A stretch of 34,765 bases of DNA from Planctomycetota bacterium (GCA_003671075.1 QWPT01000028.1:1-34765), one strand, 5' to 3'; shown: positions 1 through 34,765, counted from the stretch's first letter. Made by a program: numbers and translations. Notes: generated by a model from the sequence alone, not told the origin.

Positions 1-1870
<1,870 letters not shown>

Positions 1871-1930
1871 CGCGTCTACCGAATGCCGTAACCATTTGAT
1901 TTCTCAAACGGGTTGGTCGGTGTTGATCAC

Positions 1931-1980
1931 GGCTTCACTTGCATTATGAAGCCTCAAGCGATGCGCATTTATGCCGCATC
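1931..1980 (-). other. Two hairpins in the 23S leader
   Basis: Just upstream of the 23S 5' end there are two perfect stems. GGCTTCA/TGAAGCC spans 1931-1953 and GATGCG/CGCATC spans 1960-1980. They fall in the roughly 300-nt stretch between the candidate promoter and the mature 5' end. They are therefore probably leader structures used in rRNA folding or processing. That role is an inference. Confidence 0.4.
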
Positions 1981-2188
1981 GCCCGCAGTCGCTCAGGTGC
2001 TCTTATCTCGGTTCGATTACTCATTTTGCCCACTGCGAACCCCTCTAGAAATCTGACCGGCGCTGGTAAACCAACGCAGAAAGACTTCTGAGGCCGCGCA
2101 GTATCGCGACAATTTGCACGCTTCTTCACTTGTCAAAGATCATTCCGCGGTCGTCTCGGTGGTTGCCGAGGTCAACTGCGGAGGGTCA

Positions 2189-2216
2189 AGGATAGCGATT
2201 CCTTAATGCCTGTCAA
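2189..2216 (-). promoter_or_regulatory. Candidate 23S rRNA promoter
   Basis: On the minus strand a perfect -35 TTGACA (2216-2211) is followed after 16 nt by TATCCT (2194-2189). This would start transcription near 2182, about 310 nt before mature 23S. An A/T-rich run (TTTTTTT near 2240) lies upstream, as in UP elements. The tRNA-Asn promoter in this window has the same 16-nt spacing. It is the best sigma70-like promoter between the 23S gene and the pilus operon terminator. Confidence 0.6.
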
Positions 2217-2500
2217 TGCCCTTGGATGCCGTGTGTGAAAAAAATCTTTCCCTTGTTCGGTAACCTCTTAAGGGACTCTAAAACGTGATGTTATAGGACA
2301 AAATTACCTGATTTGAACCCGTTTTCCGCCTGTCCTGGGTGTTGGCAACGGGCTTATCCACAATCGACTCAAATCAGGACTGTCCACCAGGCTGGAGCGG
2401 TTGACGTTGCCTAACTCGCTTGGGGATTGTTCGGCAAGCCCGCGTGGCCGGCGATCATGAGATTGATCTTCCCCACGATTGTCATTGGACTATAAGAACA
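2217..2500. other. Gene-free spacer with nested inverted repeats
   Basis: I see no gene here. The stretch holds an inverted repeat, CCTGATTTGA (2307-2316) and TCAAATCAGG (2369-2378). Shorter outer arms GGACA (2296-2300) and TGTCC (2381-2385) flank it. A second pair, GGCAACG (2344-2350) and CGTTGCC (2405-2411), interleaves with the first. A single perfect DnaA-box sequence TTATCCACA lies at 2354-2362. A weaker minus-strand promoter candidate is TTCAAA, 16 nt, TATAAC (about 2316-2289). Confidence 0.45.
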
Positions 2501-2534
2501 GAGCCCGCGTCGCCTTACAAGGCGTCGCGGGCTC
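2501..2534 (-). terminator. Rho-independent terminator of the pilus-type operon
   Basis: GAGCCCGCG (2501-2509) pairs with CGCGGGCTC (2526-2534), and CGCCTT with AAGGCG extends the stem inward. In the minus direction the stem is followed by the U-rich tail TGTTCTTATA. It lies 29 nt after the stop codon of the last operon gene and insulates the 23S unit from it. Confidence 0.85.
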
Positions 2535-2562
2535 CAAGGCTTGATTGTGATGAGGTTATTGA

Positions 2563-4659
2563 TCAGTTGCCGTTCGGGCCGTAATTCGGATCGCCGTCTC
2601 GACCACCGCCCGTGGGGTCGCCAGGAAGCTTGGGCTTGTCACCGTTGGGCTTGTCACCGTTGGGCTTGTCACCATTAGGGTTGTCCTTCTCTCCGGACTT
2701 CCCACTGGCTTTGCCTGTGTCGGGCTCAATCTTCGCCGCGTCGGCAATCTCATCCTCGAATGTCAGACGCAACGGATGCCCTACTTCATCCTTGGGAATG
2801 CGAATCTCGTAACGGTCGCCGAGGGCATTTTGCACCACGGCAACCGCTCCCGGTCGTCGATCCGTTCCGCCTCGATCAATGGATGGGTCGGCGTAGACAT
2901 CGACAAGATAGAAACCTGTGTCGAAGTCAACGCTGTCACGCTTCTTGCCTGCCCCAATGGAATCACCGGGTTGCACGGTGAAGCGCTCTCGGCGGCGCTC
3001 GCCATCGAAGTAACGGAAGACCTCCACCGTCGCCTGGCCTGTACCGAGCCGCCCCTCGCCTGCCTGGGCATCGACGACGAAGAACGAAACCGGCGGCGAC
3101 ACGCGGAATGCGTTGCTCCAGTCAGAAGCAGCGGATCCGACGGTGAAAGGATCGCCAAACTTCTTCTGCGCGTCCACCAGAAGCGCGCCGTTCGTAAAGA
3201 ACGGGTTGTAGAGCTTCGCGACTGCGCGATAGCGGTACTGCTCTCCCGCTTTCACATTGATGTCATGGGCCCAGACGATGACGGTGTCTACGGTCGAAAG
3301 GTCGTTTGACGCAGAGTCCTTCGGTTGGGCCATGGCGGCGGAAAGTCCCGCCGACTTCAGTTTGCTGGCCAACGCTTCTTCCGCAATCGTGACCTTTTTG
3401 TCGAGGTCCTTCAGCGTCTTGGTCAGTTTAATTCTGCGTTCCTTGTTCGCAGCGTCACCGGGCGTGTTTTTGCCTCCGCTCATGCCGCCAGCAGCGCCGC
3501 CACCACCAAGACCACCACCTGGTCGGTTTGCTCCGCCACCGCCAGCGCCGCCACTGGAGCCGCCGCTGCCGCTGCCGCCTCCGCGATTCTGGCGCTCCTC
3601 TTCCTTGCGCTTCTCTTCTTCGCGCTTCTTGTCATCCTTGGAATTGTCCTCGAGCGGTCCCCCGATTCCGTCAAGGTCTTCTTTGACGCGCTTGGCGTCA
3701 ATGGAACGGCGCGCGAGATCCTTCTTCATCCGACGAACTTCATCGTCAAACTTAGCCTTCGCGGGGTCCTCGCTGCGGGCACCTGTTTCGGCGTCCTCGG
3801 CGAGGAGGAGCGCTGGAGAGAAATTGGAGCGCTTGGTGGGATAGAAATCGGGCTGCAACAACTGACGCTGCGCAGATTTGTCGGCGAGGTAGTTGAAGGC
3901 AGCGTCGCGCAGTCCCGCGTCCGCTCCCTTGGCGATTTCTGGCCTAAATGAGAACTGGCCTGGAAGCACCGGTACGACCGTTGATTCAGACCACGAACCA
4001 TCATCAAGTTGGCGCTCCCGCTCAAACTCGAGGTCTATGACAAAGAGCGTGCTGCGGTACCAAAAGCCTGGAATCTGAGCGCCACCCACCGATGATTCCA
4101 ATTCGGAGCGCATCGCCTTGGCATTCAAGACCGCGCTTGGGATGAGCCAATTAACATCGAATGGACCAGTGCTGCTGACGAACATCTTCTTGAGATCGGC
4201 CTGCTGCTCTATGACCTTGGCCTCGATGGTGTCCGAAACCTGGAGAGTCGAGCGCATCGCCAACGCGGGGAATGATGGAACATGGAAAGGCTGACCCGCC
4301 GTTGCGCCATCGGATTGCAGCAAAGCGGCGAGCGCGGGCTCGATGGGCGGCAGGTTGCCTGGCGGAGACACCGGCGCTCCGAGGATCGTTGCGTAGCGTT
4401 CCGACTGAGGCTTAAGTCGGTCGCCGACTTTCTCCTCGATCGAAGGGGCGGGCTGCTCCAATTTTTGCGCGAGGGTCTGAGTTCGATCAACCAACGCCTT
4501 GTCAATCTCGCTTGGGGCAGCCTCGCGGCCGTCGAGTTTGACATTGTTGTGCGTTCCAAGCACTTGCCAAGCGATGACGCTTAGGAACACGACGCCTGCG
4601 GCGCCGAGAACGATTTTCTCAACGTGCTGCTCGATGAACGGAATGCCCTTGTTCTTCAT
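2563..4659 (-). CDS. Hypothetical single-pass membrane protein, third gene of pilus-type operon
   Basis: A protein of about 698 residues from ATG 4659. It has one N-terminal transmembrane helix (about residues 18-35, IVLGAAGVVFLSVIAW), a long charged periplasmic region, a Gly-rich low-complexity stretch near the middle, a Lys/Asp-rich helix after it, and a C-terminal tail of NGDKP repeats. A longer form from GTG 4779 would overlap the previous stop as GTGA. However, the extra 40 codons are poor in G/C at third positions and include TTA, so they look non-coding. I do not recognise the family. Position behind a PilM-PilN protein and the one-helix topology suggest a PilO/PilP-like inner-membrane alignment role, by inference only. 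Transcription ends at the hairpin 2501-2534. Confidence 0.8.
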   Translation of the reverse strand: MKNKGIPFIEQHVEKIVLGAAGVVFLSVIAWQVLGTHNNVKLDGREAAPSEIDKALVDRTQTLAQKLEQPAPSIEEKVGDRLKPQSERYATILGAPVSPPGNLPPIEPALAALLQSDGATAGQPFHVPSFPALAMRSTLQVSDTIEAKVIEQQADLKKMFVSSTGPFDVNWLIPSAVLNAKAMRSELESSVGGAQIPGFWYRSTLFVIDLEFERERQLDDGSWSESTVVPVLPGQFSFRPEIAKGADAGLRDAAFNYLADKSAQRQLLQPDFYPTKRSNFSPALLLAEDAETGARSEDPAKAKFDDEVRRMKKDLARRSIDAKRVKEDLDGIGGPLEDNSKDDKKREEEKRKEEERQNRGGGSGSGGSSGGAGGGGANRPGGGLGGGGAAGGMSGGKNTPGDAANKERRIKLTKTLKDLDKKVTIAEEALASKLKSAGLSAAMAQPKDSASNDLSTVDTVIVWAHDINVKAGEQYRYRAVAKLYNPFFTNGALLVDAQKKFGDPFTVGSAASDWSNAFRVSPPVSFFVVDAQAGEGRLGTGQATVEVFRYFDGERRRERFTVQPGDSIGAGKKRDSVDFDTGFYLVDVYADPSIDRGGTDRRPGAVAVVQNALGDRYEIRIPKDEVGHPLRLTFEDEIADAAKIEPDTGKASGKSGEKDNPNGDKPNGDKPNGDKPKLPGDPTGGGRDGDPNYGPNGN
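2630..2674 (-). repeat. Three 15-bp tandem repeats in coding sequence
   Basis: The unit TTGGGCTTGTCACCG is repeated three times (2630-2644, 2645-2659, and 2660-2674 with one change). On the minus strand it encodes the repeated pentapeptide GDKPN in the C-terminal tail of the operon's last protein. The unit is a multiple of three, so copy-number change would keep the frame. Confidence 0.9.
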
Positions 4660-4775
4660 GAGTGGATCCAGTGCTGAATCGTTTGGCCGACCTGCGTGGT
4701 AATTTGCTAAACTAAGTTCCGTTGTCTTGACTTTAGGCGCTCGGGGAATCGCTTCCCACGCGTCGCCGAATGACT

Positions 4776-6221
4776 TCACATTCCTGAAGCTGCCCCCGCT
4801 GCTGGGTCAACATCTGCGCCAGTTCCAGCGGTGGGGACGATGCCGAGCGCGGTTCGCACCGACACGGGCATGTGCTTTGAAGTCCAGTCTCTAAACCAAA
4901 TGGTCTCGATGGTCGCAGTGACTTGGCTCACGGACTCTGGACCGAAAAGAAAACCTGCGCGAGCGGCGATGAATGGATCGGCCGGCGCCAAGCGGACATT
5001 CGTCACCGTCATGAAGTTCTGAGCGGAGAGCGCGTCGAAGACTAGCGGGAGCTTTGAGGTCTCCGCGATGAAACTCACGTCGGCGAGTCGGACGTCGTAG
5101 ACACCGTTGGTTACTCGACCGGTAAAGCGCTTGGTGAAGTCGCGATTGGCCTGCTGCTTGGTGTCGATGACGGGGTCAACGAGCGCAACCTCAGCGCTGG
5201 GTGCAACGGGTGCGGCCGCTGCGCCGTCCCCACTTTCGGCATCCGCCGGAGGAGCCTCGCCACCCATTGAGGTAGCCTCGCCTGAACTCGCAACGGCGGC
5301 AGTCTCCATGGGCTGAACACTCAGCGAAACCAGTCGCTTCACTGGCGACTGAAGTACTGAACCAGCGGCACGATTGGACGCGTTGAAGGCCTGCATCACA
5401 TCTGATGCAATCCAAAGCTTCCATTGCATGTCAAACAGGGCGGCGTCTTGTGCGGCTCCATCGGCGGGCTTCTTGTAGAGGCCGGTCACCGATGTGCGCG
5501 ACGGCACATCAAACGCGCTGAGATCGGCGTAGATGGAAATCTTCTTCGCGGCCTCAGCGTATTCAGCGATACGGATCTTGCCGAGATAGGTATCGAGTTG
5601 CTTGCTCTGCTCAGCGCTGAGCTTGGCCCGTGACTCCTGCTTGAGATCGCCTTGGATATAGCGCAATTCGCGGGCGTCGATGTTCTTTGTGACCGCCGCA
5701 TCGCTCGGTGGCGAGCCTGCGCGGGAATCCTCAAGCAGCTTGGTGTAGGCGGCGGCGATCGCGTCGGCAACCTTGAATCGCACTTGCTCAGCGATGGCGC
5801 TGGACTTGGCGTCGTAGCGTGGAAACACCGACGACTGAACGACAGGCTTGTGCTTGGGATCGGTGTCGGAGCCTTGATGGAACGCATGCGCCTTCGCATA
5901 GACCTCCGACGCGTCCTTCGAATACTTCTCGAGCACCGCACCGAACTGTTCGACGACCTTCTCGGTTGCAACGGTGTCGAGAGTGACGGGCTCTCCGCCC
6001 GGAAGAGGAAGATCGACGTTCTTCGCGCTCGCCGATCCGAGGTCGTTGTAAACCGCCGCGCGGCGCTGTGCTTCTTTGCGAACACCTTCGCCCATCATGT
6101 CCGCAGCGAAGTATCCGCCGATCGGAACCAAGATGACGATCGCCGAAAAAGCAAAGGCGAGTGAATTAGCCTTCGCCCAGGCGCCAATGGTCTCGAGTTG
6201 CTTTGGAATTTTCACTGCCAT
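4776..6221 (-). CDS. Hypothetical single-pass membrane protein, second gene of pilus-type operon
   Basis: About 481 residues with one N-terminal transmembrane helix (about residues 21-40, LAFAFSAIVILVPIGGYFAA), then a mostly helical soluble region and an Ala/Gly-rich stretch near residues 310-345. ATG 6221 is preferred because GGAGG lies 7 nt upstream and the ATG overlaps the pilM stop as TGATG. GTG 6224 gives one extra residue. This tight coupling puts it in the same operon as the PilM-PilN protein. No family is recognisable to me. By position and topology it could fill the PilO slot of the inner-membrane assembly platform, which is an inference. The C-terminus is Ala/Gly-rich. Confidence 0.85.
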   Translation of the reverse strand: MAVKIPKQLETIGAWAKANSLAFAFSAIVILVPIGGYFAADMMGEGVRKEAQRRAAVYNDLGSASAKNVDLPLPGGEPVTLDTVATEKVVEQFGAVLEKYSKDASEVYAKAHAFHQGSDTDPKHKPVVQSSVFPRYDAKSSAIAEQVRFKVADAIAAAYTKLLEDSRAGSPPSDAAVTKNIDARELRYIQGDLKQESRAKLSAEQSKQLDTYLGKIRIAEYAEAAKKISIYADLSAFDVPSRTSVTGLYKKPADGAAQDAALFDMQWKLWIASDVMQAFNASNRAAGSVLQSPVKRLVSLSVQPMETAAVASSGEATSMGGEAPPADAESGDGAAAAPVAPSAEVALVDPVIDTKQQANRDFTKRFTGRVTNGVYDVRLADVSFIAETSKLPLVFDALSAQNFMTVTNVRLAPADPFIAARAGFLFGPESVSQVTATIETIWFRDWTSKHMPVSVRTALGIVPTAGTGADVDPAAGAASGM

Positions 6222-8401
6222 CACTGAGCCTCCGCCGCGGCTGCTGCGACTGGGATTGCTTGCCTGAACTTCACCACGAAGGTGACCTTGCCGAGATGCA
6301 CGGTGCTTTGGGGCGGATAGATTCCGGGACGGTTGGGGATCGGAGCGACCTTGTTGATTTCGGTCTTCGAAGCCGCGTCGTCAGTGTTTGCGCCAGGTCG
6401 ATTGAATCCAGAATTCTGCGCTGCGCCACCGCCGTAAGCGGGGTCATTGGAACGATCGGCGGAGAATCCTCCGTCGGCGCCAGCGCCTCCAAGTAGCCCA
6501 CCAGGTCGATTCACTTTGGTATCACCAGAGGGTGCGCGGCGACCAGTGAGGCCGCCGAAACTGTTGCCAGCACCGCCGGATCCTGCGGTAAATCCGCCGC
6601 CAAGCTTGGGATCTTCTGGCGCGACAGTTCCGCCAGCTGCTGCGGTTGAGCCGCCTGAAGTACCGCCAGCGGCCTCTCCGATCGAAACCAGAGAACCGTC
6701 GTCGCCGACCGTCATGTCGACGATGCTCGCGGTATTGGGCTGGATGTTCTCAATCGTGTACGGCGCCTCGGGTCGGTCTCTGTTGTCCTCGAGCCAATCG
6801 CAAACAGTCGCACCGAGATGCCCCTGCTTGTCCGCGCCGACGAACTCGACATTCATCGTGATCTCGATGGTGCGGCTGCCCTTGGCATCAATTTTGTAAC
6901 TTCCTGAAAGGTCGCGCAGCACTGTCTGCTTGCGATCGCCCTTCTCGAGCAACTTCTTCAGGTCTGCGCCGACGAAGGCCTCGTCGTTGCCCGCGTTGAT
7001 AGCGTTGACCGCGTCATGCACGATAAAGGGCCAAATCTCGCGATCCTCAACCAGGGCGAGCATGTTGCTCGAGGTTGCTCCGACATCAGCGGCAAGGCCT
7101 TGAACCTTCGTCTGGAAGCCGGCAGCGGACGCGAGTGTTGCCTCGGCGCGGTTGATCGCGTCGCGGCTGGCGACGGAACCGTTGTCGATGATGTTGCGCA
7201 CGAACATCAACCCACCAGCAGCGCAGGCGATGGCGGCAGCGGCGGCGAACCAGCGGGTCTTCTTTGCCCAGACTTGCTGGCGAACGCTTTCAACGGGAAG
7301 GAGATTGATCTCGATGGTGGCGAGACCGAGTCCTTGCAGCGCCAGCCCGTAGGCGGTGGCGAAATTCACGGTATGCGCCGCGAAATCGGCTGCTTCTGGG
7401 CCTTCCACGACGATCTTTGAGTATTGGTCGAGGCGCTCGACCTCGAGTTCAAGGCGCATGCCGAGGAACTTTCGCAAACCGGGAATCTTCAGCGTGGAGC
7501 CGAGACCCACGACATTGTGCAGCTTGATGCCACGATTCTGCGTCTCGTAGAACTGAAGCGACTTCTGCACATCGTCGAGAAGATCGCCGAGGACTGGTCG
7601 CATCGCGGCCATGATCTGCTTGGCGTATTTGCTGGTTGCGCTTTCTTGCTTGAGCTTGTCGCCCTGCGAATACTTGAGTTCCGCGGTTGGCGCGAATGCC
7701 TCGAGAATCGCTTCGGTGAAACTGTGTCCGCCGAGGGGGAAACTTCGCATCCAGCAGCGCGAGCCGACGGCGACGACGAGATCGGTCGATGCAGTTCCGA
7801 TGTCGAGTAAGACGAGCGGTTGACCGCTTTGGACGATGTCGCGGTCGAAGGCGATCGCGTTGTAGAGCGCAACAGCTCCAAGCGAGATTGCGCGCGGTTC
7901 GACGCCGAGCGTCTCACTGACCAACGCAAGAAAGTCCTTCAAAGGCTCGCGTTGGACGGCAAAAAGGCCCAGATCGACTTCAGGCGAGTCGTCGGCTTCA
8001 AATGTGTGGTAGTCCCATTCGACTTCTTCGAGAGGGAACGGAATCTGCTGCGTCGCTTCAAACGGAACCAGTCCCGCGATCGTCTTCGCATCGCCCGGTG
8101 GAAGCTTGACGAAGCGCGTGAGTCCGCGGTTGCCGAACCAACTGTAATTCACGGTGATGTTCTGTCCCGTGAGTTGTTTTTGGCTCGCAAGTTGCGACAG
8201 CGACTGCTCGAGAATCGTCTTGGCCTGTGACTGGCCGCCCTCGAGGAGAGGCTCGTCGAGACCCGGAGTAGTCAGGACCTTCTGGTGAGGAATGACAACG
8301 AAATCACGCACGCGCACGCCGTCGCCGACCCTCTCAAGCTGGATCGCTTTCATTGCGTACTGACCGATTTCGATGCCCCACGCGGTGTTGGAAGAGGCCA
8401 T
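6221..8401 (-). CDS. pilM: PilM-PilN fusion protein, type IV pilus / type II secretion platform
   Basis: A 726-residue protein. Residues 1-350 form a PilM-type actin-like (ASKHA) ATPase: WGIEIGQYAMKAIQL is the first phosphate loop, LLDIGTASTDLVV (198-210) the second, and VVGLGSTLKIPGL (297-309) the adenosine region. Directly after it comes INLLP (365-369), the hallmark PilN N-terminal motif that docks into PilM. A transmembrane helix (about 384-402) and a helical periplasmic part follow, as in PilN. The last 150 residues are Gly/Pro-rich. Separate PilM is usually about 350 residues, so this is a natural fusion that resembles GspL in layout. It probably anchors pilus or pseudopilus assembly at the inner membrane. 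ATG 8401 has GGAG 10 nt upstream. Confidence 0.88.
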   Translation of the reverse strand: MASSNTAWGIEIGQYAMKAIQLERVGDGVRVRDFVVIPHQKVLTTPGLDEPLLEGGQSQAKTILEQSLSQLASQKQLTGQNITVNYSWFGNRGLTRFVKLPPGDAKTIAGLVPFEATQQIPFPLEEVEWDYHTFEADDSPEVDLGLFAVQREPLKDFLALVSETLGVEPRAISLGAVALYNAIAFDRDIVQSGQPLVLLDIGTASTDLVVAVGSRCWMRSFPLGGHSFTEAILEAFAPTAELKYSQGDKLKQESATSKYAKQIMAAMRPVLGDLLDDVQKSLQFYETQNRGIKLHNVVGLGSTLKIPGLRKFLGMRLELEVERLDQYSKIVVEGPEAADFAAHTVNFATAYGLALQGLGLATIEINLLPVESVRQQVWAKKTRWFAAAAAIACAAGGLMFVRNIIDNGSVASRDAINRAEATLASAAGFQTKVQGLAADVGATSSNMLALVEDREIWPFIVHDAVNAINAGNDEAFVGADLKKLLEKGDRKQTVLRDLSGSYKIDAKGSRTIEITMNVEFVGADKQGHLGATVCDWLEDNRDRPEAPYTIENIQPNTASIVDMTVGDDGSLVSIGEAAGGTSGGSTAAAGGTVAPEDPKLGGGFTAGSGGAGNSFGGLTGRRAPSGDTKVNRPGGLLGGAGADGGFSADRSNDPAYGGGAAQNSGFNRPGANTDDAASKTEINKVAPIPNRPGIYPPQSTVHLGKVTFVVKFRQAIPVAAAAAEAQ

Positions 8402-8635
8402 TGGGTGCTATCTCCGATTTCAGAGTTCCGCGGATGCGGCCCGCGAATGCGGGTCGCGGATGATAACGATCCCTGCAGATCCGATCAGGGTGATCGGGGC
8501 AGGAAGGAGTCAGAGGGGGCGAAACTTCTCGGACGGACGAAAAGTTGCGCGTTGGATTATCAGACGACTCGACGGGCCTTGGGAATTGCTCCCCCTGCGT
8601 CGAGCGAGGATTGACTTTGGCTGAGAGGGGCGGAC

Positions 8636-8671
8636 GGGGATCCGTTTGGGGATCGGTGCGGGGATCGGTTG
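8636..8671. repeat. Three 12-bp tandem repeats, intergenic
   Basis: Three successive 12-mers read GGGGATCCGTTT, GGGGATCGGTGC and GGGGATCGGTTG. They lie between the pilus operon and the S1 gene. The period matches other 12-bp repeats in this window (9008-9055, 12837-12920, 15628-15675). Confidence 0.8.
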
Positions 8672-8811
8672 GCGGTTCAAAAAACGGCGTCAATACTCGG
8701 GTTCAAATCACTTGGCGGTGCAGCGCGCGATTGGGCTGCGGACTTCTCGGCGATTGATTCGCGGCGCGCATGGACGAAGTTGCCTCCGCATCTCAGAATC
8801 CGCACAACCAT

Positions 8812-8841
8812 TTGGTCAGGTGCACTCGAGTGCTGTACGCT
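8812..8841 (+). promoter_or_regulatory. Candidate promoter of the S1-domain gene
   Basis: TTGGTC (8812-8817), an 18-nt spacer, then TACGCT (8836-8841). Transcription would start about 12 nt before ATG 8861. The -10 box has the same TACGCT form as the one before the gene at 13019. The -35 box is weak. Confidence 0.45.
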
Positions 8842-8860
8842 GCGCGACCTGAGATCCATC

Positions 8861-10294
8861 ATGTCCAATGAACCAACAAATCACGACCAGTCCGTTCCCG
8901 CTCCGCGCGCAAGCGCTTATGACGCCGAACTCGAGCGAGAGATCGAAGCCGCTCTTGGCGGCATGTCGGTCGAGGATCTCGAGCAGGGAAGTTCGCCGAG
9001 CCGCGGCGGATCGAGTGGCGGATCGGGTGGTGGATCAGGCGGTGGATCGGGTGGCGGCGGCCGAGGTCGGCAAAATCGTCGCGGCACAATTCTCCGCGTG
9101 CACAACGGCGATGTCTTCGTCGAGTTCGGCCCGCGATCGCAGGGCGTTTGCCCAGCGTCGCAGTTCCTGACCAGCGGCGACCAGCAGCCGCCGACCGTCG
9201 GCAGCGAGCGCGACTTCATCGTTGAGCGCTTCGATCCGTTCGAGGGTCTTTCGATCCTCAGCCTCGAGGGCGTCGTGCAGAAGGCCGACTGGGGCACGCT
9301 TGAGGTCGGACAGATCGTCGAAGCGCGCTGCACCGGAATGAACAAGGGCGGACTTGAGATGGAGGTCGCGCATCACCGCGCCTTCATGCCCGCTGGCCAG
9401 GTCGATGTTCGCCACATTGCCGACATCTCGGTCTTCATCGGTCAGAAGTTCCCTGTTGAAATCGTTGAACTCCATAAGGACAAGGACCGATTGGTCGTCA
9501 GCCGCAAGTCCGTGATCGCGTCAGAGCGTGCGGAGCAGCGGGAAAAGCTGATGGCGGTGCTTGAAATCGGCCAGACTCGATCTGCCACTATCACTTCGGT
9601 GCAGAGCTACGGCGCGTTCGCTGACATCGGCGGCATCGATGGCCTCATCCATGTGTCGGATCTCTCGCATGAGCGAGTGAAGTCGCCGGCGGATGTGGTG
9701 AAGGTCGGTCAAGTGGTCATGGTGCGCATCGTCAAGCTCGATCTTGGTCAGACGCCACCGAAGATCGGCCTGGGCATGAAGCAGCTCGTCGCCGATACTT
9801 CGCCGAGCATCATGCAATCCGTCGAGGCCGGCGCGACCGTCACCGGCCGCGTGACCAAGATCATGGCCTTCGGTGCATTCGTCGAACTCGCGCCGGGCGT
9901 CGAAGGCCTCGTGCACATTTCTGAAATCAGCCACGAGCGCATTCCTACTGTCGACGCTGTTCTGCGCGCCAATGAGATCGTCACCGCCAAGGTGCTCTCC
10001 ATTGACATGTCGAAGAATCGCATCAGCCTTTCGATCAAGGCGCTCATCGAGGCGCCCGCGCGTCCTGAGCCGCAGGCTGTGGGTGGTGCGGGAGGTGGCG
10101 GCGGGCCGGGGAACAAGGCTGGGAGTTCTTCGGGCAACCGAGGCCCACGCGTCGACGAAGGCTTCGCGGGCGCGTTCAGCCGTGGTCGATCCAAGGGCGA
10201 TGTGCCGACCGTCGATCGCGCCAAAGACGCTGCGCTTGAGCGTCTGCGTGCGGGCTGGGGTGCTGGCAAAGAGTTCAAGGGCGGCCTGGGTTAA
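8861..10294 (+). CDS. S1 RNA-binding domain protein (ribosomal protein S1-like)
   Basis: A 477-residue protein with four S1/OB domains at about residues 75-136, 150-216, 236-307 and 322-394. The last two carry the clearest signatures (SYGAFADIGGIDGLIHVSDLSHERV and a similar block ending GLVHISEISHERI). Such proteins bind mRNA and, as S1, help load it on the 30S subunit. E. coli S1 has six domains; a four-domain form is common elsewhere. An acidic N-terminus, a GGSG linker (about residues 50-67) and a Gly-rich basic tail are added. ATG 8861 was chosen because the reading frame to its left overlaps the promoter and looks non-coding. There is no clear Shine-Dalgarno site. A terminator follows. 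Confidence 0.9.
   Translation: MSNEPTNHDQSVPAPRASAYDAELEREIEAALGGMSVEDLEQGSSPSRGGSSGGSGGGSGGGSGGGGRGRQNRRGTILRVHNGDVFVEFGPRSQGVCPASQFLTSGDQQPPTVGSERDFIVERFDPFEGLSILSLEGVVQKADWGTLEVGQIVEARCTGMNKGGLEMEVAHHRAFMPAGQVDVRHIADISVFIGQKFPVEIVELHKDKDRLVVSRKSVIASERAEQREKLMAVLEIGQTRSATITSVQSYGAFADIGGIDGLIHVSDLSHERVKSPADVVKVGQVVMVRIVKLDLGQTPPKIGLGMKQLVADTSPSIMQSVEAGATVTGRVTKIMAFGAFVELAPGVEGLVHISEISHERIPTVDAVLRANEIVTAKVLSIDMSKNRISLSIKALIEAPARPEPQAVGGAGGGGGPGNKAGSSSGNRGPRVDEGFAGAFSRGRSKGDVPTVDRAKDAALERLRAGWGAGKEFKGGLG
9008..9055 (+). repeat. Four 12-bp tandem repeats encoding a Gly-Ser linker
   Basis: Four 12-mers of the form GGATCGGGTGGT run from 9008 to 9055 and encode a GSGG-type linker between the acidic N-terminus and the first S1 domain. 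Ser codons (TCG/TCA) and third positions vary little, which suggests recent expansion. Confidence 0.85.
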
Positions 10295-10330
10295 TCCCGG
10301 CGCGGCTCGATCGAGAAACCAAACATGAAA

Positions 10331-10360
10331 CGCGGGCGTCACCTTTCGGTGACGCCCGCG
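10331..10360. terminator. Bidirectional terminator between S1 and chemoreceptor genes
   Basis: CGCGGGCGTCACC (10331-10343) pairs perfectly with GGTGACGCCCGCG (10348-10360) around a TTTC loop. Plus-strand transcripts run into TGTCCTTTTG, and minus-strand transcripts into TTTCATGTTT. It can therefore serve both convergent genes. Confidence 0.9.
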
Positions 10361-10415
10361 TGTCCTTTTGCCGATCCGTGCGAGGCGAATCGGCGCTGCG
10401 CTAAAGTGAATTCTG

Positions 10416-12110
10416 TCAGCCGCTGACCTTGAACTGGGCGACGACCTGCTTAAGACTGGACACTTGCGCCGCGGTTTCCTCGCTGGCTGCTGCAAGTTCC
10501 TCGGAGTTGCCCGCATTCTGCTGGGTGACCTTGTCGAGCTCGGTCACGCCAGAGTTGATCTGGCCGATGCCCTGCGCCTGTTCGCGGCTTGCGCTGGCGA
10601 TCTGACCGAGGAGTTCGTTCACTTCTCGGGTGCCGTCAACGATGGTGCGCAGACTCTTGTCGACATCGCTGCAGATCGACACGGCGCGGTCGGCGCGCGT
10701 GGTCGACTGTTCGATCATCGCGGCGGTCTCGCGTGCGGCCTGGGCGGAGCGCTGTGCGAGATTGCGCACTTCCTCCGCGACGACGGCGAATCCCTTGCCT
10801 GCCTCGCCCGCACGAGCAGCCTCGACGGCGGCGTTGAGTGCGAGAAGGTTGGTCTGGAATGCGATCTCGTCGATCACCTTCAAGACCTTGGCAATCGAGT
10901 CGCTCGACTGCTTGATGGCGCCCATCGCCTCACTCATCTTGACCATCTGTTCCTGGCAGGTGTTGGCGCGGGTGCGTGCTTCGTCGGAGCGCGTGACCGC
11001 GGTGGTGGCGTTCGAGGCGTTGCGCTCGGTCATGGCGCTCATTTCTTCGAGGCTGGCGCTGATTTCCTCGAGACTGGCGGCTTGCTGGCTTGCGCCGCTG
11101 GCGACCGACTGGCTGGTGGACGAAACTTGCGACGAACCCGCGGCAATCTCGGTCGCACCCTTGCGGATCTCGGACAGGACGCCTTCAAGCTTGCCGACGA
11201 ACTTGTTGAACCAAGTCGCCATGTTGCCCAGTTCATCGGTGTTGATCGCGTCGAGGCGCTTGGTGAGGTCGCCCTCGCCCTCAGCGATGTCGCGGATGCG
11301 ACTGATCATCGCCAGCATCGGTCGGCCGAAGGTGAGGCTGAGAATGTAGGCAAAGCCGAAGCCGCCGAGAAGGATCATTGGAATCGTCCACATCAGGCCG
11401 CCGGTGACAAAGCCCGCGACCTGGGCGTCGACGCCGTTCAGCGGAATGGCGACTTCGTACGCGCCGTGAGTTCCGCCGACCTTCCATGCTTCCATCGGAA
11501 AGCCGAGGGCGTCCTTGCCGTCCTTGTCTGGGTCGAATTCGCCGCGCGGATCGCCGTGGCAAAGCATGCAGCTTTGGTCGAGTTTGATGGCGCGCATGTA
11601 GTGAAGCGTGTTGGTGGCCTCGTCGATGGCGTGTGCCGAACCGTCACCGCCGGTTGCGACCTGCTTCTCGAGGCGCTCGAGCAACTTGAAGCGGAATGAG
11701 CCTGATTCAGGCTCGTTTTTCTTGTTGCGCGCCTCGAAGGCTGCGATCTTGAAATTGATGCCTTCGCGCTTCGCGGCCTTCTCGGCGGTCACCCAGCCGA
11801 CGACGACGGGAATGGTGGCGAAGAAGCGGCTTTCGGTGTAATCGCCGCCCTTGGCAACACTCTCGTTGAGTTCCTTCAGCAACTCCTCGGTTGCGATCGA
11901 CTTCTTGAGGAAGAGCTCGCTGGCGTGGTTCTTCGCCTCGTCGGCCACGGCGGTGAACGCGGCGGCCTTGTCCACCATCGCGGCTTCGGCGCTCTTGCGG
12001 TATCCGATGACGAACACCACATAGTTCACCGCCACTGCGGCGATCACCAACATGACCGTCAGTGCAACGATGCGACCAGACAGTGATCGATTTTTGATCC
12101 AACTAAACAT
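10416..12110 (-). CDS. Methyl-accepting chemotaxis protein with c-type haem sensor domain
   Basis: A 564-residue chemoreceptor. Transmembrane helix 1 is at about 13-36. A periplasmic DUF3365-type domain follows, with a covalent haem site CMLCH (181-185). Helix 2 is at about 232-256, HAMP at 260-310 and the cytoplasmic signalling domain at 320-564. The signalling tip has the conserved [21 protein letters not shown] stretch followed by the [11 protein letters not shown] segment. Such receptors are thought to sense redox state or small gases and to control the CheA kinase. ATG 12110 is preferred over the upstream frame because GGAGG lies 6 nt before it. No other chemotaxis gene is nearby, so it must work with distant che genes or a homologous pathway. 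Confidence 0.93.
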
Positions 12111-12111
12111 T

Positions 12112-12135
12112 CGGACCTCCCGGACTTTCGGTCCG
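12112..12135 (-). promoter_or_regulatory. Mutually exclusive hairpins at the chemoreceptor ribosome binding site
   Basis: In the leader, CGGAC(C) at 12135-12130 can pair with GTCCG at 12125-12121, leaving the GGAGG site free. It can instead pair with GGTCCG at 12117-12112, which would tie up the end of the Shine-Dalgarno region. The arrangement is visible in the sequence. A switching role is speculative. Confidence 0.3.
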
Positions 12136-12275
12136 TTGACTTCTACTGCGCCACGGACTCGGCCGCGCGGGCTCCGCGAAGGGTCGCGGGTTGCCACGAG
12201 CAGACATCGGGCGCGGATTCGCCGCACTTCAGCATTGCGAGGTGAACGGGGAATGCACCTAGGAAGTTTGCGCGT

Positions 12276-12995
12276 TCATCGACTGCCGAAGCGGGGCATT
12301 CGCCTGAGAAGCGCTTCAAAATCAGCGTGTTCGACGGGGTTACCTCGGTAGAGGTCGGCATCGGCGTCGATGCGCGCGCGGGGCGGGATGCGCGCGATGC
12401 TGTAGCGGGCGTACTCGCCGTCGAAGGTGATCTCGTCGAGATGGCCGTAGCGGGTGTCGATGGTTTTGACCTCGGCCTCGCCGAGTTTCGCATCACAGAT
12501 GGACTGCGCGAGCACATGCGCACCGATGGTGGTGATGACGCGGATATGAACCGAGGGATCGAGGTCGAACTCACCGCGGACGGCGCGACCATAGACCGCG
12601 GGAGGGGCGTGATCGGCGGCGTCGCGATCGTGCGTGATGAGCGATTCCTCGAGGATCGAGAGGACGCCGAGCGCTTCATGCATGGTGGCCTCGATGCGAA
12701 GTTTGCGCGCGAGGTCCCCCGCTTGCGATTCCTCCATCGCCTGCGCGTGCGCGCGCAGGAGCGCACGCGAAGGCCGGGCAACGCCGCGGTTGTTGAGGCG
12801 GTGGGCGGTGGTTCCATCCGCGGCGATAGCCCTGACGGAATTCCCCCTGAAATCCCTCGCGGAATTCCTGGCAAAATCCGTGGCGCAATTCATGGCGAAG
12901 TCTATCGCGCCATCGACCGAATCCGCGCGACCATCAAGGAGTGCGCGGACGGCGATGCGGGCGATTTCATCGGAATTACTGCGATCCCCTGTCAT
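12276..12995 (-). CDS. Hypothetical protein, divergent from YceH-family gene
   Basis: About 239 residues from ATG 12995. I do not recognise the family. It has no signal peptide and no membrane helix. Residues near 35-60 form a degenerate four-residue repeat (DFAMNCATDFARNSARDF). The C-terminal two-thirds looks like a folded mixed alpha/beta domain and ends in a basic tail. The start was chosen because TACACT lies 7 nt upstream on the minus strand, giving a leaderless transcript from the shared bidirectional promoter. A start at 13019 is possible but would overlap the neighbouring gene. The opposite-strand and shifted frames across this region look like shadows. Confidence 0.65.
   Translation of the reverse strand: MTGDRSNSDEIARIAVRALLDGRADSVDGAIDFAMNCATDFARNSARDFRGNSVRAIAADGTTAHRLNNRGVARPSRALLRAHAQAMEESQAGDLARKLRIEATMHEALGVLSILEESLITHDRDAADHAPPAVYGRAVRGEFDLDPSVHIRVITTIGAHVLAQSICDAKLGEAEVKTIDTRYGHLDEITFDGEYARYSIARIPPRARIDADADLYRGNPVEHADFEALLRRMPRFGSR
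12837..12920. repeat. Degenerate 12-bp tandem repeat inside a coding region
   Basis: Seven 12-bp units can be laid out from 12837, for example GGAATTCCCCCT, GAAATCCCTCGC, GGAATTCCTGGC, AAAATCCGTGGC and GCAATTCATGGC. They encode the four-residue periodicity of the hypothetical protein on the minus strand. GGAATTCCTGGC matches 9 of 12 bases of the intergenic unit GGAACTGCTTGC at 15628-15675. Confidence 0.7.
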
Positions 12996-13002
12996 GGAGC
13001 CA

Positions 13003-13012
13003 AGTGTACGCT
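13003..13012. promoter_or_regulatory. Overlapping divergent -10 boxes (bidirectional promoter)
   Basis: The decamer AGTGTACGCT holds a plus-strand -10, TACGCT (13007-13012), six bases before ATG 13019. It also holds a minus-strand -10, TACACT (13008-13003), seven bases before ATG 12995. The two boxes share the central TA. Both genes would be transcribed with essentially no leader. No strong -35 is evident on either side. Confidence 0.55.
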
Positions 13013-13018
13013 GCCCCA

Positions 13019-13678
13019 ATGAACCAACTGCTCCCAGATGAATGCCGTGTGCTCGGAACGCTTATCGAGAAGGCGTTCACCACTTCTGGTCAATATCCCC
13101 TCTCGTTGAATTCGCTGGTTACCGGTGTAAATCAGAAGAGCAACCGCGACCCCATCGTTGAGATCGACGAGGATTCCGCACTGCGCGCGATCGACGGGCT
13201 GCGCGCGCGCGGGCTGGCACGCGATGTGACTTTCACGGGGTCGCGGGTGGAGAAGTACCGGCATCTTGGCGGCGAAGGTCTTGATGCGCGACCGCAGGAA
13301 CTGGCGTTGTTGGCGGAGTTGATGCTGCGCGGGCCGCAGACCGTGGGCGAATTGCGTGCGCGCGCGAGCCGCATGCAGCCGTTTGACTCGCTGGAAACCG
13401 TGGAAGCAATGCTGGCGGGGCTCGCGGGGCGCAATGATCCGATGGTGCGCGAACTTGCGCCTTCACCAGGTTCGCGTGCGCCGCGATGGATGCAACTTCT
13501 GTGCGAAAAACTTCATCCGACTGGACCGACTGCGATGACGGGATCGGCAGCTCGAGCGGCGGGTTCCTTCGCAACAACTGCGCAAACCGCGGCAAGCGAC
13601 GATCGCGTCCGCTCTCTTGAAGATCGAGTGGCGGCGTTGGAGGCGAGCGTCGCAGAACTCAAGAGTCTGCTTGCCTAG
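13019..13678 (+). CDS. YceH family protein (DUF480)
   Basis: A 219-residue protein that starts MNQLLPDECRVLGTLIEKAFTT, typical of the YceH/UPF0502 (DUF480) family, which is built from two winged-helix domains. The family signature with conserved QKSNRDP and VEKYRH segments is present. A coiled coil (about residues 195-219, DRVRSLEDRVAALEASVAEL) closes the protein. The family's biochemical role is not settled. The start is set by TACGCT 6 nt upstream, which predicts a leaderless mRNA. The stop lies 6 nt from that of the convergent membrane-protein gene, with no hairpin between them. Confidence 0.9.
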   Translation: MNQLLPDECRVLGTLIEKAFTTSGQYPLSLNSLVTGVNQKSNRDPIVEIDEDSALRAIDGLRARGLARDVTFTGSRVEKYRHLGGEGLDARPQELALLAELMLRGPQTVGELRARASRMQPFDSLETVEAMLAGLAGRNDPMVRELAPSPGSRAPRWMQLLCEKLHPTGPTAMTGSAARAAGSFATTAQTAASDDRVRSLEDRVAALEASVAELKSLLA

Positions 13679-13684
13679 AAGCGT

Positions 13685-15091
13685 TTAGCGCAGGCCGTAT
13701 CCCGAGATGGTTGCGGCATTCTCGCCGTCGATGCGTTCGCGCATCCAGAGGTAACTGCGGGTTGCGAGATCGCAGGCGAGTGTGAAGACATAGGCGGCAA
13801 CGGTCGCGTCGAGCAGGCTGTTCCAGAACCCGACGAGGATGGCGACCAGTCGATCTGGTCCGAAAAGCGCAGCGACTTCTGCGCCGGCGCCTGAACCGAG
13901 TGCGCGACCGGCATCACCACCGAGCGTCGAGAGCAGCGTGTCAATTCCCGTCGAGGCAGTGGCGACGATGGCGTTCACGAGGATGCCGCCGATGGCGAGC
14001 GCGATGAGCGATGCGCCAAGAATCCCCAACCACGCCAGCGGACGCGCGAGGACGAGTGCGCCGGCGCGGGTGATTGCATCGCCGGCATCGCAATCCTCGA
14101 CGGCGATCGCGGCGGGCATGAGCGGAAAGCCTGCGATCACGGTGAGCGCGAGAATCGAGCCGAGCAGCGCGACGAGCATGGGGATCACGAAGAGCGCGCC
14201 GCTGATGACATTGAGCACGGGGACGCGCAATAACGCGGTAAACGCGATCACCACCAGTGCGAACAGGCCGATCACGATCGCGGGAAGCACCGGCAGCGCA
14301 ACAAGGTTGAGCGCGCGCGTGCGTGCAAACATTGCGCCTTCGACGATGGTCAGGCGACCGCCACGGCCGGCGTGGATCGCGGCCATGCGGCAGGATCCAC
14401 CGGCGAGCATCGAGACGACGCAGACGACGACCACCAGCGCGAGCGTGAAGACCAGTGGTGATTCGCGCATGGCGGCGAGGGGCAGCGCGAAGATGCCGGC
14501 GACGACCGCGCCGAGGGCGGCGTTGAAATCGAACCTGAGCATGCTCGCGGTTGCCTGGCGGACGGCGCTGCGTTCGGCGGCGAGAAAGGTGGTGGCGATT
14601 CCGCGCGGAGCGGTTTCCTCGATCACCAACATGGCTTCGGCTGCGCGTTGACGCAGGCGCAAGAGTTCGGGGTCATCGCTGGAAACGCCGTTGGCGATGC
14701 GGTCGGCGATGCGCTTCGATGTTGCGCTGCGGACAGCGGTGGCGAGCTCGCTGCGGGTGACTGTTCGACCGGGAACGCTGCCGTCGCCACGCGCGTCGGA
14801 TTCGAGTTGCTCGACCTCTTCGCTAGCGACGCGATTGGCGGCGGAGCGGGCGCGTTGGGTCCCGAGCTCGATTTCAGTTGCCGAGAGCGGCGAGGCGTTG
14901 AAACCGCGCGGGCCGTAGTACTTGCCCGCACCGAGGTCGATCAACGGCGCAAGGCCCGCGATAAGCAGCACTGCGAGGAGCGCGATCGGCAGCCGCGCGG
15001 GCTGCATCGCACTGGTGATGGCCGAGAACATGAACGAGAGGCAAGATGCGACTGCTCCGCGTTGCGCGATCGAGCCTGGGGCTGAATTCAT
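13685..15091 (-). CDS. Hypothetical multi-pass membrane protein
   Basis: A 468-residue protein with about seven to eight hydrophobic segments (near residues 35-53, 190-207, 211-230, 268-290, 297-335 as two, 352-375 and 410-435). A charged soluble region lies between the first helix and the rest (about 60-185). I do not recognise the family, although the layout recalls uncharacterised planctomycete integral membrane proteins. A minus-strand -10 box TACCAT ends 7 nt before ATG 15091, again predicting a leaderless transcript. A start at residue 21 or 29 would also place the first helix correctly. The gene is convergent with the YceH-family gene. Confidence 0.75.
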   Translation of the reverse strand: MNSAPGSIAQRGAVASCLSFMFSAITSAMQPARLPIALLAVLLIAGLAPLIDLGAGKYYGPRGFNASPLSATEIELGTQRARSAANRVASEEVEQLESDARGDGSVPGRTVTRSELATAVRSATSKRIADRIANGVSSDDPELLRLRQRAAEAMLVIEETAPRGIATTFLAAERSAVRQATASMLRFDFNAALGAVVAGIFALPLAAMRESPLVFTLALVVVVCVVSMLAGGSCRMAAIHAGRGGRLTIVEGAMFARTRALNLVALPVLPAIVIGLFALVVIAFTALLRVPVLNVISGALFVIPMLVALLGSILALTVIAGFPLMPAAIAVEDCDAGDAITRAGALVLARPLAWLGILGASLIALAIGGILVNAIVATASTGIDTLLSTLGGDAGRALGSGAGAEVAALFGPDRLVAILVGFWNSLLDATVAAYVFTLACDLATRSYLWMRERIDGENAATISGYGLR

Positions 15092-15098
15092 GGGGCGG

Positions 15099-15104
15099 AT
15101 GGTA
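15099..15104 (-). promoter_or_regulatory. -10 box of the membrane-protein gene
   Basis: TACCAT on the minus strand (15104-15099) with 7 nt to ATG 15091. No clear -35 box was found. Confidence 0.4.
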
Positions 15105-15259
15105 CGGAATCAGCGGGATGCGGTGCGGCGCGGGGTGCGGAGGTCCAAAGCAATCGGCGTGGGAGTGGATGTCGCGGCGGCGGATCGCGCAGTACGGGAC
15201 CGCCGCGTGTCAACCGGGAAATGGACCTGATCCATTGTTGCGGGGATTGCAAATCTCGC

Positions 15260-15287
15260 TTGGATGCGCGGGGTCCGATGCTATCGT
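15260..15287 (+). promoter_or_regulatory. Promoter of the zinc-ribbon gene
   Basis: TTGGAT (15260-15265), a 16-nt spacer, then TATCGT (15282-15287). ATG 15294 follows after 6 nt, so the mRNA should be leaderless. Confidence 0.5.
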
Positions 15288-15293
15288 TCGATC

Positions 15294-15623
15294 ATGCTCA
15301 TTCGCGCAAAGGATCGGTCGAGGCTCCATCGGCGCCAGTGCGTCGCGTGTGGCTACTCAGGCCGATCGGTTGAGCGGGCGAACCAGCCGAATTGCCCCCG
15401 CTGCTCCTGCGATTTTTCGGTGCGGCGGCCAATGAGCTACGCCGAAATGGAAGGGATCGTCGACCTCGATTCTTCGGGAGCGCGCACGGCGCGTGAACGG
15501 GGCGTTGAGAGTCCTCGACGGGAGTGGAGATTGGTCGAGCGGTGGCTCGTGTTCCTCTTCGTGATGTCGGTGGTGACTATCAGCCTGCTCGCGGTCACTA
15601 TCGCGGCGCTGCCGGTTCGGTGA
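15294..15623 (+). CDS. Small zinc-ribbon membrane protein, hypothetical
   Basis: A 109-residue protein. Residues 16-33 hold a zinc-ribbon pattern, CVAC followed by CPRC 15 residues later, and one further Cys. A charged linker follows, then one C-terminal transmembrane helix (about 83-105, VFLFVMSVVTISLLAVTIAAL). This gives a tail-anchored protein with a cytoplasmic metal-binding head. The start follows a promoter whose -10 ends 6 nt upstream. It is probably monocistronic. Function unknown. Confidence 0.7.
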   Translation: MLIRAKDRSRLHRRQCVACGYSGRSVERANQPNCPRCSCDFSVRRPMSYAEMEGIVDLDSSGARTARERGVESPRREWRLVERWLVFLFVMSVVTISLLAVTIAALPVR

Positions 15624-15627
15624 ACGG

Positions 15628-15675
15628 CTTGCGGAACTGCTTGCGGAACTGCTTGCGGAACTGATCGCGGAACTA
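15628..15675. repeat. Four 12-bp tandem repeats, intergenic
   Basis: CTTGCGGAACTG is repeated exactly three times from 15628 to 15663 and a fourth time with two changes to 15675. It sits between the zinc-ribbon gene stop and the peptidase promoter. No reading frame in it is convincing. Confidence 0.9.
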
Positions 15676-15708
15676 TGTGCATGGGCGTGCGCGGGGTGAA
15701 TTTCCCCA

Positions 15709-15714
15709 TACACT
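15709..15714 (+). promoter_or_regulatory. -10 box of the M20 peptidase gene
   Basis: TACACT with 10 nt to ATG 15725. The same hexamer precedes the genes at 17442, 20991 and 12995. Transcription should start within about 4 nt of the ATG. Confidence 0.45.
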
Positions 15715-15724
15715 CGCGCCCCCA

Positions 15725-17164
15725 ATGTCGAACATATCGAACCAAAACCTGAGCGGTGGACTTCCTTCAACGCAGTCGCTTCTTGCCACGGTCGAGAGTG
15801 GTTTCGCGGCGTCGACCGCGCGGCTTTGCGACTTTCTTCGCATTCCGAGCGTGAGCACTGATCCGGCGTTCGACGAACAAACGCGTCGATGCGCGGACTG
15901 GCTCGTTGCTGAACTGCGCGCGATCGGATTCACCGCCGAGGCGGCGAAAACCATCGGACAGCCCATGGTGGTGGCGCATCATCCTGGAGTGGGGCCGGAC
16001 GCCGCCAAACGGCCGCGCGTTCTTTACTACGGTCACTACGACGTGCAGCCCGCCGATCCGATCGAACTGTGGACGAGCCCTCCGTTCGAACCCTCGATCG
16101 TTGATGGACCGCGCGGCAAGCGTGTGGTCGCCCGCGGTGCGGTTGACGACAAGGGGCAGGTCATGGGAATCGTCGAGGCGCTGCGTGCGTGGCATGCGGT
16201 CGCGGGCGGTCCGCCCTGCCCGGTCACGCTGATGATCGAAGGCGAAGAGGAGTCGGGCAGCAAGAGCCTCGAGCCGTTCATGCATGAGGCGAAGGCGCGC
16301 TTGGCGGCGGATGTTTGCATCGTGTCCGACACGGGCATGTGGGACATCAAGACGCCGGCGATTACGACGCGACTGCGCGGGCTGGTCTACATGGAAGTCA
16401 CGGTGCATGGTCCGACGCGCGATCTGCACAGCGGCATGTATGGCGGCGCGGTGGCGAACCCGATCAATGTGCTCGCGAGCATCATCGCCGAGCTGCATGA
16501 TGAAGATCGTCGCGTGACGATTCCGGGCTTCTACGAAGGGGTTTCCGAGTTGTCGCCGCAGGTGAGGTCGCAGTGGGACGCACTCGGTTTTAATGACGCG
16601 GAGTTCCTCGGCGATATTGGATTGAAGGATGGCTTGGGCGAGCGCGGACGGTCGACGCTTGAGCGGACTTGGTCGCGGCCGACCTGCGATGTGAACGGCA
16701 TCTTTGGCGGATACACGGGCAAGGGCGCCAAGACCGTCATCGCAGCGCACGCCACCGCAAAGGTGAGTTTTCGCCTGGTTTCACGGCAGAACCCTGAGAA
16801 GATCGCGGCGGCGTTTACGCAATTCGTGCAGGCGCGGCTGCCGTCGGGCTGTCGCGCGGTGTTCGAAACCCATGGCGTGAACCCCGCGATCGAAGTCAGC
16901 GAGCACTCGCGCTACCTCACGGCGGCAAGTCGTGGCCTGCAGTCCGTGTTCGCCAAAGAGCCGCTGCTGATCGGCACCGGCGGCAGCATTCCTGCGGTTG
17001 GCGCAATCCAGCGGATCCTGGGAATGGACTGCCTGCTGGTTGGTTTTGGCCTCGACGACGACTGCGTGCACTCGCCCAACGAGAAGTTTGAGTTGGAGTG
17101 CTACCGCAATTCGATCCGTAGCCAAGCGACGATTCTGCACGAGCTCGCCCAGCTTTCCCGCTGA
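15725..17164 (+). CDS. M20-family metallopeptidase (dipeptidase-like)
   Basis: A 479-residue zinc hydrolase of the M20/M28 (ArgE/DapE/CPG2/carnosinase) superfamily. Metal and catalytic motifs are in order: YGHYDVQP (102-109, His104 ligand, Asp106), RGAVDDKGQ (137-145, Asp141 bridging), EGEEESGS (172-179, catalytic Glu and metal Glu), SDTGMW (201-206), an RDLHSG segment in the dimerisation domain and CVHSPNEKF near the end with the last His. The length fits the dipeptidase branch, which cleaves dipeptides or N-acylated amino acids in the cytoplasm. No signal peptide is present. ATG 15725 is set by TACACT just upstream, so a longer frame from 15677 is rejected. Confidence 0.93.
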   Translation: MSNISNQNLSGGLPSTQSLLATVESGFAASTARLCDFLRIPSVSTDPAFDEQTRRCADWLVAELRAIGFTAEAAKTIGQPMVVAHHPGVGPDAAKRPRVLYYGHYDVQPADPIELWTSPPFEPSIVDGPRGKRVVARGAVDDKGQVMGIVEALRAWHAVAGGPPCPVTLMIEGEEESGSKSLEPFMHEAKARLAADVCIVSDTGMWDIKTPAITTRLRGLVYMEVTVHGPTRDLHSGMYGGAVANPINVLASIIAELHDEDRRVTIPGFYEGVSELSPQVRSQWDALGFNDAEFLGDIGLKDGLGERGRSTLERTWSRPTCDVNGIFGGYTGKGAKTVIAAHATAKVSFRLVSRQNPEKIAAAFTQFVQARLPSGCRAVFETHGVNPAIEVSEHSRYLTAASRGLQSVFAKEPLLIGTGGSIPAVGAIQRILGMDCLLVGFGLDDDCVHSPNEKFELECYRNSIRSQATILHELAQLSR

Positions 17165-17176
17165 ATTGAGCCCAAA

Positions 17177-17359
17177 TCAGCGGCGGCGCGCGCGGGCTGG
17201 GGCGGTGGCGGCGCGGTGGAAGACGCGCAAGCGGCGGGTTTCGCGCACGAGTTCCGCAAGGCGGCAGGCGTGGTCGACGCGCGTGACCATGACCTTGAGG
17301 GTCAGGATGGCGGCGATGAACGCGCCCACGCAGGCGAGGATGGTCGTGAAGACGAACAT
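17177..17359 (-). CDS. Possible small membrane protein
   Basis: A 60-codon frame on the minus strand. It has one N-terminal transmembrane helix (MFVFTTILACVGAFIAAILT), an amphipathic charged segment and an Arg/Ala-rich tail. It fills the 277-bp gap between the peptidase and the exported protein gene. No Shine-Dalgarno site or TANNNT box precedes it. The hydrophobic-then-basic layout makes a real gene plausible but not certain. Confidence 0.4.
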   Translation of the reverse strand: MFVFTTILACVGAFIAAILTLKVMVTRVDHACRLAELVRETRRLRVFHRAATAPARARRR

Positions 17360-17427
17360 GCAATGGGGATCGGCGGGTCGAGGCTCCGAGTTGAGCTCGA
17401 CCCTTCGAGTCGAGCGGCTTCGTTGGG

Positions 17428-17433
17428 TACACT
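17428..17433 (+). promoter_or_regulatory. -10 box of the exported-protein gene
   Basis: TACACT with 8 nt to ATG 17442. A weak -35 TTCGAG (17404-17409) lies 18 nt upstream. It fixes the start of the exported protein. Confidence 0.45.
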
Positions 17434-17441
17434 TCGCGCCC

Positions 17442-19946
17442 ATGGAATTTCGATCGGTCCTTGCCTGCCTCTGCCTTGCGTTCTCCGGGGTTCTCGGAAG
17501 TTCGACGGCGGCGCAATCGGTCGACGTCGAGTTGCTGCATTTCGGCGCGGGCGATGTGGCGCGCGGCGGAGGCCCCTTAGCCCTGCTGGTGCAGTTTCGC
17601 AGCAGCCTTGATCGAGTGACCGAGATCGAGGCGGTGTGGGAGATCCCGAGCGCGGACCTCGACATCGTCGAGCACTCGCGGCGATTCGTGCTGAATCCCG
17701 GGCAGGCGCAACGACGCTGGCTGTACGGAGTGCTGCCGCCTTACCAACAAGGCACGCTGCAGTCGACGATCTTTGATCTTCGACTCTACGAGCTCGAGGG
17801 CGGCGAGCGGGTGCGCGATTTGGGCACGGCGAAACTCGCGCCGTCGACTGCTGCGAATCCGCCGAGAATCCTCGGTTTGAATGACGACGCGTTCCTAGTC
17901 GTCGGGCCGCGCGTGGCGGGGCTAGACATCTACGCACAAGCGGCGCAGAACGGAACGATTCCGTCGATGAATACGACGACGGCAATCGCCAACGCGCGCG
18001 ATATCGAAGCGTTTCCCGATCGTTGGGAAGGCCTAGCGATGTTCGACTCGATCGTGTGGGTCGACGGATCCATCGCGCCGGCACGGCTCTCCGCGGAGTC
18101 GGCGCGCGCAATCGAGCAGTGGACCGAACGCGGTGGAAACTTCGTGATCGCGCTGCCTGCATCGGGCGATCCGTGGTCGATTGGCGTAGAAGGTCGCCAT
18201 GGATTCAGCGGATTGCTGCCGTCGGTGGCGCCGACGCGCATCGATGATGTTGCCGTGAATGACATCCTCCCGATGCTGTCGGTGTCGAATTCACTGCGCG
18301 ATCCCAAGGCCAAGACTCGCCTTGGTTTGTTTGAGGAAGCGACACTTGACCGCGGTTGGCGTCCGTTTATTGCAACGCCGGCGACCAAGGCACCCAACTC
18401 GACGCTGGCGGCGGACAGCGGGCCGATTGATGGGAAAATCGTGGGTATTCGCCGCGAGTTGGGCTTCGGCCACATGACACTGCTCGGAATCGATGTCGAG
18501 GAACTCTCGGCGCGTGCCCTGCAAGTGCCAGCGATTCCGCAGGGCGATGTGTTCTGGAACCGCATCCTGGCGCGCCGCGCCGACACACCGTCGGGCGCGG
18601 AGTACACCGCGCTTGAGCAGAAGCAACGCTTGATCAGCAGCGGCGGTTACACGCGTGAAATCGGCGACGGAATGGCGATCGCGCAAACCATCGGACTTTC
18701 CGGCGAAGCGGCCATCGGCGTGTTGACGGCAACGGCGGTGTTCGGGCTCTACTGGCTGATCGCAGGGCCGCTCGGATTTGCTGCGCTGAAGGCGATGAAG
18801 CGCGAGCGTTGGTCGTGGGTGGCGTATGTCGGCGTGGCGCTGGTGTTCACGGTGGTGATCCTGCTGGTCGGTCGCACCTTTGCGGGACGAACGGCGCGCG
18901 CGAGCCACCTGACCGTGCTCGACATGATCGAGCGCGCGCCTGGCGAGAACGACATTACCCGCGTTCAGCGGCGGCGCGCGGTGACTTGGCTTTCGGTTTT
19001 TGCGCCCGACTACGGATCGGTTGAGTTGGCGATCGATCCCGATGGTGACCCCACGCTGCGCAACACGCTTGAATCGTGGCGGCCTGCTGGATCGTCGGTT
19101 GAGGGATTCCCGAGTCGTGAGCGCTACCAACTTCCGCTCGACAGCACCAACCGAGTCACGGTGCCGTCGCGCGCGACCACCGTCGATTTTAAGGCGCAAT
19201 GGCTTGGCGCCGTGCCTGAAGCGTGGGGACGAATGCCTCACGCACAGACGCCGATCACCGCCCAGATCGACAACAACGCAGCCACCCCGACGATCGCGTT
19301 GACTGGCTCGCTTCTGCATGAACTGCCGGGCACGCTGCGCAATGTGAAGGTGATGCACATCTGGCCGCGGCGAAATCCGCTGACCTCGCTTGCGCCCGCC
19401 GAAGCTGACGACGTACCGGTGCGACGCGCGATCGACCCGCTACCCAATCGCGGGGTGATGATGGATGTTACGGAATGGGCGCCAGGAAAACCGCTGGATA
19501 TGGCGCAGGTGTTTGGCGATCCGCGGCCGATGACCATTGTCTCGGGGCTCGAGCGCACGCTGGCAACGGTTTATTACGATGACACCGAACAGGACGCGCG
19601 CCAAACGGCGGGACTCCGCGACATTGAGCTCGAAAAATCGATGGACATGCTTTCGATCTACGGAATGCTGCAGCCGCCGCGCTACCTGCGCGACAACGGT
19701 GAGACCACGCTGCGCATCGCCCGATTGGGCGGCCGTGAGCTGGACCTATCGCAATGGCTCACGCAGCCGTGCTTGATCGTGACGGGCTGGCTCGAAGCCG
19801 CTCCCCTGCCCTACGACTTCACCCTCGATGGCGAGCGGATCAAAAGTTCGGGGCGGGTGATGGTGCGATGGGTGATGCCGCTGCCCGCGAGTTCGTACTG
19901 GATCGTGCCTGACAAGTTTCCGCGACCGAGCAGGAACAGCGAGTGA
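17442..19946 (+). CDS. Exported membrane protein partnered with ABC ATPase, hypothetical
   Basis: An 834-residue protein with a cleavable-type signal peptide (residues 1-24, ending STAAQS). A beta-rich N-terminal domain follows, then a region near 140-250 that resembles a class I glutamine-amidotransferase/DUF4350-like fold (phrases such as IEQWTERGGNFVIALP). Two transmembrane helices lie at about 423-447 and 458-480, and a C-terminal extracytoplasmic domain ends the protein. The start at 17442 is supported by the signal peptide and by TACACT 8 nt upstream. An upstream in-frame extension to 16998 overlaps the peptidase gene and is rejected. The ABC ATPase begins 10 nt after the stop, so the pair is an operon. 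A GldG-like or transporter-accessory role is an inference. Confidence 0.85.
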   Translation: MEFRSVLACLCLAFSGVLGSSTAAQSVDVELLHFGAGDVARGGGPLALLVQFRSSLDRVTEIEAVWEIPSADLDIVEHSRRFVLNPGQAQRRWLYGVLPPYQQGTLQSTIFDLRLYELEGGERVRDLGTAKLAPSTAANPPRILGLNDDAFLVVGPRVAGLDIYAQAAQNGTIPSMNTTTAIANARDIEAFPDRWEGLAMFDSIVWVDGSIAPARLSAESARAIEQWTERGGNFVIALPASGDPWSIGVEGRHGFSGLLPSVAPTRIDDVAVNDILPMLSVSNSLRDPKAKTRLGLFEEATLDRGWRPFIATPATKAPNSTLAADSGPIDGKIVGIRRELGFGHMTLLGIDVEELSARALQVPAIPQGDVFWNRILARRADTPSGAEYTALEQKQRLISSGGYTREIGDGMAIAQTIGLSGEAAIGVLTATAVFGLYWLIAGPLGFAALKAMKRERWSWVAYVGVALVFTVVILLVGRTFAGRTARASHLTVLDMIERAPGENDITRVQRRRAVTWLSVFAPDYGSVELAIDPDGDPTLRNTLESWRPAGSSVEGFPSRERYQLPLDSTNRVTVPSRATTVDFKAQWLGAVPEAWGRMPHAQTPITAQIDNNAATPTIALTGSLLHELPGTLRNVKVMHIWPRRNPLTSLAPAEADDVPVRRAIDPLPNRGVMMDVTEWAPGKPLDMAQVFGDPRPMTIVSGLERTLATVYYDDTEQDARQTAGLRDIELEKSMDMLSIYGMLQPPRYLRDNGETTLRIARLGGRELDLSQWLTQPCLIVTGWLEAAPLPYDFTLDGERIKSSGRVMVRWVMPLPASSYWIVPDKFPRPSRNSE

Positions 19947-19956
19947 GTCCAACGCC

Positions 19957-20904
19957 ATGCCCATGATCGAAACGGTCAACCTCACGAAGAAGTACGGCGA
20001 TTTCGTCGCGCTCGACAACCTCAACCTCACCATCGAGGAAGGAACTTGCTTCGGTTTCATCGGGCCCAACGGTGCGGGTAAGACGACGACGATCAAGATT
20101 CTTGCCACGCTGCTGAAGCCCACATGGGGCGAAGCGCGCATTGATGGGAAGGTCGTTGGCTATCAGAATCACCTGATTCGCCCGCTTATTGGCTATGTAC
20201 CCGACTTCATGGGCGCGTACCAAGACATGACCGTTGGCGAGTATCTGGAGTTTTTCGCGGCGTGCTACTCGGTTCCCGCGTCGAAACGCGAGCGGACGAT
20301 TACTGAGGTGCTGACGCTGACCGACCTCACGCATAAGACGGAGACTGAGGTGAACGGGCTGTCGCGCGGAATGCAGCAGCGGCTGGCGGTTGCGCGCGTG
20401 CTGATTCATGATCCGAAGGTGTTGTTGATGGACGAACCATCGTCGGGCCTCGATCCGCGCGCGCGCATTGAAATGCGCGAGCTGCTGAAGGAGTTGCGGC
20501 GCATCGGCAAGACCATTCTGATTTCCTCGCACATCCTGTCCGAGCTCGCAGACCTCTGCAACGCCGTGGGCGTGATCGAGCAGGGAAAGCTGATTTTCGC
20601 AGGCGCGTTGAGCGAACTCATGCAGCGCACCAAGGTCGGCAAGGTCGTGCAGGTTTCGGTGGAGGCGCGCACTGATGAGGCTGCGCAACTCTTGCGCGGC
20701 GTGCGCGGAGTCGCAAAGGTCGACATCGCCATCGAGGAAGGCGGACGGCGCATGGATGTGCAGCTGGAGCCGGATTCGGGCGTGGCGGCGAGCGAGTTGG
20801 CGGCGCGCCTGCTCGCGCAAGGTTTCCGGCTTTCGCGGCTGCAACCAGAGGAAATCAGCCTTGAAACCGCGTTCATGAGAGTGACCAAGGGGCTTGTGAG
20901 CTGA
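19957..20904 (+). CDS. ABC transporter ATP-binding protein
   Basis: A 315-residue ABC ATPase. Walker A is GPNGAGKTTT (about 37-46), the signature LSRGMQQR (about 136-143), Walker B VLLMDEP followed by SSGLDP (about 155-167) and the H-loop SSHILSE. The C-terminal 80 residues form the accessory domain seen in gliding/DrrA/CcmA-type exporters. It would power an efflux or membrane-remodelling complex in the cytoplasm. It is coupled to the exported two-helix protein just upstream. No permease gene follows, so the upstream protein or an unlinked gene must supply the membrane part. The stop codon lies inside a 17-bp triple repeat. Confidence 0.93.
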   Translation: MPMIETVNLTKKYGDFVALDNLNLTIEEGTCFGFIGPNGAGKTTTIKILATLLKPTWGEARIDGKVVGYQNHLIRPLIGYVPDFMGAYQDMTVGEYLEFFAACYSVPASKRERTITEVLTLTDLTHKTETEVNGLSRGMQQRLAVARVLIHDPKVLLMDEPSSGLDPRARIEMRELLKELRRIGKTILISSHILSELADLCNAVGVIEQGKLIFAGALSELMQRTKVGKVVQVSVEARTDEAAQLLRGVRGVAKVDIAIEEGGRRMDVQLEPDSGVAASELAARLLAQGFRLSRLQPEEISLETAFMRVTKGLVS

Positions 20905-20939
20905 GGGGGCTTGTGAGCTGAGGGGGCTTGTGAGCTGAG
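20889..20939. repeat. Three exact 17-bp tandem repeats across a stop codon
   Basis: GGGGCTTGTGAGCTGAG is repeated perfectly at 20889-20905, 20906-20922 and 20923-20939. The first unit includes the last codons and TGA stop (20902-20904) of the ABC ATPase. The other two fill the gap to the NAD kinase promoter. Confidence 0.95.
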
Positions 20940-20975
20940 GTGGACGCGGCACGCGGTTCGGGTCTGAGCACGAGC

Positions 20976-20981
20976 TACACT
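20976..20981 (+). promoter_or_regulatory. -10 box of NAD kinase gene
   Basis: TACACT with 9 nt to ATG 20991. No good -35 is visible. The gene's start fits the family and supports the box. Confidence 0.45.
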
Positions 20982-20990
20982 CCAACCCCT

Positions 20991-21848
20991 ATGCCGCCCC
21001 GCGCGCTTCTCATCGCCAATCGCATCAGGCCCGAGGCCGTACGCACCGCCGATGATGTTCGCGCGATCATCGCAACGCGAGCCCATATCACCGAGATCGA
21101 TGCGAGCGATGCGCCGCTGCCCGCGGATCTGCTCTTTGACCTCGCGTTTGTCATCGGTGGCGACGGCACGCTGATCGCGCAAACCCGTCGACTCGCCGAT
21201 CGCGCGCGGCCGATCGTCGGCGTGAACGCGGGAAGACTTGGATTTCTTGCCGAGTTCGATACCGACGACCTCGCCAAACACGCGGATCTCGTGTTCTCGC
21301 CAGCGCCGCCGCTGCGCGAGCGAATGATTCTGCATGTCACCGTGATCCGACCGGATGGATCGGTCTCGGACAGCGGACTGGCCATCAACGATGCCGTCAT
21401 TGCCGCAGGCACGCCGCACCGCATGATCGAGATGTCGCTGAGCGTCGACGAGGGCGCGGGTGGTGTTGAGATCACCGGGGATGGAGTGATCCTTGCGACG
21501 CCCACGGGCTCCACCGCGTACAGCGCGAGCGCGGGCGGGCCGATCGTTCACCCCGATGTCGCGGGCATCATCATCACGCCGATCTGCGCGCACAGCCTTG
21601 CGTTTCGTCCCGTGGTGGTCGGCGCGCACGAGTTGATTTCGATCACCCTGCGACGCGCCAATGAGGGAACCAGCGTGGTTCTTGATGGACAGCGCTTCGT
21701 TCCCATGCAGTCGGGCGACAAACTCCAGGCGAGCCAGCACACGCAAAAGGCCCTGTTTGTCGCCAATCCGTCCAATCGCTACTGGGAAACCCTGCGCGCG
21801 AAGATGCGATGGGCGGCGCCGCCTTCGTATCGCGACCGCGGCCCCTGA
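20991..21848 (+). CDS. nadK: NAD kinase
   Basis: A 285-residue protein that phosphorylates NAD to NADP in the cytoplasm with ATP or polyphosphate. The GGDGT motif (56-60) marks the active site and phosphate-binding loop. Other family blocks are GVNAGRLGFLAE, INDAVI and the Gly-rich DGVILATPTGSTAYSASAGG segment. Length is normal for the family. ATG 20991 places GGDGT at the expected distance and lies 9 nt after a TACACT box. The gene is followed after 86 nt by serS, which has its own -10 box. Confidence 0.96.
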   Translation: MPPRALLIANRIRPEAVRTADDVRAIIATRAHITEIDASDAPLPADLLFDLAFVIGGDGTLIAQTRRLADRARPIVGVNAGRLGFLAEFDTDDLAKHADLVFSPAPPLRERMILHVTVIRPDGSVSDSGLAINDAVIAAGTPHRMIEMSLSVDEGAGGVEITGDGVILATPTGSTAYSASAGGPIVHPDVAGIIITPICAHSLAFRPVVVGAHELISITLRRANEGTSVVLDGQRFVPMQSGDKLQASQHTQKALFVANPSNRYWETLRAKMRWAAPPSYRDRGP

Positions 21849-21918
21849 AGCGTGGGCGTGCGACTTTGGCGCGTGAGCTTCCTCGATCAACGCACGCACA
21901 GTGAAGTGCCGACTGCGC

Positions 21919-21924
21919 TATCTT
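21919..21924 (+). promoter_or_regulatory. -10 box of serS
   Basis: TATCTT with 10 nt to ATG 21935. This predicts a leader of three or four bases. No Shine-Dalgarno site is present in the gap. Confidence 0.45.
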
Positions 21925-21934
21925 CCGCGCAACC

Positions 21935-23332
21935 ATGATCGACCTCAAGGACCTTCGCGAGAATCCCGACCGCTACCGCAACGCTGTGCGAGACAAGTGC
22001 ATGGATGTCGATGTCGACCGCCTGCTCGCGCTCGATGAGGCGCGACGAGCGATCCTCACTCGTCAAGAAACCGCGCGATCGGAGCAGAACAAGATCTCGA
22101 AGGAGATCGGGCCGACCATCGGGCAACTGAAGGGAAAGCTCAAGGGCGCAGCGGGCGACGAGAAGGACCGTCTCGAAATTGAAATCGCAACGCTTGAGTC
22201 GAAGCCCGCGGAGTTAAAGGCGATTGTGGCCGAGGAAGAGCGCCACATGCAGGCGATCGAGCCGGAGTGGAAAGCACTGTGGCTGCAGGTTCCTCAACCA
22301 CCAACCGACGAGGTTCCCAAGGGCAAGGGCAGCGACGACAATGTCGAGGTTCGCCGCTGGGCCCCCGCTGGTTGGGACTTCAAGAAGAGCTTTGCGGAGA
22401 ACCGTGGCTTCAAGCCGCGCACGCATCTAGAACTCGTGAAGATGCACGGCTTGGTTGATTTCGAACGCGGCGTGAAGATCGGCGGCACGCGCCACTATGT
22501 GATGTGGGGCCTCGGCATGCGCCTGCATCAAGCGGTGCTGCGCTACGCGGTTGACTTCATGGCCGACAAGCGCGGCTTCACGCCGATGGGCGTGCCCGTG
22601 TTGGTGAAGGAAGAGTGCATGATCGGAACTGGCTTCTTTCCAGCCGGTCGCGAGCAGGCCTATCACATCGAGGAGTCCAAGCGCGGCTCAGGCCACGACA
22701 TGTTCCTGACTGGCACCGGCGAGGTCGGGCTCATGGGCCTCCACGCCGATGAAATCCTGCACATGGACCAGTTGCCGCTGAAGTACTGCACGGTTTCAAC
22801 CTGCTTCCGCCGCGAAGCCGGCGCGGCGGGCAAGGACACGGCGGGCCTGTACCGCATCCACCAGTTCGACAAGGTCGAGCAAATCGTGGTGTGCAAGGCC
22901 GATGACGCAGAAAGCCGCGCGTGGCACAAGCAGATGATCGAGTCGGTCGAGATGATTCTGCAATCGATGGGGCTTGCGTACCGATTGCTTCAGTGCTGCA
23001 CGGGCGACCTCGGCGTGAAGAACGAGGACATGATCGACATCGAAAGTTGGATGCCTGGACGCGGCGCAAACGGTCCCGACGGCGCGCCCACGGGCGAGTT
23101 CGGCGAGACCCATTCCGCGAGCCGTTTGAACGACTTCCAGTGCCGCCGCCTCAATCTGCGCTACAAGGACGAGGCGGGCAAGATGCGCTTTGCCTACGCG
23201 CTGAACAACACGGTGGCGGCGAGCCCGCGCATTCTGATCCCGCTGCTTGAAATGCACCAGCAGGCCGATGGCAGCGTGATTGTGCCCGAGGTGCTGCGGC
23301 CGTACATGGGCGGCATCGCGAAGATCGGCTGA
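21935..23332 (+). CDS. serS: Seryl-tRNA synthetase
   Basis: A 465-residue class II aminoacyl-tRNA synthetase that charges tRNA-Ser (and tRNA-Sec where present). It starts MIDLKDLRENPDRYR, the usual family start, and has the long antiparallel coiled-coil arm that grips the tRNA (about 30-105). Motif 2 is STCFRREAGAAGKDTAGLYR, and motif 3 is the FAYALNNTVAASPRILIPLLE segment near the C-terminus. The protein is about 35 residues longer than many homologues, mostly between the arm and the catalytic core. It is complete. Confidence 0.97.
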   Translation: MIDLKDLRENPDRYRNAVRDKCMDVDVDRLLALDEARRAILTRQETARSEQNKISKEIGPTIGQLKGKLKGAAGDEKDRLEIEIATLESKPAELKAIVAEEERHMQAIEPEWKALWLQVPQPPTDEVPKGKGSDDNVEVRRWAPAGWDFKKSFAENRGFKPRTHLELVKMHGLVDFERGVKIGGTRHYVMWGLGMRLHQAVLRYAVDFMADKRGFTPMGVPVLVKEECMIGTGFFPAGREQAYHIEESKRGSGHDMFLTGTGEVGLMGLHADEILHMDQLPLKYCTVSTCFRREAGAAGKDTAGLYRIHQFDKVEQIVVCKADDAESRAWHKQMIESVEMILQSMGLAYRLLQCCTGDLGVKNEDMIDIESWMPGRGANGPDGAPTGEFGETHSASRLNDFQCRRLNLRYKDEAGKMRFAYALNNTVAASPRILIPLLEMHQQADGSVIVPEVLRPYMGGIAKIG

Positions 23333-23395
23333 ATTCAAGGCGATACTCGGTCCCGAATCGCATCGAGAAGCGCAACGAATTCTCGGAGGTATCTC

Positions 23396-25156
23396 ATGGA
23401 AATTCTTAGTGCTCTTCGCCGTTCCACTCTCTCGCTTGTGCTGGCTCTGACTGCTGCTGCGGGTGGCCAGTCGCCGCCTGGAGATGGCTTTCAAGACCGG
23501 CCGCCTGATGGTGGTGGTCGCATGGGGCCGGGAGGTCCTGGCGGCGAAACACGGAAGATCCTCGAGAAATTCGACAAGAACGACAATGGCCGACTCGACG
23601 GCGCCGAGCGCGATGCCGCGCGCGAGGAACTGAAGAAGACTCCGCAACGCGCGGGTGGTGGGCGTGGAGGAATGCGCGGGCCAGGTGGTAGGCCAGGAGG
23701 AATGCCAGGAGGAATGCCGGGCGGAATGCCGGGCGCGGCGCGCGCCGAAACGAAGCCGGGGCCGAAGGTCGCGCCTGCCGATGTTCAAAATTACCCTGAT
23801 TCGCCGCTGTTTGCCCAAAATGTTGTGCGCACCGTCTTCATCGATTTCGATCTGCCCAACTGGGAGGAAGAGCTCGAGCTCTTTCACAACACCGATGCTG
23901 ATGTGCCCGCAACCATGACCGTTGACGGCAAGAAGTTCAACGGCATCGGCGTGCACTTTCGCGGAGCGTCGAGCTACATGATGGTGCCGCGCGGGACCAA
24001 GCGTTCACTCAACATCTCGATCGACCACACCGATACCAAGGCGCGGTTGTACGGACAAAACACGCTCAATCTTCTCAACTGCAACGGCGATCCATCGATG
24101 ATGTCATCGTTGCTGTACGCACAAATCGCTGCGCCGCATTTGCCTGTTCCCAAAGCGAATTTTGTGCATGTCGTGGTGAACGGCGAGTCGTGGGGCGTGT
24201 TCGCGAGCGTTGAACAGTTCAACAAGGTGTTCCTCCGCGAGCACTGGCCGAAGTCTGACGGCGATGGCGCGCGATGGAAGGTCATGGGCTCGCCGATGGC
24301 GACGGGCGGACTCGACTACCGCGGCGAGGCGCTCGCGCAATACAAGCAACGCTACGAAATCAAGACGAAGGACGATGGCAAGCAAGGCGCGAAGGACTGG
24401 AAAGACCTTGTAAATCTGTGCAAGGTGCTGAGCGAAACGCCGACGGACAAACTCGAAGCGGCGCTCTCGCCGATCCTCGACATCGATGGCGCGCTGTGGT
24501 TTCTTGCCCTCGACATCGCGACGGCGAACTCCGATGGCTATTGGATTCGCTCGAGCGATTACTCAATCTACAAGGACCCGCAGGGCGTCTTCCACATCGT
24601 GCCGCATGACATGAACGAGGCTTTCAAAGCGTCACATGGCGGGCCAGGTGGACCGGGCGGGCCAGGTGGACCGGGCGGACCAGGCGGTGGGCGCGGGCGC
24701 GGGCGTGGAATGCCGCGCGGACCTGAAGGACCGGGTGGACCTGAGGGACCAGGTGGACCAGGTGGACCGGGCGGGCCAGGTGGACCGGGCGGGCCGGGCG
24801 GCGGCTCGATGATCGAACTCGATCCGCTGACGGGCATGGACGATGCGATGAAACCGCTGCGCAGCAAGCTTCTTGCCGTGCCCGCGCTTCGAACCAAGTA
24901 TCTCGCCAATATCGCGGTGATTGCGAAGGAAATGAGCTGGGACAACATGGGGCCACTGGTCGCGGCCCACCGCGCGCTCATCGGCGAGCTGGTCGCACAA
25001 GACACGCGCAAGGCGTTCGCAACCGTGGCGTTCGAGCGCGAAACCTCCGCCGAACCGACGGGCGCGCTTCGCGAGTTCTTTGAGAAGCGTTCCAAGTATC
25101 TTCTCGGCTACACGCCGAAATCGGCGCAGCCGGCCCTGAAGGACCACGAGGAGTGA
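23396..25156 (+). CDS. CotH-kinase family protein with EF-hand and collagen-like insert
   Basis: A 586-residue protein. A signal peptide covers residues 1-24. One EF-hand loop, [12 protein letters not shown] (60-71), follows, then a Gly/Met-rich linker. The CotH protein-kinase-like domain runs from about 132 to 570. It includes [11 protein letters not shown] (183-193), KRSLNI (202-207), [14 protein letters not shown] (222-235), the ESWGVF segment and HDMNEAF (404-410), the likely metal-binding aspartate. CotH kinases phosphorylate serines of partner proteins. A GPG/GGP collagen-like stretch (about 416-470) is inserted right after HDMNEAF. The start has GGAGG 6 nt upstream. The DUF4956 gene follows after 6 nt. 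Confidence 0.9.
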
Positions 25157-25162
25157 CATCCG

Positions 25163-25840
25163 ATGCCTGAATTCCTGACGACTGCGTTTGGCAGCGATGC
25201 GGATATCGCCTTTGTTGATGCGGCGACCCGACTATGCATGGCGCTCTTGCTCGGCAGCGCCGTCGCATTCGTCTACCGCTGGACACGAGGCCGCGCGTCG
25301 GACCAACGCTTCATCGCAACGCTGGTACTGCTCACCGTGCTTCTTACCGTGACAACGATTGTGATCGGCAACAATGTCGCGCGTGCGTTCAGCATCGTGG
25401 GCGCGTTGTCGATTGTGCGCTTTCGCACCATTGTTGAAGACACCCGCGACACCGCCTTCGTGATCTGCGCGGTGGCGGTCGGTCTGGCGATTGGCGCGGG
25501 GTACCTCATGGTTCCCGCACTGGCATTGGTGTTTGTTGCGGCGGCGGCGAAGTTGTTCAGCGGCGACGCGCGAAGAACCAGCGGCACCCTACGCAACGCC
25601 TTCACACTTCACATTCGCCTTGCGCCCCTCTTCACGCAGCGCGAGGCTCTGCAACGCGAAATCGCCGCCGGGACATCGCAGCCAACCCTGATCGGTATTG
25701 AATCAGTGCGCAGTGGTAGCGCCGTCGAGCGCAGCTACGAGATCGACCTCGCGGGCGAATCCGAAGCGGACATGCTGATCGAGCGCATCTCCACGCTCGA
25801 AGGCGTGCTTTCGGTTGAAGTGAAGCGCATCCTGAAGTGA
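25163..25840 (+). CDS. DUF4956 membrane protein
   Basis: A 225-residue protein with four hydrophobic segments (about residues 20-38, 50-68, 70-90 and 100-128) around the conserved ARAFSIVGALSIVRFRT segment that marks DUF4956. A soluble ferredoxin-like C-terminal half follows (about 140-225). DUF4956 genes are commonly found with CotH-kinase and VTC-like polyphosphate-polymerase genes. Here the CotH gene lies 6 nt upstream, but no VTC gene is present. GAGGAG lies 9 nt before the ATG and overlaps the CotH stop region, so translation is probably coupled. Confidence 0.9.
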   Translation: MPEFLTTAFGSDADIAFVDAATRLCMALLLGSAVAFVYRWTRGRASDQRFIATLVLLTVLLTVTTIVIGNNVARAFSIVGALSIVRFRTIVEDTRDTAFVICAVAVGLAIGAGYLMVPALALVFVAAAAKLFSGDARRTSGTLRNAFTLHIRLAPLFTQREALQREIAAGTSQPTLIGIESVRSGSAVERSYEIDLAGESEADMLIERISTLEGVLSVEVKRILK

Positions 25841-25857
25841 TCGCGGGTTAAGCGATC
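25839..25857. terminator. Small hairpin spanning two convergent stop codons
   Basis: GATCGC (25839-25844) pairs with GCGATC (25852-25857). It overlaps the TGA of the DUF4956 gene, and its loop contains the stop of the convergent phosphoesterase gene. The stem is short and has no T-run, so it is at best a weak terminator. Confidence 0.25.
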
Positions 25858-26828
25858 GTCCAACCTGTCGGCCGCAATTGGTACTCGAACGAGCCGTCGG
25901 TTTTTAGGTCGATGAGTGCGTAGCAGGGATCGCAGTAGGTCGCGTTTTTCTTCCACCAGCCACCACAGATGGCGCCGCTGCAGGCGTAGGTCACGCCGTC
26001 GGCAGTGCAGCGGTCGACGAGGTGGGTATGGCCGCTCAGCACCAGCTTCACCCGGCCGGACTTGCGGAACATCTTGTGAATGTCGGCCGCATCGAGGTGA
26101 ACCAGACCGCCGGAGATGATGGTCTGCTGGTTCTTCACACTGCTTTCGCCGCGGATGGACGGGGTGATGGTGACGATCGGGATGTGCGACACGACGACGG
26201 TCGGAAGCGTGTTTGCAGCAAGGTCCTTCTCGAGCCACGCGCGCTGCTCGGGATTGATCTGCGCGAGATATCCGCACTCGTCCTTGGGATCATGCTCGAC
26301 CGAGCTGAGCACGATGAAGTGCCAGCCGTTGCGATCAAAGCTGCGCCAGCGCGATGCGAGTTTGGTCTCAGCCATCGCGCGTGCGTATCCGTAGTCGGGT
26401 TCGCTTCCGTCGAGACCGGATTTGGCCTTGCACCAACCGAAGACATCGTGATTGCCAAGGCAATGCTCCACCGGAACCTTGCAGTGCTCGTCGAAAGTCT
26501 TGTGAAAGAGCGCCCATTCGGCATCGACGGTCGCACGCTTGGTTGCGAACGAATCCATCACGAGGTCGCCGCCGGTGAGGATCATGCTGATGCCCTCGCC
26601 CTGCGCCGTGGCCAGCGCGCGCGCGGTGCCTTGCGCGGCGTTGTGCTCGGTGGTCATGTGAATGTCGGTGAAATGCGCGAACAACAACGCGCGATTGTTG
26701 GCGACTGCGGCCTGCGGTTCGGCTGCGGATGCTGTGGGCGGCTTGATGCCTATCGCAACTCCGAACGCGCCTCCGAATGCAGCGATTCCAGAGATGGCGG
26801 TGAAGGAGCGGCGGTCGAGGGTGGGCAT
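25848..26828 (-). CDS. Tat-exported calcineurin-like metallophosphoesterase
   Basis: A 326-residue protein with a twin-arginine signal (DRRSFTA at 5-11, then a hydrophobic stretch to about residue 36). The mature part has the five metallophosphoesterase blocks: DIH, GGD (in ILTGGDLV), GNHD, SHIP and GHTH. The enzyme should bind two metal ions and cleave phosphomonoesters or diesters outside the cytoplasm. Substrate unknown. ATG 26828 follows a good promoter by 9 nt. The gene ends 7 nt from the convergent DUF4956 gene. Confidence 0.92.
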   Translation of the reverse strand: MPTLDRRSFTAISGIAAFGGAFGVAIGIKPPTASAAEPQAAVANNRALLFAHFTDIHMTTEHNAAQGTARALATAQGEGISMILTGGDLVMDSFATKRATVDAEWALFHKTFDEHCKVPVEHCLGNHDVFGWCKAKSGLDGSEPDYGYARAMAETKLASRWRSFDRNGWHFIVLSSVEHDPKDECGYLAQINPEQRAWLEKDLAANTLPTVVVSHIPIVTITPSIRGESSVKNQQTIISGGLVHLDAADIHKMFRKSGRVKLVLSGHTHLVDRCTADGVTYACSGAICGGWWKKNATYCDPCYALIDLKTDGSFEYQLRPTGWTIA

Positions 26829-26837
26829 GATCCGCGC

Positions 26838-26865
26838 AGATTACGCGGATTTTTCAGCGATACAA
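26838..26865 (-). promoter_or_regulatory. Phosphoesterase promoter with overlapping inverted repeat
   Basis: On the minus strand TTGTAT (26865-26860), 16 nt, TAATCT (26843-26838), then 9 nt to the ATG. The -10 box sits in the centre of an inverted repeat, ATCCGCG (26830-26836) and CGCGGAT (26844-26850). That is the classic place for a repressor site. Confidence 0.5.
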
Positions 26866-26886
26866 GCGCGGATGCGATGCTGAACT

Positions 26887-28278
26887 TCAGTTCGCACGAT
26901 TGCGCTGCGCCATGAACGCGTCAAACTCGGCGCGGGTGATCTTGTCGTCGTGGTCGGCGTCGGCTGCATCGAAGGCGCGGCGCACGACTTCGCCGCCTTC
27001 GCCGCGCTCGATCGCGCCATTGGCGTTCTCATCAAGCGCTGCGAACTGCGACGCCCTATCGCGGATACGCGCGCGCATGCCGCCGCTTCCAATCGTGGGT
27101 CCGCCGTTGGGCAGTTCATACTCGATGTATCCGATCAGCATCTCATCGGTCGTCTGTTGGCCCCAACGCACGCGCTTGGACGGATCGGGATTCACGGGAT
27201 TCGCCGCTGAATTATCGAAGACAGCCTCGATGCCGATCGTGGTTGCCCGCTTCACCTCGATCGGCGTGGCGTAGTCGTAGGAGAGTTGCCAGTTGAAGTC
27301 GTAGTGCGCAATGTCGAGCAGGGTCTCGCGCACGCCATCGACCTCGCGATATGCGCGAAAGCTCTTGCCGCGCGTGTGCATGTGCGGCATCCACGAAAGT
27401 ATGCGCAGATCGGCTGGGGCAGTCATGGCGATTCCCTCGCGGTGGCTCGCGTCATTGGGGGCAATGTCCAATTGAGAATCGAAGATGCCCGCGGTATGAA
27501 CCTCGTGCTCAGGCGGCGCGTCGGCGAAGACGAGGCCGATGCGGGTTCGATCGATGGTGGCCTTGCCATTGGGCGTGTAATGCAGCTGAAACAGGAGGTC
27601 GCTGCCCTTGGGTAGTTTTTTCGCGCGCGTCGCGTCGTACTGGCGAAATCCGCCACCCGGGACATAGGCGGCGAAGAACCCATGCGCCTCCGCCATCGGA
27701 CCCTTCGCGCCTTCGGGCACGGCGAAGACAAGCACATGGTGCACTTGCGCGCGCGCAGTCGGAAGAACTTCCCATGCGCGAATCCACTTGTCTTGGGTGA
27801 AGCCAGTCGGCACTCGCAGATTTACATAGGGCATGGTGCCGTCGGGCTTGATCTCGACGCCATGGGGAAGTTCGAGCACGACATCAGGCTTACCAACGCG
27901 CCACTCGGGAGCGGCGCCGCGCGGGGGCGGAGCCTTCGATAGATCTCCAATGGGTCGACTTTCAGACTGGAGCCAGGCCAAAAGCGTCGACTTGTCGGCG
28001 TCGGAAAGCGAACGGTCGTTGCGGAATCGATGAGCGGCAACGGCATCGGCGGTCGCGAACCAGGGCGGCATGGTCCCGTCGCCAACAACGCGGGCCACCA
28101 TCGCCGCTCGGTTGGTGAGATCGGCTGCCGACTCAAGGCTGAAAGGCGCGATCCCCCCTCCACGATGGCACTCGGTACAGGCCTGCGCCACGATGGGGGC
28201 AACCGCTGTCGCGTAGGTGGGAACCGGATCCGCCGTGGCTTGGATGCAGAGGATCGCGATTGCGATGGATAGGGTCAT
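26887..28278 (-). CDS. Cytochrome c / copper monooxygenase-like / EF-hand protein
   Basis: A 463-residue exported protein. A signal peptide covers about residues 1-18. A haem-binding CTECH motif (34-38) lies in a cytochrome c-like domain to about 115. Next comes a region resembling the copper type II ascorbate-dependent monooxygenase fold (about 130-390), with likely copper ligands in HHVLVF (about 180), HYTP (about 233) and HMHTRG (about 299-304). Two C-terminal EF-hand loops follow (DENANGAIERGE and DADHDDKITRAE). The layout suggests a periplasmic redox enzyme fed by its own haem, but this is inferred. ATG 28278 is preferred; TTG 28290 is also in frame. No clear Shine-Dalgarno site is seen. 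Confidence 0.85.
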   Translation of the reverse strand: MTLSIAIAILCIQATADPVPTYATAVAPIVAQACTECHRGGGIAPFSLESAADLTNRAAMVARVVGDGTMPPWFATADAVAAHRFRNDRSLSDADKSTLLAWLQSESRPIGDLSKAPPPRGAAPEWRVGKPDVVLELPHGVEIKPDGTMPYVNLRVPTGFTQDKWIRAWEVLPTARAQVHHVLVFAVPEGAKGPMAEAHGFFAAYVPGGGFRQYDATRAKKLPKGSDLLFQLHYTPNGKATIDRTRIGLVFADAPPEHEVHTAGIFDSQLDIAPNDASHREGIAMTAPADLRILSWMPHMHTRGKSFRAYREVDGVRETLLDIAHYDFNWQLSYDYATPIEVKRATTIGIEAVFDNSAANPVNPDPSKRVRWGQQTTDEMLIGYIEYELPNGGPTIGSGGMRARIRDRASQFAALDENANGAIERGEGGEVVRRAFDAADADHDDKITRAEFDAFMAQRNRAN

Positions 28279-28374
28279 GGTGTCGGCCAACGGAAGACGG
28301 GCGGTCGAAATTGCCGACTTCGAAATTCCTCATCCGACAAAGTCTGCAGAGCGGTCTCAAGTCGGCCTGCCCGC

Positions 28375-28402
28375 TTGACGATTCAGCAATCCACGGTATT
28401 CT
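28375..28402 (+). promoter_or_regulatory. tRNA-Asn promoter
   Basis: TTGACG (28375-28380), a 16-nt spacer, then TATTCT (28397-28402), 11 nt before the tRNA. It is among the best promoters in the window. Confidence 0.7.
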
Positions 28403-28413
28403 CTCCGTCCCAT

Positions 28414-28486
28414 TCCCCTGTAGCTCAATTGGTAGAGCGGGCGGCTGTTAACCGCCAGGTTACTGGTTCAAGTCCAGTCGGGGGAG
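28414..28486 (+). tRNA. tRNA-Asn (GTT)
   Basis: A complete 73-nt cloverleaf. The acceptor stem pairs TCCCCTG with CGGGGGA, the discriminator base is G and no CCA is encoded. The D-arm is GCTC..GAGC, the anticodon stem GGCGG/CCGCC carries loop CTGTTAA with anticodon GTT, and the T-arm contains GGTTCAAGTCC. The last seven bases are also the left edge of the large direct repeat. A strong terminator follows at once. Confidence 0.97.
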
Positions 28487-28489
28487 TTC

Positions 28490-28521
28490 AACCGGTCGGC
28501 CTCTCGCGAGGTCGACCGGTT
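28490..28521 (+). terminator. tRNA-Asn terminator
   Basis: AACCGGTCG (28490-28498) pairs perfectly with CGACCGGTT (28513-28521). The inner GCCTC/GAGGT pairs extend the stem to a TCGC loop, and TTGTTT follows. It belongs to the repeated block. Confidence 0.9.
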
Positions 28522-28526
28522 TGTTT

Positions 28527-28793
28527 ACAGGCTGATGAGGGTGAAACCCCCTGCTGCCGCGCCGTGGCGGGGGTTGGGCGCTCTCGCCTTTGTGGAGAGA
28601 GCGAAGGCCGCCGATCCGAACGGCGGCGAAACGGGCGAAACCCCGCCTTGATCTCACGCGCTCTCTGGACTGGTTCACAGCCTTCCGAGATCAGGGGGTT
28701 GATTGAAACGGTCGCACGCTCGCGGCTCGCTGCGGAGTGTCGGCCGCGCGCACCAATGAAAGCGCGCCGTCTCGCGCGTGCGACTCCGTGGCA
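28527..28793 (+). other. Hairpin-rich stretch without clear gene (copy 1)
   Basis: About 270 nt with several strong stems: GCTCTC/GAGAGC (28580-28612 area), GCCGCCG/CGGCGGC (around 28608-28628) and GATCTC/GAGATC (28650-28693 area). A 38-codon frame (28535-28651) ends in GETGETPP but lacks a ribosome site. It could be a leader, a structured RNA or decayed DNA. The stretch appears unchanged in copy 2. Confidence 0.35.
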
Positions 28794-28807
28794 TACTTCC
28801 CGCCGAC

Positions 28808-28948
28808 ATGCTCCGAACGGTCCCCATTTCGATCGAGTCTTTCGAGGCCGCCGTCGGTCAGGCACTTCGAAGGGAGCCGGTCCAGAACCAGCTGCCGTGG
28901 GTTCGATGTCGGGCACATGTCGAACGAGTGATGCAGATATCATTCTGA
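28808..28948 (+). CDS. Possible 46-residue protein (copy 1)
   Basis: A short frame beginning MLRTVPISIESFEAAVGQAL with normal-looking amphipathic content and one Cys. A TACTTC box ends 8 nt before the ATG, matching the leaderless pattern of other genes here. The stop is 40 nt before the lipoprotein gene. No family is recognised. It could be a remnant. Confidence 0.35.
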   Translation: MLRTVPISIESFEAAVGQALRREPVQNQLPWVRCRAHVERVMQISF

Positions 28949-28988
28949 GTGCGCGCTTTCGAACTGGATCACCAGAGGATCGACACCC

Positions 28989-29267
28989 ATGCGCCACATG
29001 ACCATGCTCACGCTCGTCGCGTCACCCTGCATCGTTCTCGCGATGGGCGGCTGCTTCGGCAAGCACCCCGGGCCATGGCGCGCAGCGTCACCCACAGACC
29101 TCGAGACACTTCGCGATCACTACAAGATCGAGACCGCGAACCGCGACATCGTGCGGCGGGATGTTTCGGTCTGGGTCATCGTGCCGGCTTCGGGCTACCC
29201 TGAATGGGGCGTCAAGCGTGAAGACGGCTCTGTGCAGATCGTCGCGCCGGATAAGTCGCGGCACTGA
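28989..29267 (+). CDS. Small lipoprotein, hypothetical (copy 1)
   Basis: A 92-residue protein. A short signal peptide ends in LAMGGC, so Cys22 is the likely lipidation site, although Met at -3 is unusual for a lipobox. The mature part is about 70 residues, polar, and contains ETANRDIVRRDVSVWVIVP. AGAGGA lies 9 nt before the ATG. It stands directly upstream of the Fic gene, separated from it by a terminator, so the two have separate transcripts. Function unknown. The second copy at 33026-33304 encodes the same protein. Confidence 0.7.
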   Translation: MRHMTMLTLVASPCIVLAMGGCFGKHPGPWRAASPTDLETLRDHYKIETANRDIVRRDVSVWVIVPASGYPEWGVKREDGSVQIVAPDKSRH

Positions 29268-29330
29268 GATCCGTTTCTGCTCGCCGCATCTCGGTCGATT
29301 GGTGAGCGCACGGGTTCGAAATCGAAGGAA

Positions 29331-29356
29331 GGCCCGCCTCGACGTCGAGGCGGGCC
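29331..29356 (+). terminator. Lipoprotein terminator (copy 1)
   Basis: GGCCCGCCTCG pairs with CGAGGCGGGCC around ACGT and is followed by CTTTCGTTGACTG. The hairpin and its right flank recur at 33368-33393 and at the window end. Confidence 0.88.
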
Positions 29357-29410
29357 CTTTCGTTGACTGGAGCCCCCAAGGCGCGAAGTCAAGGGCGTTT
29401 CCTCCACGGA

Positions 29411-29439
29411 TTGACTAGGAAGCGATCGTTTCCTAGAAT
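29411..29439 (+). promoter_or_regulatory. Fic promoter with embedded 22-bp palindrome (copy 1)
   Basis: TTGACT (29411-29416), a 17-nt spacer, then TAGAAT (29434-29439). A near-perfect palindrome with half-sites CTAGGAA and TTCCTAG spans 29415-29436. It covers the spacer and overlaps both promoter boxes, with only one mismatched pair near the centre (CGATCG core). Binding there would block RNA polymerase. Confidence 0.8.
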
Positions 29440-29465
29440 GCCACCCAGAGAAAGGAACGCTTCCG

Positions 29466-30638
29466 ATGCCGCGCACCACCGGCAACTACCGCAACTCCAC
29501 CGTCGCCGGCGAGACCGTGCGCGCGTTCGTTCCGGCCACCCTGCCCCCTGACGGTCCGCCGCTCCGCGTCGAGGGGCCCATCGACGCCGCCTGTGCGCGC
29601 GCCATGGCGGCCGTCGGCCGCCTGGAGGTCGCCGCGAGCCTCGTGCCAAGCACCGAGTGGTTCCTCTACGGCTTCGTCCGGAAGGAGGCGGTGCTGACCT
29701 CGCAGATCGAGGGCACCGAGGCCACCCTGCGCGACGTGCTGGAGTTCGAGGCGACCGACCGCACCGCGCATGAGGACGACGTGGCGGAGGTCTGCAACTA
29801 CGTCGAGGCGCTGACCTACGCGCGCCGCGAGCTTGCGAAGCCGAAGGGGCTGCCGCTGAGCGCGCGCCTGCTCTGCGAGGCGCACCGGCGTCTCATGCGG
29901 GATGCAGGCACCCGTCGCGGCGGCGACAAGAAGCCTGGCACGATCCGAACGAGCCAGAACTGGGTCGGAGGCACGCGGCCCGGAAACGCGCGCTTCGTGC
30001 CCCCTCCGGCCGATGCGGTGCCGGGGCTGCTCGCCGACCTCGACCGCTGGATCCACGGGCGCGACCCGCTTCCGGCGCTCGTCAAGGCCGGGCTGGCGCA
30101 CGTGCAGTTCGAGACGATCCACCCCTTCCTGGACGGCAACGGCCGGATCGGGCGCCTGCTCATCACCCTGCTCCTCGAGCACTGGGGCGTGATGCGCTCG
30201 CCCATCCTGTACCTGAGCCACTCGTTCAAGCGCCACCAGCGCGAGTACTACGACCGGCTCTCGGCCGTGCGCACCGACGGCGACTGGGAGGGCTGGACCC
30301 GGTTCTACCTGGCGTGTGTCGACGAGGCCGCCGAGGACGGCGTCTCAGTCGCCCAGCGCATCTTCGCGCTCACGGCCAAGGACCGCGGCCGGCTCATGTC
30401 GCACACGGGCGCCACCGTGGCTGCGATCCACCTGCTCGACCTGCTGCCGTCGAACCCCATCGTGACGGTGCCGAGGGCCGCGGCGCTGCTGGGCGCCACC
30501 GCACCAACCGCGCGCAAGGCGGTCGAGGTGCTGGAAGAGATCGGCGTCCTGCACGAGACCAGCGGCAGGCAGCGCGACCGCGTCTACGCCTACCAGGCGT
30601 ACCTGCAGGCGCTCACGGCGGACGAGCGGCGCGGGTAG
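29466..30638 (+). CDS. Fic-family AMP-transferase with C-terminal winged helix (copy 1)
   Basis: A 390-residue Fic protein. The catalytic motif HPFLDGNGRIGR (219-230) is intact, with catalytic His219, metal-binding Asp223 and phosphate-binding Arg227/Arg230. The flap lies near 163-181. An N-terminal inhibitory motif TSQIEG (78-83, Glu82) fits the (S/T)xxxE(G/N) pattern, so this is a self-inhibited class II Fic that needs no separate antitoxin. Residues about 325-380 form a winged helix, so the protein may bind DNA, possibly its own palindromic promoter. Fic proteins usually transfer AMP to a target protein. AAAGGA lies about 10 nt before the ATG. Confidence 0.93.
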   Translation: MPRTTGNYRNSTVAGETVRAFVPATLPPDGPPLRVEGPIDAACARAMAAVGRLEVAASLVPSTEWFLYGFVRKEAVLTSQIEGTEATLRDVLEFEATDRTAHEDDVAEVCNYVEALTYARRELAKPKGLPLSARLLCEAHRRLMRDAGTRRGGDKKPGTIRTSQNWVGGTRPGNARFVPPPADAVPGLLADLDRWIHGRDPLPALVKAGLAHVQFETIHPFLDGNGRIGRLLITLLLEHWGVMRSPILYLSHSFKRHQREYYDRLSAVRTDGDWEGWTRFYLACVDEAAEDGVSVAQRIFALTAKDRGRLMSHTGATVAAIHLLDLLPSNPIVTVPRAAALLGATAPTARKAVEVLEEIGVLHETSGRQRDRVYAYQAYLQALTADERRG

Positions 30639-30826
30639 CAGAACTGGGGTTTGAAGTCGTCTCGTCCGGGGACGTCACTTCTCTGTGTAAGGTCCTGTGG
30701 CACAGCGTGTGCCCGTGGAAACGAGAGGCTCGCTCATCTGAGGGCGTTGGCACCCTTCGTGGGAACGCTCCGTTCGTCCTACCAAACCGATGCCCCGGGC
30801 GACCGCCACCCTTCTCTCCGCTGCGC

Positions 30827-31759
30827 TCAACGTCTTTCGAGCCGTGCGCGGACTTCGGAGATCTTCGCTCGCTCAACCGTCATCCAGGTCCCGAAGATCG
30901 CACCGCAGATTCCGAGGATCGATCCGCCGATGCCGCCAATGAGCCCCCACATGCTCCCGTCATTCGGGAACCAGGCCTGAAGGACGCTGAACAAGCCGAT
31001 GCAGGCGGGAAGCACAACGCCGATGCCCCAGAAGAGGCCGAGCACGCGCTTGCGGCGCTGCGCGGCATACAGCTGAGCCAGTTCCGCCGAGCCCGCCGCG
31101 TCCATCGGCTCGGGCTCGGAGAGGGTGCGCCGAAGGCTGCGGGGAAGGATGGCGAGCACGAACCCGAAGACCGACCCGAAGACGACGAGCGAGAAAATCC
31201 ACCGCGAACGCTCGACTTCCGCATAGGCGACCCGCGCGGCCTCGGGGTCGATCGCCGAGTCGCCCGGGTACGGGCCGACGCCGAAGGGCAGGAGTCCGCG
31301 TGCCGCGATTGCCGCCAGGATCAGGACGAACAGCGTGATCGGCACCGCCCACATGGCGCGGGTCACGGGGCTCGTGCGTTCACGGTTCACGAGCGACGCC
31401 GTGCGCACGCCGCCCGAAGCGGATCCGCTGCCGACCGTCCATCCCCAGTACGGGTTCTTCGCCACGATCGCGGGCATCGCGAGGAAGAACCACAGCGGGA
31501 AGAACCACGGCCACCAGAAGCCCGCGATGACCATCGCGAAGTTGAACCGCAGTCCGGTCAGGACCAGTCCGACCCAGATCGCAAGCAGCGCGGCGGTGCT
31601 CATCGCGAGCGTGAGCAGCATCCCGCGCGCCTTGATGCGCGCCGAGTCGTCGGCTGCGCGGTTCGGCACGAGCGCCGCGAACACGAGCGGGAAGAGCAGC
31701 ATCACCGGGACGAAGATGAGCATGAACAAGCGGCCGAGCGTGATGAAGGGATCCGACAT
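30827..31759 (-). CDS. Multi-pass membrane protein beside YtrA-type regulator
   Basis: A 310-residue protein with about seven hydrophobic segments (near 10-30, 47-68, 74-97, 135-155, 187-206, 240-262 and 268-290) and charged loops. I do not recognise the family with confidence; it resembles DUF1648/SdpI-neighbourhood proteins only in general layout. GGAGA lies 6 nt before ATG 31759. It starts 45 nt after the GntR gene, on the same strand, so it is probably the regulated partner. The pair lies between the two Fic repeat copies. Confidence 0.75.
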   Translation of the reverse strand: MSDPFITLGRLFMLIFVPVMLLFPLVFAALVPNRAADDSARIKARGMLLTLAMSTAALLAIWVGLVLTGLRFNFAMVIAGFWWPWFFPLWFFLAMPAIVAKNPYWGWTVGSGSASGGVRTASLVNRERTSPVTRAMWAVPITLFVLILAAIAARGLLPFGVGPYPGDSAIDPEAARVAYAEVERSRWIFSLVVFGSVFGFVLAILPRSLRRTLSEPEPMDAAGSAELAQLYAAQRRKRVLGLFWGIGVVLPACIGLFSVLQAWFPNDGSMWGLIGGIGGSILGICGAIFGTWMTVERAKISEVRARLERR

Positions 31760-31804
31760 GATGGGTCTCCGTGATCTGGTGTTTGAAACGGCGTGTCGTG
31801 CGGT

Positions 31805-32194
31805 CTAGGCGTGCTTCCACAGGCGCTCGATCTGGCGTGCCGCCATGGATTCCGCGGCCTCACGGGTGAGTCCCGCGAGCTTGGCATCGCCGAGCGCGGC
31901 GGCGATGCCTGCCTCGATGCGCTTGCGTTCCTCGACCTTGGGGCCCGCGGCGCGCTCGACTGTGGCGATGACGATGGTGCCGCGGCCGCGCACGGAAGCG
32001 AACAGCCCGGCGTCCGTGAGGTCGCGGTAGGCGCGAGCGACGGTGTTCAGGTTGATGCCCAGGTCCGCGGCGAGCTGCCGGACCGGCGGCAGTTCATCGC
32101 CTTCCGCGAGCTGCCCCGCGGCGATGAGCCCGCGAAGGCCGGCCACGAGCTGGTCGTGGATCGGGACAGGGCTGGCGAGCGAGATCGTGAGCAT
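31805..32194 (-). CDS. GntR-family (YtrA type) transcriptional regulator
   Basis: A 129-residue regulator. The winged helix-turn-helix at about residues 10-75 includes PIHDQLVAGLRGLIAAGQL and the recognition stretch INLNTVARAYRDL. Only a short C-terminal helical region follows, as in the YtrA subfamily, which has no ligand-binding domain. Such proteins repress small operons for membrane transport or stress. ATG 32194 is chosen because the -10 box TATGAT ends 12 nt upstream; ATG 32203 would precede the predicted transcript start. The gene is the first of a two-gene operon with the membrane protein. Confidence 0.88.
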   Translation of the reverse strand: MLTISLASPVPIHDQLVAGLRGLIAAGQLAEGDELPPVRQLAADLGINLNTVARAYRDLTDAGLFASVRGRGTIVIATVERAAGPKVEERKRIEAGIAAALGDAKLAGLTREAAESMAARQIERLWKHA

Positions 32195-32202
32195 GATGGC
32201 CA

Positions 32203-32223
32203 TTGTATCATACGTTGCTACAA
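32203..32223 (-). promoter_or_regulatory. Palindromic operator and promoter of the GntR gene
   Basis: Half-sites TTGTATCA and TGCTACAA (plus strand) form a 21-bp dyad with one mismatch. The minus-strand -10 box TATGAT (32212-32207) is inside it. This is the expected position for autorepression by the YtrA-type protein. No clear -35 at the usual distance. Confidence 0.6.
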
Positions 32224-32516
32224 TGGCAAGTGCGATTGGGTTGGTGCGGCGGCGCCTTCGGGAACCCCGGTGCTCCACGAGGGACACCGGACCTGAACGG
32301 GTCTTTCGCATGGGCGCGCGGGTCCTGCGGGAACCTGATCCGAGGTCGCGGGTTTCGGGGGTGCCCGGAGCGTGAGCGATGCGTTTGGGGCGTGGTTGGC
32401 TTCGCGCTCTTTGCCCCTACGTTTCGATCGGGCCCCTCACGCCCGTTGCGAGGAAATGGGTCTTCGCCCCCTCTGGCGCGGTCAGAACGCCATCTAAAGT
32501 TTGGATCCGTTTCGCT
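32224..32516. other. Gene-free spacer before repeat copy 2
   Basis: About 290 bp with no convincing gene. Reading frames across it run into the repeat and include the tRNA-end translation VQPVGLSRGR, so they are spurious. No tRNA body precedes copy 2. Confidence 0.5.
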
Positions 32517-32526
32517 GGGGGAGTTC

Positions 32527-32558
32527 AACCGGTCGGCCTCTCGCGAGGTCGACCGGTT
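32527..32558 (+). terminator. Terminator hairpin (copy 2 of tRNA terminator)
   Basis: Same hairpin as 28490-28521. It has no tRNA to terminate here, so it is either carried passively or insulates the module from upstream transcription. Confidence 0.8.
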
Positions 32559-32844
32559 TGTTTACAGGCTGATGAGGGTGAAACCCCCTGCTGCCGCGCC
32601 GTGGCGGGGGTTGGGCGCTCTCGCCTTTGTGGAGAGAGCGAAGGCCGCCGATCCGAACGGCGGCGAAACGGGCGAAACCCCGCCTTGATCTCACGCGCTC
32701 TCTGGACTGGTTCACAGCCTTCCGAGATCAGGGGGTTGATTGAAACGGTCGCACGCTCGCGGCTCGCTGCGGAGTGTCGGCCGCGCGCACCAATGAAAGC
32801 GCGCCGTCTCGCGCGTGCGACTCCGTGGCATACTTCCCGCCGAC

Positions 32845-32985
32845 ATGCTCCGAACGGTCCCCATTTCGATCGAGTCTTTCGAGGCCGCCGTCGGTCAGGC
32901 ACTTCGAAGGGAGCCGGTCCAGAACCAGCTGCCGTGGGTTCGATGTCGGGCACATGTCGAACGAGTGATGCAGATATCATTCTGA
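32845..32985 (+). CDS. Possible 46-residue protein (copy 2)
   Basis: Identical to the short frame at 28808-28948, with the same upstream TACTTC box 8 nt before the ATG. Unknown function. Confidence 0.33.
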   Translation: MLRTVPISIESFEAAVGQALRREPVQNQLPWVRCRAHVERVMQISF

Positions 32986-33025
32986 GTGCGCGCTTTCGAA
33001 CTGGATCACCAGAGGATCGACACCC

Positions 33026-33304
33026 ATGCGCCACATGACCATGCTCACGCTCGTCGCGTCACCCTGCATCGTTCTCGCGATGGGCGGCTGCTTCGGCAAG
33101 CACCCCGGGCCATGGCGCGCAGCGTCACCCACAGACCTCGAGACACTTCGCGATCACTACAAGATCGAGACCGCGAACCGCGACATCGTGCGGCGGGATG
33201 TTTCGGTCTGGGTCATCGTGCCGGCTTCGGGCTACCCTGAATGGGGCGTCAAGCGTGAAGACGGCTCTGTGCAGATCGTCGCGCCGGATAAGTCGCGGCA
33301 CTGA
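33026..33304 (+). CDS. Small lipoprotein, hypothetical (copy 2)
   Basis: Encodes the same 92 residues as 28989-29267, with signal peptide and Cys22 in LAMGGC, and the same AGAGGA ribosome site. Two intact identical copies suggest either very recent duplication, ongoing gene conversion or an assembly effect. Confidence 0.7.
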   Translation: MRHMTMLTLVASPCIVLAMGGCFGKHPGPWRAASPTDLETLRDHYKIETANRDIVRRDVSVWVIVPASGYPEWGVKREDGSVQIVAPDKSRH

Positions 33305-33367
33305 GATCCGTTTCTGCTCGCCGCATCTCGGTCGATTGGTGAGCGCACGGGTTCGAAATCGAAGGAA

Positions 33368-33393
33368 GGCCCGCCTCGACGTCGAGGCGGGCC
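33368..33393 (+). terminator. Lipoprotein terminator (copy 2)
   Basis: Same 11-bp GC stem and CTTTCGTTGACTG flank as at 29331-29356. Confidence 0.87.
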
Positions 33394-33447
33394 CTTTCGT
33401 TGACTGGAGCCCCCAAGGCGCGAAGTCAAGGGCGTTTCCTCCACGGA

Positions 33448-33476
33448 TTGACTAGGAAGCGATCGTTTCCTAGAAT
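33448..33476 (+). promoter_or_regulatory. Fic promoter with embedded palindrome (copy 2)
   Basis: TTGACT (33448-33453), 17 nt, TAGAAT (33471-33476). The palindrome CTAGGAA/TTCCTAG lies at 33452-33473. Unchanged from copy 1, so one repressor could control both Fic genes. Confidence 0.78.
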
Positions 33477-33502
33477 GCCACCCAGAGAAAGGAACGCTTC
33501 CG

Positions 33503-34675
33503 ATGCCGCGCACCACCGGCAACTACCGCAACTCCACCGTCGCCGGCGAGACCGTGCGCGCGTTCGTTCCGGCCACCCTGCCCCCTGACGGTCCGCCGCT
33601 CCGCGTCGAGGGGCCCATCGACGCCGCCTGTGCGCGCGCCATGGCGGCCGTCGGCCGCCTGGAGGTCGCCGCGAGCCTCGTGCCAAGCACCGAGTGGTTC
33701 CTCTACGGCTTCGTCCGGAAGGAGGCGGTGCTGACCTCGCAGATCGAGGGCACCGAGGCCACCCTGCGCGACGTGCTGGAGTTCGAGGCGACCGACCGCA
33801 CCGCGCATGAGGACGACGTGGCGGAGGTCTGCAACTACGTCGAGGCGCTGACCTACGCGCGCCGCGAGCTTGCGAAGCCGAAGGGGCTGCCGCTGAGCGC
33901 GCGCCTGCTCTGCGAGGCGCACCGGCGTCTCATGCGGGATGCAGGCACCCGTCGCGGCGGCGACAAGAAGCCTGGCACGATCCGAACGAGCCAGAACTGG
34001 GTCGGAGGCACGCGGCCCGGAAACGCGCGCTTCGTGCCCCCTCCGGCCGATGCGGTGCCGGGGCTGCTCGCCGACCTCGACCGCTGGATCCACGGGCGCG
34101 ACCCGCTTCCGGCGCTCGTCAAGGCCGGGCTGGCGCACGTGCAGTTCGAGACGATCCACCCCTTCCTGGACGGCAACGGCCGGATCGGGCGCCTGCTCAT
34201 CACCCTGCTCCTCGAGCACTGGGGCGTGATGCGCTCGCCCATCCTGTACCTGAGCCACTCGTTCAAGCGCCACCAGCGCGAGTACTACGACCGGCTCTCG
34301 GCCGTGCGCACCGACGGCGACTGGGAGGGCTGGACCCGGTTCTACCTGGCGTGTGTCGACGAGGCCGCCGAGGACGGCGTCTCAGTCGCCCAGCGCATCT
34401 TCGCGCTCACGGCCAAGGACCGCGGCCGGCTCATGTCGCACACGGGCGCCACCGTGGCTGCGATCCACCTGCTCGACCTGCTGCCGTCGAACCCCATCGT
34501 GACGGTGCCGAGGGCCGCGGCGCTGCTGGGCGCCACCGCACCAACCGCGCGCAAGGCGGTCGAGGTGCTGGAAGAGATCGGCGTCCTGCACGAGACCAGC
34601 GGCAGGCAGCGCGACCGCGTCTACGCCTACCAGGCGTACCTGCAGGCACTCACGGCGGACGAGGGGCGCGGGTAG
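33503..34675 (+). CDS. Fic-family AMP-transferase (copy 2)
   Basis: Same 390-residue length as copy 1 with intact inhibitory motif (Glu82), HPFLDGNGRIGR motif and C-terminal winged helix. The only protein difference is near the C-terminus, Gly in place of Arg at residue 388 (DEGRG versus DERRG). One silent change (GCG to GCA) lies a few codons earlier. Downstream, the sequence runs after about 50 bp into a terminator at the window end. Confidence 0.92.
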   Translation: MPRTTGNYRNSTVAGETVRAFVPATLPPDGPPLRVEGPIDAACARAMAAVGRLEVAASLVPSTEWFLYGFVRKEAVLTSQIEGTEATLRDVLEFEATDRTAHEDDVAEVCNYVEALTYARRELAKPKGLPLSARLLCEAHRRLMRDAGTRRGGDKKPGTIRTSQNWVGGTRPGNARFVPPPADAVPGLLADLDRWIHGRDPLPALVKAGLAHVQFETIHPFLDGNGRIGRLLITLLLEHWGVMRSPILYLSHSFKRHQREYYDRLSAVRTDGDWEGWTRFYLACVDEAAEDGVSVAQRIFALTAKDRGRLMSHTGATVAAIHLLDLLPSNPIVTVPRAAALLGATAPTARKAVEVLEEIGVLHETSGRQRDRVYAYQAYLQALTADEGRG

Positions 34676-34724
34676 CGGGCCTCGGGTTTGAAGCCGGTTC
34701 GACCGGGGAGTTTGGAAGCGAAAC

Positions 34725-34756
34725 AAGGCCCGCCTCGAAGTCGAGGCGGGCCTTTT
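34725..34756 (+). terminator. Fic copy 2 terminator at window end
   Basis: AAGGCCCGCCTCGA pairs with TCGAGGCGGGCCTT around AG and is followed by TTCGTTGACTG to the last base. This is the third occurrence of the same hairpin and flank in the window. Confidence 0.88.
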
Positions 34757-34765
34757 CGTTGACTG

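Follow-up and report, generated by a model that had tools for sequence, protein, structure and literature searches.

A probable composite island of mostly recombinase-less cassettes chained at the 3′ end of a tRNA-Asn gene in a Planctomycetota bacterium

The window analyzed here, a 34,765-bp stretch of DNA, is the entire contig C35 of the 113 contigs in a 3.35-Mb draft genome of a Planctomycetota bacterium (G000). We think it probable (roughly 75%) that it contains part of a composite island, in which transferable cassettes, mostly without a recombinase of their own, are chained at the 3′ end of a single tRNA-Asn gene. The anchoring (attachment) gene, tRNA-Asn(GTT), lies intact at positions 28413 to 28487 on the plus strand (ARAGORN; Rfam RF00005) and is the sole strong tRNA-Asn match in the genome. 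Its 3′ end, GGGGGAGTTC, forms a core that is shared with the sites described below and that, together with a type 1 right arm, spans 28480 to 28711 (plus strand); within this arm, a terminator hairpin or inverted repeat (28490 to 28521, plus strand) precedes a hairpin-rich stretch.

Self-comparison of the window showed that 28480 to 30610 is exactly identical to 32517 to 34647 over 2131 bp, at an offset of 4037, confirming the two blocks described in an earlier, sequence-only reading (about 2,131 identical bp at offset 4,037). The listed contents of each block (terminator, hairpin-rich stretch, 46-codon frame, lipoprotein, and Fic enzyme) were likewise present in each copy. That reading also described a sharp left edge and a right edge that fades. 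The left edge is indeed sharp because it lies in the terminal 8 nt of tRNA-Asn(GTT), but the right edge stops at a junction motif: BLAST similarity reaches 2193 bp at 99.5% (28480 to 30672 and 32517 to 34709), beyond which the sequences are unrelated. The 3′ ends of the two copies differ, with 10 mismatches in 62 bp and distinct junctions. In copy 1, all on the plus strand, are the putative 46-codon frame (28808 to 28948, read from the sequence), a putative lipoprotein of 92 amino acids (28989 to 29267), and a Fic protein of 390 amino acids (29466 to 30638). Copy 2, on the same strand, comprises a right arm (32517 to 32748), lipoprotein (33026 to 33304), type 2 arm (33351 to 33406), and fic (33503 to 34675).

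Two recurring pieces emerged from a search of 60 related genomes: the right arm (28481 to 28711) and the stretch to the left of copy 2 (32411 to 32526), both found mostly 1 to 4 kb downstream of tRNA-Asn within the window's genus. The type 1 right arm is seen again at 32517 to 32748 and in seven relatives (G001, G004, G011, G005, G043, G039, and G059). The second piece is the left arm of an internal junction (left arm plus core, ending ...AACGCCATCTAAAGTTTGGATCCGTTTCGCTGGGGGAGTTCA; 32411 to 32527, plus strand), which was defined by an alignment of 10 junctions with nhmmer E values from 1e-19 to 1e-35. In the aligned internal junctions, a left arm ending ...AACGCCATCTAAAGTTTGGAAGCCGTTTCGCT runs into the tRNA-end core GGGGAG(TTC) and from there into a strong hairpin terminator; the consensus, TTTGAAGCCGTTTCGATCGGGGAGTTC followed by the hairpin terminator, has a core that copies the tRNA-Asn 3′ end. 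Junctions (nhmmer E values down to 1e-35) were found in seven genomes of the genus (G000, G001, G003, G004, G005, G011, and G013). G004 has at least five in succession across 38 kb downstream of its tRNA-Asn, and the genes between such chained junctions differ among relatives. Order-wide, the junction pattern occurs in 20 of 121 genomes (reversed control, 0); in the window, allowing ≤3 mismatches, it occurs once, with 0 expected in shuffles.

Att-like sites thus flank the cassettes of the window, with junctions at 28480, 32471 to 32527, and 34685 to 34712. The last of these, after fic copy 2 (plus strand), is well preserved. Its counterpart after fic copy 1 (30644 to 30672, plus strand) is degenerate and only weakly matched (nhmmer E = 0.13); its position agrees with that of the strong junctions after fic in copy 2, G004, and G087. 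The short post-fic junction TTTGAAGCCGTTTCGATCGGGGAG is also present in G004, G087, and L117, and L118 has a weaker junction-like stretch. A type 2 right arm, the start of the next cassette, occupies 34724 to 34765 (plus strand) up to the contig end; its 42 bp share 97.6% identity with the arm adjoining tRNA-Asn in G087, a member of another genus. In three genomes of other families (G119, G132, and G096), a junction lies 26, 67, and 135 kb downstream of tRNA-Asn, respectively, on the same strand and contig; in the single-contig genome G096, the tRNA end plus arm (266 bp, 87%) is found again at the far junction, 135 kb away. The left arm was considered as the 3′ end of a conserved gene, but the frame EGIGLHPLWRAQNAI* is interrupted at several sites, and we therefore regard the arm as noncoding. 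The junction matched no known RNA in an Rfam search, and RNAalifold on the mixed junction alignment yielded no structure.

Comparison with G001 argues for recent movement of this material. Syntenic flanking genes of G000 and G001 (17 kb) share 66 to 77% DNA identity, whereas the segment from tRNA-Asn to just past the lipoprotein gene shares 97 to 100%; the breaks in identity are sharp, one at tRNA-Asn and the other close to a junction. This segment was therefore exchanged recently, and identity to G001 within the exchanged block is uninformative about whether the 46-codon frame is coding. In G087, identity is 73% for SerRS but 92% for fic, which adjoins tRNA-Asn there and has a different upstream gene. 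The earlier proposal of a dispersed family of related cassettes, two of them recently copied or homogenized, is right in that the blocks do belong to such a family, whose members were exchanged recently. The next cassette in the window consists of a membrane protein with no family match in a profile search (30827 to 31759, minus strand; 93% and 98 to 99% DNA identity with two places in G001) and a GntR-family regulator (31805 to 32311, minus strand; Pfam PF00392).

The exact duplication could be genuine, or it could reflect an assembly path. An assembly artifact had been named as the main alternative and is still a serious rival, to which we give somewhat less than an even chance: two genotypes, one with the module between the tRNA and a neighbor B and the other with the module between B and the next cassette, would have been joined via a collapsed 2.1-kb repeat, so that the cassette array is genuine but the genome or strain carries the module once. 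Short reads do not easily resolve an exact 2131-bp repeat inside a single contig, and the contig stops 118 bp past the exact repeat. No 16S gene was found in the genome, which suggests a draft MAG, although 5 of 14 control genomes also yielded no 16S in the same search. Set against this explanation, the 3′ ends of the copies carry the differences and distinct junctions noted above, so two or more loci with the module exist, in the sample if nowhere else; arms in tandem repeat are also common across the array family. The interpretation of the region as an array stands regardless of whether the duplicate is real.

Elsewhere in the order, in other families, the same site holds recombinase genes. 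Large serine recombinases (LSRs), with resolvase, recombinase, and zinc-ribbon domains (Pfam), are encoded close downstream of either tRNA-Asn or a junction in G096, G110, G132, G075, G039, G043, G055, and G125, and DUF2924 precedes the LSR in every case inspected for it. In G096, the LSR spans L110:13909-15474 and DUF2924 spans L110:15471-15989. Among NCBIfam models, SCCmec CcrB scores best with the G096 LSR, reaching 162 bits (cutoff, 900). In an LSR tree, the tRNA-Asn-linked proteins clustered without forming one clade (5 changes versus a shuffled mean of 8.0; 17 of 500 shuffles were as low). A separate clade, starred in the tree, holds two LSRs adjoining tRNA-Met; the use of tRNA genes by this LSR group may therefore be broader. 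No PF07508 (LSR) protein was detected in 12 genomes of the window's genus, the window's own included, although drafts of this kind are incomplete. DUF2924 relics without an LSR persist near tRNA-Asn in G002 and, weakly, in G004, and near a junction in G004 and in G087 (4.2 kb away). We infer that the arrays of this genus descend from DUF2924-LSR elements whose recombinase has since been lost.

Chained cassettes with their own terminators beside a fixed anchor would also be expected of an integron-like array run by a tyrosine recombinase, an explanation to which we give very little credence because the site in relatives holds serine recombinases and because IntI-type integrases are absent near the arrays (array contigs of G000, G001, and G004). 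G000 has only two tyrosine recombinases; both are on other contigs, are present genus-wide, and are read as XerC/XerD. A search for tyrosine integrases (PF00589) as the responsible agent likewise turned up no such gene on the contigs that carry the arrays of G000, G001, and G004, nor in the G119 and G132 islands; those of G096 are multicopy and lie away from the junctions.

We propose that an LSR, with its DUF2924 partner, would fuse a circular element, at its att site, to the 3′ end of tRNA-Asn. The tRNA would remain functional because the incoming element would rebuild its last bases and supply its own terminator, and insertions could therefore stack. In the window's genus, elements would have shed the recombinase, leaving cassettes bounded by a junction (left arm plus tRNA-like core) and a right arm (terminator plus a remnant of the front of the recombinase operon). 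Such cassettes might spread through a recombinase acting in trans or through homologous recombination between common arms. The duplicated module would then be a lipoprotein cassette plus a SoFic-type AMP-transferase cassette, doubled by recent duplication or homogenization or by an assembly path.

Both recombination by the LSR and mobilization in trans are predictions, and homologous recombination could be an alternative source of the 97 to 99% sharing. It is quite possible, if short of an even bet, that an old LSR element left the cassettes behind as fossils and that their exchange today proceeds purely by homologous recombination through the tRNA, arms, and common genes. The lack of LSRs in the 12 genus genomes, the DUF2924 relics, and the degenerate junctions are consistent with this, and the common arms, at 200 to 300 bp, provide homology. 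Yet the high-identity segment of G000 and G001 is bounded by the tRNA and the lipoprotein gene rather than by flanking core genes, and a 92% identical Fic stands beside tRNA-Asn, after a different upstream gene, in another genus. The composite island we favor would more tentatively extend to the Phycisphaerae: it is conceivable, and somewhat improbable, that these bacteria keep an SCC-like tRNA-Asn platform on which a serine recombinase supplied in trans moves small recombinase-less cassettes, all with a terminator of their own and a tRNA-like junction, between species and even between genera.

Several known systems resemble the island. It would function much like a composite SCC with pseudo-SCC members, and like the accretion of CIMEs. 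As in SCC, insertion is at the 3′ end of a conserved gene that stays intact, att sites are direct repeats, full elements have a serine recombinase, pseudo-elements lack one, and there are tandem composites and restriction-modification cargo (PMC6243372); tandem amplification of SCCmec at its site has been reported (PMC6243372). The island, too, has tandem composites and direct repeats at either end. SCC, however, inserts at the 3′ end of orfX/rlmH and its full elements carry ccr, whereas here the target is the tRNA-Asn 3′ end, the host is planctomycete, the partner is DUF2924, the relatives' LSR matches CcrB below the curated cutoff, and the window's genus has no detected recombinase. We do not class the island as SCC, given its different target gene and a recombinase score short of the Ccr cutoff. 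CIME accretion has reportedly been seen in streptococci, mostly with tyrosine integrases. In such accretion, the subject of a review (PMC5704250), recombinase-less, att-flanked elements pile up at one site; the cassettes here have att-like flanks and lack their own recombinase (no PF07508, and PF00589 on other contigs only), but in the full relatives the enzyme is a serine recombinase and the site a tRNA gene, and the cassettes are often just 1 to 4 kb. As in the tRNA-gene islands cataloged by Islander, the tRNA 3′ end is regenerated and a displaced fragment marks the far end (PMC4383910); insertion into tRNA genes is ascribed there to tyrosine integrases, whereas here it would involve serine recombinases. 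A search of PubMed Central recognized no paper on planctomycete tRNA-Asn islands or cassette arrays or on DUF2924 with serine recombinases. Sites in tRNA genes are usually credited to tyrosine integrases; if our interpretation is correct, the staphylococcal cassette-chromosome mode (serine recombinase, stacking, and recombinase-less members) also occurs in planctomycetes, at a tRNA gene.

The lipoprotein and Fic genes appear to be two adjacent cassettes, since their terminator and arm types differ. A degenerate junction (GATCCGTTTCTGCTCG...; 29268 to 29313, plus strand, read by eye) marks the boundary, followed by a type 2 right arm remnant with a terminator hairpin (29314 to 29369, plus strand), which begins the Fic cassette; 29329 to 29369 matches, at 93% identity, the arm that immediately follows tRNA-Asn in G087. 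G001 homology stops at 29298, within the boundary: at the same point after its lipoprotein gene, G001 has a junction-like stretch, a different right arm, and a GntR gene, and Fic is not there. Adjacency and joint duplication in the window had suggested a genuine two-gene system, in which the lipoprotein and a self-inhibited Fic enzyme cooperate and are kept in several copies. This reading is largely refuted, and we consider it most improbable: Fic homologues of 84 to 94% identity stand without the lipoprotein, behind other upstream neighbors, in G004, G087, L117, and L118, where they terminate at a junction or junction-like stretch; the lipoprotein, which had no family match in a profile search, stands without Fic in G001 and was found in none of 80 further genomes sampled from the family. 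The pairing is therefore incidental, and the search for a lipoprotein-Fic unit in relatives found it unconserved.

Cargo near junctions in other genomes includes type I restriction-modification (L090 and L201), a PLD/SNF2 helicase (L092), and a viperin-like protein (L098); in G004, it includes BlaI/BlaR1, a beta-lactamase-fold protein, S41 and S8 peptidases, and an aminotransferase. Some of this cargo may serve in defense. The junction plus right arm could mark variable regions in poorly known MAGs, including those with restriction-modification, PLD/SNF2 helicase, viperin-like, and SoFic genes.

The Fic protein, taken at first for part of an unfamiliar AMP-transferase system, falls in the known SoFic family. 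It comprises Fic_N, Fic, and a winged-helix-turn-helix (wHTH)-like C terminus, and its motifs, TSQIEG and HPFLDGNGRIGR, fit the N-terminal [ST]xxxE[GN] and the HxFx[DE]GNGRxxR of class II Fic proteins. The PADLOC SoFic model matches over its full length (370 bits, 3.3e-111, residues 17 to 384), the NCBIfam SoFic equivalog scores below its cutoff (144 versus 550 bits), and relatives with solved structures include SoFic. SoFic is reported to be a single-gene anti-phage protein (PMC12249575), which the window's Fic resembles in its full-length model match and its Fic and inhibitory motifs; an anti-phage role is plausible on these grounds. In E. coli, the small antitoxin AS1 is encoded downstream of SoFic, whereas no AS1-type candidate was recognized by eye after the window's fic, where the junction starts 6 bp past the stop codon. 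Upstream of fic, a near-palindrome, CTAGGAAGCGATCGTTTCCTAG (29415 to 29436, plus strand), lies between a −35-like TTGACT and a −10-like TAGAAT and is likely the operator/promoter of fic; this region has close similarity in L088, L031, and L117.

The 135-kb tRNA-Asn region of the single-contig genome G096, from another family of the same order (L104-L110, G096:C1:1045000-1184999), is a set of full elements in tandem: it contains three units of DUF2924 followed by a large serine recombinase (LSR), two of which lie directly 3' of the tRNA or of a degenerate junction. An additional, third small ORF without a Pfam match (L110:13493-13912) follows the LSR and is possibly a fixed component of the element. 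Behind the second LSR of G096, a small third ORF is also present. Sister-clade LSRs lie a short way downstream of tRNA-Met genes (L206 and L210), which suggests that this LSR group may use tRNA genes more widely.

The right arm (28522-28711) contains repeats of GTTTACAG/GGTTCACAG motifs and hairpins of GCGCTCTC/GAGAGC, both of which recur across families. Contig L201 (IMGVR_UViG_3300047678_000727), listed as viral in IMG/VR, carries a type I restriction-modification set that is closed off by a junction with its right arm. The contig may therefore not be viral at all but belong to a chromosomal island.

Between the promoter-like boxes of fic lies a near-perfect palindrome (29415-29436), with close counterparts in three relatives; judged from sequence, it is a putative operator through which fic is likely autoregulated by its C-terminal HTH. 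In a lake MAG, BlaR1/BlaI-like genes recognised by eye (L117:1683-3170) sit just 5' of fic, and genes similar to these make up the tRNA-proximal cassette of G004, a genome of the window's genus.
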